Shown: positions 1 through 64,000, counted from the first letter of the stretch. The stretch: 64,000 nucleotides of DNA from Prochlorococcus sp. AG-409-F19 (GCA_003215795.1 QCJV01000005.1:1-64000); one strand, 5' to 3'. Made by a program: numbers and translations. The notes: a model not told the origin generated them from the sequence alone.

Positions 1-90
1 GGCCAATTCAATGCAAAGGCTTATAGCCATCTCACTTGTACTTCCTAGTACATAAGTGCTTTTAATCTTGTTATTATTTATCTCTTTCAT
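1..90 (-). CDS. SDR-family oxidoreductase, N-terminal part only (cut by window edge); possibly DprE2-like
   Basis: Reverse-strand reading from ATG at 90 gives MKEINNNKIKSTYVLGSTSEMAISLCIELA, a Rossmann GxxxxxG-type start; directly downstream of the UbiA-like gene on the same strand. Confidence 0.55.
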   Translation of the reverse strand, partial: MKEINNNKIKSTYVLGSTSEMAISLCIELA

Positions 91-110
91 GATCAAGAGG
101 CTAAATTAAT

Positions 111-1013
111 TTAATTCAAATTTATCAAAACTATTACTAAAAGCCAAATTAGCAGTGTAATTCTTATTACGTTGTCTTTTAATAAAATCTCTTCAGGAAG
201 CTCAGTGGATTGCCAATTATTAGCTTTAGACCTCCTGTCACTTTCTGTTGGATCACTCAACAATTGATATCGAAAAATCCCAATGATCACCAACGGAATT
301 GTTAATAACATCAAACCAGCATCGTTAACATTATACTGAGAGCCTGTAGCCCATAGAGAGTAAAATATTATAGAGCCTGAGGATGCTATTCCCTCCATCC
401 TTTCCAGCAAGTTTATTGAGTATCTTTTGAGAACCTCTCTAGTTAGAACACCTCTTGAAATTGATAACCTTAACTCCGCTTTTCTTTTTTCTATAGCTAG
501 AAAAATTGATAAAAAACCTACAGTTAATAAAAACCAGTGTGATATATAAATAGAAGAGGCAACCCCTCCAGATATAGCCCTTATAAGAAACCCAGATGAT
601 ATACAAAGAATATCAAAAACCGGCTCCCTTTTTAGCCTAAGATTATATAACAATTGTATTATTATATAAGCTAATATTAAATATGTGAACTCATTTGAGA
701 TTGAATTTGATATTATAATCCCTATAGATAACAGAATAAAATTGAGAAGTCTTGCATTGGAGAGCTTAATTAAGCCAGCCGCAATAGGTCTTTTAGACTT
801 TGCTGGATGTTTTTTATCAAATTCGATATCTATCAAATCATTAAATAAATATATTGCACTAGATATAATACAAAAACAAACTAGTGCTTTAGTAGAGCTT
901 ACCCATATTTCTGGCGAAAAATTGAATGCAAATAGTGGTGCAGAATATATTAGTAAATTCTTAGTCCATTGCTTGGGACGGCAGGCGGATAGAGTGTATT
1001 TTAAATTACTCAT
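111..1013 (-). CDS. UbiA-family prenyltransferase, decaprenyl-phosphate phosphoribosyltransferase-like
   Basis: RPKQWTKNLLIYSAPLFAF and NDLIDIEFDKKHPAKSKRPIAAG motifs, multi-TM protein. Confidence 0.8.
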   Translation of the reverse strand: MSNLKYTLSACRPKQWTKNLLIYSAPLFAFNFSPEIWVSSTKALVCFCIISSAIYLFNDLIDIEFDKKHPAKSKRPIAAGLIKLSNARLLNFILLSIGIIISNSISNEFTYLILAYIIIQLLYNLRLKREPVFDILCISSGFLIRAISGGVASSIYISHWFLLTVGFLSIFLAIEKRKAELRLSISRGVLTREVLKRYSINLLERMEGIASSGSIIFYSLWATGSQYNVNDAGLMLLTIPLVIIGIFRYQLLSDPTESDRRSKANNWQSTELPEEILLKDNVIRITLLIWLLVIVLINLN

Positions 1014-1084
1014 TATTTCATAAATAAATCCACTATATAAAATTATACTATTGTTTCGATTTTAAATTGCGCTCTCGTTAGCAA

Positions 1085-2398
1085 TTAGTCGAAATTTTCC
1101 AGATATGAATCTGAGATTTCTAGGCTTATTTCGCTGTGACATTTTCTTAATTCACTTGGCATAGAGGATATATAATCCTCCCAGAATCTTTTTTCTCTCT
1201 CGCTAGAGTATCTGAACTTGCACCCTAGTAACTCATTTTCCAATCTAAACTTTTTCTTATCATTTAAAATTTGAACAAGCGTTTCTTCAAGAATTTCTGA
1301 TTTAATATCAGATATAGAATTAATTCTGATGTTATTGGAGTAATAATTCTTATAAAAATCATAAGGCACTATAGATTTAGGAGAGAATGCTAGAGATATG
1401 ATCTCTTTTAAATCAAGCTTACCTTTCATTTCTCCCTTTCTAAAATCAGAAGGCAAAGCAATTGAGTTGGAATGACTTGTATGCCAAAATTGCCATAGTG
1501 TGTGATGAATATAAAGTGTTTTGACTCCAAAGGACAATGCTGCTGCTCCTACTCCATTGCCATTGTTAATTAATATTGATGAAGGAGATATAATATCTAA
1601 AATATCATATTTATTCTTATCCAGAAGATTTATACCGCTATTACAAATAATTGAACTTTCAATTATTTCCTTATGACTAGAATGAAAGTGTAAGAATATT
1701 GATTTAGGATTTATTACTTGCGATGAAACTGCTATTAAGTGTTCAATATCTTTATAGTTTGCGTCTCTCCAGGGTTGAGGAGCTACATTACTATCATAAT
1801 TCCCATAGTGTTCTGTTCTTAGAGAAATTATTATTTTTTTAGTGTTAGTATTATTTATAGAGAGTGCAGACCTGGCAGAATTTCTCCATTTGAAGTCTCT
1901 GGATGTTTCTAGATATCTCATATATGTCACCTCTCTAGTTACTAAGCCTCTAGGTAATAGAGGCTGGTAAAATAAATTTATTTTCTGTTTAGTCAGTTCT
2001 ATAGAAAAATTATATATGTGCTCTAGGATTAGCAATATAATGTCAGGAATAAACTTAAAGCATTGATTAGCAACATACAAAAGTTTTTGATTATTTATGC
2101 CAACTCCTTGTTTAATTGATACCAGTGGCTGTAAATTATTTGAACTTTCCATTATAGATGAAAGTATAGCTGGTTCCATAGCAAAATGGCCAAAGTATCT
2201 TGGTGTTATCCTTAGGGATATTAGTTTCTTCTTTTTTATGATTTGAAGTTCTCTGGCTGACAGGAAATAAAGTATTAAAATTACACTAAAAGGGAACATC
2301 GTTAGCTTGTATAAGCTAATAAAAACATAAAATATCTTCTTTATTGTTTCTTTAATTCCCAAGTTGTCTATGAGTCTTATAAATATTCTTACATTCAT
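1085..2398 (-). CDS. Putative glycosyltransferase (resembles TIGR04372-type proteins)
   Basis: SLRTEHYGNYDSNVAPQPWRDANYKDIEHLIAV and PRYFGHFAMEPAILSS; located in a polysaccharide island. Confidence 0.45.
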   Translation of the reverse strand: MNVRIFIRLIDNLGIKETIKKIFYVFISLYKLTMFPFSVILILYFLSARELQIIKKKKLISLRITPRYFGHFAMEPAILSSIMESSNNLQPLVSIKQGVGINNQKLLYVANQCFKFIPDIILLILEHIYNFSIELTKQKINLFYQPLLPRGLVTREVTYMRYLETSRDFKWRNSARSALSINNTNTKKIIISLRTEHYGNYDSNVAPQPWRDANYKDIEHLIAVSSQVINPKSIFLHFHSSHKEIIESSIICNSGINLLDKNKYDILDIISPSSILINNGNGVGAAALSFGVKTLYIHHTLWQFWHTSHSNSIALPSDFRKGEMKGKLDLKEIISLAFSPKSIVPYDFYKNYYSNNIRINSISDIKSEILEETLVQILNDKKKFRLENELLGCKFRYSSEREKRFWEDYISSMPSELRKCHSEISLEISDSYLENFD

Positions 2399-2580
2399 TT
2401 TTTTATTAGTATGTTCTTTAATGCCTTTCTATACCGTTAATTCTAGCAATTATTACTTATAAAAGCACGGACTTTCCAGGAAGGTCCTGTTAGATTACTT
2501 AATAAACCATTTTTCTATGACAAAGAAGTACAAACGCAATTATTATCAGTACCTGTTTGATGCCCCAGTTTTTTATTTGA

Positions 2581-4353
2581 ATGAATAAGAATATAGGCCA
2601 AACTACCAGTCAACTATTTATCCAACGGAGGATTTGGGGTGGTTTGTCAGCAAGAAGAAAATTACAGCTATTGCAGCTATTCGTATTAATGATCATATGT
2701 GGTGTTGCAGAGCTAGTCTCATTGGCATCTGTAATTCCATTTTTATTGGTTCTCACGGATCCTGCTCGCTTAATTAATATACCAATCTTACGTTCAAGTT
2801 TCCTGAAAATCGGTATTGAGAACACCCCTAACCTTTTGGTTTTCGTTACTTCTCTTTTTATATTTGCAGCTTTTTTGTCCATGTTATTTCGTCTTTTAAA
2901 TCTTTGGATGAATGGCCAAGTTGCAGCTGGTATTGGTAGTGATCTTAGTTCTAGAGTTTATACAAATATTTTGTATAAACCTTATTCATGGCATATAAAC
3001 AATAATTCTAGCCAGATAATAAATGATACTACTAATAATGTAGCATTTACTATAGCTTATTTAAATTCTTCTTTGCGTATTCTTACGCTTGTGATTGTTG
3101 TTTTATTCTTAATTTCAGGGCTTGTTGCAGTTAATTGGAAAATAGCATTACTCTGTTTTGTAACTTTCTCAACAGCATATTTCTTTTTAGCTATTTTTGT
3201 CCGTAAAAGATTTTCTTTTAATGGGAGAATATTAGTTAATTCATATAAGGAACAACTTAAAACATTGCAAGAGGGGCTAGGCTCCATTCGAGATGTTATT
3301 TTAGGTAATAATCAAAACTATTTTACATCAATATATAAAAAAATTGATAAACCAATTAGATTTCGAGAAGCTCAGAATGATTTTCTTAAAGCATCTCCGA
3401 GATTTTCATTGGAGTCTATATCTTTGTTCCTTATAGCTCTTATTGCTTATTATTTGACGAAGGAAGGTGTAGAATCTTCTACAATCATTTCTTTGTTAGG
3501 TACTTTTGCTTTAGGTTCCCAACGTTTACTTCCTGCAATGCAAGGAATCTATAATGATTGGGCTAACTTAAGATCTTTTGCTCCTGGTGTTCAATCTGTA
3601 TTATCTCTTCTATCTATTAGTCAGGATAAGACTAGAAAATTAATACAAAGCCAAAGATCTTTCAAATTTACAAATTCTATTTTACTAAGGGATGTAGATT
3701 TTTGTTATTCTAATTCAAGTAATAAGGTTTTAAATAAAATCAATCTAGAAATCAGGAAGGGAGAGAAGATTGGCTTTGTAGGTAAAACAGGATGCGGGAA
3801 AAGTACACTGCTAGATTTAATAATGGGACTTTTGCAACCTACTAATGGACATATTAAAGTCGATGGAAGTGAACTCTCTAACTCTAACCCTCTTTTTTTA
3901 TCGCAATGGCGAGCATCTATCTCAAATGTTCCCCAGCGAATTTACTTAGCTGATTCTTCTATTTTACAGAATATTGCTTTTGGAGTAGATCCAACAAATA
4001 TTAATAAAGAAAAGGTCTTTATTGCGGCTAAAAAGGCACAAATTTCCTCTTTTATAGAAACACTTCCCAATGGTTATAATACTACAATTGGGGAGAGAGG
4101 TGTTAAATTAAGTGGAGGCCAATGTCAACGTTTAGCAATAGCAAGAGCCCTTTATAAAGAGTCTAATGTCCTTATTTTTGACGAGGCAACAAGTGCCCTT
4201 GACGATTCAACAGAATCATCGCTCATTGATACTGTTTACTCTTTATCAGAAGGTCTTACTTTATTAATGATTGCACATAGAATTACTACTTTAAAAAGGT
4301 GTGATAAGATTTATGAGTTGAGTAATTTTGCTCTTAAGCAGATAGTCTTATAA
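2581..4353 (+). CDS. ABC transporter, fused permease/ATP-binding (MsbA/PglK-type)
   Basis: N-terminal TM region; Walker A GKTGCGKST, signature LSGGQCQRLAIARAL, Walker B VLIFDEATSALD. Confidence 0.9.
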   Translation: MNKNIGQTTSQLFIQRRIWGGLSARRKLQLLQLFVLMIICGVAELVSLASVIPFLLVLTDPARLINIPILRSSFLKIGIENTPNLLVFVTSLFIFAAFLSMLFRLLNLWMNGQVAAGIGSDLSSRVYTNILYKPYSWHINNNSSQIINDTTNNVAFTIAYLNSSLRILTLVIVVLFLISGLVAVNWKIALLCFVTFSTAYFFLAIFVRKRFSFNGRILVNSYKEQLKTLQEGLGSIRDVILGNNQNYFTSIYKKIDKPIRFREAQNDFLKASPRFSLESISLFLIALIAYYLTKEGVESSTIISLLGTFALGSQRLLPAMQGIYNDWANLRSFAPGVQSVLSLLSISQDKTRKLIQSQRSFKFTNSILLRDVDFCYSNSSNKVLNKINLEIRKGEKIGFVGKTGCGKSTLLDLIMGLLQPTNGHIKVDGSELSNSNPLFLSQWRASISNVPQRIYLADSSILQNIAFGVDPTNINKEKVFIAAKKAQISSFIETLPNGYNTTIGERGVKLSGGQCQRLAIARALYKESNVLIFDEATSALDDSTESSLIDTVYSLSEGLTLLMIAHRITTLKRCDKIYELSNFALKQIVL

Positions 4354-4430
4354 ATTATAATTTGTCAAAATTATCGAATAATATTATCGGTCTATTTATT
4401 ATAATTCCATTAATTAACTCAAATTAATTA

Positions 4431-4961
4431 CAGCAATATTTTATAGATCAAACTGGAGTTTTAATTAAAGAGATGCATTATATTAAGTCTCCTGAAGATG
4501 TTACTTTAGAATTAGGAATAATAGAATTACTCCAGTTATCTGAGATTAGTAAAAGGCCTGTATTTATAGTTGCTAATCACTCTGAAATTTCACAAGAAAA
4601 GATTAGACTACCAAAATGTTACTTCTAGGATGATTGATTTAATAGGTAAGAACACCTCTATTAATGCCATTTATGCATACAGCTCACTAGACATCACTAA
4701 GTGTAATTGGAGAAAAGCTAATCCAGCATGTTAGAAGAAGCAGCCTATAATTTAGGTGTGCATCTTTCTAAATCGATTATGGCAGCAGATAGGCCATCAG
4801 ATAAGCAGGCAGGTAGGAATGCCAATATAGAAAGTATTGTTCATGTGAGGACTGGTCAAGGAAATAACGAACGAGAAAATATGATAAAATATTTGAATAA
4901 ATCTACCCTATCTTTAGATGGAACTACCAGTTCTAGGTTCTTTAAATTGACAATTTCTTGA
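4431..4961 (+). pseudogene. gmhB: Decayed D-glycero-D-manno-heptose-1,7-bisphosphate phosphatase (GmhB/HisB-N type)
   Basis: Three collinear segments in two frames: QQYFIDQTGVLIKEMHYIKSPEDVTLELGIIELLQLSEISKRPVFIVANHSEIS (4431-), MIDLIGKNTSINAIYAYSSLDITKCNWRKANPA (4630-), MLEEAAYNLGVHLSKSIMAADRPSDKQAGRNANI (4728-). Confidence 0.75.
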
Positions 4962-4999
4962 GTTTTTCTACACAACTGCTTTATAATCTGGAGTAAAAA

Positions 5000-6214
5000 G
5001 TGAATTTTGATGTTGTTATAATTGGTGGAGGGATGGTTGGCTTATCGCTTGCTAATCAGCTTATAGAAAGAAAAATCACTAACAATATCATAGTTCTAGA
5101 TAAAGAGAAAGAGCTAGGTAAGCATAGCTCAGGGCTTAATAGCGGAGTATTACATGCAGGGTTATATTATGAACCTGATTCACTTAAGGCGAGAGTTTGT
5201 GTCTCTGGGGCAACTAGACTAAAAAAATGGATTAAAGAAAGGAATCTTCCTATTAATGAATGTGGTAAAGTTATAGTCCCACAGAGGGAAGAGTTAGATA
5301 GTCAATTAGATATTCTTTACAACAGAGGAAAATCAAATGGCGCTAAGGTAGAGATGATAGATGAAAATGAGCTTAATAAGATTGCTCCTGAAGCCTTGTC
5401 TTCTTCTGGAAGAGCTTTGTGGAGCCCAAATACTGTTGTTGTTAAATCAAAATTAGTCCTTAATACGCTAGAGAATGAATTAATTCAGAAAAATGTAAAG
5501 ATTGTCCTTCATCAGAATAATTGGAAAGTTAATATAAGAAAAAGAATGATAACTCTGAATAATGGAGATGAAATAAATTATAGCCATTTAATAAATTGCG
5601 CTGGTCTTCAAGCCGATAAGGTAGCTAGGCTTTTTGGTGTAGGACGAAAGTACATCCTTTTCCCATTTAAGGGTTTATATTGGTCGCTTAAAAGAGATAG
5701 TAAAATAAGAATTAATACAAATGTTTATCCTGTTCCAGACTTAAATGTACCTTTCCTTGGAGTCCATTTTACACCAACGGCTGATGATAATCCTACAGTT
5801 AATATAGGTCCAACAGCTACTCCAGCATTAGGTAGAGAGAATTACAGAGGATTTGAATCGTTAGAATTTTTTAGCTCAATTAGAAATCTTTCTTTATTAG
5901 CCAATCAGTATCTATTGAACAAGGGAGGTTTTAGAAAGTATGTCCATGAACAGTATTTATTAACTTTCAAGCCAATCATGATTCAGTCTGCTCAACAACT
6001 TATTCCCAGAATACGATATGACGATGTAGAATTGAGTAACAAAGTTGGCATTAGATCCCAACTCTTTAACACTGAGACCCAAAGACTAGAAGATGATTTC
6101 TTATGTTTAGAAGGCCCGGATAGTACACATGTGATGAATGCGATATCTCCAGCTTTTACAGCAAGCTTCACTCTAGCAGATTTGATTATTGATAATATTA
6201 GATTTAACTTTTAG
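5000..6214 (+). CDS. FAD-dependent oxidoreductase, L-2-hydroxyglutarate oxidase (LhgO)-like
   Basis: N-terminal GGGMVGLSLANQL FAD motif, HSSGLNSGVLHAGLYYEPDSLKARVC; GTG start. Confidence 0.75.
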   Translation: MNFDVVIIGGGMVGLSLANQLIERKITNNIIVLDKEKELGKHSSGLNSGVLHAGLYYEPDSLKARVCVSGATRLKKWIKERNLPINECGKVIVPQREELDSQLDILYNRGKSNGAKVEMIDENELNKIAPEALSSSGRALWSPNTVVVKSKLVLNTLENELIQKNVKIVLHQNNWKVNIRKRMITLNNGDEINYSHLINCAGLQADKVARLFGVGRKYILFPFKGLYWSLKRDSKIRINTNVYPVPDLNVPFLGVHFTPTADDNPTVNIGPTATPALGRENYRGFESLEFFSSIRNLSLLANQYLLNKGGFRKYVHEQYLLTFKPIMIQSAQQLIPRIRYDDVELSNKVGIRSQLFNTETQRLEDDFLCLEGPDSTHVMNAISPAFTASFTLADLIIDNIRFNF

Positions 6215-6218
6215 ATTC

Positions 6219-6929
6219 ATGGCTCAAAAACTTAAGGCTATTCTTCTTGCAGCAGGTCTTGGCACAAGATTAAGACCATTAACACTGAAAACACCAAAAT
6301 GCTTAGTTGAAATTAACGGAAAGCCTCTATTGGCTTATTGGCTTTCAATGCTAGAAGACATAGGATGCGACGAAGTTATAATTAACACTCATTATTTAAA
6401 AGATCAGGTTGAAGCTTTTATTAATTCATGGAAATCAGAAAGTATGAATATAAAGCTATCCTATGAGAAAGAATTATTGGGTACAGCTGGAACACTTATT
6501 AAAAATATAGATTTTTTTAAAAACTCAACAGGTTTACTTATTCACGCCGATAATTTAACTGATGAAGATCTATCTAAATTCTTAGTCGCACATCAATCTA
6601 AGCCAAATTATTGCTTATTGACTATGCTCACATTTAAAACTGACAATCCTGCTCAATGTGGGATTGTTCAGAAGAATGAGCAGAATGTAGTCACCAACTT
6701 CTTTGAAAAAAGTAAGGGTTCTCACGGAAACCATGCCAATGGTGCTTTATATGCTTTTGACAAGGACTTTATTGAATATATAAAGAATCTTCCTTCGGGT
6801 ACAACTGATTTCAGTACCCAGATTATTCCTGAGCTTATGGGCAGGATATTTTCCTGGACTACTGAGAGATGCTATATTGACATTGGCACGCATTCTTCCC
6901 TAACAAAGGCCATTGAGCTTTGGAAGTAA
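6219..6929 (+). CDS. Nucleotidyltransferase, HddC-like (sugar-1-phosphate nucleotidylyltransferase)
   Basis: LKAILLAAGLGTRLRPLTLKTPKCLVEINGKPLL; ATG at 6219 preferred over the 6189 ORF start. Confidence 0.75.
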   Translation: MAQKLKAILLAAGLGTRLRPLTLKTPKCLVEINGKPLLAYWLSMLEDIGCDEVIINTHYLKDQVEAFINSWKSESMNIKLSYEKELLGTAGTLIKNIDFFKNSTGLLIHADNLTDEDLSKFLVAHQSKPNYCLLTMLTFKTDNPAQCGIVQKNEQNVVTNFFEKSKGSHGNHANGALYAFDKDFIEYIKNLPSGTTDFSTQIIPELMGRIFSWTTERCYIDIGTHSSLTKAIELWK

Positions 6930-7606
6930 ATTTAACTCCCAAGAAAGATTCCTATAATAGTTTAGATCAAAGCACCAAAATGCTTAGTAGTAATGGTGTT
7001 CCGGATACTTCTGTAGCTTTCGGTTCTTTTGTTGACAACTATATATCAAAATTACAATCATGTTTTACAGATGACCTGAAAGACAATATCAGGCAATTAT
7101 CAATTCACTTAAAGAGTGCATGGGTAAATGGCCAAAATGTTTTTATTTGTGGAAATGGAGGTAGTGCTGGAAATGCTATCCACATAGCCAATGATTTTCT
7201 TTACGGAGCAGGTGCTTGTGGATCTTCTCCTTCTTTACCAGGCTTAAGAGTAGAGGCTCTAACGGCAAACCCAGCAGTTCTAACTTGTTTGGCTAATGAC
7301 ACAGGTTATGAGAATATATTTGCTAATCAGCTGAAGGTTAAAGGTCAAAGAAATGATTTGTTGATTGCATTATCTGGAAGTGGAAAATCACAAAATATTG
7401 TCAATGCTCTGAAAATTGCCAAAGACTTAAGTATTAATTCATTTGCTATATTAGCTTTTGACGGAGGTGAGTGTAAGAAATTAGCAGATACCTCTATACA
7501 TTTTAAGACCTCAGATATGCAATTGGCAGAAGATGCTCAATTAATTGTTGGTCATTTGTGTATGCAATGGTTGTCAGATAACAAACCTGTAAAAATTAAT
7601 TCTTGA
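6920..7606 (+). CDS. SIS-domain phosphoheptose isomerase, GmhA-like
   Basis: NVFICGNGGSAGNAIHIANDF, LIALSGSGKSQNIVNAL; start uncertain (TTG 6920 or ATG 6980). Confidence 0.8.
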   Translation: MEVNLTPKKDSYNSLDQSTKMLSSNGVPDTSVAFGSFVDNYISKLQSCFTDDLKDNIRQLSIHLKSAWVNGQNVFICGNGGSAGNAIHIANDFLYGAGACGSSPSLPGLRVEALTANPAVLTCLANDTGYENIFANQLKVKGQRNDLLIALSGSGKSQNIVNALKIAKDLSINSFAILAFDGGECKKLADTSIHFKTSDMQLAEDAQLIVGHLCMQWLSDNKPVKINS

Positions 7607-8280
7607 CAATGAAAGAAGTAGATTTCATGAGTATTCTTCATAAGAGTACAGAACGAGATTATCTAAAAAGAGTTAATGATCAGGATTATCCAAAACACAA
7701 GGCAGCCACTTTAGCAAAAAAATTTGATTACGATTACTGGGATGGTGATAGAAGAATCTGCTTTGGTGGATATCATTATCTTGAGGGCAGGTGGGAGAAA
7801 GTAGCTAATAATATGGCTTCTTATTATTCACTTCCTGACAAGCCAAAGATCCTTGATATAGGTTGTGGCAAAGGATACCTTCTATATGACTTCCTAAAAG
7901 TTGTTCCAAATGCTGAGATCTATGGAATTGATATCTCACGCTATGCAATAGACAATTCTAAGCCTGAGATTAAAGATAGATTATTTGTAGGTAATGCAGT
8001 TGATTTGCCATATGAAGATAATTTTTTTGATTTGGTTATTTCTATCAATACTCTTCATTGTCTTGAATCTTATGATCTCAATAATGCTTTAAGAGAAATG
8101 GAGAGAGTTGGTAAGCATCAAAAGTATCTTTGCGTAGAAAGTTATAGGAATGAAATTGAAAAAGCTAATCTATTATACTGGCAGGTTACATGTGAGGCCT
8201 TCAATACTCCTAAAGAATGGCTCTGGTGGTTTGCAATGACAGGCTACTCTGGTGACTATTCTTTTATTTACTTTGAATAG
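7603..8280 (+). CDS. Class I SAM-dependent methyltransferase
   Basis: ILDIGCGKGYLLYDF motif I, followed by DLPYEDNFFDLVISINTLHCL. Confidence 0.75.
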   Translation: MTMKEVDFMSILHKSTERDYLKRVNDQDYPKHKAATLAKKFDYDYWDGDRRICFGGYHYLEGRWEKVANNMASYYSLPDKPKILDIGCGKGYLLYDFLKVVPNAEIYGIDISRYAIDNSKPEIKDRLFVGNAVDLPYEDNFFDLVISINTLHCLESYDLNNALREMERVGKHQKYLCVESYRNEIEKANLLYWQVTCEAFNTPKEWLWWFAMTGYSGDYSFIYFE

Positions 8281-8286
8281 AATTTT

Positions 8287-9339
8287 ATGAAATATAGACC
8301 TAAAACAGTAAAAGCTGCAATTTTAGTTGAGCAAAATCACCCTTTGGTTGTTGAAGAAATTAATTTACCGAATGAGCTTCTGGTTGGTCAGGTTTTGGTG
8401 AAAGTTGAATTAAGTGGGATTTGTGGATCGCAATTAGGAGAAATAAATGGAGTTAAGGGTCCGGATAATTACTTGCCTCATTTAATGGGCCATGAAGGAT
8501 GTGGCAAAGTCTTAGATATTGGACCAGGTGTTAAGACTGTAGATGTTGGAGATAAAGTTGTGATGCATTGGAGAAAAGGAGCTGGCATTCAATCTGCCCC
8601 TCCTATCTATACATTGAACAGTAAAAAGGTTAATGCTGGTTGGGTCACAACATTCAACACGCATGCGATCATCAGTGAGAATCGTTGTACAAGGGTATCA
8701 AATTCAATGAGTCCTGAACTGGCGTCTTTATTTGGATGTGCTATCACTACTGGATTTGGTGTGGTTGAAAATAATGCAAAAATTAAGATGGGAGAATCTC
8801 TAGTTGTTTTTGGGGCTGGTGGAGTAGGCTTAAATATTATTCAAGCTGCTTCACTATATTCGGCTTTTCCTATAATTGCAGTTGATATAGTTGATAAAAG
8901 GCTCGAATTAGCACGAAAATTAGGAGCTGACATTACATTTAATAGTCAAAAATGTGATATTGAACATGAGATTAAAGATTTTTTAAAAGATACCAAGCTT
9001 AACGTTTTCATTGATAATACTGGAATTCCCAGAATCATTGAGATGGGTTACCGACTACTGGATTCTGAAGGCCGCCTAGTTCTTGTTGGGGTCCCTAAGA
9101 AAGGTTCTAATATAAATATATATAGCTTGCCTTTGCATTTTGGAAAAACTATAACTGGTTCTCATGGTGGTGAATGTAGGCCAGAAATTGATATTCATAG
9201 ATACTCTAGACTATTTAAAAATAAAAATGCATGCTATAAAGAATTGATTACCGAACGATTTCAGTTGGAAAATATTAATGACGCAATAACTTCGATGAAG
9301 GATGGTAAATCTGCGGGCCGTATCTTAATTGAGATGTAA
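8287..9339 (+). CDS. Zinc-binding alcohol dehydrogenase family protein
   Basis: ELSGICGSQLGE, LMGHEGCGKV, VVFGAGGVGLNIIQAA. Confidence 0.8.
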   Translation: MKYRPKTVKAAILVEQNHPLVVEEINLPNELLVGQVLVKVELSGICGSQLGEINGVKGPDNYLPHLMGHEGCGKVLDIGPGVKTVDVGDKVVMHWRKGAGIQSAPPIYTLNSKKVNAGWVTTFNTHAIISENRCTRVSNSMSPELASLFGCAITTGFGVVENNAKIKMGESLVVFGAGGVGLNIIQAASLYSAFPIIAVDIVDKRLELARKLGADITFNSQKCDIEHEIKDFLKDTKLNVFIDNTGIPRIIEMGYRLLDSEGRLVLVGVPKKGSNINIYSLPLHFGKTITGSHGGECRPEIDIHRYSRLFKNKNACYKELITERFQLENINDAITSMKDGKSAGRILIEM

Positions 9340-9342
9340 ACA

Positions 9343-10845
9343 ATGGCAAAGATCTACTCTTTTGATGAAATTGAAAATATACCAAAAGGTGCGGTTTTAG
9401 CTTATGGTCATTTTACTACGATTCATGCTGGTCATATAAGATATTTAAAGTATGCTAAAGAGTTAGGTTCTCACTTAACTGTGGCCCTTTTAAATGACCA
9501 GTTAAATCAGACTAAGAATGGAAGATATGCTTTTAATCAATTAGAGAGGGCTGAAGCCCTTAACCTGCTTTCAATTTCTGATTCTATATTATTAATGAAG
9601 GATGATGATCTTGAATCTGTAACAGAGAAGTTAAATCCAAAAACCTTGATTCTAGGTAAAGAATTTGAAAATACAAGTGATGAAAATATTGTTAATGCAA
9701 TAAATATTCAGAAATCGAATAAGAGAGAAGTGCAATTTCATGCTGGTGACATTCATTATGCAAATGCTGATTTATTAATTAACTCAGAAAGTGAACTATC
9801 TCTTTCAAGGCGAAAGTTGTTTCGTGAAACATGTAATAGAGAGGGTATAAAATATGAAAAGCTACTAGAGTTTATAGATTCTTGGAACAATACTCATTTA
9901 TTGGTAATTGGTGATACAATAGTTGATCAATATGCAGCTTGCGAACCAATAGGGTTAAGTGCGGAAGCTCCTGTTGTAGTAGTTAAGGAACTTAAGCAAA
10001 GAGATTTCATAGGAGGTGCTGCAATTGTTGCTTCCCATATAAGATCTTTAGGTGCTAAGTGCACTTTCTTGTCTGTAACTGGTAAAGATGATGTTGCGAA
10101 AATTGTTTCTAAGGAGTTGGATAAAAGAGATATAAAGTTTCATTTATTGGCTGATGACTCTAGACCAACTACTTTTAAAAAAAGATACTTAGTAGAAAAT
10201 CAGAAACTATTTAGAGTAAGTAGATTAGAAGATCACAAAATAGATAGTGAAATTGAAAATAAATTGATTAATCTATTACATGAATTGGCCCCATCTACTA
10301 ATGGCATAGTTATCTCTGATTTTGTTTATGGAGTTTTGACTGAAAAAATAATTGATGAAATCATTTCCCTTTCAAAGCAACATAATTTGATGGTTTTTGG
10401 TGATTTACAGTGCAGTAGTCAGGTCGGCGACATAACTAAATTTAAAGGCTTTTCACTTTTGTGTCCTAATGAGCGAGAGTCGCGCCTAGCTCTTAGAGAT
10501 CATGAATCAGGACTTGAAAAGCTTAGTCAAAAACTAATCTCGATTACCTCAACAGATAGACTTGTAATGAAGCTGGGACCAGATGGTTTTATTGTTTATG
10601 ACACCACGGCTGGGAAAATTAAAACCCAGTCTTTCCCTGCTTTATCCGTTAACCCATTAGATGTTGCTGGTGCAGGAGACTCTTTGCTTGCGGCTATGGC
10701 TACAGGCCTTTCTAGTGGTCAGTCTATGATCAGTAGTGCTGCAATTGCATGCTGTATGGCTTCTATTGCTGTAGAAACGATGGGTAATTCACCCATTTCT
10801 AAAACCACTCTATTGTTAAAGCTTACTGATGTCTTCAAGACTTAA
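9343..10845 (+). CDS. Fused nucleotidylyltransferase (N-terminal) / PfkB kinase (C-terminal), HldE/RfaE-like with reversed domain order
   Basis: N-terminal GHFTTIHAGHIRYLKYAKELG; C-terminal LLVIGDTIVDQYAACEPIGLSAEAPVVVVKE ... NPLDVAGAGDSLLAAMATGL. Confidence 0.8.
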   Translation: MAKIYSFDEIENIPKGAVLAYGHFTTIHAGHIRYLKYAKELGSHLTVALLNDQLNQTKNGRYAFNQLERAEALNLLSISDSILLMKDDDLESVTEKLNPKTLILGKEFENTSDENIVNAINIQKSNKREVQFHAGDIHYANADLLINSESELSLSRRKLFRETCNREGIKYEKLLEFIDSWNNTHLLVIGDTIVDQYAACEPIGLSAEAPVVVVKELKQRDFIGGAAIVASHIRSLGAKCTFLSVTGKDDVAKIVSKELDKRDIKFHLLADDSRPTTFKKRYLVENQKLFRVSRLEDHKIDSEIENKLINLLHELAPSTNGIVISDFVYGVLTEKIIDEIISLSKQHNLMVFGDLQCSSQVGDITKFKGFSLLCPNERESRLALRDHESGLEKLSQKLISITSTDRLVMKLGPDGFIVYDTTAGKIKTQSFPALSVNPLDVAGAGDSLLAAMATGLSSGQSMISSAAIACCMASIAVETMGNSPISKTTLLLKLTDVFKT

Positions 10846-11872
10846 CCTACAAAATAAAAGATTCCTTGTTATAGGCAGTAATAGTTTCAGTGGATCCCAC
10901 TTTGTTAATGGATTAATTAATTCATCCTGCAATGTTGTTGGTATTAGTAGGTCTAGTCAACCAAATGTTGAGTTTTTACCTTACTTATGGAGTAAGAGTG
11001 AAAATGAGAAAGAGAATCTTTCAGATGGAAATTTATTTAACTTCTATCAATATAATCTAAATACGCAATTGAAAGAAATAATGAATGTTATTGATGACTT
11101 TCAGCCTTCATATATCGTTAACTTTGCAGCGCAAGGGATGGTCGCACAAAGTTGGTTAAACCCTACCCATTGGTATAAAACTAATGTCGTTTCACAAGTA
11201 GCATTACATGATGAATTAAGGAAAAAGAAATTTATTAAGAAATACGTTCATGTAACAACACCTGAAGTTTATGGAAGCACAGATTTAGGTTGGATAAAAG
11301 AAAATTATAATTTTGCTCCAAGTACACCATATGCTGTAAGTAGAGCAGCTTGTGATCTTCATCTACTTAGTTTTTTTAAAGCATATGATTTTCCTGTTGT
11401 TTTTACTAGAGCGGCTAATGTGTATGGACCTGGACAGCAGCTTTATAGAATAATACCAAGAACATTATTGAGTGCACTTACTAATCAAAAGATGGAACTT
11501 CATGGAGCTGGAATATCAGAGAGATCTTTTATATATATCAAAGATGTAGTTGATGCTACTATTCAAATTGCTATTGATGCTGAGCCTGGAACAACCTGGC
11601 ATATTTCAACTAAAGAAGCATTATCTATTAGAAATCTTGTTGAAAATATTATCTCCCAAGTTGGTTCTGATTTTGATCAGATTGTTGAAGTAGGGAAAGA
11701 ACGGCTAGGTAAAGATCAAAATTATCTTTTGGATAGTTCTAAATTGAGACAGAAATTTAATTGGAAAGAAAATTATACTTTGAAAGAAGGTATTTCTCTA
11801 ACTATGGATTGGGTAAGAAGTAATCTGATATTATTTGAAAAGTTGCCCTGGAGTTATCAGCACAAGCTATGA
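10829..11872 (+). CDS. NAD-dependent epimerase/dehydratase (4,6-dehydratase-like)
   Basis: TTPEVYGS, TPYAVSRAACD, RAANVYGPGQQLYRIIPR. Confidence 0.75.
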   Translation: MSSRLNLQNKRFLVIGSNSFSGSHFVNGLINSSCNVVGISRSSQPNVEFLPYLWSKSENEKENLSDGNLFNFYQYNLNTQLKEIMNVIDDFQPSYIVNFAAQGMVAQSWLNPTHWYKTNVVSQVALHDELRKKKFIKKYVHVTTPEVYGSTDLGWIKENYNFAPSTPYAVSRAACDLHLLSFFKAYDFPVVFTRAANVYGPGQQLYRIIPRTLLSALTNQKMELHGAGISERSFIYIKDVVDATIQIAIDAEPGTTWHISTKEALSIRNLVENIISQVGSDFDQIVEVGKERLGKDQNYLLDSSKLRQKFNWKENYTLKEGISLTMDWVRSNLILFEKLPWSYQHKL

Positions 11873-12807
11873 AGATTTTAGTTACCGGAGGTTGTGGTTA
11901 TAAAGGCTCTGTGTTAATCCCCCTTCTTTTAAAAGATGGTCATGAGGTTACATCAATAGATACTCAGTGGTTTGGTAATTATTTGCCAAAGCATCAAAAT
12001 TTCACAAATATAAAAATGGATATCAGGGACATAGATAATATTCCTTTAGAAGGAAAGGAAGTTGTAATTCATTTAGCGAATATTGCAAATGACCCTGCCG
12101 TTGAATTAAATCCAACTCTTAGCTGGGAAGTAAATGTTCTTGCAGGTCAGCAATTAATTGAGCAGTCAAAAAGATTAGGTGTCAAACAATTTATTTTTGC
12201 AAGTTCAGGAAGTGTATATGGTGTTAAAGAAGAACTTAATGTCACAGAAGATCTTGAATTAGTTCCTATTTCTGTTTATAATAAAACAAAGATGGTAGCG
12301 GAAAGAGTATTCCTATCCTATAGAGAGGATATGCAAGTTCATTGCATTAGGCCAGCTACCGTTTGTGGCCTATCCCCTAGAATGAGATTAGATGTAAGCG
12401 TAAATATGTTTACTTATCAAGCACTAAAAAATAGTAAAATGACGGTTTTTGGAGGCTTGCAAACTAGACCAAATATTCATATAAAGGATATAGCCAATAT
12501 ATATAGACATTTTATAGCAAATAGGAATATAGAATCAGGCTGCTATAATGCTGGCTTTGAGAATATATCTATTTTGGATATTGCCAAAATGATTCAAAAA
12601 AAAGTTTCCTCAGAAATTATTATTTCTGAGTCAAATGACCCTAGATCTTATAGGCAGGATTCAACTAAATTACTTAATACAGGTTTTCAGCCTCAGTATT
12701 CAGTCCAGTCTGCAATAGATGAAATCACTGAAGCTTATAGAAATTCAAATCTTCCTGATTCTGATAATTGTTATACAGTTAAATGGATGAAGACTTTGAA
12801 CTTGTGA
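11869..12807 (+). CDS. NAD-dependent epimerase/dehydratase
   Basis: KILVTGGCGYKGSVLIPLLL, ASSGSVYG, YNKTK. Confidence 0.8.
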   Translation: MKILVTGGCGYKGSVLIPLLLKDGHEVTSIDTQWFGNYLPKHQNFTNIKMDIRDIDNIPLEGKEVVIHLANIANDPAVELNPTLSWEVNVLAGQQLIEQSKRLGVKQFIFASSGSVYGVKEELNVTEDLELVPISVYNKTKMVAERVFLSYREDMQVHCIRPATVCGLSPRMRLDVSVNMFTYQALKNSKMTVFGGLQTRPNIHIKDIANIYRHFIANRNIESGCYNAGFENISILDIAKMIQKKVSSEIIISESNDPRSYRQDSTKLLNTGFQPQYSVQSAIDEITEAYRNSNLPDSDNCYTVKWMKTLNL

Positions 12808-12835
12808 TAGATTAATTTTAATAGAGGAAATTGCT

Positions 12836-13843
12836 ATGGATATAAAAGACAAAACCAAATTAGACTTAGCTCTAGATAAAGAGATACTGTTCAATATTTA
12901 TTATGTTATGAGAAGAATCCGTGCTGTAGAAGAAAAGATAGTTGAGGAGTATCCGAAAAAACAAATCAGATGCCCAACTCATCTTTCTATTGGTCAAGAA
13001 GGAGTTCCCGCAGCTTTAGCGCAAGTTGTAACAAAGCATGACTATGCAATAAGTACTCATAGAGGCCATGCTCATTATCTTGCAAAGGGGGGTGACTTGG
13101 ACAAAATGATTGCTGAGTTATATGGCAAAGAATGTGGCTGCTCTAAAGGTAAAGGAGGATCGATGCATCTAATTGATGTCGAGCAAGGCTTTATGGGAAC
13201 TTCAGCAATTGTTGGTAATAGCATCCCTTTAGGAGTTGGATTGGCTTTGTCTTTAGAACTTAAAGGCTTAAAAAACATTTCCTGTATTTTCTTAGGAGAT
13301 GGAGCTATCGAAGAAGGATCATTTTATGAATCATTAAACTTTGCTGTTTTACGAAAATTACCAACACTTTTTATTTGTGAGAATAACTTATACTCTGTAT
13401 ATAGTCCTCTAGATGTAAGACAACCTATAGATAGGCAGATTCATACAATAGCTGAGGCTGTTGGAGCAAAAACAGCTTGTTGTGACGGCAATAATGTAAT
13501 TGATTCATATGAAACTTTAAATACGATTTGTCAGGAGATTCGGTCTGGCTCTGGGCCATGGTTTGTTGAATTTGAAACTTATAGATGGAGAGAACATTGT
13601 GGTTATAATTATGATAATGACATTGGTTATAGGACAGAAGAAGAGTATGAAACGTGGAAAAGAAGGGATCCTATAAAAACTTTTGTTGATTATTTAAAAA
13701 ATAACTACTCTATTGAGGTTGTAAATAAGTTGGAACAGATCGATCAAAATATTTTTAAGGAAGTTGAAGAGGCTTTTGAAAAAGCTAAGAAAGCTTCATA
13801 CCCTGATCCCAGTCATGCTTATACTTCAATATACTGCCAATAA
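12836..13843 (+). CDS. Thiamine-diphosphate dehydrogenase E1 alpha-like subunit
   Basis: YRGH-type segment STHRGHAHYLAKGGD, ThDP motif GDGAIEEGSFYESLNFAVLRKLPTLFICENN. Confidence 0.85.
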   Translation: MDIKDKTKLDLALDKEILFNIYYVMRRIRAVEEKIVEEYPKKQIRCPTHLSIGQEGVPAALAQVVTKHDYAISTHRGHAHYLAKGGDLDKMIAELYGKECGCSKGKGGSMHLIDVEQGFMGTSAIVGNSIPLGVGLALSLELKGLKNISCIFLGDGAIEEGSFYESLNFAVLRKLPTLFICENNLYSVYSPLDVRQPIDRQIHTIAEAVGAKTACCDGNNVIDSYETLNTICQEIRSGSGPWFVEFETYRWREHCGYNYDNDIGYRTEEEYETWKRRDPIKTFVDYLKNNYSIEVVNKLEQIDQNIFKEVEEAFEKAKKASYPDPSHAYTSIYCQ

Positions 13844-13855
13844 TATTCTTTTGAT

Positions 13856-14911
13856 ATGACAAAGATAACCTTTGGCAAAGCTATTAATTCAGCTATTGAC
13901 CAAGCAATGGCATTAGATAAATCTGTAATTTGTTATGGTTTAGGAGCTACTGATCCAAAGGGCATTTTTGGAACAACACTTGGATTAGAAAAGAAATATG
14001 GAAAAAAAAGAGTCTTTGATATGCCTACTTCTGAAAATGCAATGACAGGAGTCGGTATTGGGGCCTCTATGGTAGGAATTAAACCTGTAATGACTCATCA
14101 AAGGCTTGATTTCTTTCTACTTGCTCTTGACCAATTAGTTAATGGGGCAGCAAAAATGCATTATATGTTTGGCGGCACAGTAAATATTCCAATTACTATA
14201 AGACTTATTCTTGGCAGAGGATGGGGACAGGGACCTACACATTCTCAGAATCTCCAAGCTTGGTTTGCCCATATCCCGGGGTTGAAGGTTGTAATGCCTA
14301 GTTCTCCTGAAGATGCAAAGGGATTGTTGATAAGTTCTATTTTTGATCCAAATCCAGTTGTCTTCTTAGAACATCGATGGCTTCATAATACTGTTGGTGA
14401 AGTTCCTGATAATGATTTCAGAATAGAAATAGGAACCTCAAAAAAACTAGTAGATGGTAATGATATAACAATTGTATCTATGTCTTACCTGACAATTGAG
14501 GCTCAAATTGCAGAGAAATATTTGCGGAAAAATGGAGTATCAGTTGACTTAATTGACTTAAGGTCAATTAAGCCGATTGATATGAAGGCTATAAGTGAAT
14601 CCTTAAAAAAAACAGGTAAAATATTAGTATTAGATACTGGATTTACGACTTGCTCTGTATCTTCAGATATTATATCTAGAGTTTTAATAAATAACTTTGA
14701 ATTCCTTACCCATCCACCAGCTCAAATTGCAATGCCTGATGTCCCTGAGCCAACAAGTTTTGGATTAACTAAAAGTTTTTACAAGAGAGCTGCTGATATA
14801 GCAAAAAAAGTCTTAGACATGATGGGAATTGACTCACTAGACCCTTTTAATGATTTACCTCCTCCAGCCCCCCATGATGTTCCAGGTGATTGGTTTAAGG
14901 GACCTTTTTAG
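13856..14911 (+). CDS. Transketolase-like E1 beta subunit partner
   Basis: DMPTSENAMTGVGIGASMVGIKPVM; immediately follows the E1 alpha-like gene. Confidence 0.85.
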   Translation: MTKITFGKAINSAIDQAMALDKSVICYGLGATDPKGIFGTTLGLEKKYGKKRVFDMPTSENAMTGVGIGASMVGIKPVMTHQRLDFFLLALDQLVNGAAKMHYMFGGTVNIPITIRLILGRGWGQGPTHSQNLQAWFAHIPGLKVVMPSSPEDAKGLLISSIFDPNPVVFLEHRWLHNTVGEVPDNDFRIEIGTSKKLVDGNDITIVSMSYLTIEAQIAEKYLRKNGVSVDLIDLRSIKPIDMKAISESLKKTGKILVLDTGFTTCSVSSDIISRVLINNFEFLTHPPAQIAMPDVPEPTSFGLTKSFYKRAADIAKKVLDMMGIDSLDPFNDLPPPAPHDVPGDWFKGPF

Positions 14912-14946
14912 CAATACTTATCAATAAAGGGATGATTCCTTAAATT

Positions 14947-15207
14947 ATGCTTACCAATTATTCTTTAACTGTTTTAGTCCGAGCTCATATAATACCGACA
15001 CATTAATTAGAGCATTAGGCTCAGTATCTAAACAGACAATATCCAAAGAAATAGAAGTTATAATTTCAGCTGATTGTTCTCCAAAAGCAATATCTAGAGA
15101 AAAGGTTTAGGACTTTAATTCTTCTTTTAAGAAATTAAAATTTCATACCCAACAAGTTAATCTTTTAATATTCTTGAACCCTGCTTGCCCATATAATACT
15201 GTATAAC
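14947..15207 (+). pseudogene. Decayed family 2 glycosyltransferase, N-terminal fragment
   Basis: MLTNYSLTVLVRAH then frameshift to NTDTLIRALGSVSKQTISKEIEVIISADCSPKAISREKV, in-frame stop at 15108-15110. Confidence 0.6.
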
Positions 15208-15214
15208 AGCTTAT

Positions 15215-15535
15215 TATATATTTTTGTAGTAGGATTTTTAAGGCTATGAAAATATCTGTACGAAAGGTTTCTAACTCAATTAGCTGAAAATAGAAATCTA
15301 AATGAGATTTATAATTTTGGCCCTGCTAAACCAATAAAAATGCCTAATATTATAGAATATGGAAAACAAACATTAAACTCAATACTATAGAGCTCATATA
15401 TTGACATCCTATTATTTGAAAAGACAATGTAAAACAACGATTTTTGGATGAATTTGAACAAATTATTTTCTTTTGGATTTGAACCTCGCTACACTATTAA
15501 GCAAATAATCGAGGATTTTGCATTTGATTAGGTAT
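15215..15535 (+). pseudogene. Decayed SDR, probably CDP-glucose 4,6-dehydratase (RfbG-like), C-terminal part
   Basis: YLYERFLTQLAENRNLNEIYNFGPAKPIKMPNIIEYGKQTLNSIL* and NLNKLFSFGFEPRYTIKQIIEDFAFD*; interrupted frames, directly upstream of rfbH. Confidence 0.5.
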
Positions 15536-15624
15536 TTATTGGTCAGATTTGAAGCAAGCTATTTTTGGCTTATAATGAGAAAGGTCTTGGATCAAAAAAT
15601 TATTACTAATACAACGTTGGAATT

Positions 15625-16947
15625 ATGTCAATAAATAACTTAGTTGATGACTTCCTTGAGTCATTAGATCCCACTAATGAGGATCTTTTCTCATATCTTG
15701 CGAATAAGGGATGGAGCAATGGAGATCCAATATATTACTCAGGTCCTTATTGGGACCAAAAGGAAATATCAGCAGCCATAGGATCTTTGCTAAATGCAAA
15801 GTGGCTTTCATCTGGAGAGCAAGTTAATAAATTTGAAGTTGAATTTTCTAGAAAGTTTGAGTTTAAAAGCTCTCTTATGGTCAATTCAGGCTCTTCTGCA
15901 AATCTTGTTATGATTGCAGCTTTAAAAGAATATTTTGAGTGGGATGACTATGATGAAATTATTGTTTGTGCATGTGGTTTTCCTACTACAATAAACCCTA
16001 TATTACAGAATAAATTAAAACCTGTTTTTGTAGACATTGATTTTGACGATCTTAATTGGTCTTTAGATGAATTGGAAAAAAAAATAACAAATAGAACTAA
16101 AGCATTATTTTCTTCACCAGTTTTGGGTAATCCATATGATATGGATAAATTATTTGAAATTATTAATCAGTATAAGATTCATTATATAGCAGATAATTGT
16201 GATAGTCTTGGTAGTAAATGGAAAGGGGATTACCTGACAAAGAACTCTGTAGCCTCTTCGTGTTCTTTTTATCCTGCCCATCATATAACTACAATTGAAG
16301 GAGGCATGGTTTCTTCTAATATTCCGGAGGTTATTAGTCTGGCTAGGAGTTTTGCTTGGTGGGGAAGAGCTTGTTATTGTGTAGGCGCTCAGAATAAATT
16401 ATCAAATGGTGTTTGTGGTAAAAGGTTTAGTAAATGGTTACAAAATTACGACAGAGAGATAGATCACAAATATGTATTTAGTGTGCAAGGATATAACCTT
16501 AAGCCCATAGATATGCTTGGCGCAATAGGCTTAGTTCAACTTAGTAAATACGATCATATACATCGTATTAGAAGACAAAACAAAGATAAACTTAGTGATA
16601 TATTTGAAAAAATACCTGGATTACGAGTTGTCAAGGAAAAAACTAATGCAGAAACTTCATGGTTTGGGGTCCCCATTGTGTGTGATGATGATGACCCAAA
16701 ATCTACGCTAAAGTCTCAATTGGTTCAGTTTTTAGAAGAGAATAAACTTCAAACTAGAAATTATTTTGCTGGTAATATCCTTAAACACCCAGCTTATAAA
16801 GGGATGGAAGATCCCAATGATTTTCCAAATGCATCTAAAGTTCTTGATAATGTTTTCTTCGTAGGATGTTCACCAGTAATTACAGAAGCAATGATTGATA
16901 GAATTGAGGAAATAGTCGATAATTTTGTTATAAACCTAAGTAATTAG
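15625..16947 (+). CDS. rfbH: RfbH-type (E1) PMP/[2Fe-2S]-dependent 3-dehydrase
   Basis: DegT fold; active-site Lys replaced by His in SFYPAHHITTIEGG; cysteines at C-X57-C-X1-C-X11-C (DNCDS ... RACYC ... VCGKRF). Confidence 0.88.
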   Translation: MSINNLVDDFLESLDPTNEDLFSYLANKGWSNGDPIYYSGPYWDQKEISAAIGSLLNAKWLSSGEQVNKFEVEFSRKFEFKSSLMVNSGSSANLVMIAALKEYFEWDDYDEIIVCACGFPTTINPILQNKLKPVFVDIDFDDLNWSLDELEKKITNRTKALFSSPVLGNPYDMDKLFEIINQYKIHYIADNCDSLGSKWKGDYLTKNSVASSCSFYPAHHITTIEGGMVSSNIPEVISLARSFAWWGRACYCVGAQNKLSNGVCGKRFSKWLQNYDREIDHKYVFSVQGYNLKPIDMLGAIGLVQLSKYDHIHRIRRQNKDKLSDIFEKIPGLRVVKEKTNAETSWFGVPIVCDDDDPKSTLKSQLVQFLEENKLQTRNYFAGNILKHPAYKGMEDPNDFPNASKVLDNVFFVGCSPVITEAMIDRIEEIVDNFVINLSN

Positions 16948-16959
16948 AAATAACTGATT

Positions 16960-17754
16960 TCAACTGTTATTTAAATTTCTTCTTAGCCTATAAAAATCTT
17001 TATCTTTTTCAAAAAGTCTTCTTAGGTTTTCTTCAGTTAGTATGTCGTAAACAGAAGAAAAGTTTCTCCCCCCAACTAGTTCTTTTGGGAGAGATATTAA
17101 TGAATATATATCGTCCAAGACTTTTTCAATTGTGTTGAGCTTCTGGGGGGAGTTCAGCATATTTATAGTTTTCTTATAATTCATTCCAGCATTGGCTTTT
17201 GCTTTTAAAGTAGCAGCATGGATTTTTGTTTTAACCCAACCAGGGCCTAATATTGTGCATTTTAAATCTTCTATCTCATAGTCTATTAGTTCTACTGCTT
17301 TAATTAAAGCTATTTTACCTAGAGTTTGAGCAGAATATGCCGGCGTTGCATTATTAGTACCACCCCCTGCAAAGAATATTGCATTAGAGGTGAAATTCTT
17401 TTTCCTGTAAGGTAAAGCTTTCATTAAAGCAGCTATTTGATTAGTAGAGTTATTAGTTACACCTTCGACCCAATCTTTTGGATCTAAATCTTCAATTCTT
17501 CCAACGGGTTCTTGAGTTCCTATGCAAGATATAAATAATTCCCATGTAGAAATCTCAGACAGCCAATTTGTAAATGTAGTTGAGTTGAAATCTTTTATAT
17601 TTAACTTTATTAAATTTTGCTCTGGAAGGATACTTCTGTTTGGTTTGGTTGTATTATATGTCCCAAAAACATTGTAACCTTTATTTGCTAGAGATTCTAC
17701 AAGCCTTGCTCCAATATCTGAAGTGGCAGAAAGGACAATTGCGTTCATTAACAC
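16960..17754 (-). CDS. SDR-family oxidoreductase
   Basis: AIVLSATSDIGARLVESLANKGYNVFGTYN; SCIGTQEPVG; GPGWVKTKIHAATL. Confidence 0.7.
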   Translation of the reverse strand: MLMNAIVLSATSDIGARLVESLANKGYNVFGTYNTTKPNRSILPEQNLIKLNIKDFNSTTFTNWLSEISTWELFISCIGTQEPVGRIEDLDPKDWVEGVTNNSTNQIAALMKALPYRKKNFTSNAIFFAGGGTNNATPAYSAQTLGKIALIKAVELIDYEIEDLKCTILGPGWVKTKIHAATLKAKANAGMNYKKTINMLNSPQKLNTIEKVLDDIYSLISLPKELVGGRNFSSVYDILTEENLRRLFEKDKDFYRLRRNLNNS

Positions 17755-17862
17755 TTAATTTCTACCATTCATTGATTTTCCCAGAATCTGCAATTTTATG
17801 CAAGTATTGAAAGTTGAATTTTATGTTATATTATAATTAGAAAAATAATAATTCATTGATAT

Positions 17863-18651
17863 ATGTCTAAAACACACCCGGGCTTGGATATCGTCAGCAA
17901 TTTCTATACAAGCGATAAGTCTGAATCAATAAGAAAACTTTTTGATAAAGGTTATATTATAATTAAAAATAATATCTCTTTTGCAAAATGTGAGGAGTTA
18001 ATTACTAGCTTGAATGGTATTCGAAATAAATATCCTTATCATATAGAAAGTAGCAATACATATGCAGGAGTATTTAGAAGTCCTTTTATATTCTTTAATA
18101 GTTATAGGGATCTTATGCTTAATAGTATAATTCATTCTCATTTGAAGGAAATATTTCCTTGTAAATATCAATTACACTTAAATAGATGTGTAGAGAATAA
18201 GCCAAATAAAATAGCAGCAACTGTAGAATGGCATAGAGATATCCCTTATATTCATACACCCAATTCATACCCCCTAAGCATTAGTGCTTTAACATTTTTA
18301 AGTCCATCTAAAGCTACTCAGATAGAGTTATTGCTAGATTCTCACATAAAGCACTTTTATTCTTTGGGAGATGCTGATGTATTAAGTCTCAATCCAAAAC
18401 CAGGAGATACAATATTATTTGATTCTAATTTGATACATAGGACCCTCCCGACTGTTTCCAGTGTTTATTATAATTTATATATGTTTAGTAGTCCAATTAT
18501 TAAACCAGTTGTTGATTACTCATCAGAATCAGTTAAGAAATTAATTTCTAGTATTCCTTATAGGCTCGAAGAAGTTTTTAAGCTTATAGGTTATGAATTC
18601 TTAGTTCCAAGGGATGACCTTGAGTATATGAATAATAAACAGAATACATAA
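17863..18651 (+). CDS. Phytanoyl-CoA dioxygenase-like Fe(II)/2OG protein
   Basis: EWHRDIPYIH (HxD) and PGDTILFDSNLIHRTLP (distal His). Confidence 0.6.
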   Translation: MSKTHPGLDIVSNFYTSDKSESIRKLFDKGYIIIKNNISFAKCEELITSLNGIRNKYPYHIESSNTYAGVFRSPFIFFNSYRDLMLNSIIHSHLKEIFPCKYQLHLNRCVENKPNKIAATVEWHRDIPYIHTPNSYPLSISALTFLSPSKATQIELLLDSHIKHFYSLGDADVLSLNPKPGDTILFDSNLIHRTLPTVSSVYYNLYMFSSPIIKPVVDYSSESVKKLISSIPYRLEEVFKLIGYEFLVPRDDLEYMNNKQNT

Positions 18652-18775
18652 ATATTATATATACTCATTTACTTCTTTATAACAGGCTTTTCCTCAGATT
18701 CTTTTAAACTCAAAGCAGATTTTTTATCGTAGGTGGTGACTTTTCCTTTGACGAAGTTTTCATGCTATATTAAAG

Positions 18776-19678
18776 ATGAGAAATTTCTTATTTAGTTTGG
18801 ATTTTCAATTAATTAATTCTGAAGAGGATATTTTATCTTCGTTAATATCATTACTTCCCTTAATACCAAGGGATCATAGACCTGATTCGTATATATATAA
18901 ATATCTTTCGGGATTAGCCTCCTATGCTTCTTCAAGCCTTTTTAGCCCAAAAGGGAAGCAAAAAGCAAGTTTAGGTCTTTTGGGAGAGGTTAAACTTCCA
19001 TTCTTCTCCATGGGAGCCATCAATTCAACTCACCTTTTTGGATTAGATGAACTTATCCTGTTTAGTTTTTATGCAAATAATGTCTCTAGATACAATAAAG
19101 TTGCCGACTTAGGAGCCAATATAGGTTTACATTCAATTGTCTTATCTAAATTAGGATACGCAGTGACCTCATATGAACCAGATGAATTACATGTCAAGAA
19201 AATAGAAGAAAATATTCTATTAAATGGCATTGTTAATAATAAGCCATTAATCTTAAACAAGGCTATCTCAAATACTAAAGGCTCTGTAGAATTTGTAAGG
19301 GTAAAAGGAAATACAACAGGAAGTCATATCTCAGGAGCAAAAGATTCTCCGTTTGGCGAATTAGATAAGTTTTCAGTTTACACCGACTGTTTTCACGAAA
19401 TAATATCTAACTTTGATTTTCTAAAAATTGATGTAGAAGGTCATGAAGCTACCATACTTTTGGAAACTAGTTCTGATCATTGGCGTAATACAGATGCAAT
19501 GGTCGAAGTAGGTACAGAAACTAATGCGGCAATGATCTTTAATCATTTTAATTCAATAAATATTAATTTATTTGCCCAAAAGATAGGTTGGAATAATGTT
19601 ACAACTATCGAGGATATGCCTACCTCTTATAAAGAAGGCTCTTTATTTATTACTAATAAAGTAAGTGTACCGTGGTAG
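18776..19678 (+). CDS. FkbM-family methyltransferase
   Basis: ADLGANIGLHSIVLSKLGYAVTSYEPDELHVKKIEENI ... FDFLKIDVEGHEATIL. Confidence 0.8.
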   Translation: MRNFLFSLDFQLINSEEDILSSLISLLPLIPRDHRPDSYIYKYLSGLASYASSSLFSPKGKQKASLGLLGEVKLPFFSMGAINSTHLFGLDELILFSFYANNVSRYNKVADLGANIGLHSIVLSKLGYAVTSYEPDELHVKKIEENILLNGIVNNKPLILNKAISNTKGSVEFVRVKGNTTGSHISGAKDSPFGELDKFSVYTDCFHEIISNFDFLKIDVEGHEATILLETSSDHWRNTDAMVEVGTETNAAMIFNHFNSININLFAQKIGWNNVTTIEDMPTSYKEGSLFITNKVSVPW

Positions 19679-21471
19679 AAAAAATAAAACTTTCTGATTA
19701 TGTAGCTGACTTTATAGCAAAGCTTGATGTCAGGACTGTATTTGCGATTTCTGGTGGAGCCTCTCTTCACTTGATACATTCATTAGCAGCTCATAAAGAT
19801 CTCGAATATGTCTGTACACATCATGAGCAGGCAGCGGCAATGGCAGCAGATGGCTACTCACGATCTACTGGAAATATTGGAGTAGCTATTGCTACTAGTG
19901 GTCCGGGGGCAACTAATTTACTAACAGGGATCTGTTGTAGTTATTACGATTCAGTTCCAATATTAGTCTTAACTGGTCAAGTTAGCACCTTTCGAATGGC
20001 TGGTCAGACTGGAGTTAGACAGATCGGCTTTCAGGAAACACCAATAACATCAATTGCTAGTGACATAACAAAATATTGTATTACTATAAAGGACCCTAAT
20101 AAAATTAGATATGAGTTAGAAAAAGCAGTACATATAGCTTTTTCTGATAGACCAGGACCAGTACTTGTTGACATCCCAGATAATTTACAAAGAGAATATA
20201 TTGATCCAAATTCTTTAGAACCGTTTATTTTCATAGACAAAAGTAAATCTAAACATTACAGCTCTATTAGCCAGGTTGAGGAGAAAATATGGGAATTATT
20301 GGATCAATCAAAAAGGCCAGTTGCGGTAGCTGGTTGGGGAGTCCATTTAAGTAAAACAGAGAGTGATTTCTTGTCTTTTGTTAATAAGTTAAAGATTCCA
20401 GTTGCATTAACCTGGGGGGGGGCAGACCTTATCCCGCACAATCACGAACTATATATTGGCACTTTTGGTACACATGGGATGCGCCACGCAAATTTTGCGG
20501 TTCAAAATGCTGATTTAATATTATCTGTTGGCTCTAGACTCGATACCAAGTCCACAGGGTCGCCAATTAATACTTTCGCAAGAGAAGCTAAAAAAATTAT
20601 AGTGGACATCGATCATTCAGAATTAGGTAAATTTAGTCAATTTGGTTTGGACATTGACCTATTAGTAGAAGAAGACTTGAGAATTTTCTTTAAGAGGATG
20701 AGCTTACGCTTATTAGAAAAAAATCAATGTGATACTAAGGAATGGTTAGAGAAAATTGTATTTTGGAGAAAAAGCTTTACTGCTTCCACCTCTGTTCCTA
20801 ACAATAAATCTATTGATCCTTATAACCTCTTTAAGTCCATTCCAGAACTTCTAGATACTGATAGTACAGTTTTTATTGATACAGGATGTTCAATAGCTTG
20901 GGCTATGCAGTCAATGAACTTAAGAGAAGGACAAAGGATTTATCATGATTTTAATAATACAGCTATGGGTTGGTCTTTACCAGCAGCTATTGGAGGTTAT
21001 TTTTCAAAACAAAGTAAGCAAATCGTTTGTATTATTGGCGATGGGAGCTTGATGATGACAATACAAGAACTCGCCACCATAATGCATCATAATATTCCTC
21101 TAAAGATAATTTTAATTAATAATTCTGGCTATTCCATGATCAAGCAAACACAAGATCAGTGGCTTTCTTCTAATTATATCGCATCTTCTAAAAAAGGAGG
21201 CCTATCATTCCCGAACTTTGCTTTAATAGCAGAAGCATATGATATCAAATATTTCATATTAGAAAAATCAGAAGATACTTACAATACTCTTAGCAACTTT
21301 TTAAGTTTATCTAGAAGTGCAATGGTAAATATAGTAATTCCTCCAGAAGCACGAGTAAACCCTCAAGTAAAATATGGACGGCCAAATGAAGATATGGAAC
21401 CTCTTTTACCAAGAGATCAGTTTTTGAAAAATATGATTATTGAGCCTCTTCCAGTTTCAAAAAATATTTAA
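19672..21471 (+). CDS. Thiamine-diphosphate enzyme, acetolactate-synthase-like
   Basis: HHEQAAAMAADGYSRSTGNIGVAIATSGPGATNLLTGI; GDGSLMMTIQELATIMHHNIPLKIILINNSGYSMIKQTQ. Confidence 0.88.
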   Translation: MVEKIKLSDYVADFIAKLDVRTVFAISGGASLHLIHSLAAHKDLEYVCTHHEQAAAMAADGYSRSTGNIGVAIATSGPGATNLLTGICCSYYDSVPILVLTGQVSTFRMAGQTGVRQIGFQETPITSIASDITKYCITIKDPNKIRYELEKAVHIAFSDRPGPVLVDIPDNLQREYIDPNSLEPFIFIDKSKSKHYSSISQVEEKIWELLDQSKRPVAVAGWGVHLSKTESDFLSFVNKLKIPVALTWGGADLIPHNHELYIGTFGTHGMRHANFAVQNADLILSVGSRLDTKSTGSPINTFAREAKKIIVDIDHSELGKFSQFGLDIDLLVEEDLRIFFKRMSLRLLEKNQCDTKEWLEKIVFWRKSFTASTSVPNNKSIDPYNLFKSIPELLDTDSTVFIDTGCSIAWAMQSMNLREGQRIYHDFNNTAMGWSLPAAIGGYFSKQSKQIVCIIGDGSLMMTIQELATIMHHNIPLKIILINNSGYSMIKQTQDQWLSSNYIASSKKGGLSFPNFALIAEAYDIKYFILEKSEDTYNTLSNFLSLSRSAMVNIVIPPEARVNPQVKYGRPNEDMEPLLPRDQFLKNMIIEPLPVSKNI

Positions 21472-22218
21472 ATGTACAATTTTAAAATATTATTTTCAAG
21501 ATTGAAAGAATTAATAAAAAGGGTTATAACTCCCAAGTCAAGATTAACCAAAGATATTATTTATTTATTAAATTCTCTACAATCTGAGAAACCTATCATA
21601 TTTGATGTTGGAGCATTTAAGGGACATTGGATTTCTCCTTATCTAGAAAGATTTCCACATTGTAAAGCTTATTTATTTGAGCCTTATTTAGAATCTTATA
21701 AAGCCTTACAGAGAAGATTCTTTAAGCTTGATAATATTTATACATTTCGATTAGCCTTATCCGATAAAAAAGGGACTAGTAATATAAAAATAAATGAAAA
21801 GGCATATACAAATTCTTTGCTTGAACTACATGAGTCTGCTAGCCAATCTTGGGAGAATGAGTCTTTAAAATCTATTAGCCTGCAGAGTATTACAACAAAT
21901 ACTATAGATTACTTTGCCGATCAATATAACATTAAGAAGATTAATTTACTAAAGTTAGATGTCCAAGGACTAGAATACCTTGTCCTTAAAGGAGCTTCTA
22001 AACTTCTTGCTAAAAGTCAAATAGACATATTACTCTTAGAGGTAATCGTCATACCCACCTACCGAAAACAAAGTAAAGTATCTCATATATTTAATATTCT
22101 TGACTCTAATGATTACAAACTTTATGGAATATATGATGTTCATAGATTAACAAAATCAAGAAAAATTCAACAATTTGATGCGGTTTTTTTAAGCAGTAAA
22201 TTCTATAACTATATATAA
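21472..22218 (+). CDS. FkbM-family methyltransferase
   Basis: IIFDVGAFKGHWISPYLERFPHCKAYLFEP ... INLLKLDVQGLEYLVLKGA. Confidence 0.8.
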   Translation: MYNFKILFSRLKELIKRVITPKSRLTKDIIYLLNSLQSEKPIIFDVGAFKGHWISPYLERFPHCKAYLFEPYLESYKALQRRFFKLDNIYTFRLALSDKKGTSNIKINEKAYTNSLLELHESASQSWENESLKSISLQSITTNTIDYFADQYNIKKINLLKLDVQGLEYLVLKGASKLLAKSQIDILLLEVIVIPTYRKQSKVSHIFNILDSNDYKLYGIYDVHRLTKSRKIQQFDAVFLSSKFYNYI

Positions 22219-22231
22219 ATACATAAGGATT

Positions 22232-22552
22232 ATGTTATTTATTAAGTTATTAATAAAAAAGTCATTTTTTATTATATTAGTACCTAAGAGAATTTATTCA
22301 TTAAAGAATAATAGGTATTTAAGTTTTCAAGAGTCGCAGCTAAATATTCACAGTTATAGTCAGGTTGAATCTCCTACAATAGCTAGAAATATGGGATATT
22401 TAATTCAACCCGCTAATGATAATACATTAAAGAGAGCCATAAAATCATTTCTAGCAGAATGTTCAAATACTATGGAAATTGTACCAGATATTAACTTCCT
22501 AGCTGATTCTGAGACTCCACAAAAGTTTGGTGCAAGGTATCTTGTTGACTAA
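22232..22552 (+). CDS. Short hypothetical protein, possibly a truncated glycosyltransferase
   Basis: 106 aa; NMGYLIQPANDNTLKRAIKSFLAE resembles a GT4 C-terminal helix region. Confidence 0.35.
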   Translation: MLFIKLLIKKSFFIILVPKRIYSLKNNRYLSFQESQLNIHSYSQVESPTIARNMGYLIQPANDNTLKRAIKSFLAECSNTMEIVPDINFLADSETPQKFGARYLVD

Positions 22553-23431
22553 ATGCCTAGAACTTTATCTACTATTATAATCTATTACCCTGCTAAATCT
22601 TTGCAGCTACTAATAGATGAACTTCTTCTACAGGGTTCTCATGTTCTACTTGTTGTTAATGGTAGCAACGAGACTTATAATGCTCTTTCTATAGATCAAG
22701 ATAAAGTTATAGAAAATTTCAATTCCTCTAACCAAGGTATATCTAAAGCTATAAATATAGCTATTTCCTACTTTATGAGTAAAGATTTTGATTATCTTTT
22801 TACCTTTGATCAAGATTCTTTAATCCCTAATAATTATTTAAATTCAATGATTGATTCATATAATTATGGAAAGCTTACTACTCCAGAGCTGGTCTCGTTG
22901 GGTTCATCAATAGTTGACATAAAGATTAAGGATATTTCTTCTTTTGAATTCCACTATCAAATTAATCCTTTTGATTTTAAAATAGTTAGTTATGTTATTA
23001 CTTCCGGTAGCATCTTTAGTAAAGATAGTTTCAATAAGGTAGGCTTTATGAATGAGAAATTATTTATTGACTATGTAGATATTGAATGGTGCGAAAGGGC
23101 AATCAACAAAGGATGTAAGGTTATGATTAATACTCAAATACCTTTGTTCCATAAGTTAGGTAGAAAACATATTAATTTTTTTGGCTATAAAAAAAATTAT
23201 CATGATAACGACATCAGAGTTTATTATATTATAAGAAATTGTATTTACCTAATATTGTCTAAATCAACAAGACTAGGTTGGAAGGTTACAGAGTTAAGAA
23301 AGCTATTCCCTAGAATAGTAGCTTACCCTCTTTTAAGTTCATCTAAGCTTAGTACTGTAAAATATATATTTTTAGCAATTAAGGATGCTTTTCTTCAAAA
23401 GATGGGGAAAATGAAATATATTAGTCATTAA
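22553..23431 (+). CDS. Family 2 glycosyltransferase (rhamnosyltransferase-like)
   Basis: NSSNQGISKAINIAISYF, FTFDQDSLIPNNYLNSMI, EKLFIDYVDIEWCERAINKG. Confidence 0.75.
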   Translation: MPRTLSTIIIYYPAKSLQLLIDELLLQGSHVLLVVNGSNETYNALSIDQDKVIENFNSSNQGISKAINIAISYFMSKDFDYLFTFDQDSLIPNNYLNSMIDSYNYGKLTTPELVSLGSSIVDIKIKDISSFEFHYQINPFDFKIVSYVITSGSIFSKDSFNKVGFMNEKLFIDYVDIEWCERAINKGCKVMINTQIPLFHKLGRKHINFFGYKKNYHDNDIRVYYIIRNCIYLILSKSTRLGWKVTELRKLFPRIVAYPLLSSSKLSTVKYIFLAIKDAFLQKMGKMKYISH

Positions 23432-23664
23432 GAATAGTATTTCCTTTCATTTGCATTATTCTTAGTTAACTCATTTAATATTTGGTTCTACTGAATTTAT
23501 ATTTCTTTAAAATGCTAGATTATATATTCTAATTTATTTTATATATATTTTTAGCAGTTTATTTTGTATGCCTACTATGTAACAATATTGAATTAGCTTG
23601 TAGGCTTGTATTTCTAATAGTAATCTTTATAATATATATATGATGATATCATGGGAATTAGAAC

Positions 23665-24909
23665 TTGAGGATTTTTAGCAAGAACTCAATCCTGGTGAGT
23701 TCAATCATACTCGCCTGTCTTCGGATTTTCACTATACCGATTGATGACTACCCGGATATTTTTCATATTTATCAAGTATCTGTAGCACGTAGTTTACCCT
23801 GGCTGTATAATTTTTTGGATTTAGAACCTTTATTTAGGAAAACTTCATGCTTGGTAGTCAAACCTAATAATATATTGGATAGTTATTTATTTGGCGGGCA
23901 CTATTCTTGTACAGAATTTCCCATTTCGTTAACTTATTTATTCTATAACAGTTGCTTGACTCTTTTATTTGTTCTTATTATATATTGTCACTTGATTTAC
24001 TCAAGACGTTTACTACCAAAACATCAGATTATCTTGATAAGATGCTTATTCTTTGTAGTATCAATACCCTCGACCTTCTTTTTCCTTCTAGCAGTTCATA
24101 CAGATGTACCTTACCATTTCCTCTCATTATCATTCATGATATCTTTTATATATTTGGCATTTACAAATAATTTACGTAATTTACCATTTATTTATCTTCT
24201 ACCCTTCCTCTTCATAAGTAAATTTTTGCCAGATAACCAAAGTCAGATATCTTTTCTCGTGTTTATTATTTTTTTATTGAGCTGGTTTGCTATTCAGTGG
24301 AAACATACTACTCGCATATCTCATTATTTACGAAACCAGTCAGTTTATTTACTACGTTTACAAGGAAAAATTTCTCTTCGAGTTTTTACAATATTTTTAT
24401 TCACCGTTATTTTCTTTTTAGTAGGTTTCAATTTTAATGAATATATACTCAGCTCCGTGGGTACCTCAGAAGCATTATTATCTAATCTCCCTTTGATAAG
24501 TAAAGTTTCTTTGATATATTCAGATTCAGAATTGCTATCTAAATACCCCCTAATCATACGAATATTTGGTACTATTATAGGTTTTGCACTCTTAACCCCC
24601 TTTGGTTTTGGTTTCTCAATCTTTACTAATTCCTTATTGATTCTTTCTTTGTTTATAGGATTCTTTAGAGTTTTCTCTTTACGTGATGAGGAGTTCCCTT
24701 TAATTATTAAAACCATGATACTTCTGAGCCTTTTCTCTGTTTCAGCAGCGATAGCAATTTTACCCACCTTCTCTTATTATAAATATTGGCTTTTCCTTAC
24801 TCCCTTATTTTGCCTACTACTTGCATATGTTCCTAGACTTTCACTAGTTTCTATTGGTTTAATGTATATTGAATATCTTTATAGATCTCCTCTTTTCAAT
24901 CCCCTTTGA
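23665..24909 (+). CDS. Polytopic membrane protein of unknown function
   Basis: 414 aa ORF with many hydrophobic segments; TTG start. Confidence 0.55.
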   Translation: MRIFSKNSILVSSIILACLRIFTIPIDDYPDIFHIYQVSVARSLPWLYNFLDLEPLFRKTSCLVVKPNNILDSYLFGGHYSCTEFPISLTYLFYNSCLTLLFVLIIYCHLIYSRRLLPKHQIILIRCLFFVVSIPSTFFFLLAVHTDVPYHFLSLSFMISFIYLAFTNNLRNLPFIYLLPFLFISKFLPDNQSQISFLVFIIFLLSWFAIQWKHTTRISHYLRNQSVYLLRLQGKISLRVFTIFLFTVIFFLVGFNFNEYILSSVGTSEALLSNLPLISKVSLIYSDSELLSKYPLIIRIFGTIIGFALLTPFGFGFSIFTNSLLILSLFIGFFRVFSLRDEEFPLIIKTMILLSLFSVSAAIAILPTFSYYKYWLFLTPLFCLLLAYVPRLSLVSIGLMYIEYLYRSPLFNPL

Positions 24910-24930
24910 TTAAAGTTAAGCCCTTTTAAT

Positions 24931-25740
24931 ATGAAAACTATATATTTTTCTCTTGTTCTATATAATCAGGATATCAATTATATTAATCCTCTAATAACCT
25001 CTATTCTAGATTTTAATAAGTATATTGATAAGACTTATTTTAGAACAGTTCTTTTGGTTCACGATAACTCTACTCAAATGTTGATTAGTGAAGAGTATTT
25101 TAATCTTATAGAGTTCGCTTCTTATTATAAATCTGAAAATATTGGTTTTGGTGCCGGCCATAATCATAACATCTTCTCATGTCCTAATATAGATATCAAT
25201 AATGATATCATTATTGTAATTAATCCTGATATTGAATTTAATCCAGCCTCTCTTCTTGACTTTTTAAGTACTTTCATTAGTCGTGGAAATTCAGTTTGTA
25301 TAGCTCCATTAATAAAAGATTTATCTGGAAATATTCAATATTCAGCTAAGCACAATCCTACACTTTTTTCTTTATTAGTTGGAAGATTTCATTTTCTCCA
25401 AAGATTTTCTATTTTTAAGCAATATATAATCAAACATCAGAATAGAGATAAGAATTATTCTTCTGAAGAAATTTCTTCTCAGTATCTATCAGGTTGTTTT
25501 CTATTAATAAAAGCATCATGTTTTTTCGCTGTAAGAGGCTTTGATATGAGGTTTTTTTTACATTTAGAGGATGCTGATTTTGTAAGACGATGCTCTTTTA
25601 TTGGAGATACATATCATTCACCTCAGATTTCAGTTGTTCACAGATGGGCTCGAGGGTCTCATAAGTCTATTAAACAGATGTTTTTTTTAGTTGTCTCTTT
25701 GCTGAAATATTTTATTAAATGGGGTATAGTTTTATATTGA
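24931..25740 (+). CDS. Family 2 glycosyltransferase
   Basis: KSENIGFGAGHNHNIF, IIVINPDIEFNPASL, RGFDMRFFLHLEDADFVRRC. Confidence 0.75.
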   Translation: MKTIYFSLVLYNQDINYINPLITSILDFNKYIDKTYFRTVLLVHDNSTQMLISEEYFNLIEFASYYKSENIGFGAGHNHNIFSCPNIDINNDIIIVINPDIEFNPASLLDFLSTFISRGNSVCIAPLIKDLSGNIQYSAKHNPTLFSLLVGRFHFLQRFSIFKQYIIKHQNRDKNYSSEEISSQYLSGCFLLIKASCFFAVRGFDMRFFLHLEDADFVRRCSFIGDTYHSPQISVVHRWARGSHKSIKQMFFLVVSLLKYFIKWGIVLY

Positions 25741-25746
25741 ATAATT

Positions 25747-26643
25747 ATGATAATCTTTATGTTAATTCATATCTTTGGTATTACCACAGCAGCAGGTCAA
25801 GCTCTCCAAAAGCTTATACACAAAAAAGGCAGAGCTAAAATTTGTTCCTATTCTCGTAACAATTCAGATTCTTTTTATACTGACTTATCAAAACCAGAGG
25901 ATTTCTCCTATTCGATAAATACCGAGAACTCTATAGTTATATCTTTGGTGCCTATTTGGGTGTTTTCAAATTTTCTCACTAAACTGATACAGGCTTATCC
26001 CAATAGCCTTATAGGCCTTAATTCCTTAATTGTAACCTCTTCTTCCTCCGCTTTAACAAAAGCTTATGCTTTTAATCAATTTGACAAGACTCTCTCTAAG
26101 AGGCTTATTGAATCTGAAAATATAATTTTAAGTATTGCTAGAAAATACTCGATCCCTTGCACTATTATAAGACCTTCTATGATTTATGGATCAGTTTCTA
26201 ATTATAATGATCGTAATATAAGCCAGCTACAAAATATAATGAAATATTGTCCTTTTATTCTATTCCCTCATAATTCAGGACTTCGTCAACCCATACATGC
26301 ATCTCAACTTGCCAATGTCGCTTATAATATTGCCCTAGCTAATTATAAGCAAATAGAGAATCCCCCCTACCCTCCTATGATTTGTGTTGGGGGAGATGAT
26401 CAGATTTCCTACTATGATTTGCTTAAAAAGATTCAATTATCTTTTCCTAAGAGAAGCCCTATTAGGAACTGTCTAATCATTAGAATTCCTAAGAGATTGT
26501 ATCTTTTGATTATTTTTCCTATATTACTAGTTTTACCTAAAATAGGAGAAAGTCTACTTAGAGTCTTTTCTGATTTAGCTGGTTTTAAAGAGAGTTTTGT
26601 TATTACTAAGGATTTACCTGCTTCATTTCCAGTAAATAATTAA
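25747..26643 (+). CDS. Divergent NAD-dependent epimerase/dehydratase
   Basis: HIFGITTAAGQALQKLI, SSSSALTKAYAFN, CTIIRPSMIYGS. Confidence 0.6.
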   Translation: MIIFMLIHIFGITTAAGQALQKLIHKKGRAKICSYSRNNSDSFYTDLSKPEDFSYSINTENSIVISLVPIWVFSNFLTKLIQAYPNSLIGLNSLIVTSSSSALTKAYAFNQFDKTLSKRLIESENIILSIARKYSIPCTIIRPSMIYGSVSNYNDRNISQLQNIMKYCPFILFPHNSGLRQPIHASQLANVAYNIALANYKQIENPPYPPMICVGGDDQISYYDLLKKIQLSFPKRSPIRNCLIIRIPKRLYLLIIFPILLVLPKIGESLLRVFSDLAGFKESFVITKDLPASFPVNN

Positions 26644-26644
26644 A

Positions 26645-27577
26645 TTGAGCGTATTTATATTACTATTAATAACCTATTTATTGAACTATTTCTTATTAAG
26701 AGCGCTGCTTCCATTTCTTAGCAGATATTTTGCTGACCTACCAAACTCTAGAAGTTCTCATTCTATTGCAAAAGCAAGAGGTGGAGGTGTTGTTTTTTTA
26801 ATTACAACACTATTCATCATAGTATTCAGTAGGTCTTATTATTTGTTGTTTTTTGTCCCCTTAGCAGTTGTTAGTTTTTTAGACGACAGATATTCAATTT
26901 CTTCTCTTGTTAGATATCTTATTCAATTTCTCACAGTTTACTTTATTATTTTTTATTTTAACCCTATTTTTAACTCTACGTTGAACCTATTCTCCTTTAT
27001 TAATTTCCCTTACCTAGTATTTTTCTTGTTATTAGGAACGTCACTTATAAACTTTATAAATTTTATGGATGGTATCGACGGCCTTGTAGCAGGATGCATG
27101 ATTGTAATCTTTGCATCTTTGTCTACATCACTAGGGTTACCGTTATATCCTTTAATTTCTTCTTTAGCAGCTTTTCTTTATTTTAATTGGAGTCCTTCCA
27201 AGGTTTTTATGGGTGATATCGGAAGTACATTTTTAGGAGCTCTTTATTTTGCAGTTTTGATTCAATCTGATTCTACAGCGAATTTTATTTCTATTTTATT
27301 AATCTCCTCTCCACTTACCCTAGATGCTATCTTTACCTTATTAGCTCGTTTATTTAATCGTGAGAATATTTTCAGTCCTCATAGAAAGCACTTATATCAG
27401 CGCCTTGTTCTAGCAGGAAAAAGTCATTCTTTTACGGCTTCTCTTTATATATTTTCTACAGTAATTTTGAGCATTTCCTATCACTTTCTAGAGTATAAAT
27501 ACTTGATTTTAATCGTTTTATCAATGCTGCTTTTAGGACTTTATTTAAATAAATATATTGCTTCTAGCTTTTATTAA
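26645..27577 (+). CDS. Undecaprenyl-phosphate sugar-1-phosphate transferase (WecA/WbpL/MraY family)
   Basis: DLPNSRSSHSIAKARGGGVVFL, NFMDGIDGLVAG, VFMGDIGSTFLG, FSPHRKHLYQRLV. Confidence 0.85.
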   Translation: MSVFILLLITYLLNYFLLRALLPFLSRYFADLPNSRSSHSIAKARGGGVVFLITTLFIIVFSRSYYLLFFVPLAVVSFLDDRYSISSLVRYLIQFLTVYFIIFYFNPIFNSTLNLFSFINFPYLVFFLLLGTSLINFINFMDGIDGLVAGCMIVIFASLSTSLGLPLYPLISSLAAFLYFNWSPSKVFMGDIGSTFLGALYFAVLIQSDSTANFISILLISSPLTLDAIFTLLARLFNRENIFSPHRKHLYQRLVLAGKSHSFTASLYIFSTVILSISYHFLEYKYLILIVLSMLLLGLYLNKYIASSFY

Positions 27578-27586
27578 TTATTTTAT

Positions 27587-29059
27587 TTAGTAATGATAGA
27601 TAATTGATTTGCAAATTTTGCTTTCCAGATTCTTTTTAAAATATTTGTAATTATTTGATCCAGGTTGAGGTGGTATATTGACTCCAGGAGAAGAATAGAA
27701 TTTCTTATGCATCTCTTCTAATTGTGCTTCTCTAATATCTTCTTTGATACTCTTATTAAGTTTCAGGTCACAAGTATTTAATAGAAGCATGAAATTTTTT
27801 TGCCTTTGTGAATAGGCGACCTGCGTTTGACTAATTGTTGTATAAAAGGAAACTGAATTTATTATTAGCAGTAGGGAAAATATTAAACCTAAATTTAGGT
27901 AATCATGTTTAAAGCTTACTATTCTTTTGTAATCATTAGTTGTTAAATATTTACCATTTAGTGAACATATAATGAGAATCAAGCTAATCGGAAGCAAAGA
28001 AGAGCATGTTAGGTACCTAGAAACAGCAGCTTGATGAAAGCCATAATTTGATCTACTTACGCATGTTATAATACCAAAAATTATTGCAAAAATGGCTGGT
28101 GAGAATGAGCCATTTTTGATCGCAACTTTTATCATATTTCTATTATTAGTAGCTTTTTTAGATATTAGTTTAATCAGAGTAGTTATAAGTAATGTTGATG
28201 ATATTATAGGTATTATCCAATCTATTTTACTTTCCTGGTTAAAAGAACTTATAGAGGCTTTGAAGATACTTACAAATAGGATTATGAAGTGGCCTAGTGA
28301 GTTTAATATTTGTACGGGTGCTTTATCATTTATAGTATAAATTCCAGTTGAGTAACTTAGCTTGATTATTAACAGCAATCCTATTGATAGAAGACCTCCA
28401 ACAATTGAGCTCTTCCTAACTCTTCTTATGTAGATTCCTGATATAATAACAACCAGGGAATAGCAAATACCTTGTCCAGAACTAACAATCGCTATTAGCG
28501 GGCTAATTAAAAGATACAGCTTTATATACTTTAAATCTATTGAGAGTTCTTTCTTCTTATTTAAACTAGCCAAGCAAAAGGTGTGTATAAGTACCAGAGT
28601 AGAAATTAAAAACCAAGGTGTTTGAAATTCCCATATAATGTTTTCCCATTGCCAAGGAGATAACCATAATATCCAGCTTGATAAAGTAGCAATTAGAGCA
28701 TTTAACTTATTGCTTTCATATATATTTATAGTCTTACTAATACTTATCATACCTAATAGAAGTATTATTGATGATATTAGGATATTATATCCAGCAAAAG
28801 GTTTAATTATTTTTACCAAGAGAGTATCTAATATCCTTAGGAATACGATTGGATGGCCATTATGAGGTGTTAAAGCCCAATTGATAAAAGCTTCGCTATC
28901 GCTTTTTAATAATGCAAAGCTATCTTCGTATAGCAATGGCTTCCCAGTTGATTTTATACCTATAAAAACTATACTTGCAAATGCAGAGAAACAAAACAGA
29001 TACAACGTTAATAATATAAACTTAGTAAGCCAATCTTCGCCTTTAATTATTTTAAGCAT
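27587..29059 (-). CDS. Polytopic membrane protein of unknown function
   Basis: 490 aa hydrophobic ORF; TPHNGHPIVFLRILD and SPWQWENIIWEFQTPWF segments. Confidence 0.6.
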   Translation of the reverse strand: MLKIIKGEDWLTKFILLTLYLFCFSAFASIVFIGIKSTGKPLLYEDSFALLKSDSEAFINWALTPHNGHPIVFLRILDTLLVKIIKPFAGYNILISSIILLLGMISISKTINIYESNKLNALIATLSSWILWLSPWQWENIIWEFQTPWFLISTLVLIHTFCLASLNKKKELSIDLKYIKLYLLISPLIAIVSSGQGICYSLVVIISGIYIRRVRKSSIVGGLLSIGLLLIIKLSYSTGIYTINDKAPVQILNSLGHFIILFVSIFKASISSFNQESKIDWIIPIISSTLLITTLIKLISKKATNNRNMIKVAIKNGSFSPAIFAIIFGIITCVSRSNYGFHQAAVSRYLTCSSLLPISLILIICSLNGKYLTTNDYKRIVSFKHDYLNLGLIFSLLLIINSVSFYTTISQTQVAYSQRQKNFMLLLNTCDLKLNKSIKEDIREAQLEEMHKKFYSSPGVNIPPQPGSNNYKYFKKNLESKICKSIIYHY

Positions 29060-29068
29060 TTACCAATT

Positions 29069-29911
29069 TTAGTATTTTTGCAGGAGATTTTCTAGTATAT
29101 ACCAATCATCAAATAGTGAAATTTCCTCAAGTACTCTAATGTATCCCTTACTCGTTAATAGTTGATATATTTGAGACCTGTTGTTTTTATGCCAGTTATG
29201 CTCGACAGTAATAATATTGATTTTTCTTTCGTTGAAATTATATGATTTTAGGATTTCCAACTCACTACCTTCAGTATCTATTGACATATAGTCAATAGTT
29301 TTTGGAGCTTTGTGAAAGTCCAATAAATCATTAAGAGATATTGTTTCTACAATACTTTTAGTTGATTTGCTTAACCTTATTCTCGAAGCCCAGTCTCCAT
29401 TATTTGCAAATTCCTTTAGGCCAGATAATCCTGGCTCAGCCGAACCCTCATTATCAACCTCTAGAAAAGTTAAATATTGACCACTTTTAGGATATACGCA
29501 TCTTTTATCGATTTTACATAACCTATTCCTAGTCAGAGCATCCTGCCAGATTGTTGCAGGTTCAACAAGGATTCCATTCCAGCCTAATTCTTTTTCAAGT
29601 AGAAGAGTGTTGCTATTTGTAACCCCATCAGTAGCTCCAAACTCTACAAAAAAGTTTTGATTTTTCGGCTCACTATTTGCAGCAACGAACAAGTCTTGAG
29701 CTAATTGTGAGGTTGACTTAGTAAGCAATCTAGATATCTTTTCTTTCTTTTTCTTAGTTAGTTTATTAAACAAATATACATAGTGGGGTAGTTGGCTAAC
29801 TTGCTCAGCCTTATCTTTTCTTATCAATTCGAAACCGGTAATACCTATAACTGATTGAACAAGTAATTTTATATCTTTGAATTTATTTATAAAATCAATA
29901 TTAGTGAACAT
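29069..29911 (-). CDS. FkbM-family methyltransferase
   Basis: FFVEFGATDGVTNSNTLLLEKELGWNGILVEPA ... IDYMSIDTEGSELEILKSY. Confidence 0.85.
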   Translation of the reverse strand: MFTNIDFINKFKDIKLLVQSVIGITGFELIRKDKAEQVSQLPHYVYLFNKLTKKKKEKISRLLTKSTSQLAQDLFVAANSEPKNQNFFVEFGATDGVTNSNTLLLEKELGWNGILVEPATIWQDALTRNRLCKIDKRCVYPKSGQYLTFLEVDNEGSAEPGLSGLKEFANNGDWASRIRLSKSTKSIVETISLNDLLDFHKAPKTIDYMSIDTEGSELEILKSYNFNERKINIITVEHNWHKNNRSQIYQLLTSKGYIRVLEEISLFDDWYILENLLQKY

Positions 29912-29919
29912 AATACATT

Positions 29920-30846
29920 CTAAAATTTGTTGTAATGCTTTCTATTCATAAGATTTTTGGGGTTGTTCAGGAAGTCATTTAATATATATTTGACTATTCC
30001 AATACTAACAAACTTTAAGATAGAGCGTCTTGAGGATCGACATGAAATTGGGTAGCCATATGTTCTTGATGATCTTTGTTGTTTCCTTAACTTATTTAGG
30101 TAACTCTTAGTCCGATCCTTGTTATTTATACCTCCCCCGCCTCTTAAGTATTTTGTCGGATAATAATGGGCTGTTAATGATTTTCTTGATGCCCCAACAT
30201 TTTTTTGTTGAGATGATCCATGTATTAATGATGGATGCCAAAGGAGAACATCGCCTTTTTCGAGAACAATGGATTTTTTTTTATACTTCCCCGCTTCTTG
30301 TAATGACCATTCAACGAACTCGTTGTGATTGAGGCCCACCCATTTATTTGAGCCACTTAGATGAGATTCTGGATAAATATGAAATGATCCTCCACTTCCG
30401 TCAATGTCTTCCAGTGCGACCCAAGCCCCAATTAGATGCCCCATAGGATTTGTGTCAAGGTACCAAGTGTCGATGTGGTCAACAGTCCCGGTAGACTTAT
30501 CAAAAAACATATTTTGCCACATGCAGAAATCATTTTCATCTGAGACTTCTGTTAAGGCATTTAAGATTTCGATTGATTGAAGAATATTTCTACCTGCTTC
30601 TGAAAGCTTTCTTGCCCATGCTAAATCTGTGAAATTTTCAAATGAACAACCTAGCAATCCATACTCATCTATGTCAGAGGAAACTCGTCTCCAGTTATGC
30701 TCAGATTGAGAATAATAAAGTTTATTTGATTGTTTGAATTCTTCTAGTTCTCTAAGTATACGATCTACTTTGTCTGACTTGATTAGTGATGGGAATACTT
30801 TGTACCCTAGTGCTTTATAATCATTCTTAGCAGTTGCTATTCCCAC
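29920..30846 (-). CDS. Phytanoyl-CoA dioxygenase family protein
   Basis: VDHIDTWYLDTNPMGHLIGAWVALEDIDGSGGSFHIYPESH ... LEKGDVLLWHPSLIHGSSQ. Confidence 0.85.
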   Translation of the reverse strand: MGIATAKNDYKALGYKVFPSLIKSDKVDRILRELEEFKQSNKLYYSQSEHNWRRVSSDIDEYGLLGCSFENFTDLAWARKLSEAGRNILQSIEILNALTEVSDENDFCMWQNMFFDKSTGTVDHIDTWYLDTNPMGHLIGAWVALEDIDGSGGSFHIYPESHLSGSNKWVGLNHNEFVEWSLQEAGKYKKKSIVLEKGDVLLWHPSLIHGSSQQKNVGASRKSLTAHYYPTKYLRGGGGINNKDRTKSYLNKLRKQQRSSRTYGYPISCRSSRRSILKFVSIGIVKYILNDFLNNPKNLMNRKHYNKF

Positions 30847-31085
30847 AGTTGAATCTTTTTTTAAAAATTATATCAATCAAGGGAACTATTGTCAACTATA
30901 TCCCCTCTATTTATGATAAAGCTTATGCCTTGATTCTTTAAAACAAGGAACACTTTAATATTCCTTTGATTTCCACCTGAATTATAATAGTTTGGTATTG
31001 TACAATCTTATTGTTAGGTTTATAGCTGCCGACTAATCTAGTATAGATGTTTGCATTTGCTCTTTGAGAAGCTATATTTCTTAGT

Positions 31086-32990
31086 ATGCATATTCTTAGA
31101 GTCTTAGTTAAAAATATTTTAAGTCTCCCTCAAATGAGAAGACGATATATTCTAATAGTTATTGACTCTTTAGTTTTTATTTTCAGTATTTCATTTGCTT
31201 TTTTTCTAAGTACTTCTAATAGTATTGAAAGCTTATTTTATGATGAATATATTTGGTTGATACCCTCTTTCCTTTTTATAGGTATTCCTTTATATGCTTT
31301 TACTGGTCAATATCAAGGCATTACTCGATATGTAGGCAGTTCAGCTATTTATCGACTTGCCTTAAGGAATTTTATTCTATGCATCTTGATAGCTGTTTTT
31401 GGTTTTTTCTCGACGGCTAGTTTTCTCCCTCAAAAGACATGGATTTTAACTTGGGTTTTACTTACGGTACTTATCGGTTTAATTAAGTTTGCTTTAAGAG
31501 ATTTACTTATTCGAATTGGAGGCTCGTCTTTAAATAAAATTCGTAAGGTAGCTATATTTGGCACTGGATCTGAAGCTGCTCAGCTTTTTGCAGCTCTACG
31601 AATATCAGATAAATATAGAGTTATTGCATTTTTTGGAGAGGATAATCAACTATGGAGGCGAAGCCTTTATGGAATTCCTATCTATCCTCCATCCAAGCTT
31701 CTCCAATTAAGTACACAGTTAGATCAGGTTCTTCTGGCAGACAGGTCATTAAGTAAGGCAAGAAGGAAGGATCTTCTTAATGAATTGCAGGAACTTCGCT
31801 TGGCAGTTTTAGAAGTTCCTTCAATTGACGAAATTGCTAGTGGAGCTGCAAGAATTGACTCATTAAAACCTATAGCGATAGAGGATTTATTAGGTCGAAA
31901 TAGCATTGATCCAATACTAAATCTCTTAGGACCAGGAATTAATAACTCAGTTATTTTTATAACTGGGGCTGGAGGATCTATAGGTTCTGAACTTTGCAGA
32001 CAAATACTAAAGTTAAATCCAACTAAAATGATTATTCTTGACAATAGTGAATCCAGTCTCTATTTTATTGATAAGGAGCTCCGTAGTCAAAATGATAATC
32101 AATCAATTATTAAAACAGTTTTAGGATCCGCATGTGACAAGTATTTAATTTCTCAGATTTTTATAAATGAAGGTGTAAATGTTGTTTTTCATGCTGCGGC
32201 ATATAAGCATGTTCCTATAGTAGAATTAAATGCAATTCAAGGAATATATAATAATGTTATTTCAACTAAGGTTTTATGTGAAGCAGCATACTTAGCAAAT
32301 ATAAAAAAGCTTATTTTAATTTCTACTGATAAGGCTGTTAGGCCAACCAATGTAATGGGTGCATCAAAACGCCTTGCTGAATTGATTGTGCAAGCATTTT
32401 CTCAGAAAGTAATTTCTGAAGAAATATCTGCTGAGTCAAAAACAATTTTTGGAATGGTTCGTTTTGGGAATGTTTTGGATTCTTCAGGTTCCGTAGTCCC
32501 ACTTTTTAGGGAACAGATTGCTGCTGGAGGGCCAATTACACTAACTGATCCTAAGGTGGTTAGATATTTTATGACTATTCCAGAGGCGGCTCAACTAGTT
32601 TTGCAGGCAACTGTTTTGGCAGAAGGTGGGGATGTTTTTTTGTTAGACATGGGAAAACAAATGTTTATAAAAGAATTAGCAGAGCAAATGATTCGTTTAA
32701 GTGGTTTAACACTGAAGAATACACTTAATCCAGATGGAGATATAGAAATTATTGTTACTGGACTCAGACCAGGAGAGAAGTTATATGAAGAGCTATTAAT
32801 TGACGCACAGTCAAAAGCAACAGAACATCCATTGATATTTAGAGGTGTTGAGAAATCAATCCCATATGATTATTTAATTTGTGAAATTAATAAATTAGAG
32901 GATTATCTAAGGAAGAGAGATAAATTAAAAGTAATAGAAACTCTTTCCTCTCTAATTCCAGAATGGGATAAAAGTAAATCTTATTTATAA
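31086..32990 (+). CDS. CapD/WbpM-like nucleoside-diphosphate-sugar 4,6-dehydratase
   Basis: N-terminal TM region; FITGAGGSIGSELCRQIL; ISTDKAVRPTNVMGASKRLAEL. Confidence 0.9.
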   Translation: MHILRVLVKNILSLPQMRRRYILIVIDSLVFIFSISFAFFLSTSNSIESLFYDEYIWLIPSFLFIGIPLYAFTGQYQGITRYVGSSAIYRLALRNFILCILIAVFGFFSTASFLPQKTWILTWVLLTVLIGLIKFALRDLLIRIGGSSLNKIRKVAIFGTGSEAAQLFAALRISDKYRVIAFFGEDNQLWRRSLYGIPIYPPSKLLQLSTQLDQVLLADRSLSKARRKDLLNELQELRLAVLEVPSIDEIASGAARIDSLKPIAIEDLLGRNSIDPILNLLGPGINNSVIFITGAGGSIGSELCRQILKLNPTKMIILDNSESSLYFIDKELRSQNDNQSIIKTVLGSACDKYLISQIFINEGVNVVFHAAAYKHVPIVELNAIQGIYNNVISTKVLCEAAYLANIKKLILISTDKAVRPTNVMGASKRLAELIVQAFSQKVISEEISAESKTIFGMVRFGNVLDSSGSVVPLFREQIAAGGPITLTDPKVVRYFMTIPEAAQLVLQATVLAEGGDVFLLDMGKQMFIKELAEQMIRLSGLTLKNTLNPDGDIEIIVTGLRPGEKLYEELLIDAQSKATEHPLIFRGVEKSIPYDYLICEINKLEDYLRKRDKLKVIETLSSLIPEWDKSKSYL

Positions 32991-34090
32991 TTTCTGAGAC
33001 CAACTCTTTCTGCATTGTAATTTGATTTTCTCATCATTTCTTCACACCAATATATGTTTTCTATATACCAATTAACTGTTAATTCAAGGCCTTCTTCAAA
33101 ACTATGTTTAGGCTTCCACCCTAGTTCCTCATTAATCCTTGAGAAATTAATTGAGTATCTCTGATCATGGCCAGGGCGATCCTCCACTAGTGTAATTAGA
33201 TTCTTTAAAGTATCTTCTTTTTTTAGCTTTCTGTCCATGATATTACAAATAGACTCTAAAACTTCTTTATTAGTCTTTTCAGCATTACCTCCAATACAAT
33301 AACTCTCTCCAATTCTTCCATTAATAGCTGTCAGTAATATAGCCTCAACATGGTCTTCAACGTAAAGCCAATCTCGTACGTTTAGACCTTTTCCATACAA
33401 GGGGATTTTCTTATTATTAAAGGCTTTATAAATTGCTAATGGTATTAACTTCTCTGGAAATTGCCATGGACCATAATTATTACTACAATTTGTAATCACA
33501 ATTGGCAGCCCATACGTATGATGCCATGCATTGACTAAATGATCACTAGCAGCCTTTGAAGCTGAATATGGGGAACGAGGGTCATATGGCGTTGATTCTG
33601 AAAATTGACCTATTGCACCTAATGATCCAAATACTTCATCGGTACTAACGTGATGAAATCTAAAACTCTCTTTTTTATTTGAGGGTAATTTTTGCCAATA
33701 TTTTAGTGCTGACTGAAGTAAGTTAAAGGTTCCAATTATATTGCTTTTAATAAATAGATCTGGACCATCTATTGATCTATCAACATGACTTTCTGCTGCT
33801 AAATGTATAATTAAATCAGGCTCTATATCAAAGATAACTTTTTCAGTTAGAGTTTCGTCAGCTAAATCAAGTTGTATAAAATAGTACTTACTTTCTTTCG
33901 ATTGCCCTAACTTTTTAATTACTTTGTCAAGGCTTGTTAAATCGCTAACCTTACCGACCTTATCTATATTAAAAATCTCTGCATCTGTAGACTTTAAAAG
34001 TTTTCTAATGACGGCACCTCCAATAAAACCGCATCCACCTGTGACCAATATTTTTTTTATATTCTCTGGAATTGAGACTGAGGTGCTCAT
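32981..34090 (-). CDS. rfbB: dTDP-glucose 4,6-dehydratase
   Basis: ILVTGGCGFIGGAVIRKLL, HVSTDEVFGSLG, PYSASKAASDHLVNAW. Confidence 0.95.
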   Translation of the reverse strand: MSTSVSIPENIKKILVTGGCGFIGGAVIRKLLKSTDAEIFNIDKVGKVSDLTSLDKVIKKLGQSKESKYYFIQLDLADETLTEKVIFDIEPDLIIHLAAESHVDRSIDGPDLFIKSNIIGTFNLLQSALKYWQKLPSNKKESFRFHHVSTDEVFGSLGAIGQFSESTPYDPRSPYSASKAASDHLVNAWHHTYGLPIVITNCSNNYGPWQFPEKLIPLAIYKAFNNKKIPLYGKGLNVRDWLYVEDHVEAILLTAINGRIGESYCIGGNAEKTNKEVLESICNIMDRKLKKEDTLKNLITLVEDRPGHDQRYSINFSRINEELGWKPKHSFEEGLELTVNWYIENIYWCEEMMRKSNYNAERVGLRNYK

Positions 34091-34094
34091 GAAG

Positions 34095-34997
34095 TTAAAT
34101 TAACGAAATTTGATTCAATATATCCTTTAAGGCTACTCTCCAATTTATAGGTTTAAGATTAAGAGATGTAATTGTTTGATTACAGTCTAACAATGAAAAT
34201 TTAGGCCTTTTGGCAGGAGTCGAGTATTCTTCGGTAGTTATTGGATTTATAAGTGCAGAATTAGATATTAATTTTAACCCTTGACTTATTTCTTTAATCG
34301 CAAAAGCTAAGTCATACCAACTCGCTACACCAGCATCAGAGAAATGTAATATTGATGATATATCTTTTGATTCTTTCTTAACTTCGATTAACCTCCAACA
34401 TGCTTTTGATAATGAAAAAATACTCGTAGGTGATCCTATTTGATCAGATATAATATTTAGTTGTTTTTGGGTTCTAAGGAGATTTAATATAGTTAATGCA
34501 AAATTTGAACCATAAGGTCCTATTAACCAGCTAGTCCTTAAAATTGTGCCTTGATTTGAATCGAATAGATAATCTTCAATAGCTTGCTCTCCAATCGCCT
34601 TACTTTTACCATATGTATTTATAGGGTCCCTTTTATGATTAGTTTTATATGGATGATTCTGATTACCATTAAAAACATAATCAGTGCTTATTTGAATCAT
34701 TTCACCACCTAATTCTTTGAGTGATTGTGCGAAAGCTTTTGGAGCAAGAGCATTGATTTTTAGGACTTTATTTTTTTCTGATTCTGCTTTGTCTACAGCA
34801 GTATAAGCACCTGCATTGATTAACCAATCTGGTCTTTGTTCAAATATCAGTGATTTGCATCCCTCTATATTCTCTAGATCAAGTTCATTTCTAGTGATTC
34901 TTATTAATTCAATGTTTTGATTGTTAATTTGCTTTGGGGCCATGGAAATCAATGCTTTTCCTAATTGACCATTGGCCCCTGTGATAATTATCTTCAT
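34095..34997 (-). CDS. rfbD: dTDP-4-dehydrorhamnose reductase
   Basis: MKIIITGANGQLGKALI, QISTDYVFNG, YGKSKAIGEQAI. Confidence 0.93.
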   Translation of the reverse strand: MKIIITGANGQLGKALISMAPKQINNQNIELIRITRNELDLENIEGCKSLIFEQRPDWLINAGAYTAVDKAESEKNKVLKINALAPKAFAQSLKELGGEMIQISTDYVFNGNQNHPYKTNHKRDPINTYGKSKAIGEQAIEDYLFDSNQGTILRTSWLIGPYGSNFALTILNLLRTQKQLNIISDQIGSPTSIFSLSKACWRLIEVKKESKDISSILHFSDAGVASWYDLAFAIKEISQGLKLISNSALINPITTEEYSTPAKRPKFSLLDCNQTITSLNLKPINWRVALKDILNQISLI

Positions 34998-35572
34998 AAG
35001 AATAAGTCTGATGCTTTTAACTGATTAAGATTTAATGCTTGCTTATCTTTACTTGATAGCTTTGGATTCTTAATGTTTTCTGGCCAATTAATTGAAATAG
35101 TTGGGTCATCCCAGCAAATTGAACGTTCAGATTCTTTATTCCATAAATTTGTTACTTTATAAAGAACCTTTGCATGTTTACTAAGTGTTAAGAAACCATG
35201 AGCAAATCCACTAGGAATCCATAATTGATGATGATTGTCAGAACTTATAAATGCACCTACCCAGGTCCCATAAGTCGGCGATTGGATTCTAATATCTACT
35301 GCTACATCATATATTTCTCCTTCTAAACAACTGATTAGTTTACCTTGCTCAAAAGGAGGAATCTGATAGTGCATTCCCCTTAGAACACCTTTGTAAGAGA
35401 ACGAAAGGTTATCCTGTAAGAAGATGATACTTTCTCCAAGAAGTTCATTAAATTTATTTGAATTCCAACTTTCATAAAAATAGCCTCTACTGTCTTTAAT
35501 AGTTTTAGGAATAATTAATGAAGGACCCTTAATATATCTTCCTGAGTTGTTTTTAAGTAATTTGATTTCCAT
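34994..35572 (-). CDS. rfbC: dTDP-4-dehydrorhamnose 3,5-epimerase
   Basis: DSRGYFYESWN, VLRGMHYQIPPFEQGKLISCLEGEIYDVAVDIR, GFAHGFLTL. Confidence 0.95.
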   Translation of the reverse strand: MEIKLLKNNSGRYIKGPSLIIPKTIKDSRGYFYESWNSNKFNELLGESIIFLQDNLSFSYKGVLRGMHYQIPPFEQGKLISCLEGEIYDVAVDIRIQSPTYGTWVGAFISSDNHHQLWIPSGFAHGFLTLSKHAKVLYKVTNLWNKESERSICWDDPTISINWPENIKNPKLSSKDKQALNLNQLKASDLFL

Positions 35573-35595
35573 TTTTTATTTTAAAAGATTTAAGA

Positions 35596-36498
35596 TTAAC
35601 TTTTCCTCTTATAAGGATCTTCAAGAAGTTTAAGTAAATATTTACCATACCCACTTTTGACCGAGCTTTCTGAAATTCTAATTAAATCATTATCACTAAT
35701 CCAACCATTTCTCCATGCCACTTCTTCTGGACAGCCTACTTTCAGCCCTTGACGCTGTTCTAAGGTGTGAACATATCCAGATGCTTGATATAGAGAGTCA
35801 AATGTACCTGTATCAAGCCATGCCATTCCTCTACCTAACAATTCCACATTTAAACATCCCTCAGATAGATACATTTGATTAATACTTGTTATTTCCAATT
35901 CTCCTCTATTTGAAGGTTTGACAGCTTTTGCTCTTTCAACAACTGTATTATCATAAAAATATAACCCAGTTATTGCATATCTACTTAGTGGATTTTTAGG
36001 CTTCTCTTCAATATTTATTGCTTTAAAATTTTCGTCAAAATCTATAACACCATATCGTTCGGGATCGCTAACGGGATATGCGAACACTGTGCCGCCTTGA
36101 ATTTGAGCAGAAGCTTTTACAAGTTGAGGGATAAGCCCAAAACCATGAAATAAATTATCTCCTAGAACCATTGCCACTGATTGTTCATTAAGAAACTGAG
36201 CTCCTATAAGAAAAGCTTCTGCAAGACCAGCAGGTTTCTCTTGAATTTCATAATAGATTTCCATGCCAAATTGACTTCCATCTCCAAGTAATCTTTTAAA
36301 TGAAGGATGGTCTTGAGGAGTGGTGATTATTAGAATTTCTTTCAACCCTGCCAACATGAGTGTTGTAAGAGGATAATAGATCATAGGCTTATCATATACT
36401 GGAAGTAATTGTTTGCTAATTGCATGAGTAATTGGATATAGCCTAGAACCCGTTCCACCAGCAAGAATTATGCCTTTTCTTTTTTGGGATTCTTTCAT
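35596..36498 (-). CDS. rfbA: Glucose-1-phosphate thymidylyltransferase
   Basis: [37 protein letters not shown]. Confidence 0.97.
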
Positions 36499-36508
36499 AT
36501 TCCTAGAA

Positions 36509-38086
36509 TTAAACAGAGTCTAATACTATCCATCCAATAATTGGTTTATCTTGAAGTTTATATTCTTCTATAAATTGCTTTAGCTGTTCTCTTTTTGTTG
36601 TGCCAATAGACGATAGCAATAGTATTTTTGAGGATGCTTTTAAATTAACTAAATTATTTGAAATAGCTAGATTTCTATTTTTTAAACGCTCTCTTAATAA
36701 GTTACAAAAAAACTTTAATTCAGTCGACATTACTTCTTCAAGATTAATTATTGAAATATCTGAATTATTTGGATCAGATAGAGGCCCTTCAATTAGTAAA
36801 TCTACAGTATTCTGCCATGTATCAATAGAGTCTCTTGATAATGATCTCATCAAGGGGAATGGAAGAGCTCCCTTCAACTCATCAACCTCATAGATTATTC
36901 CAGTTTTTTTATCATAAATTAAACCAATAATGCATCCAAAAATTATTCCAAGAAATAGACCAGATAATGCAATTCTTTTTTTGTTTGGTGCTACTTGAGC
37001 ATCAAGTAGTGTTGGGGTTGATATTAATTCCCATGAATTAGACTGTCTTGCCTTTTCAAGATTAAGGCCACCTAGCTGAACTTCTAAATCTGCGAGAATA
37101 TATTCCTCTCTTTGTGCTTTCCTTTTTAAACCTCTGTACTCTAAGAGAATTTCGCTGGGTCTCTTTAATGAGTCTTTTAAGCTTTTAATCTTAGACTCAA
37201 GATTTAGAATAATTTTAGAACTAGGCTTTAGTAATGCTGACTTTGTAACTAGTTCGGCTTCCAAGCGGGATAATTTTGAAAAATGGTTAGCGTATCTTCT
37301 TGTGCTTATTTGATTTCCCGCGCCAGTTGGAATGCTATTACCATTAGATTCTTCTAATGGTTGCTTGAAGGAACTGTAAGTTGTGGTTAAAGGAATCATT
37401 CCATCAGGTTCACCAAGACTATTTTCAGTTGCAAATCTCTGAAAATCTTTTAAGGATTGCTCTGATTGAACCTTCATCTTTTCTATTTGTCCTTTCAAAT
37501 AATCAATACCTTGGTCAATCCCTTTTCTACGATCTCTACTAGAGTAATCTTTATAAGCCTTAGAAATCTTATTTAGAACAGGTAAAATAACTGATTTATC
37601 GTGATCTCTATATGCAATATTTAGAACTGACGTACTCTTAAGAAGTTCAATTTGGACTTGGTTTCGTAACCATTTTTTATAGCTTAATCGATCGGTTTTT
37701 ATACCTCTAATCTCCTTGCCTCTTTTCTCATAATCGTATACAGGCTTTAAAACAGAAGGACTTTTTAAAATCGTTACTTCTGTTTTTAGACCATCTGTAT
37801 TAGATTTATTTAAAATATCCTGAATGCCTGAACCAACCATGCCAGTATTAGATGATTTGCTATTGACGTCCAGCACAATTTGAAATTGACCCTCATATAG
37901 TGGTTTTAAGCTATAGGCGTAAATAATACTTAAGGCTAGTGTTGAGCCAGAAATGATTGATATTAAAGACTTCCTTCGAATTAAGGCGGAAAAGATTTGC
38001 CCTAAATCAATGTCATCGATCTGTTCATTATTAGCAAATGAATTAATTGGCTCTGATTTCTTGATAATTTCCACTTTATCCCTCAC
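36509..38086 (-). CDS. Wzz/GumC-like polysaccharide chain-length/export protein
   Basis: N-terminal TM plus Wzz domain, long coiled region, second TM; no Walker A visible. Confidence 0.8.
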
Positions 38087-39273
38087 TTAAATAAATTATA
38101 GAATGAATAGCTTGCTGCTATTGGAGTCCCAATTTTTGTTAAGACATCTGTTGTGGTTCCGAGAAGAGAATTTCTAATGTAAATCACGTCTCCACTCCTA
38201 AGCAATGGGTTCTTATAGCTTTCAACCCTTGCTCTGGAATTATATGAGAATCTTCTTCTGTCCAAATCACCATCATCATCAAAACGGACGAATTCTACTT
38301 TCCCACTTAATAACTCTTTCCCACCGGCTATTGCAATAGCATGATTAAGAGTTGATCCATTTGGAACAGTCACTGCTCCAGGAGAAATGATCTTACCGCT
38401 TACATAAACAGTTAGTACCTGAGGAGAAAGATTGCTTTTCTTAGCTTTTAATAGTTGTTCTCTTAAAACAAATTTGCTTTTGCTGACTGTAATTGTATCG
38501 CCATCAAAAACGCGTATATTTTGAGATTGATCTCCTTCAGTAAATAGCGAAAGAAAATTAATTTTAGCCTCTATTTTTCCACCACCATTTGTTTTGGTAT
38601 TTTTCCTAATAACTGATACTTTTGAGAGGTCAGAATATGATGTAACTCCTGATGCTGCCCTTATTGCATCAAAAACAGTTGGTAGAACTTGCTTGACATT
38701 TGAGGCGGATATTTCTGGTAACGAACCAAATATTGAAGAGTTGTCTAATTCTATTTGATTTGATTTTTGCCCATTTAATTCAATAGAATTTGGAGCGCCT
38801 TGAGAATTACTTAAAGTGTAGAATCCAGGCTTAGGTACAGCACCTGTAACATATACTCTTACAGGCCTATATTGAACTACTCTTGTATATATTATTGGAT
38901 CATTAACATATTTACTATATTTCTTTTGTAGTTCACCTGTTAGTTCTTTAACTGTATACCCCTCTGCATAGAAGTCTCTTAACTCAGGAAGGAACATATA
39001 ACCATCTGGTCCAATACTGAATATACCGCTAAACTCTGGAAGTCCTAAGAACTCAAGATATATTGCATCTCCAGGACCTAGAATATAGGATGTCTTGATA
39101 ATATTAGAAACTTTTGAATAATCCTCTTCTGAGTTTTTAGCAATTAAAGTATTATTTTTTAGATTAACTTTTATCTCTTCTGAATATAATTTAATATTAC
39201 TTTCTATAACCATAGATGAAATTAAAACGGTTGAAAGTGTAGTTAATGGAAATTTGAGTAGATATTTCAACAT
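38083..39273 (-). CDS. Wza-like polysaccharide export outer-membrane protein
   Basis: YILGPGDAIYLEFLGLPEFSGIFSIGPDGYMFLPELRDFYAEGYTVKEL plus SLBB-like repeats (VYVTGAVPKPGFYTL, VYVSGKIISPGAVTVPNGSTLNHAIAIAGG). Confidence 0.88.
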   Translation of the reverse strand: MLKYLLKFPLTTLSTVLISSMVIESNIKLYSEEIKVNLKNNTLIAKNSEEDYSKVSNIIKTSYILGPGDAIYLEFLGLPEFSGIFSIGPDGYMFLPELRDFYAEGYTVKELTGELQKKYSKYVNDPIIYTRVVQYRPVRVYVTGAVPKPGFYTLSNSQGAPNSIELNGQKSNQIELDNSSIFGSLPEISASNVKQVLPTVFDAIRAASGVTSYSDLSKVSVIRKNTKTNGGGKIEAKINFLSLFTEGDQSQNIRVFDGDTITVSKSKFVLREQLLKAKKSNLSPQVLTVYVSGKIISPGAVTVPNGSTLNHAIAIAGGKELLSGKVEFVRFDDDGDLDRRRFSYNSRARVESYKNPLLRSGDVIYIRNSLLGTTTDVLTKIGTPIAASYSFYNLFK

Positions 39274-40289
39274 GACCTAAGGCAGCGTGATGATTTCTGA
39301 ATAGAAATTTTCCATATTCTATATTAGTATACATCCACGTCTACGCAGAAAATTTCTTAATTCAGGCATTGTAAATTAAACCGTGTTTTATTAAATACCA
39401 TAGCTCCTGGCGCTAGAGGTGTTTGGAGCAACAGGCTTTATTGGATTTGCTTTAGTAAAATACTTTTGATTTATGTTTAAGAAGTTGATTGGAATTGATA
39501 ATCAAAATGATTATTTCAACCCTTCTCTTAAATTAGAAAGGTTGAAGTAGATCATTTGGAATGCTACTTTTTCTTTGATTCCTTTGTCTTTTGGTAAGCT
39601 TGACGTTGCGTACTTGCGTTCTTTGCTTTGAAAATTATTTCTATCGGTTCTGAAAGTATTATTAACCTAGATGCGTAAGCTCTCTGTTTAGTCTTCATTA
39701 GAAAAAACCTCTTCTTATAAGATCAATCTTCTGCTGGAATGCTAATGCCTTAGAACGATGCATGAAGTATCCTTTGAATAATCTTTTTGTTTTGCACAGA
39801 GGTTTGTTTTAGCAGGAGATGTTAAAATACTAATTAGTGGAGATGAGTTAGGAGAGCATACAGAAAGTCTTTTGAATTAATAAAAAAACCTAATAAATCG
39901 ATTCGGAACTCTTATCCTGATCTTTTAGGATATTTCCATTTGCATTGAAACTCTTTATTGTTTATGGGTATTTGGGGCAATAGGCCTGACACTATTTTTA
40001 TTTGCAAAGACTTTTCTCTGCGAAGAGCAAATTAAAGCATTAAATTAAGTACTGATAAAAAATAGAATGTACCTATATTTATGATTATTAGAAATCCATA
40101 TATAGAAAACTTCTTATACAAGGAAAAGTGAGTTCTCCATGAAAATTAAGTAAGAAATAAGGTGTTTCTTCAAATTTATCTCCACAAAATTTACTAAATC
40201 TAGGAAATAACAAACCAACAAAATTGTTTAAATATATTTAGATTCATGTCAATACTTTAGGTGAACAAGCAATAATAGATGATAAACCA

Positions 40290-40439
40290 ATGCAATATAG
40301 ATACGTTTTGGGAAAATATGCTGATGTTAATGCTTTAGTGGAATGGATGTATTGTTCACCTAATGACTTGATGGAAGTTGCTGAGTCTGATTTAGGTATA
40401 ATGGACAGGGAATTTTATAAGATAAATTTTTTTTCTTAG
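40290..40439 (+). CDS. Possible small protein of unknown function
   Basis: Reads MQYRYVLGKYADVNALVEWMYCSPNDLMEVAESDLGIMDREFYKINFFS*; not in supplied ORF list. Confidence 0.3.
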   Translation: MQYRYVLGKYADVNALVEWMYCSPNDLMEVAESDLGIMDREFYKINFFS

Positions 40440-40460
40440 TAAATAATTCAATTAATCATA

Positions 40461-41516
40461 ATGAAAAGAATTTTAGTAACAGGCGGAGCAGGCTTTATTG
40501 GGAGTCACACTTGCTTGACTTTATTAGAGGCAGGCTTCGATCTATTTGTAATAGACTCTTTGATTAATAGCTCTAGAATTGCAATTGATAGAGTTTTAGA
40601 TATATATAAAGAAGCTTGCCCTGAAAGTAGCAACTCTATTTATTTTTTCAAAGCAGATATCCTAAACCTAGACTCCTTGAATAATATCTTCAGTTCTTCA
40701 ACGCAAGATGGAAATCCCATTTCAGCTGTAATCCATTTTGCAGGTTTAAAGTCAGTGAAGGAGTCATCTTTAGCTCCTCTGAATTATTGGTCTGCAAATG
40801 TTGCTGGCACCATAAATCTTCTAAACTCTATGTTAATAAATAATTGCTTTAACATTATCTTTAGTAGTAGTGCTACGGTTTATGGTAACCCAATTGAAGT
40901 CCCAATTACCGAAAAAGAACTGATAAATCCTATTAACCCATATGGAAATTCAAAAGCCACAATAGAACTAATTCTTTCAGATTTGTTTCATAGTTCACCC
41001 GATTGCTGGAGAATTGCCAATTTGCGATATTTTAATCCAATTGGAGCTCACCCTTCGGGTAGAATTGGTGAGAATCCAAAAAATATTCCAAATAATATTT
41101 TTCCTATTATTACTAAAGTAGCGCTTGGTCTTCTTGATAAACTTGAAATTTATGGTAATGATTGGCCTACTAAAGATGGCACAGGGGTAAGAGATTATAT
41201 TCATGTTATGGACTTAGCTGAAGGGCATAAAGTAGCAGTTGAATATCTTTTGTCTGAAAAACCACAGCTTTTAAATGTTAACCTTGGTACTGGAAAAGGT
41301 GTGAGTGTCTTGGAATTAATTTCTACCTTTGAGCGAGTAAATAATTGTAATGTCCCATATGTTTTCACTACTAGAAGGACTGGTGATATTGCTATTTCAC
41401 TCGCAGATAATCAACTCGCAAAAGATAAATTAAATTGGGCACCAATTAGAAGTCTAGATCAAATGTGCAGGGATGGATGGAATTGGCAGAAGGCAAATAT
41501 GAATGGGTATTCTTAA
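40461..41516 (+). CDS. galE: UDP-glucose 4-epimerase
   Basis: RILVTGGAGFIGSHTCLTLLEAG, FSSSATVYGNP, NPYGNSKATIE, NPIGAHPSGRIGENP. Confidence 0.95.
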   Translation: MKRILVTGGAGFIGSHTCLTLLEAGFDLFVIDSLINSSRIAIDRVLDIYKEACPESSNSIYFFKADILNLDSLNNIFSSSTQDGNPISAVIHFAGLKSVKESSLAPLNYWSANVAGTINLLNSMLINNCFNIIFSSSATVYGNPIEVPITEKELINPINPYGNSKATIELILSDLFHSSPDCWRIANLRYFNPIGAHPSGRIGENPKNIPNNIFPIITKVALGLLDKLEIYGNDWPTKDGTGVRDYIHVMDLAEGHKVAVEYLLSEKPQLLNVNLGTGKGVSVLELISTFERVNNCNVPYVFTTRRTGDIAISLADNQLAKDKLNWAPIRSLDQMCRDGWNWQKANMNGYS

Positions 41517-41587
41517 TAGAATAAGAATTAAATTATTCAATTTTGGGAATTGTTACGCGATAGATGATTATAATTTTTAGCTTTAAC

Positions 41588-41660
<73 letters not shown>

Positions 41661-42346
41661 TCTAGGCTTTTAGATGATTTGATCGCAGAGCGAAGACAAA
41701 ACCATTTTAACCTCATGGTCAACATTACTAACATTTAGGTTGTTTAGTCCACCGACATCGCAGCCTGCAAACAATTTTTCTTTTATTTCTTTAAACTTAT
41801 TTTCTTTACAGAATGATTAATTTTGCAGTACTCACCTTCGCACCTGTTTTAGCAATTCTCTTTCTGTTGCTAGACCATCTTTTTTGATATGAGCCTTATG
41901 AGTTATAAGAGCTTTATCCAAAATGGATTTGATGCATTGGAGCTTGCATAAGGCTTTTTATCTTCTCATATGGAAATATAGCTGAGGAAATCCCATTATT
42001 TTCTTTTGACATAGTAGACTTTTACTTAGCCAGCTATAGCTGATGATAACCTTACTGAAACCATGTTAAGTTAATTTCAGCCAGATCAATAATAAAGATT
42101 AGTTTGTTTTTTTTCCTGTTAGTAAATTTGATCGATTTTGATGCCAAGAATTTAGACATGGATTGCGTGTTTTTTTTATCCACAAAATCAAGAGAAAGGT
42201 GTCGCTATGAAGTTTGTTCTTTTATTCACAACCTAATTTCCCTTTGTATTTGATCTTGAATTAGCCTCAATTAGATCAGTATTCTTCATATTTACCTATT
42301 CAATAGCATTGGCAGAGTAGGTTGATGAAGTGAATAGTTAATTTTT

Positions 42347-43075
42347 GTGGCTAAAAAACTCACAGAAATTCAAAAAAAAGAAATTTTAGAGGGATTTCTA
42401 GAAGGGAAATCTTTTGCTGCACTTTCCAAAATTTGTGGTTTCACTCCATCTACAATTACTAGGGTAGTAAAAGCTTCCTTGTCTGAAGAAGAATATTTGA
42501 AATTAAAAGAGGATAGAAAAAGAACGAGAGCTTTTAAAAAACAAAAACCAGAGAATTTGTCTGACTCTAAAAAAGGTTCAATTGAAGCTTCTGATAAGAA
42601 GAATCTTTCTTTAAAGACAGAATCTCAAAAGAAGGAATTACTAGAAACGTCTGATTCAATAGTTCCTAGTAATATTAAAAACTCTTCTTATAGCTTTGAA
42701 GATAGTAATGAATTGTTTACAGAACTTTCCCCTTTGAATGTAGAACCTTTCCCTGAAGAGCAGAAGGAAGTTGCAATAGTTCCATTAAATGATCAATCCC
42801 TCCCAGAGGTTGTATATATGGTTATCGATAAGAAAACTGAACTAGAATCAAAGCCCCTTAGAGAATTTTCTCAATGGAGCTTTCTTTCAGATGAAGAGAA
42901 AACCAGATGTGCTATTGCTCTTTACTCCACTCATAGGGAAGCAAAGCGGAATTGTTCTCATAGTCAAAAAGTTTTAAAAGTTCCTAACTCAAAAGTTTTT
43001 CTTCTTTCTTCTTCATATCTTATTTCGAAAGGTATAACAAGAATAATAATGGATCAGGCCTTAATCGCAATTTAA
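42347..43075 (+). CDS. Hypothetical protein with N-terminal helix-turn-helix
   Basis: EIQKKEILEGFLEGKSFAALSKICGFTPSTITRVVKASLSEEEY; low-complexity middle and conserved-looking C-terminus. Confidence 0.6.
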   Translation: MAKKLTEIQKKEILEGFLEGKSFAALSKICGFTPSTITRVVKASLSEEEYLKLKEDRKRTRAFKKQKPENLSDSKKGSIEASDKKNLSLKTESQKKELLETSDSIVPSNIKNSSYSFEDSNELFTELSPLNVEPFPEEQKEVAIVPLNDQSLPEVVYMVIDKKTELESKPLREFSQWSFLSDEEKTRCAIALYSTHREAKRNCSHSQKVLKVPNSKVFLLSSSYLISKGITRIIMDQALIAI

Positions 43076-43110
43076 AAATAACTGAGCTTTGGCTCAAATT
43101 AATCTCTTTT

Positions 43111-43326
43111 CTATTGTTTAAATAGAATTGTTGTTAGCCCACCGCTTAATGATCCCATAACTATAGACATCCCAATTAAAAAGCCAGCTGGGAATTCTTT
43201 GGTTTCATGTGAACCTAAATTAATACTATGTTTTTCACTAAGGTTTTGAGAACCTAGAAACAACATTAAAGCTAATAGCAAACTGTTTAAAAGACTTATA
43301 CTTGAAACCATTAACTTTCTAACCAT
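43111..43326 (-). CDS. Small two-TM membrane protein of unknown function
   Basis: 71 aa, two hydrophobic segments with a short polar linker. Confidence 0.5.
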   Translation of the reverse strand: MVRKLMVSSISLLNSLLLALMLFLGSQNLSEKHSINLGSHETKEFPAGFLIGMSIVMGSLSGGLTTILFKQ

Positions 43327-43385
43327 TTAATTAACTTCTAGTCATTACCCCCACTTTAAATTTATCCTTCACATCAATCTTGCTA

Positions 43386-44276
43386 TTAACTATTATTGTG
43401 ATTATTCTCAAAAAATAAAGAATACAGATAATTTCTTGAATAACCTGTTTCTCTAGAAATTGTCTTTGCTGCATCTACTTTGCTTAGACCTTTATCCAAA
43501 AGCACTTTCATTGATTTGATTAATTCTTGCTGACTTTTCTCTTGTCTCTCATCTTTACATCCTCCTAAGACAAGGGTAAACTCTCCTTTTGGTTTGTTTA
43601 CTGAAAAATATTTATATACGCTGCTAACTGTTGATCCAATTTGTTCTTCATGTAATTTTGTAAGTTCCCGTGAGACCTGTAGAGGCCTTTTATCTCCGCA
43701 TGCATTAGCTAATTCTTTAAGAAGTTTGAGTAATCTATGAGGAGACTCATAAATAACGGTAGTACGTTTTTCTTGGGAAATAATCTTTATAATAGATTCC
43801 CTATCTTTTGGTTTAGTGGGAAGAAAGCCTTCAAAACAAAACCTTTTCGTAGGCAGACCGCTAATTATAAGTGCAGTTGTGGCTGCACATGGACCTGGAA
43901 TACATATAACATCATGGCCAGAAGATTTTGTTGCGGAGACAAGATCTTCTCCTGGATCACTAATACCAGGAAGCCCTGCATCACTTATTAGAGCAATGCT
44001 TTTACCTTGCTTAAGCATACTAAGGAATTTAGGAATCTTTTCTTTTGTGTTATGTCTGTGAAAACTTTGAAGTGTGCTTTTGATTTGAAATCTTTTAAGA
44101 AATTGGCCACTATATCGAGTATCTTCACATGCAATAACTGATACGTTTGAAAGAAGATGTTTTGCTCTCGGTGAAAAATCTCCAAGATTTCCTATGGGAG
44201 TCCCTACTAGATAAAGAACACCTGACTTTGGGTCATGATGCTTTTCTGAAATGTCATTTGTTTTTAACTCCATCAT
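43386..44276 (-). CDS. rsmI: 16S rRNA (cytidine-2'-O)-methyltransferase
   Basis: GVLYLVGTPIGNLGDFSPRAKHLLSNVSVIACEDTRYS; GLPGISDPGEDLV; start set at MMELK rather than 44339. Confidence 0.93.
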   Translation of the reverse strand: MMELKTNDISEKHHDPKSGVLYLVGTPIGNLGDFSPRAKHLLSNVSVIACEDTRYSGQFLKRFQIKSTLQSFHRHNTKEKIPKFLSMLKQGKSIALISDAGLPGISDPGEDLVSATKSSGHDVICIPGPCAATTALIISGLPTKRFCFEGFLPTKPKDRESIIKIISQEKRTTVIYESPHRLLKLLKELANACGDKRPLQVSRELTKLHEEQIGSTVSSVYKYFSVNKPKGEFTLVLGGCKDERQEKSQQELIKSMKVLLDKGLSKVDAAKTISRETGYSRNYLYSLFFENNHNNS

Positions 44277-45189
44277 GAGAAAAAATTTGGAACTTCCTAA
44301 AACCGTAAATTTAGATAATTTGTTGGAACAACTTCGCAACCTTGGCTGGGGTGCTGCAGATATTTTGATCTCGTATTCAAAAGGAGAAAAGCCTCCATAT
44401 GGATTTCCACAAGCATTAAGTGTCCAAGACGGTGGCGAGGGACCAGTCTCGTCTGCAGATATGGCAGTAAACAGTTGGTTGCTTGATGGCTTAAATAATA
44501 GCTTCCCTTTTGCATCATGGGCGATGATCAGTGAGGAAACAGCGAAAGGAAATCACATTGCTAATCTGCCAGTAAGCAATGAATGGATTTGGATATTAGA
44601 TCCTCTTGATGGCACGAAAGATTTTTTAAAAGGTACGGGAGAGTATGCTGTGCATTTAGCACTCATTAATCATAATGAGCCTGTTTTGGGAGTTGTTTTA
44701 ATACCTGAATTAGATGAGTTATGGTTTGGGATAATAGGCTCTGGATCCTGGTGTGAAGATCGAACGGGAAATAAGAAATTTGCTTCTTTTAGTAATCGAA
44801 ATGAAGTTTCTGAAATGACACTCGTAACTTCTAGAAGTCATAGAGATAATAAGTTGGATAGGCTTTTAGAAGCTATTCCTTTTGCCCAATCAAAAACTGT
44901 AGGTAGTGTTGGTTGTAAGGTTGCTGAAATCTTAAGAGGAGAAGCTGACTTTTATATCTCTTTGTCTGGCAAGACAGCCCCTAAGGATTGGGATATTGCC
45001 GCTCCTGAGGTGATTCTTAAGGCTGCTGGAGGAAGTTTTACTGATATTAACCATCAAGACCTTTGCTATAACACTGGTGATTTAAGCAAATGGGGGTGTT
45101 TAGTTGCTAGTCATGGAAAAAACCATGATTTGCTTTGTGAATTAATTAAAAATGAATTACTAGATATTGACCCTTATTTTATTGTCTGA
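44275..45189 (+). CDS. cysQ: 3'(2'),5'-bisphosphate nucleotidase / inositol monophosphatase family
   Basis: MISEETAKG, WILDPLDGTKDFLKGTGEYAVHLALI, KDWDIAAPEVIL; ATG at 44275. Confidence 0.88.
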   Translation: MRKNLELPKTVNLDNLLEQLRNLGWGAADILISYSKGEKPPYGFPQALSVQDGGEGPVSSADMAVNSWLLDGLNNSFPFASWAMISEETAKGNHIANLPVSNEWIWILDPLDGTKDFLKGTGEYAVHLALINHNEPVLGVVLIPELDELWFGIIGSGSWCEDRTGNKKFASFSNRNEVSEMTLVTSRSHRDNKLDRLLEAIPFAQSKTVGSVGCKVAEILRGEADFYISLSGKTAPKDWDIAAPEVILKAAGGSFTDINHQDLCYNTGDLSKWGCLVASHGKNHDLLCELIKNELLDIDPYFIV

Positions 45190-45206
45190 TCAATTTGATT
45201 TTGTTT

Positions 45207-47375
45207 TCAAATTAAAGGGGCCACTGGAGTTGGAGTTGGTTGAGGGTAGTATGGCATCTCTCCATTTTGAGGGACTCCTCTCAATGTGAGATTGATCCTT
45301 CCTCTATTATCTATTTCTCTAACTCTTACGGTTACTTCATCTCCTACTTTGACAACGTCTTCAACTTTTTCAACGCGTGCTTCGGATAATTGAGAAATAT
45401 GAATCATCCCTTCTTTCCCAGGAAGTATCTCAACGAAAGCGCCAATAGGAATAATCCTTGTAATTGCACCAGTGAATACTTCACCTTCATGAACTTTGCG
45501 TGTTAACCCTTCTATTATTTTTTGAGCTTCCTCTGCTGCTACACCATCATGGGAAGCAATAGTTACTATGCCTCCATCCTCAATATCTATTTTTGTATTT
45601 GTCCTTTCTGTGATGCCTTTGATCGTTCTGCCACCAGGACCAATAACCGTTCCTATTAGCTCTGGATCAATCCTAAAGCTAAGAAGTCTTGGTGCATGAG
45701 GAGAAAGAGCCTCTCTAGGTTTGTCAATTGCTTCTAGCATCTTTCCAAGGATATGGACTCGTGCAGGCTTTGCTTGGTTGATTGCCTCTGCAACAGTTTT
45801 TATAGGTAAACCAGTTATTTTCATGTCCATTTGCAAGGCAGTTATGCCTTTCTCAGTACCAGCTACTTTGAAGTCCATATCACCTAGAAAATCTTCGATC
45901 CCCTGAATGTCAGTAAGAATCTTCACTTCACTTCCTTCTTTTATAAGGCCCATCGCTGCTCCACTCACTGGAGCTTTAAGAGGAACGCCTGCATCAAGAA
46001 GTGCAATGGTACTACCGCACACTGAGCCCATTGAGGTTGACCCATTTGAACTAAGTACTTCGCTAACGACTCTTAGAACGTAAGGGAAAGATTCTTTAGG
46101 AGGTAGTACAGGGATAATTGCTCTTTCAGCAAGTGCACCATGGCCGACTTCCCGTCGTCCAGGTGTTCTCATTGGTTTAGTCTCGCCTACTGAATATGGG
46201 GGGAAGTTGTAATGGTGGATGTATGTTTTGTCTTGACTGGGATTTAAATCATCCATCTCTTGAGCATCACTAGGTGTACCTAGAGTTGCAGTCGAAAGAA
46301 CTTGAGTTAGTCCCCTTTGGAATAGACCTGATCCATGAACTCTCTTTGGTAAAACTCCGGCCTCTGCGGAGATTTCTCTAACTTCATCAAGTGACCTTCC
46401 ATCTACTCTTTTCCCTTCTTTTATTATTTGTTCCCTCATTAGTTTTTTTGTAAGGGCTTTAAAGCTTGTTCCTAGTAATTTGGAATTTGTGGTGATTAGC
46501 TTTTTGACTTCATTGTCATCTTTAAGAGAATCAATTTTCTCTGCAATAGTTGACTTAATTTCTTCGAGTTTGAGATCTCGCTCTTCTTTGGATAATTTGA
46601 ATTCTTTAAGTAGAGAGCTAATTGGCTTGGTGCAATTCTTTTCTAGATAAGTCGGGATAGTTACATCAATCTCTTTGTTCTCGGGTTTCACCTGGGTTAG
46701 CCCTGATTCTTTAAGAATAGATTCCTGTGCTTTAATCAATTCATTGACTGCTTCGTAACCAAAGTCGATAGCTTCAATTACGTCTTGTTCAGAGAGCTGA
46801 TTAGATCCTGCTTCAACCATTACAACACCATCAGGTGTTCCTGCTACTACAAGATCTAGGTCTCCACGTTCAATTTCTCTGAAGCTTGGGTTTAAGACAA
46901 AATCATCTCCAAGCAAACCAACTCGAACTGCAGCCATCGGCCCATTAAATGGAATGCCAGCTATAAGCGTTGCCATCGATGAGCCTGTTACTGCTAGAAC
47001 GTCCGCAGGTACTCTTTCATCAAGAGAAAGACAAGTTGCTACAACTTGGATCTCTTCTCTCATCCAGCTAGGGAATAGAGGTCTCAGAGGACGATCGATA
47101 AGCCTTGCAATTAAAGTGGCTCTTTCGGGTGGGCGACCTTCACGTCTCATAAAGCTGCCAGGTATTCTCCCAGCTGCATATAGCCTTTCTTCGTAATCGC
47201 AACTTAGAGGAAGGAAATCAACCCCTTCTCTGCTTGCTCCTTTTGTTGCTGTAACAAGAACTGAAGTGTCTCCACATTCAATTAATACTGAACCACCTGC
47301 TTGTGGTGCATATCTCCCTGTAGTTAGCCGTATTTCCCGACCATCAAAAGAGACCGACGTTGTCTGACCTTGCAC
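45207..47375 (-). CDS. pnp: Polyribonucleotide nucleotidyltransferase
   Basis: Full-length RNase PH repeats, KH ([19 protein letters not shown]) and S1 domain. Confidence 0.98.
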
Positions 47376-47567
47376 GTTTGCTTATGTCTTTTTTATCTTT
47401 TTCTATTCTTGCACTTTATTGGCACTTGTTGATTATTAATATTAGCAATTACTTTCTTTTTCTAATTTAACCAGCAGTATCTTTTCACCTAAAACCCTCT
47501 ATCCAACTGTTCTCTTGTTGGTAGGAAGGTATATTAATTTTAAACAGTAAATTCTTGATTTCCCTAT

Positions 47568-47870
47568 TTACCAACTTGATTTGACAACTCCAGGAAGCTC
47601 TCCTTTGTGAGCTCGTTCCCTTAGTTGATTTCTGCAAAGTCCAAAATCACGATAAACACCTCTAGGCTTTCCAGTTGCCCAACAACGATTTCTCATTCTG
47701 CTAGGCGCACTATCCCTAGGAAGAGCTTGAATCTTTCTATGGATTTCAAGACGTTCCATAGGATCTTTTGCGGATTTGAATTGATCTAAAAGATTCTTAC
47801 GTTTAGATGCATAGCGTTCAACAAGTTTCTTACGCTTTACATCACGCGCAATCATAGATTTTTTGGCCAT
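47568..47870 (-). CDS. rpsN: 30S ribosomal protein S14
   Basis: [21 protein letters not shown] ... [41 protein letters not shown]. Confidence 0.98.
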
Positions 47871-47930
47871 GAACGCCTTGCTTTTTAATATTCTTAAGAG
47901 TTTACTCCTTAACCATCAGGGTTTCCTGGA

Positions 47931-49010
47931 TCATTTGCTTAATTGCTGAAATATTTCTAATTGGCTAGTGTCTCGAATTACAAGCAAGATGCTTAAACCA
48001 ACCAAGAGAATAAATCCTGACTGCATAAACCAAAGTTGAACTTTCTCTGGGATAGGCTTACCTCTAAGTCCTTCGATCATTAGTATCGTGAATTGACCGC
48101 CATCAAGAAGAGGAAATGGGAGGGAATTTAGGACTGCAAGATTAATAGATATTAGTGCTGCAAAAAGAATTACTCCAGAGACACCTTGGTCAGATAGCTG
48201 TGCTCCAAGCTCGACAATCTTGACAGGTCCACTAAGTTGTTTAGAGGTAGAACCGAAGTTTGTGAAAAGACTCTTATAGCCTTGAATTGTTTTGACTAAT
48301 AATGTTGAAAACTTAGAATTGGTGTATTGAAATACCTCGTTAAGACTCTCGGCTGCTCTTGTTTTTCCATCAACATTCGGTTGAAGTTGAGCTCCTATTT
48401 TCCCTTTCCCCAAATATTCTGAAGGTTTAAGATTGATTAGTTGTTTAGATCCATTAGTACTTCTTTCAATGGAAATTGTTTTCTCAGGTGATTGTTGTAC
48501 TTGCCTAACTAAAGTTTCAACAGCTTCTTGCCCTGTGCCGAGTTTTATTCCTTCAACGCTAAGAATTTGGTCTCCAGGATTTAGTCCAGAAAGCGCAGCT
48601 GCTTGTTGTTGTTGAACATCAATAATGAGAACTCCTGGATTTGGTTGAGGAGGAAGCCCAATAAAAGTTGCCTGAATACATAAAACGAGCCAAGCAATTA
48701 ATAAGTTGGCAATTACACCAGCAGAAATGACCAGCAATCTTTGTGAGATTGGTCTATTAGATAGAAGGTCTGGGTCATCAGAAGAAATATTTGATTCCTT
48801 ATCATCATCTGGAAAAGAAACAAACCCGCCAAGTGGTAAAGCTCTTATTGAATAAGTGACTCCTTTAAGTTCTTTTTTTATTAAAGAAGGACCAAACCCA
48901 ATTGAGAAACCACTTACTCTGATTCCTTGCAATCTTGCCGCAAGAAAATGACCAGCTTCGTGAAAGAAGATTAATGAGGCTAAGACTGAAATTGAGGTAA
49001 ATAAATTCAT
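47931..49010 (-). CDS. rseP: Site-2 zinc metalloprotease with PDZ domain
   Basis: HEAGHF, PDZ PGDQILSVEGI, NSLPFPLLDGGQ. Confidence 0.93.
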   Translation of the reverse strand: MNLFTSISVLASLIFFHEAGHFLAARLQGIRVSGFSIGFGPSLIKKELKGVTYSIRALPLGGFVSFPDDDKESNISSDDPDLLSNRPISQRLLVISAGVIANLLIAWLVLCIQATFIGLPPQPNPGVLIIDVQQQQAAALSGLNPGDQILSVEGIKLGTGQEAVETLVRQVQQSPEKTISIERSTNGSKQLINLKPSEYLGKGKIGAQLQPNVDGKTRAAESLNEVFQYTNSKFSTLLVKTIQGYKSLFTNFGSTSKQLSGPVKIVELGAQLSDQGVSGVILFAALISINLAVLNSLPFPLLDGGQFTILMIEGLRGKPIPEKVQLWFMQSGFILLVGLSILLVIRDTSQLEIFQQLSK

Positions 49011-49013
49011 TTT

Positions 49014-50297
49014 TTATGATTGTTCAGCTTTAATAAAAGCTTGACCGAAATATGGAACTAGTGCTTCAGGGATTTTGACACTTCCATCAGATTGCTGGCC
49101 ATTCTCTAAAATTGCAGCCATGGTTCTTCCAATTGCTAATCCACTAGCGTTTAGTGTATGTACAAGTTGAGTTTTTTTGCCTTTTCTTGTTCTAATTGAA
49201 GAGCGCCTTGCTTGAAAATCATCACATATGCTGCAACTTGAAATCTCTCTATATGAATTCGCTCCAGGAAGCCAGACTTCTAAATCATGAGTAGAGGATG
49301 CGGAAAAACCAAGGTCCCCTGTGCAAAGCTCCATTACCCTATAAGGCAATTCTAAATATTGTAGGATTGATTCTGCATCAGCAGTTATCTGCTTATAAGC
49401 TTCTTTCGAATTAGCAGGATCAACAAACCAATAAAGCTCTACTTTATTAAATTGGTGAAGTCGTATTAGACCTCTAGTATCTTTTCCATAGCTTCCTGCT
49501 TCTCTTCGAAAGCATGGGGTATAAGCAACATATTTGATTGGCAGGCTTTCAAAAGGAATAATTTCATTTCTATGGAGCGAGGTTAAAGGTACTTCTGCAG
49601 TTGGGGTGAGCCAAAGATTATCTTCAGAACAACGGAAACTTTCTTCTGCAAATTTAGGAAGTTGCCCTGAACCTTCAAGACTTGCAGTGTTTACAAGAAC
49701 TGGAGGAAGTATTTCTGTATAACCTTTGGCGGTGTGGACATCAAGCATAAAATTAATCAATGACCTTTCAAGCTTTGCTCCATGATTTAGGAGAGTCACA
49801 AAACGACTTTTGGCTATTCGTACAGATCTTTCAGTATCAAGAAGGCAGAGTTCTTCTGCAATTTGCCAATGCTCTTTATAGCCTTCTCCTTTTAAAGGGG
49901 TTCCCCATGTGCGAATTTGAATATTATCTATCTCACCTTTTCCATCTGGACAGTCAGAATATGGAATATTTGGGTAATGAAGAATTTGATCTTTGATTGA
50001 TTTTGCTAAGGTCCTTTCTTCTTCTTCTATAAGGGATACTTCTGTCTTGATTTGATTTCCTTTATTTTTTAAAAGCATAACTTCATCTGAACTTGGCTCA
50101 CATCCAGTTCTGATTTTCACTCCTACTTCTTTACCAATCGAATTGCCCTCTGCTTGTAATTTAGTTCTTTGATTCTCAAGTTCTTTAAGTCTTTTACTAT
50201 GGTTTCTTAAGGAAGTTAAATCAACTTTCAGGCCACGACGACCCAGACCTTTTTCTATAAAAGATGAGTTTTCTCTAATTTCTCGAGGATCTAGCAC
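49014..50297 (-). CDS. serS: Seryl-tRNA synthetase
   Basis: MLDPREIRENSSFIEKGLGRRG; class II motifs; TPCFRREAGSYGKDTRGLIRLHQFNKVE. Confidence 0.98.
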   Translation of the reverse strand: MLDPREIRENSSFIEKGLGRRGLKVDLTSLRNHSKRLKELENQRTKLQAEGNSIGKEVGVKIRTGCEPSSDEVMLLKNKGNQIKTEVSLIEEEERTLAKSIKDQILHYPNIPYSDCPDGKGEIDNIQIRTWGTPLKGEGYKEHWQIAEELCLLDTERSVRIAKSRFVTLLNHGAKLERSLINFMLDVHTAKGYTEILPPVLVNTASLEGSGQLPKFAEESFRCSEDNLWLTPTAEVPLTSLHRNEIIPFESLPIKYVAYTPCFRREAGSYGKDTRGLIRLHQFNKVELYWFVDPANSKEAYKQITADAESILQYLELPYRVMELCTGDLGFSASSTHDLEVWLPGANSYREISSCSICDDFQARRSSIRTRKGKKTQLVHTLNASGLAIGRTMAAILENGQQSDGSVKIPEALVPYFGQAFIKAEQS

Positions 50298-50305
50298 TAG
50301 CTTTT

Positions 50306-51784
50306 CTAATTAATCTTAAGGGATGCAGGTCTCGCTCGACCAGAAGATGCCCAGTCTTTTAAGAAATCGAGTTGTTCTTTTGCTGTTTTGGATAATGGTA
50401 TTAATTGAGTAGAGGCAAGAATTAAGTCTGTTTCTAGTAATTCTCTTTTTTCTGAAAAGGCATGATGCATTGCTTCAATCACAGTTTGTTCAAGCTCCGC
50501 GCCTGAGAAACCTTCAGTGCGACTAGCAACTGTCTCAATAGCAAGGTCGAGATTGGGTCTTCTTTGTTTTAAATGAAGCTTAAGAATTTTGAAACGTTCT
50601 TGAAGAGTTGGGAGATCAAGCAAAAATATTTCATCAAATCGTCCTTTTCGAAGTAGTTCTCCTGGCATGCGATCAATCCCATTTGCTGTAGCAACAACAA
50701 AGACAGCACTTTTTTTCTCTGACATCCAAGTTAGTAAATTAGCTAACACACGTTGACTTGTACCACCATCACTTCTTGCATCTCCCCCAAAACCTTTGTC
50801 GATTTCATCTATCCAAAGTACACAGGGAGCCATTGATTCAGCGTATTGAATGGTTTCTCTTGCTTTGGCTTCACTTGCCCCTACAAGACCTGCGAAAAGC
50901 CTACCTATATCAAGACGTAAAAGGGGCATTGACCAACTATGTGCTATTGCTTTAGCTGTTAAAGATTTGCCTGTTCCTTGAGGGCCAATTAGAAGTACTC
51001 CTCTTGGTAAAGGTAATCCGAACTGTCTTGCTTCATCAGAAAAAGCAGCATGACGTTGATTAAGCCATACCTTCAGAGCATCAAGGCCTCCAATGTCAGA
51101 AGGAGAAGCTGTAGTTTCGAAATATTCAAGAACATCGCTACGTGCAACAGCCTGCCGTTTCTCTTCAAGAACTTCCTCAAGATCATGCTTGCTTAATTTC
51201 CCTCTTTGAGCGAGAGCTCTAGCGGCAATTTGCCTAACTCTCATCTCACTTAGACCACTACAAGCATGAGTTAGCTCTTCAAGGGTTTCTTTTGTTAGAT
51301 TTGAATCACTAGCACTTGCAATATTGCTAAGAAGAATTTTTAACTCACTATCTTGAGGCAATGGAAGGTCGAGGATTGTTAGCGAGTCATCTAGGTCGTT
51401 TGATGGTGACCAGTTATAAGCACAAAGTACAATTGTATGAGGTGTTTCCCTAAATTCTGAACATAAAATTTTAAGCATTCTTGCTATACCAGCATCTTCT
51501 GTAAAACGATGAAAGTCTTTAGCAAAAAGAATTGTTGGTAAGGATGAATCTACTTTTCTAAGCCATTGCAATACTGACATCGGCTGACGTGCCCCGATAC
51601 CTTCGGAGTTGAGAATCCCTTTTAAACCTTCCACATAGTTCCATGTAGCCAGTCGAATAGATGAAGAACGTTTTGTTGCCTCTATTACTAATTCCTCAAC
51701 GCGCTCTTCTTCACGGCTCCTAATTAGAATTAATGGAGTTCTTGATTTAACTAATAAATCAAACTGATCATTCCATTTCTTCAT
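50306..51784 (-). CDS. AAA+ ATPase (Ycf46-like)
   Basis: GVLLIGPQGTGKSLTAKAIAHSW, CVLWIDEIDKGFGG. Confidence 0.9.
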   Translation of the reverse strand: MKKWNDQFDLLVKSRTPLILIRSREEERVEELVIEATKRSSSIRLATWNYVEGLKGILNSEGIGARQPMSVLQWLRKVDSSLPTILFAKDFHRFTEDAGIARMLKILCSEFRETPHTIVLCAYNWSPSNDLDDSLTILDLPLPQDSELKILLSNIASASDSNLTKETLEELTHACSGLSEMRVRQIAARALAQRGKLSKHDLEEVLEEKRQAVARSDVLEYFETTASPSDIGGLDALKVWLNQRHAAFSDEARQFGLPLPRGVLLIGPQGTGKSLTAKAIAHSWSMPLLRLDIGRLFAGLVGASEAKARETIQYAESMAPCVLWIDEIDKGFGGDARSDGGTSQRVLANLLTWMSEKKSAVFVVATANGIDRMPGELLRKGRFDEIFLLDLPTLQERFKILKLHLKQRRPNLDLAIETVASRTEGFSGAELEQTVIEAMHHAFSEKRELLETDLILASTQLIPLSKTAKEQLDFLKDWASSGRARPASLKIN

Positions 51785-51863
51785 AATTAAGTTTGGTTGC
51801 TAGGCATATTAATCAATAAAGTTTTAAAGGCATAGATTACTTAATTTTATCAGGAGAAATATT

Positions 51864-53006
51864 TTATTTTTTACTTTTTGGTTCAAAGGGGAGACGCTCA
51901 GTGCTTGAAATTGGTGAAGCTACCAATTCGTTCTTCCCTTGATTCCTGAGTTGATCATCAAGAATTTTTTGAAGGTTCTCTGGAAGCGCTTCCTTCGTTA
52001 ATAGAAAAGTTTGGAAGGCTTGGAACATATTTGCAATGACCATATACAAAAGTACTCCGGCTGGTAGAGGGAAAAATAGAAACATTCCCGTGATCATTAT
52101 TGGAGTTATCTTTTGAGCAGTTGCTTGTTGGGGATTTGGAGGCATCCCTTGGCCTGATAAAACTTGGGATATAACAAGAGTTATTCCAAAACCAGCTACA
52201 AGTATTGCAATGTCCCAATTAATTGAACCGTTAACATAAAATCCTACTTGGCCTAGAGCTTTTATAAATAGGAAGCCGCTTTTTGCAGCTAGTCCAGGTA
52301 TTTTACCTTCAATGGTTGCATCTCCTGGATATTTTGCAGTAACTGTCCCATCAGAGGAGACGGTTGCTAGTTCTGCCCCTTTTGTGACTTTCCATGTAGG
52401 TGAAAAATTAGAACCATTCTCGTAATTTTTTAGAACATTGTTGTAGTTTTCACCAGATAGGGTTTGAAGCTTTATTTTTACTGAGTCTCCAGCACCAATT
52501 TTAGTCCCTCCAGGTAATGCAGCTACTACAGGGAAGTGATCTTTATCAGATATAAAAATTGAATGTCTAGCTGTTTTGAAAGGCTTTGGTTCAACTGCCG
52601 CAACTTGCTCAGGTGGGAGAATTTTTAGATTTACTAGGTAGGGTACATCTGCAAAAGGTGAGCCTCTGAGTGTGGCAAAGAGGGCAAAGAGTATTGGCAT
52701 TTGCACCAAAAGAGGTAAACATCCAGCCAAAGGGCTGCCGAACTCACCCATGAGCTTTCCTAGTTCGTCTTGTTGCTTCTTAGGGTCATTTGCATAGCGT
52801 CTCTTTATCTCGGCCTGACGCTTTTGCATCACAGGCTGAGCTATTTTCATCCTTCGAGCACTTCTTATAGAACCAGCACTGAGAGGGAAAAGCGCTACAC
52901 GTATCACTATTGTCAGTGCAACTATTGCTAATCCATAGCTATGAAATAAACCGTAGAAGAAATCTAGAATCGGTATAAGAAGGTTGTCTGAGAGGAAACC
53001 GATCAC
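51864..53006 (-). CDS. yidC: Membrane protein insertase YidC/Oxa1
   Basis: [60 protein letters not shown]. Confidence 0.96.
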
Positions 53007-53095
53007 GATGGCTTAATTGGAAAGGACAGAAGGCTCATGCCAGTACCTATTAAAGATAATAAGTTGCTAAAGGATTTGGTGAATTTAATTGAAGT

Positions 53096-53503
53096 TCAGA
53101 ACCCTGGCGATGTAATAGATGAATTTCGTGAACTTGTTTGATTAACTTGATTGTTAATAAATTCCTCAACTTTTCTGAAATTAGGCATTGACCTCATTTC
53201 TAGCCTTGACCCATCTTTCATTACTAAAACCATGTCTCCATATGAGCCAAGCCCTCTAGGGATAGATCTGACTTCCTTTATTTGGCTATAGGCTATTTGT
53301 GATTTATCTTTCCCGAGCCATCCACCAGTAACAGAAACTCGTTTATTAGTAACCTTGAACCTAAGCCATAAGGCTCTTGCTAAGGCCCCAAAAGTAAAAG
53401 GTAGGCCAATTAATGTTATCCCTGCGAGCAAGTTCAAGATTAAATCTTCTTTTGCAGGAGCGCCTTCGAAAAAAATTTGTTCTGAGGTTTTGATCATTAG
53501 CAA
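53096..53503 (-). CDS. PH-domain (bPH2-type) membrane protein
   Basis: Two TM segments then RFKVTNKRVSVTGGWLGKDKSQIAYSQIKEVRSIPRGLG. Confidence 0.8.
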   Translation of the reverse strand: MLMIKTSEQIFFEGAPAKEDLILNLLAGITLIGLPFTFGALARALWLRFKVTNKRVSVTGGWLGKDKSQIAYSQIKEVRSIPRGLGSYGDMVLVMKDGSRLEMRSMPNFRKVEEFINNQVNQTSSRNSSITSPGF

Positions 53504-53880
53504 AAACCAGCCTCTAAAAGTAATTTATCGCACTCTTCTAGTAGAAGCTTTGGCTTTTTATCTAAGCATCTAGGTTTAAAGCTAAGTAACGCCCATTTGT
53601 TTATGTGCTTCGATTTCTTAAATAGTCTTATTTTTAGATGGCTATGAACTAGCCGCCTTAGGCGGTTACGGATTACAGCCTTTTTACTAACTTTATTGCT
53701 TATTGAAATAGCGCAACGACAAGACTGGTTACAGGGGTGAGTTCTGTCTGGACTTATTAAATTTTGATTGGCTCTTGAAACTCTTAGAGTCATTGAAGGA
53801 CTGTTATAACGCTTTGAAGATTTGTGAATGTAGTCGAAACATTTATAACCTTTCAATCTCATCTCTTTAGGTAAAACCAT
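53497..53880 (-). CDS. rnpA: Ribonuclease P protein component
   Basis: CAISISNKVSKKAVIRNRLRRLVHSHLK; between yidC/PH genes and rpmH. Confidence 0.9.
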   Translation of the reverse strand: MVLPKEMRLKGYKCFDYIHKSSKRYNSPSMTLRVSRANQNLISPDRTHPCNQSCRCAISISNKVSKKAVIRNRLRRLVHSHLKIRLFKKSKHINKWALLSFKPRCLDKKPKLLLEECDKLLLEAGFC

Positions 53881-53909
53881 TTTAATTCTTTAGATCACTT
53901 TCGAGTTAA

Positions 53910-54047
53910 CTAGACGGCTATTCTAGACCTACCTTTTTGTCTACGGCTTCTAATAACATTTCTTCCGGTATGGGTTCTCATTCTGACCCTGAAGCCTGAA
54001 ACGCGTTTCCTTTTTCTACTTGTTCCTCCAAATGTTCTTTTAGTCAT
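53910..54047 (-). CDS. rpmH: 50S ribosomal protein L34
   Basis: Reverse-strand reading [45 protein letters not shown]; missing from the supplied ORF track. Confidence 0.97.
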
Positions 54048-54099
54048 GAGTTGTACCTTCTTTTAAGAAATTTATTTATTGATTATCTAATTTATCAGT

Positions 54100-54717
54100 T
54101 CATTCGACAGCCATGTTCCAAGATCCAACATAACCAGATATTGGGACTGCCCCAGGTGATTGCGCATAGGCATGAAACTGAAACATTCCGGGCCTTCTAG
54201 GATTGATTAATTTCATTCTTAATGCATATGTGTTTTTATCGACTGGGATTGGATTGTCGGGGAAAATCTCAATAGATGTTTGATCTTTGCTGACTTCGAT
54301 AATTGCAGGGATATCTTCTAGGCATTTTGTCCTGGAACTATATCCTCCAATCTTTGCTCGGCATAGCTTAAGTTTTTCTGGTCTTATGTTCGCCTCGAAA
54401 TAATCTGGAACTTTAATTGTGAGTTTAAGAATCCCAGTCTTTCTCTCTCTTGGCCTTAGGAATAAATAATAGGTTGATCTTTCTTTTTTTTCATTTGAAG
54501 TTTGCAGATATTTGAGCTTCACATAATTTGGATCAGCATCCCACATAAAGTCGATACCATTATTTGCTACAACAGGCTTACTGTTAATTAACTCGTTTGT
54601 AGCAAAAGAACCAACAATTAAAGATGAACTGAATAAAACTTTGAAGGTAGTCCTTAAAATAGATTGTCTTTTTGACCGCTTAATTTGGGAAGGTCTTTTA
54701 AATGGGGAAAGGATCAT
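54100..54717 (-). CDS. DUF2808-like exported protein
   Basis: Signal-like N-terminus, TYYLFLRPRERKTGILKLTIKVPDYFEANI. Confidence 0.65.
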   Translation of the reverse strand: MILSPFKRPSQIKRSKRQSILRTTFKVLFSSSLIVGSFATNELINSKPVVANNGIDFMWDADPNYVKLKYLQTSNEKKERSTYYLFLRPRERKTGILKLTIKVPDYFEANIRPEKLKLCRAKIGGYSSRTKCLEDIPAIIEVSKDQTSIEIFPDNPIPVDKNTYALRMKLINPRRPGMFQFHAYAQSPGAVPISGYVGSWNMAVE

Positions 54718-54761
54718 TGCTAGGAATCTTTAATTTTTCCTCAAAGGTTGGGGAGTAGTTT

Positions 54762-55124
54762 TCAAGAGGATCTGTCAGGCCTTAACATACTTGCTTGGCC
54801 TAAATAAGTGTGTTTTATTACTTGATCATCTGCTAGTTGTACATGTGCAATGATTCTAATGCAATTCGCAAGATCACCTTGTACAAACATTTGCTGGCAG
54901 TCAAGTAAAGCAATTTTTTCCCATCCATGCTGTTTCCTTGCTATTGCTGCAGGGAAACAGGCATCTAGATCATTTGTTACGGAAAAGATAACTGAAATGA
55001 TTTGGGTTGGCTCTAGTTTGTTTCTTTTAACTAATTCAGAGATTAGTTCTTGTACTGCGCTTTCAATAGCTTCTAATGAGTTTTCTAAGCATGTAGTTGC
55101 TCCTCGTATTGCTTGAATGTTCAT
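54762..55124 (-). CDS. aroH: Chorismate mutase (AroH class)
   Basis: IRGATTCLENSLEAIESAVQELISEL, VIFSVTNDLDACFPAAIAR. Confidence 0.93.
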   Translation of the reverse strand: MNIQAIRGATTCLENSLEAIESAVQELISELVKRNKLEPTQIISVIFSVTNDLDACFPAAIARKQHGWEKIALLDCQQMFVQGDLANCIRIIAHVQLADDQVIKHTYLGQASMLRPDRSS

Positions 55125-55148
55125 TTGTACTATTTACTAGTTCTTCAT

Positions 55149-55958
55149 TTATGGCCTAAAGAGCCATAGAGGTTGCCCATTAGCAAGAAACTCCATATTT
55201 ATTATTTCCAATAGGTTTGAAAGTATTTTTCCTCCTGGCAATAGTCCAATTAATTTCTTTTTAGGTCTTCCTAGTGTAATTGGTTGTAGTTTCTCATCGA
55301 GATCTGCAAGTTTTGTTGCCAAGATTCTTGCATCATTTTCATCCCCTAGGTCATCTATTAATCCCAGTTCTTTTGCTTGAGCACCCGTAAATACTCTTCC
55401 ATCGGCAAACTCTTTAACTTTTTCTTCAGTTAGATTCCTACCTTCTGCAACTGCTTTAACAAATTGCTCATAGCTGCTATCTATAAGAGATTGAAGAAGA
55501 GCTCTCTCTTCAACTGTTAGAGCCCTATCCGGAGAAAGAATATCTTTGAACAAACCACTCTTAACTGTTTCGAAACGAATGCCAATTCGTTCAAGTAATT
55601 TGGAAAGATTATTGCCGCGAAGAATTACACCGATTGAGCCAGTAATAGTTCCAGGATTGGCAATGATCTTATCGGCAGATACTCCAACGTAAACTCCGCC
55701 AGATGCGGATACATTGCCAAAGCTTGCTACAACATGACACCCTTTTTGCTTTAACCTATTAATTGCTGCATGGATCTCCTGGCTATCACCTACAGTTCCT
55801 CCAGGACTATCAATGCGAAGTAGAAGAGCGGGGAACTCCCTTTTTTCAACTTGTCGCACTGCTTTAAGTACAAGTTTCCTTGTGGAGCCATTAATTGGAC
55901 CGTCAATAATTATCCGCGCTATCCGTTTTTTGGATTTGCGACGCCAGGGCCAGAGCAT
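55149..55958 (-). CDS. sppA: Signal peptide peptidase SppA
   Basis: LLLRIDSPGGTVGDSQEIHAAI, ASGGVYVGVSADKIIANPGTITGSIGVI; start probably MLWPWRR, not 56072. Confidence 0.93.
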   Translation of the reverse strand: MLWPWRRKSKKRIARIIIDGPINGSTRKLVLKAVRQVEKREFPALLLRIDSPGGTVGDSQEIHAAINRLKQKGCHVVASFGNVSASGGVYVGVSADKIIANPGTITGSIGVILRGNNLSKLLERIGIRFETVKSGLFKDILSPDRALTVEERALLQSLIDSSYEQFVKAVAEGRNLTEEKVKEFADGRVFTGAQAKELGLIDDLGDENDARILATKLADLDEKLQPITLGRPKKKLIGLLPGGKILSNLLEIINMEFLANGQPLWLFRP

Positions 55959-56011
55959 TTCTTTAGTACGTGTTCTATTGGATCTTAAAAAGAAGCTCGC
56001 GAACTGTGGCC

Positions 56012-56974
56012 ATGTTTGAGAAGTTGAATTGGTTGTTAATGGTTTTACCATTTGCATTATGGGGAACTGCAATGGCAGCGATGGCTCCTTTGGTAAATTC
56101 AGGAGGGCCAGAGCTTGTGGCTACTTTAAGGCTTTTACCTGCTGGGATAGCAATATTGCTTGTGGCTTTTTTCATGAATAGACCATTGGGAATTGCAAGA
56201 ATTGATTTAGGTTGGTTCGCTTTGTTTTGTTTAATTGATGGAAGCTTATTTCAGTTTTGTTTGGCTAGAGGTCTAGTTGAATCTGGAGCAGGCTTGGGTT
56301 CTGTTTTTATTGATTCTCAACCTTTAATTGTGGCGCTTTTGGCAAGAACCCTTTTTGGAGATCCAATCAATCCAATTGGTTGGATTGGACTAACCATTGG
56401 AATTGGGGGAATAGTTTGTATAGGAGTTTCTCCTGAACTTTTGGGGCACTGGTTCTTAATGCGAACTGAAGCATTTGAACTTGAGTTGTTTGGCCAAGGT
56501 CAAGGCTGGATGCTTTTTGCTGCTTTGGCAATGGCTTTAGGCACTGTCTTAATCAGATTTACTTGCAAAGAGAGCGATCCTGTAGCAGTAACTGGTTGGC
56601 ATATGGTTTTTGGAAGTTTTCCTTTAGCGATTTGGCATTTTTTATATTCAAGTAGACCTCTTTTCCCTGATTGGTCGATAAATGATTGGTGCCTAATGGC
56701 GTATTCCACTTTTTTTGGAAGTGCCTTGGCATATGGATTGTTTTTTTGGTTTGCTAGCAGGAAAGAACTTACAAGTTTCAGCACCCTTGCTTTTTTGACA
56801 CCTGTTTTTGCACTTATTTCTGGAGGAATATGGCTTGGAGAAAGACTTAATTCAATTCAATGGTTTGGAGCTTGTTTTGTTCTTGTATCAGTTTTTTTAG
56901 TTAGTCAAAGGTCTCGTCTGTGGGAGCCATTAAATAACTCTAAAAATCAATTAAATAAAGAAATAGAAGGATGA
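56012..56974 (+). CDS. EamA-family (DMT) transporter
   Basis: Ten hydrophobic segments with internal duplication; ATG MFEKLNWLLMVLPFALWGTAMAAM. Confidence 0.85.
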   Translation: MFEKLNWLLMVLPFALWGTAMAAMAPLVNSGGPELVATLRLLPAGIAILLVAFFMNRPLGIARIDLGWFALFCLIDGSLFQFCLARGLVESGAGLGSVFIDSQPLIVALLARTLFGDPINPIGWIGLTIGIGGIVCIGVSPELLGHWFLMRTEAFELELFGQGQGWMLFAALAMALGTVLIRFTCKESDPVAVTGWHMVFGSFPLAIWHFLYSSRPLFPDWSINDWCLMAYSTFFGSALAYGLFFWFASRKELTSFSTLAFLTPVFALISGGIWLGERLNSIQWFGACFVLVSVFLVSQRSRLWEPLNNSKNQLNKEIEG

Positions 56975-58059
56975 AATCAAAAATATTAAAAATTATTTTA
57001 ATTAGTACGCCTATAGGGTTTGTTGGAAGTGGAAAAGGCGGAGGAGTTGAGCTGACTTTGGTTTCTCTGATTAAAGGCTTGCTAGAACTGGGAAATGAGG
57101 TTACTTTAGTTGCACCAGAAGGCTCTAGGTTGCCTAAATCTTGTAAACGAGCTCAGTTGATAAATATACCAGGAATGACTCAAATTAGCTGGCAACATCA
57201 AGATAAAAATTCTCCAATAATAATTCCTATGAATGGAGTTCTGCCAAGACTATTAGATTGTGCATTAAATATTGCCAAAGATTATGATGCAATAATAAAC
57301 TTAAGTTATGACTGGTTACCTTTATGGGCTACGCCACATTTAGAGGTCGATATTTTTCATTTAATTAGTATGGGTGCTGTCTCGGAGGTAATGCGAAATA
57401 CGATAAACAACCTTTCTAAGACTCATCATAGAAGACTTGCTTTTCATACATATAGTCAGGCTTCTGATTACGATTTAAAAAAAGAACCTATTATTCTAGG
57501 AAATGGTTTTGACTTGAAGGATTATCACTTTAAAAAAGAAACAACAGGACCCTTAGGCTGGGCTGGGAGGGTCGCTCCTGAGAAGGGGCTTGAGGATGCA
57601 GCAGAAGTAGCTTCATCAATTGGCGAAACTTTACTTGTATGGGGTGTTGTCGAAGATAAGACCTACGCTAAAAATATAGAATTATCATTCCCTTTTGGAA
57701 CAATTGAGTGGAGAGGCTTTCTGAAAACTCATGATTTTCAAAATCAACTAGGTACTTGTAGGGCCTTTATTAATACACCAAAATGGAATGAAGCATATGG
57801 CAATGTTGTAATGGAAGCAATGGCCTGTGGTGTGCCAGTAGTTGCTTATGACCGGGGCGGACCTGGAGAATTGATTAAGTCAGGTTTAACGGGCTGGCTT
57901 GTTCCACCGGATGATGTTGATCAGCTGAAAATAGCCGTATCAAAAATAGATCAAATTGATAGGAATGATTGTAGAAATTGGGCAATTAAGTCTTCTTCTC
58001 ATATTGAATTTGCTCGTAAAGTTTACTCTTGGATTGTTTCTGCTATCGATAATCTATAA
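56971..58059 (+). CDS. Family 4 glycosyltransferase
   Basis: AYGNVVMEAMACGVPVVAYDRGGPGELIKSGLTGWLVPPDD. Confidence 0.88.
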   Translation: MKSKILKIILISTPIGFVGSGKGGGVELTLVSLIKGLLELGNEVTLVAPEGSRLPKSCKRAQLINIPGMTQISWQHQDKNSPIIIPMNGVLPRLLDCALNIAKDYDAIINLSYDWLPLWATPHLEVDIFHLISMGAVSEVMRNTINNLSKTHHRRLAFHTYSQASDYDLKKEPIILGNGFDLKDYHFKKETTGPLGWAGRVAPEKGLEDAAEVASSIGETLLVWGVVEDKTYAKNIELSFPFGTIEWRGFLKTHDFQNQLGTCRAFINTPKWNEAYGNVVMEAMACGVPVVAYDRGGPGELIKSGLTGWLVPPDDVDQLKIAVSKIDQIDRNDCRNWAIKSSSHIEFARKVYSWIVSAIDNL

Positions 58060-58659
58060 ATACTAAATATTAAACCATGCCCTTTAGATCAAGTAACTTC
58101 CATAATAAAATAATCTTTCTAAAGGACCTTGCAAAAATAGAATTTTCTTAGTTTTTACTTTTAGCTTGGGGTGATTAGGCATTTAATGAAAATCTGATTT
58201 TTAATTTGTCAATGAAGAATGGTGTAATCCAGGAATAAGCGTTGATAGCAAGGTAATAAAAGCTAAATAAATATAATAAGACTCACTAGCTTAGGAGCAA
58301 ATATTTGAGCTAGGGTTTTAATCAAGGCCTAAGGCAGAAGGTTTAATGCTTAGATTTCTCTTCTTGGTGACCTTGCAATGAGATTTCTTTAATCGCATTT
58401 AACAGAGCGTATGTAAGCCTGGACCTGTCTTTCTTTGAACAAATTATATTTGAATGAATAGGAGCGCGAATTTCCACGAGACAGAATCTAAAGAAAACCT
58501 TAAGCAAGCTTATCACGTGCCTCTTGATCCAGGTGGTTAGATTGAAATAAAAAGAGTTCTTAATTTCAAGGTTTATGATTGCTTGGTACCTTTACTTTGC
58601 CTTAGGGGTAGATTCATGGTGCCTGATAGATCAACTTTTTATTCAGGAGAGTTGCATTA

Positions 58660-58848
58660 ATGTCAAAAACTGATCTTAAAAATTTTATTATTAAGGTAAA
58701 TGAACTTAATGCTTTATTAGATTCATTGGAAACAGTCCCAAGTAGAAAAGCTAAGTTAGAAGCTTGTGAGAATCATGATCAGGTTGTTTCTCTTGCAAAG
58801 GATTGGGGCTTTGAAATTGGTAAAAGGTGGGGTGAATCCTCCCCATAG
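58660..58848 (+). CDS. Nif11-like small protein
   Basis: MSKTDLKNFIIKVNELNALLDSLETVPSRKAKLEACENHDQVVSLAKDWGFEIGKRWGESSP. Confidence 0.65.
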   Translation: MSKTDLKNFIIKVNELNALLDSLETVPSRKAKLEACENHDQVVSLAKDWGFEIGKRWGESSP

Positions 58849-58990
58849 GCTCTTGAGAATAGGAGAATCTAAATCTACTTTGAATGTATTAAAAGTTATT
58901 TAATAAACGATTAGCAAACAGCTTTGTATAGCAATTTCAGATGATTTTCCTTTGTTTAACTTTCTTGACTGTCTGCAGCCTTACTTATTG

Positions 58991-59128
58991 TTATGTTCCT
59001 GGAGGGGTAAAAAAACCCTGAGAATTTAGAAACCAAATCATTATAAATATTGGACCAAGACCAAACACTAGAAGTACTATTTTTTTTAATGCATTAGATG
59101 GTTCTTTCTCTTTTATTAGTTTAGTCAT
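58991..59128 (-). CDS. Small single-TM protein of unknown function
   Basis: Reverse-strand reading MTKLIKEKEPSNALKKIVLLVFGLGPIFIMIWFLNSQGFFTPPGT*; below ORF-track size cutoff. Confidence 0.55.
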   Translation of the reverse strand: MTKLIKEKEPSNALKKIVLLVFGLGPIFIMIWFLNSQGFFTPPGT

Positions 59129-59263
59129 TTTATGTTTAAAAAATTGTTCCTTAATTATATTATGCTTTTTTATAAAAAGAATTTTTAACCTTTATCTAAA
59201 TTTAGTAGATGCTTAGCAAATACAAAGATATTACCATTCACATTTTAAATCATTTTTTACTTT

Positions 59264-59321
59264 TTCTGTATAAATAAAAAAGCCCCGTCTATCAAGACGG
59301 GGCTTTTTTATTTATACAGAA
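59264..59321. terminator. Strong bidirectional intrinsic terminator
   Basis: 25-bp perfect inverted repeat CTGTATAAATAAAAAAGCCCCGTCT-ATCA-AGACGGGGCTTTTTTATTTATACAG, extended by two A-T pairs; 5 nt past the pcb stop. Confidence 0.95.
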
Positions 59322-59326
59322 GCTTT

Positions 59327-60397
59327 TTAAGTAGAACTAGCACTTAAGTTTAGTTTAGCTCCTAAATCCTTAAAGTTGTAGCCCATTGCACGCAAAGCAT
59401 GCCACAAATGTCCTTGAAGAGCAAAGAATCCAGCAATGTAGTGGAAATTAGCTGTAAAGCAACGTCCAGAATGACCTAGGGGAGCAATCCCATTGCTGTA
59501 GTCAATTGAATCAACAAAAGCTGGTGCAATTACAAAGGCCCTATTTAAAGGCTCACCATAAAACTCGACTGGATAAACTGTAGTGTTCTGAGAGCACCAA
59601 AATGCTGCAACAATTGCCATCCAACCAATACCAGCAAGGCTAAAAGAGAGAATTGCTTCAGCTGAAAGTAATCCAGCTCCTTTTAACCTGTCATATTCTC
59701 CCAAGCGCTTATCTTCCCATTTTGTAGAACCTGCTATTGCATGGAAGCAACCACCTGTAATCTCAATAAATGCAAGGAATGCATGGCCACCCATAACATC
59801 TTCTAAGCTATCTACATTTAAAAAATTAACCTGACGTTCCCAAATCATTGATAAATCGAGATTGTAGTTAACCTGTCTAACTGCACCAATAGCTGGATCA
59901 TAAATTCCATGAATTCTTGCCCATTCAACAAACCATGCACAAGCAAGACCGAATAAAATCAAATGGTGCCCAAGAATAAATGTTTGATTGTCTGGGTTGT
60001 CCCATTCCAATTTAAATTTTCTTGCTTGGGGAACTTCGCTTTTTTGCATATCATCTGGAAAATAAATAGCATGCAATAAGCCTCCTGCTCCATAAACCAT
60101 CGATAGGATCAGGTGGACTATAGCGATAGTTACAACTCCTGCTCCTGTCCAGATCCCTGCTTCATCGAAGCCAATACCTACTGATGCCAAGTGAGGAAGA
60201 AATACCAAACCTTGATCACCCATAGGTAAAGAAGGGTCAAAACGAGAAAGTTCAAAAAGGGTGTTTGACCCTGCTCCAAAAGCGATCATCCCCGTATGTG
60301 CAACATGTGAGGAAATAAACCGACCAGATCTGTTGGTTACTGAAGCATTTCCTGCCCAGTAGTCATAAGTGACGTCTGGATTCCCGTAAGTCTGCAT
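59327..60397 (-). CDS. pcb: Chlorophyll a/b-binding light-harvesting antenna protein Pcb
   Basis: CP43/IsiA-like six-TM protein: MQTYGNPDVTYDYWAGNASVTNRSGRFISSHVAHTGMIAFGAG. Confidence 0.96.
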   Translation of the reverse strand: MQTYGNPDVTYDYWAGNASVTNRSGRFISSHVAHTGMIAFGAGSNTLFELSRFDPSLPMGDQGLVFLPHLASVGIGFDEAGIWTGAGVVTIAIVHLILSMVYGAGGLLHAIYFPDDMQKSEVPQARKFKLEWDNPDNQTFILGHHLILFGLACAWFVEWARIHGIYDPAIGAVRQVNYNLDLSMIWERQVNFLNVDSLEDVMGGHAFLAFIEITGGCFHAIAGSTKWEDKRLGEYDRLKGAGLLSAEAILSFSLAGIGWMAIVAAFWCSQNTTVYPVEFYGEPLNRAFVIAPAFVDSIDYSNGIAPLGHSGRCFTANFHYIAGFFALQGHLWHALRAMGYNFKDLGAKLNLSASST

Positions 60398-60507
60398 AAA
60401 TTTAGACGTTCGAATGTATAGACATGACTAAACCTTACAGGCAGAATCTTTTTGTGCTCATATTTGTTAAATGTTTTTATTAAAAATAATGTTTCTTTTT
60501 GTGAGAA

Positions 60508-60720
60508 ATGAAAATGATTTATCCTAATAGGTTGTTTATATTTTTCAGCTCCTATAAAGCAGCTGCTTGGGACAATAAAGCTTTATTAAATTTGTTGAGC
60601 TCAACAATAGAGGCTCTAGTTTCATCAATGCAAGTTAGAAAACAAAGCGATCTGTTTAGAAGAACTAGAATCTATCCTGCACCGGTTGAATTTTTTTCTA
60701 ATGTTCAAAGGTCGTTTTAA
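60508..60720 (+). CDS. Small hypothetical protein
   Basis: 70 aa ORF MKMIYPNRLFIFFSSYKAAAWDNKALLNLLSSTIEALVSSMQVRKQ. Confidence 0.4.
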   Translation: MKMIYPNRLFIFFSSYKAAAWDNKALLNLLSSTIEALVSSMQVRKQSDLFRRTRIYPAPVEFFSNVQRSF

Positions 60721-61234
60721 GAGAGTGGCATTTTCGTAGGATCACACCACCAATTCTGGATACTAGTGACCTTATTAATTGGATTAAAATAAAAAGGCTC
60801 TTGCCACCTTTTATATCGCCTATACAAATAAAAGAAATTGAGAGTGTCAAAGCCGATTTAAATTATTTTAGGAATTATGAGGAGAGGATCTGAATGTTTT
60901 TTGAAATCTCTTTAGAGATTCAACAGCACTTTGATCGGACAGAGGAGCAACTAAATGCCCCTGAGGAATCTGAAGCCGTAATATGGATTGCTATTGCAAT
61001 ATTTAGCACTTTTCGAAGTTGCTAAGATTTCTTTAAAATGGATGGGGCAGCTCTCATCCGATGTCACCTGAAAATAAACCTTATTGGACGGATATGCACA
61101 AACTTTTGAAATCAGAGCCAATTCAATATCCCATTTATTTTTCTACTTATAAAAAAAATGGTACTTAAATTACTCTTTCCTAATCTTTAGGGACCTTAAC
61201 ATAAAAAATCAATCTGTTATTTAAATAAAAAAAC

Positions 61235-61741
61235 TCATATTGCTGCAATGAGCGAAGCGACAATCATTCCGACAAGCAATGCTATTACTGAAAAACTTCC
61301 TATCCAATATCCAAGGATATGATGCTTCTTAGTTGGATATCTTGGATAATATTCTTTTCCATCAATATAAATCATTGATGATCTAGTTAGAAATAATAAT
61401 ATAAAGATCCCCCCTAGATATGGCAAAGAAACAAAGAAAATCCATTTCCAAGACATACCAACATCCCTAATTCTTCTAACAGTTAATGGAAGAGCAATCC
61501 AAATACTTCCAAAAAATAATAATAAACCTACTATAGAAATGGTATAAAGAGGTATTGAAATAGCATTAGAAAGACCAGAAGAATCTAGCCCCTTACTAAT
61601 CCCTATAGCAAAAAGAAAAAATATATAAGATATGATAAAAATAATTGAATTTAAAATTATAAAGCTCCAATACTCTTTTCTTGTTGACTTCCCTTGAAAG
61701 TCAAAAGGTCTTTTCCAAGTAGAAATATAAGACTTAATCAT
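61235..61741 (-). CDS. DUF805 membrane protein
   Basis: WKRPFDFQGKSTRKEYWSFIILN, LPLTVRRIRDVGMSWKW. Confidence 0.85.
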   Translation of the reverse strand: MIKSYISTWKRPFDFQGKSTRKEYWSFIILNSIIFIISYIFFLFAIGISKGLDSSGLSNAISIPLYTISIVGLLLFFGSIWIALPLTVRRIRDVGMSWKWIFFVSLPYLGGIFILLFLTRSSMIYIDGKEYYPRYPTKKHHILGYWIGSFSVIALLVGMIVASLIAAI

Positions 61742-62563
61742 CAGAGTTTAAGTTTTCTAAATTTAAGTTTTATTCAATAATGAACTTAACTTAGTAATAA
61801 AATCAGGAATAATGAAATTTTATAGCATTTCTTGACAACAGAATTTGGCCAATTTGTAGAAACTTCGTTGATACAACTAGGATTTGTGCACTTATAGCGC
61901 CTTCTTTAACATCGCAAATCAGAGAAGTTGACTTCCCTCTTTTTAGACTATGGAAGAGTTGGGAACAGGAAATCTGGTTCCAAGATTTTCAAAACCAATT
62001 TCACTGATGATTCGCTTCTTTAAATGGGGACTTTCTCTTTTATAACTAGTACCTCTAATGGTTAATTTATATAGAATTAAGAAAGTTAATTACGAACAAA
62101 TTTAGCGAATTATCTATTTAATTGATTGTTTATAGCATCTTTAAAACCAAAAAATAATTTGAAAACAGAATTACTTTGTTAAGTCACTCAAAACTAAAAT
62201 TAAAAGCCATAGATTTAAATGTAGTAAATCCATTGCTGTACTTATGAGACTACTCAGGAATAAAATATATTTTTGATCTCCTCTTTCTTGCCTCTGATTT
62301 TAAATCTCTTTTTCGAATCAAGCTACTAGCTCTGAACCTAAGAAAATCTGACGAGAGCAGTCTTTCAAATCACTCTTAGATAAACAGTTATTCTGGAAAT
62401 GCCAGGTCTATGAAGAGCTTTTGTTAAAGGAAGGAAGCACTGCTAGATTCTCTTGGCCATAGTTCTCAAAAGAGAAACAACCATCGTGACTAAATCTGTT
62501 AAACTCATTTGACAAGTTCAATATGAAAATCCCAATTTTCAGCAAAAATTCTACTTTAATATT

Positions 62564-63868
62564 GTGAAAATAACCAGATTTGGAATTATACTTTGCGCAT
62601 TTTTAACTTTACTAAATGATCGCCTAAGTGAAACAATACTACTGCCATTTTTGCCAAAGCTCAAAACATACTTTGGCATAAATCCAACTACACTTGGCTT
62701 ACTTGCAGGCACATATGCGTTTGCGCAGTTTGCAGTTTCACCACTAATAGGTGCACTAAGTGATAAGTATGGAAGAAAGCCCGTAATAACAATATGTGTT
62801 TTGGGTTCATTAATAGGTCTAAGTTTGTTTGCTTTCTCTATTTATCTATTAGGTATAAATGTATCTACGGGCAAGGGAGTGACTCCTTTAATAATAGTTT
62901 TACTATTCTTGGCAAGAATTATAGATGGAGGTAGTGGAGGGACAGCGGCAAGTGCAGCTGCTGTATTGGCTGATATTTCTACACCAGAGAATAGAGCAAA
63001 AACATTTGGGATTATTGGAGCAGCTTTTGGCTTGGGATTTATAATTGGCCCACTTCTTGGAGGAATACTTACTTCTATAAATTTCATATTTCCAGGAATA
63101 GCAGCTGTTTTATTTGCGTTATTTAATCTACTTGTAGTAATACGTTTATTACCGGAAACTTATACTCCAGATGCTAATAATGCAAGGATTAAGAAAAGAG
63201 AATTAAATCCAATTAGTCAGCTGATAAAACTATTTAAGAATCAATTAGTTAGTCGCCTTTCGATTGCATTTTTTATTTTCTTTATCGCATTTAATGGTTT
63301 AACAGCTTTTTTACTTGTTTACCTAGAAGAAATCTTTAATTGGACAGGGAACGAAGTTATCATTTCATTTTTCTTTATTTCAATAACAAAAAACATACTT
63401 CCATCTCTCACGCTTGTTTGGGTAGGTTTAATAGCAATAATTGTACAAGGTGGCTTAATTGGAAGATTAGTAAAAGCATTTGGTGAGTGGAAGTTGACAA
63501 TGGTAGGAATTGGGAGTGTTATATCAGGTTGCATCCTTTTAATTTCTGCTGATAAAGAAAATTCAATTCCTATTGTATTTACATCAGCGACATTCCTTGC
63601 ATTAGGGACAGGGTTAGTTGTTCCCTCTCTCCGTGCAATTATTTCAAAAAAACTTTCTGCTTCTGGACAGGGAGCTATTCTTGGCAACCTACAGGGGCTG
63701 CAAGGCTTAGGTTCCTTCTTGGGTGCTTGGGGAGCGGGAAAAGCCTATGGATCATTAGGACCTAGCAGTCCTTTCTTGATTGGTATGCTTATATTAATAA
63801 TTGTTGGGATACTTATTTCGGGGAAGAATCCGAATAAGCAGGTTAATAAACTTAACGAATTCATTTAA
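62564..63868 (+). CDS. MFS transporter (TetA-like)
   Basis: SPLIGALSDKYGRKPVI motif, 12 hydrophobic segments; GTG start. Confidence 0.88.
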   Translation: MKITRFGIILCAFLTLLNDRLSETILLPFLPKLKTYFGINPTTLGLLAGTYAFAQFAVSPLIGALSDKYGRKPVITICVLGSLIGLSLFAFSIYLLGINVSTGKGVTPLIIVLLFLARIIDGGSGGTAASAAAVLADISTPENRAKTFGIIGAAFGLGFIIGPLLGGILTSINFIFPGIAAVLFALFNLLVVIRLLPETYTPDANNARIKKRELNPISQLIKLFKNQLVSRLSIAFFIFFIAFNGLTAFLLVYLEEIFNWTGNEVIISFFFISITKNILPSLTLVWVGLIAIIVQGGLIGRLVKAFGEWKLTMVGIGSVISGCILLISADKENSIPIVFTSATFLALGTGLVVPSLRAIISKKLSASGQGAILGNLQGLQGLGSFLGAWGAGKAYGSLGPSSPFLIGMLILIIVGILISGKNPNKQVNKLNEFI

Positions 63869-63956
63869 ATTTTTGTATTTTATCGACTTAAAATTTTGAC
63901 AAATAATTAATTATAAAATTAGAAATTAAATCATTTCTTTTGATTAGGAGCTTTTA

Positions 63957-64000
63957 TGCTTGAAGGACTCATTAAGAAGATCTTCACAATAAAACTTACC
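63957..64000 (+). CDS. Possible start of a CDS cut by the window edge
   Basis: TAGGAGC upstream of ATG, reads MLEGLIKKIFTIKL. Confidence 0.35.

Follow-up and report, generated by a model that had tools for sequence, protein, structure and literature searches.

Two kinds of thiamine diphosphate (ThDP)-dependent enzyme, the YerE-like carboligases and the paired alpha-KADH2 proteins (AviB1/AviB2, Pau11/Pau12 and KbDH), attach carbon branches to keto-sugars, both using pyruvate (PMC12247030; PMC4753412). According to a 2025 review, YerE-like enzymes act mainly in the synthesis of lipopolysaccharide (LPS) and alpha-KADH2 pairs mainly in that of antibiotics, and the known fates of the acetyl branch are reduction and transamination (PMC12247030). 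Among the YerE-like enzymes of branched LPS sugars (YerE, ErwE and JanthE), JanthE couples 2-oxo acids with ketones.

The window described here is a stretch of 64,000 nucleotides from Prochlorococcus sp. AG-409-F19 (GCA_003215795.1, QCJV01000005.1:1-64000); it lies on contig C5 of a 912 kb genome that is 54% complete, so that the absence of a gene from this genome is weak evidence. Its relatedness to named Prochlorococcus loci is in keeping with a picocyanobacterial origin. Within a polysaccharide island of the window, the initial annotation recognised an E1 alpha/E1 beta-like pair, an RfbH-like dehydrase and an acetolactate-synthase-like gene, and combined them into a candidate pathway for one or two ‘C-branched’ dideoxysugars. 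The genes are intact and lie where they had been placed, and their Pfam and NCBIfam names agree; the proposed pathway is partly supported, in that the identities assigned to the ThDP enzymes have held, while their coupling to RfbH and to CDP-4-keto-3,6-dideoxyhexose has not. The features of the island are as follows, where counts refer to the gene maps of 80 loci (often with short flanks) that are the best of more than 480 E1 beta relatives found on genome contigs of many phyla, and where L087 is the locus of Prochlorococcus AH-716-K03, the nearest colinear relative of the island.

4440-4901, + strand: GmhB-like phosphatase pseudogene (tblastn, 39% over 160 amino acids, with stops; DxD replaced)
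5000-6214, + strand: LhgO-like FAD oxidoreductase (PF01266; conserved in G046, G023, G054 and L087)
6189-6929, + strand: sugar-1-phosphate nucleotidyltransferase (PF00483; PDB matches include an enzyme of the 6-deoxy-mannoheptose pathway)
6920-7606, + strand: SIS isomerase, GmhA-like (best PDB matches are phosphoheptose isomerase)
7603-8280, + strand: class I methyltransferase of the cassette (family in 60 of 80 loci)
8287-9339, + strand: zinc alcohol dehydrogenase (51 of 80 loci)
9343-10845, + strand: HldE-like nucleotidyltransferase-kinase, domain order reversed (52 of 80 loci)
10829-11872, + strand: NDP-sugar 4,6-dehydratase-like protein (best PDB match dTDP-glucose 4,6-dehydratase; 63 of 80 loci)
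11869-12807, + strand: NDP-sugar epimerase-like protein (66 of 80 loci)
12836-13843, + strand: E1 alpha-like ThDP subunit of a polysaccharide-associated family (335 amino acids, open; PF00676, E1_dh)
13856-14911, + strand: E1 beta-like ThDP subunit (351 amino acids, open; Transket_pyr and Transketolase_C; DPKGIFGTT motif; C-terminal GPF)
15265-15516, + strand: epimerase relic with two in-frame stops (tblastn with residues 184-267 of the G435 epimerase, E=1.5e-12; with G128, E=1e-6)
15625-16947, + strand: RfbH-like PMP/Fe-S 3-dehydrase (440 amino acids, open), an insertion relative to colinear loci
16960-17754, - strand: SDR oxidoreductase, proposed ketoreductase of the branch (conserved with the YerE-like gene)
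17863-18651, + strand: PhyH-type Fe/2OG dioxygenase (PF05721), common to the G414 module (59%)
18776-19678, + strand: FkbM-type methyltransferase (PF05050), proposed to O-methylate the branch
19672-21471, + strand: YerE-like (acetolactate-synthase-like) ThDP enzyme (599 amino acids, open)

The assignment of the acetolactate-synthase-like protein to the YerE-like carboligases, rather than to IlvB, is supported by sequence comparison and by a structural model. A true IlvB is encoded separately on contig C1 and is 34% identical to the window protein, for which the best PDB sequence match is JanthE (8rph, 321 bits, versus 286 for acetohydroxyacid synthase, AHAS). In a tree of 64 proteins that includes 14 cyanobacterial IlvBs, support is 99% for the IlvB clade and 100% for the YerE-like set containing JanthE (this tree, like the others, being a quick search without bootstrap, with long branches for JanthE, L041 and the window RfbH). 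The clade of the window protein, from which the IlvB clade stands apart, also contains a cyanobacterial YerE-like protein linked to RfbF-G-H; within it, the E1-linked subclade of the window protein differs from the RfbFGH-linked YerE proteins of G032 and G078 (their viral counterparts lying outside the tree).

The acceptor site points in the same direction. In AHAS, a Trp and an Arg of this site recognise the second keto acid, and both are kept in all 14 cyanobacterial IlvBs, whereas in the window protein they are replaced (W to T and R to K). More broadly, the IlvB-invariant Trp (QWQ) has become Thr in 27 of 27 module members and in JanthE, the IlvB-invariant Arg (FDDR) is replaced in 26 of the 27 proteins of the module clade, and an inserted Arg (Arg-Gln in the comparison with the window protein) is present in 46/46 YerE-like proteins and 0/14 IlvBs. 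What remains in common with biosynthetic IlvB are the three TPP_enzyme domains (Pfam/NCBIfam), the catalytic Glu (E52) and the ThDP motif (G456-D457-G458 and N483-N484). The predicted structure (mean pLDDT 91) superimposes on JanthE with a TM score of 0.95, versus 0.88 for AHAS. The window enzyme thereby resembles YerE, ErwE and JanthE in predicted fold, in clade and in the loss of the AHAS acceptor residues, and likewise shares a surface-polysaccharide cluster with an SDR; it differs from them in belonging to an E1-linked subclade that is untied to RfbF, RfbG or RfbH, and in having an FkbM protein and the E1 pair as its partners.

The E1 pair, in turn, belongs to a polysaccharide-associated family separate from the true E1 of pyruvate dehydrogenase (PDH), an assignment supported by tree and signature. 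The true PDH E1 alpha is encoded on contig C8 and is 36% identical to the E1 alpha of the window; 16 PDH E1 alpha rows (15 cyanobacterial and one human) fall apart from the window family with 100% support in the tree, and the signature EH[CV]G is present in 88/88 E1 alpha proteins of polysaccharide loci and in 0/16 of PDH. All 80 E1 beta relatives that were kept end in GPF or GPY, and the two subunits are fused in G046 and G130. Two E1 alpha proteins encoded on Streptomyces plasmids also carry EHVG; one of the plasmids is from S. griseofuscus, and its E1 beta has GPY at the C-terminus. The two main sequence-level checks suggested with the initial annotation did not refute it: the E1 pair falls away from PDH, by tree and signature, and the acetolactate-synthase-like protein away from IlvB, by tree, residues and predicted fold. 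As had also been remarked, no E2 or E3 partner adjoins the E1 pair in the region of the window that was read, and no E2 gene was found across the 54% complete genome. An E1 pair without E2 or E3, situated by NDP-sugar genes and accompanied by reductase or aminotransferase partners, is equally the arrangement of alpha-KADH2, a likeness of gene context rather than of compared sequences; the window family, however, occupies surface-polysaccharide operons of many phyla, whereas alpha-KADH2 is found in antibiotic clusters.

The E1 pair and the YerE-like enzyme belong together as a module. A YerE-like gene lies within about 10 kb in 34 of the 80 E1-beta-anchored loci, usually in the order E1 alpha-E1 beta-SDR-FkbM-YerE, and the recurrent operon consists of epimerase, SIS, dehydratase, methyltransferase, E1 alpha, E1 beta, SDR, FkbM and YerE-like genes, together with those for the alcohol dehydrogenase, the HldE-like protein and the nucleotidyltransferase. 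The SDR accompanies 28 of the 34 loci that have a YerE-like gene and none of the 46 E1 cassettes that appear without one (flanks often being short). These loci are distributed among Cyanobacteriota, Pseudomonadota, Bacteroidota, Campylobacterota, Actinomycetota, Elusimicrobiota, Omnitrophota, Bdellovibrionota and others. An alternative cassette, with two Lys-type (aminotransferase-like) DegT genes, occurs in 20 of the 80, none of which has a YerE-like gene.

Because the 80 loci had been picked via E1, 400 picocyanobacterial genomes were used to examine the association from the other side. Five of them, belonging to five genera, encode a YerE-like protein with 50% identity or more, and every one of the five has an E1 pair on the same contig, even though the pair is present in only nine of the 400; if the two were independent, the chance of this complete overlap would be about 1.5e-9. 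Among the other four genomes with an E1 pair, two carry a more remotely related YerE-like gene close by, one (G130) combines E1, SDR and FkbM genes but has none of the YerE type, and one (G176) has the pair in the aminotransferase version of the cassette. Distances among YerE proteins correlate most closely with those among the FkbM proteins (r=0.76), then with those of the SDR (0.50) and only weakly with those of E1 beta (r=0.29, p=0.0045), so that YerE-SDR-FkbM is a sub-module that has combined with E1 cassettes on several occasions. A search of openly accessible papers found no report of a linked E1/YerE module; the enzyme kinds were already known, and what appears to be new is that YerE-like and alpha-KADH2-type genes are linked, in many phyla, within a single surface-sugar operon.

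The RfbH-like protein has a different history. In common with RfbH/DdhC (CDP-4-keto-6-deoxyglucose 3-dehydrase), it has the PMP-type catalytic His in place of the Schiff-base Lys (SFYPAHH) and four Fe-S cysteines (C192, C250, C252 and C264). It differs in a four-residue insert ahead of the last cysteine, in a score of 363 bits with its best NCBIfam model, RfbH, against an equivalog cut-off of 423 (the Pfam family being DegT), in a broken partner epimerase and in its isolation, with neither RfbF nor RfbG detected above cut-off in this 54% complete genome. Between E1 beta and the reversed SDR, L087 has 26 bp and the window 2 kb, with RfbH inside, and a His-type RfbH is present in only one of the 80 loci. 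Relatives at 60-71% identity occur in three other picocyanobacteria, in none of which an E1 or YerE gene adjoins, and in two of the three an epimerase gene overlaps the start of RfbH. The relic at 15265-15516 corresponds to the last third of the epimerase encoded ahead of RfbH in other Prochlorococcus. The absence of RfbH from L087, the location of its relatives outside E1/YerE loci and the epimerase relic together indicate an independent unit; on this comparative evidence, RfbH most likely entered the island as part of a separate epimerase-RfbH unit that is now broken.

With RfbH uncoupled from the ThDP enzymes, the route through CDP-4-keto-3,6-dideoxyhexose proposed in the initial annotation is likewise unsupported. 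Nor is a gene set of that kind without precedent in picocyanobacteria, for which the initial annotation knew of no description, since G032 carries a classical RfbF-RfbG-RfbH-YerE-like block, with a YerE of another subclade. RfbF/RfbG genes near module loci were considered as support for a CDP-sugar and rejected: they accompany 4 of the 34 loci with YerE and 2 of the 46 others, which does not clearly set the two groups apart, and in one case a C-methyltransferase-like gene comes next. A candidate GT2 relic in 14912-15264 was also set aside (Pfam, only 14 bits, E=0.04).

The linked GmhA-like, HldE-like and nucleotidyltransferase genes suggest instead that the precursor is probably a heptose-type NDP-sugar rather than a CDP-3,6-dideoxyhexose, the scores with these remote families lying below curated cut-offs. 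Taken as a whole, the island is best explained, with somewhat better than even confidence, as a conserved module for surface sugar, with two ThDP carboligases serving one pathway that has no need of RfbH. From the observed gene content, clade membership, residues and co-conservation, we infer the following substrates, order of steps and product. The set of SIS, HldE-like, nucleotidyltransferase, dehydratase and epimerase genes would supply an NDP-sugar; the YerE-like enzyme would decarboxylate pyruvate or a similar 2-oxo acid on ThDP and attach the resulting acyl group to an NDP-keto-sugar at its ketone, leaving a tertiary alcohol with an acetyl branch; reduction of the branch ketone by the SDR might follow, and the FkbM enzyme might methylate the new hydroxyl. 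The E1 pair, without E2 or E3, may carry out chemistry of this type, as alpha-KADH2 pairs do on antibiotic sugars, either at a second position or on a different sugar. The product of the module would be an acetyl- or hydroxyethyl-branched sugar, and the DegT-type cassette of 20 loci would parallel the choice between reduced and transaminated branches (PMC12247030).

Against this must be set a yersiniose-like route, in which the CDP-4-keto-3,6-dideoxyglucose made by RfbH would be branched by the YerE-like enzyme, the E1 pair or both. The window RfbH is intact, with its catalytic His and Fe-S Cys residues; RfbH is paired with YerE in G032, in G078 and on many viral contigs, RfbF-G-H lies about 10 kb downstream of the G046 module, and in two Azospirillum plasmids a His-type dehydrase directly follows the E1 pair. 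Such a route is nonetheless improbable here, given that colinear L087 and nearly all module loci lack RfbH, that its Prochlorococcus relatives stand without adjoining E1 or YerE genes, that the partner epimerase in the window is a pseudogene, and that the YerE subclade is not an RfbFGH-linked one, RfbF and RfbG also being missing from what is known of this 54% complete genome. Least credible of all is a chance presence in the island of ordinary central-metabolism copies of PDH and acetolactate synthase: although general annotation names and shared Pfam domains would allow it, PDH E1 alpha and IlvB are encoded elsewhere in the genome, both trees set the window proteins apart and the AHAS acceptor residues of the YerE-like protein are changed.

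A further alternative divides the labour between the two enzymes, with the sugar branch coming from the YerE-like enzyme only and the E1 pair acting in a DXS- or transketolase-like manner, making the precursor by transfer of a two-carbon unit to the aldehyde of a sugar phosphate. The E1 superfamily includes DXS-like chemistry, and genes for phosphosugar enzymes (SIS, kinase and nucleotidyltransferase) accompany the pair even where YerE is missing. But for E1 pairs that stand alone in sugar pathways, ketone branching is the closest function to have been characterised (PMC12247030), and the aminotransferase cassettes fit a transaminated branch ketone, so that this division is unlikely, if less so than the yersiniose-like route. 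A module in which both carboligases serve one pathway is preferred. Its boldest form, a pathway of many phyla in which two unrelated ThDP carboligases give a single, hitherto undescribed surface sugar either two carbon branches or one branch on a ThDP-built backbone, is put forward only tentatively.

Both enzyme classes are thus linked in one surface-sugar operon across about a dozen phyla, abundant marine picoplankton included, and this linkage suggests that the cell surfaces encountered by phages bear a sugar not yet described. For biocatalysis, the module loci represent many candidate ketone carboligases. They may also explain why some genes of surface islands are annotated as amino-acid metabolism, an example being the ‘acetolactate synthase’ gene of SAR11 HVR2 (PMC2217521).

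The GmhB-like gene, finally, is intact in L087 (where it matches GmhB models) and in G046. As its counterpart in the window is a pseudogene, the pathway in this strain may be impaired, or may be complemented from a second cluster on contig C7, a contig that also encodes an intact HAD phosphatase of GmhB-like character.

YerE-like carboligase genes are borne by 45 viral contigs from IMG/VR (L192-L236), and the viral protein corresponds to phrog_11199, which is annotated as being of ‘unknown function’. On approximately 28 of the 45, an RfbH-family gene (in most cases of the His type) lies near the YerE-like gene, and a dehydratase-like gene is found as well. Examples of such regions are:

L211, 8004-12629: viral YerE-like region
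L205, 8001-13141: viral YerE-like region
L198, 5726-9746: viral YerE-like region

Because L198 also encodes UvsX and Hsp20, it can be assigned to a T4-like phage. Phages seem to carry branched-dideoxysugar genes of their own.

Among cellular genomes, a complete, classical RfbF-RfbG-RfbH-YerE-like block was observed in the picocyanobacterium G032 (contig C1, L188, 8459-15421), accompanied by a HAD phosphatase and by an aldolase-like protein that matches a relative in viral L211 at 38%. A further locus (L041 of genome G078, 6254-14420) groups RfbF-G-H and a YerE-like gene with an acetaldehyde dehydrogenase (acetylating) and a 4-hydroxy-2-oxovalerate aldolase; a longer 2-oxo acid, similar in kind to the donor that ErwE favours in making erwiniose (PMC12247030), could come from this aldolase.

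The E1 alpha-E1 beta pair also occurs in other arrangements. On two Azospirillum plasmids, a His-type DegT dehydrase directly follows the pair (L079, 11977-15207; L081, 9980-13333); in this further lineage, an E1 pair is apparently linked to the 3-deoxygenation of a sugar. In 20 loci (L091, L125, L147 and 17 others), two tandem aminotransferase-like DegT genes replace the YerE sub-module of the cassette, and two picocyanobacteria encode a single fused E1 alpha-beta protein of ~685 aa (L035, 12220-14277; L177, 15364-17430).

At 4440-4901, the window retains a pseudogene of a GmhB-like phosphatase, with stops and a lost catalytic Asp, whereas the gene is intact in the colinear Prochlorococcus AH-716-K03 locus (L087) and in picocyanobacterium G046. 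A second heptose-type cluster lies on contig C7 of the window's own genome (L038, G000), with these genes:

9421-14711: nucleotidyltransferase, epimerase, GmhB-like, GHMP kinase-like and C-methyltransferase-like
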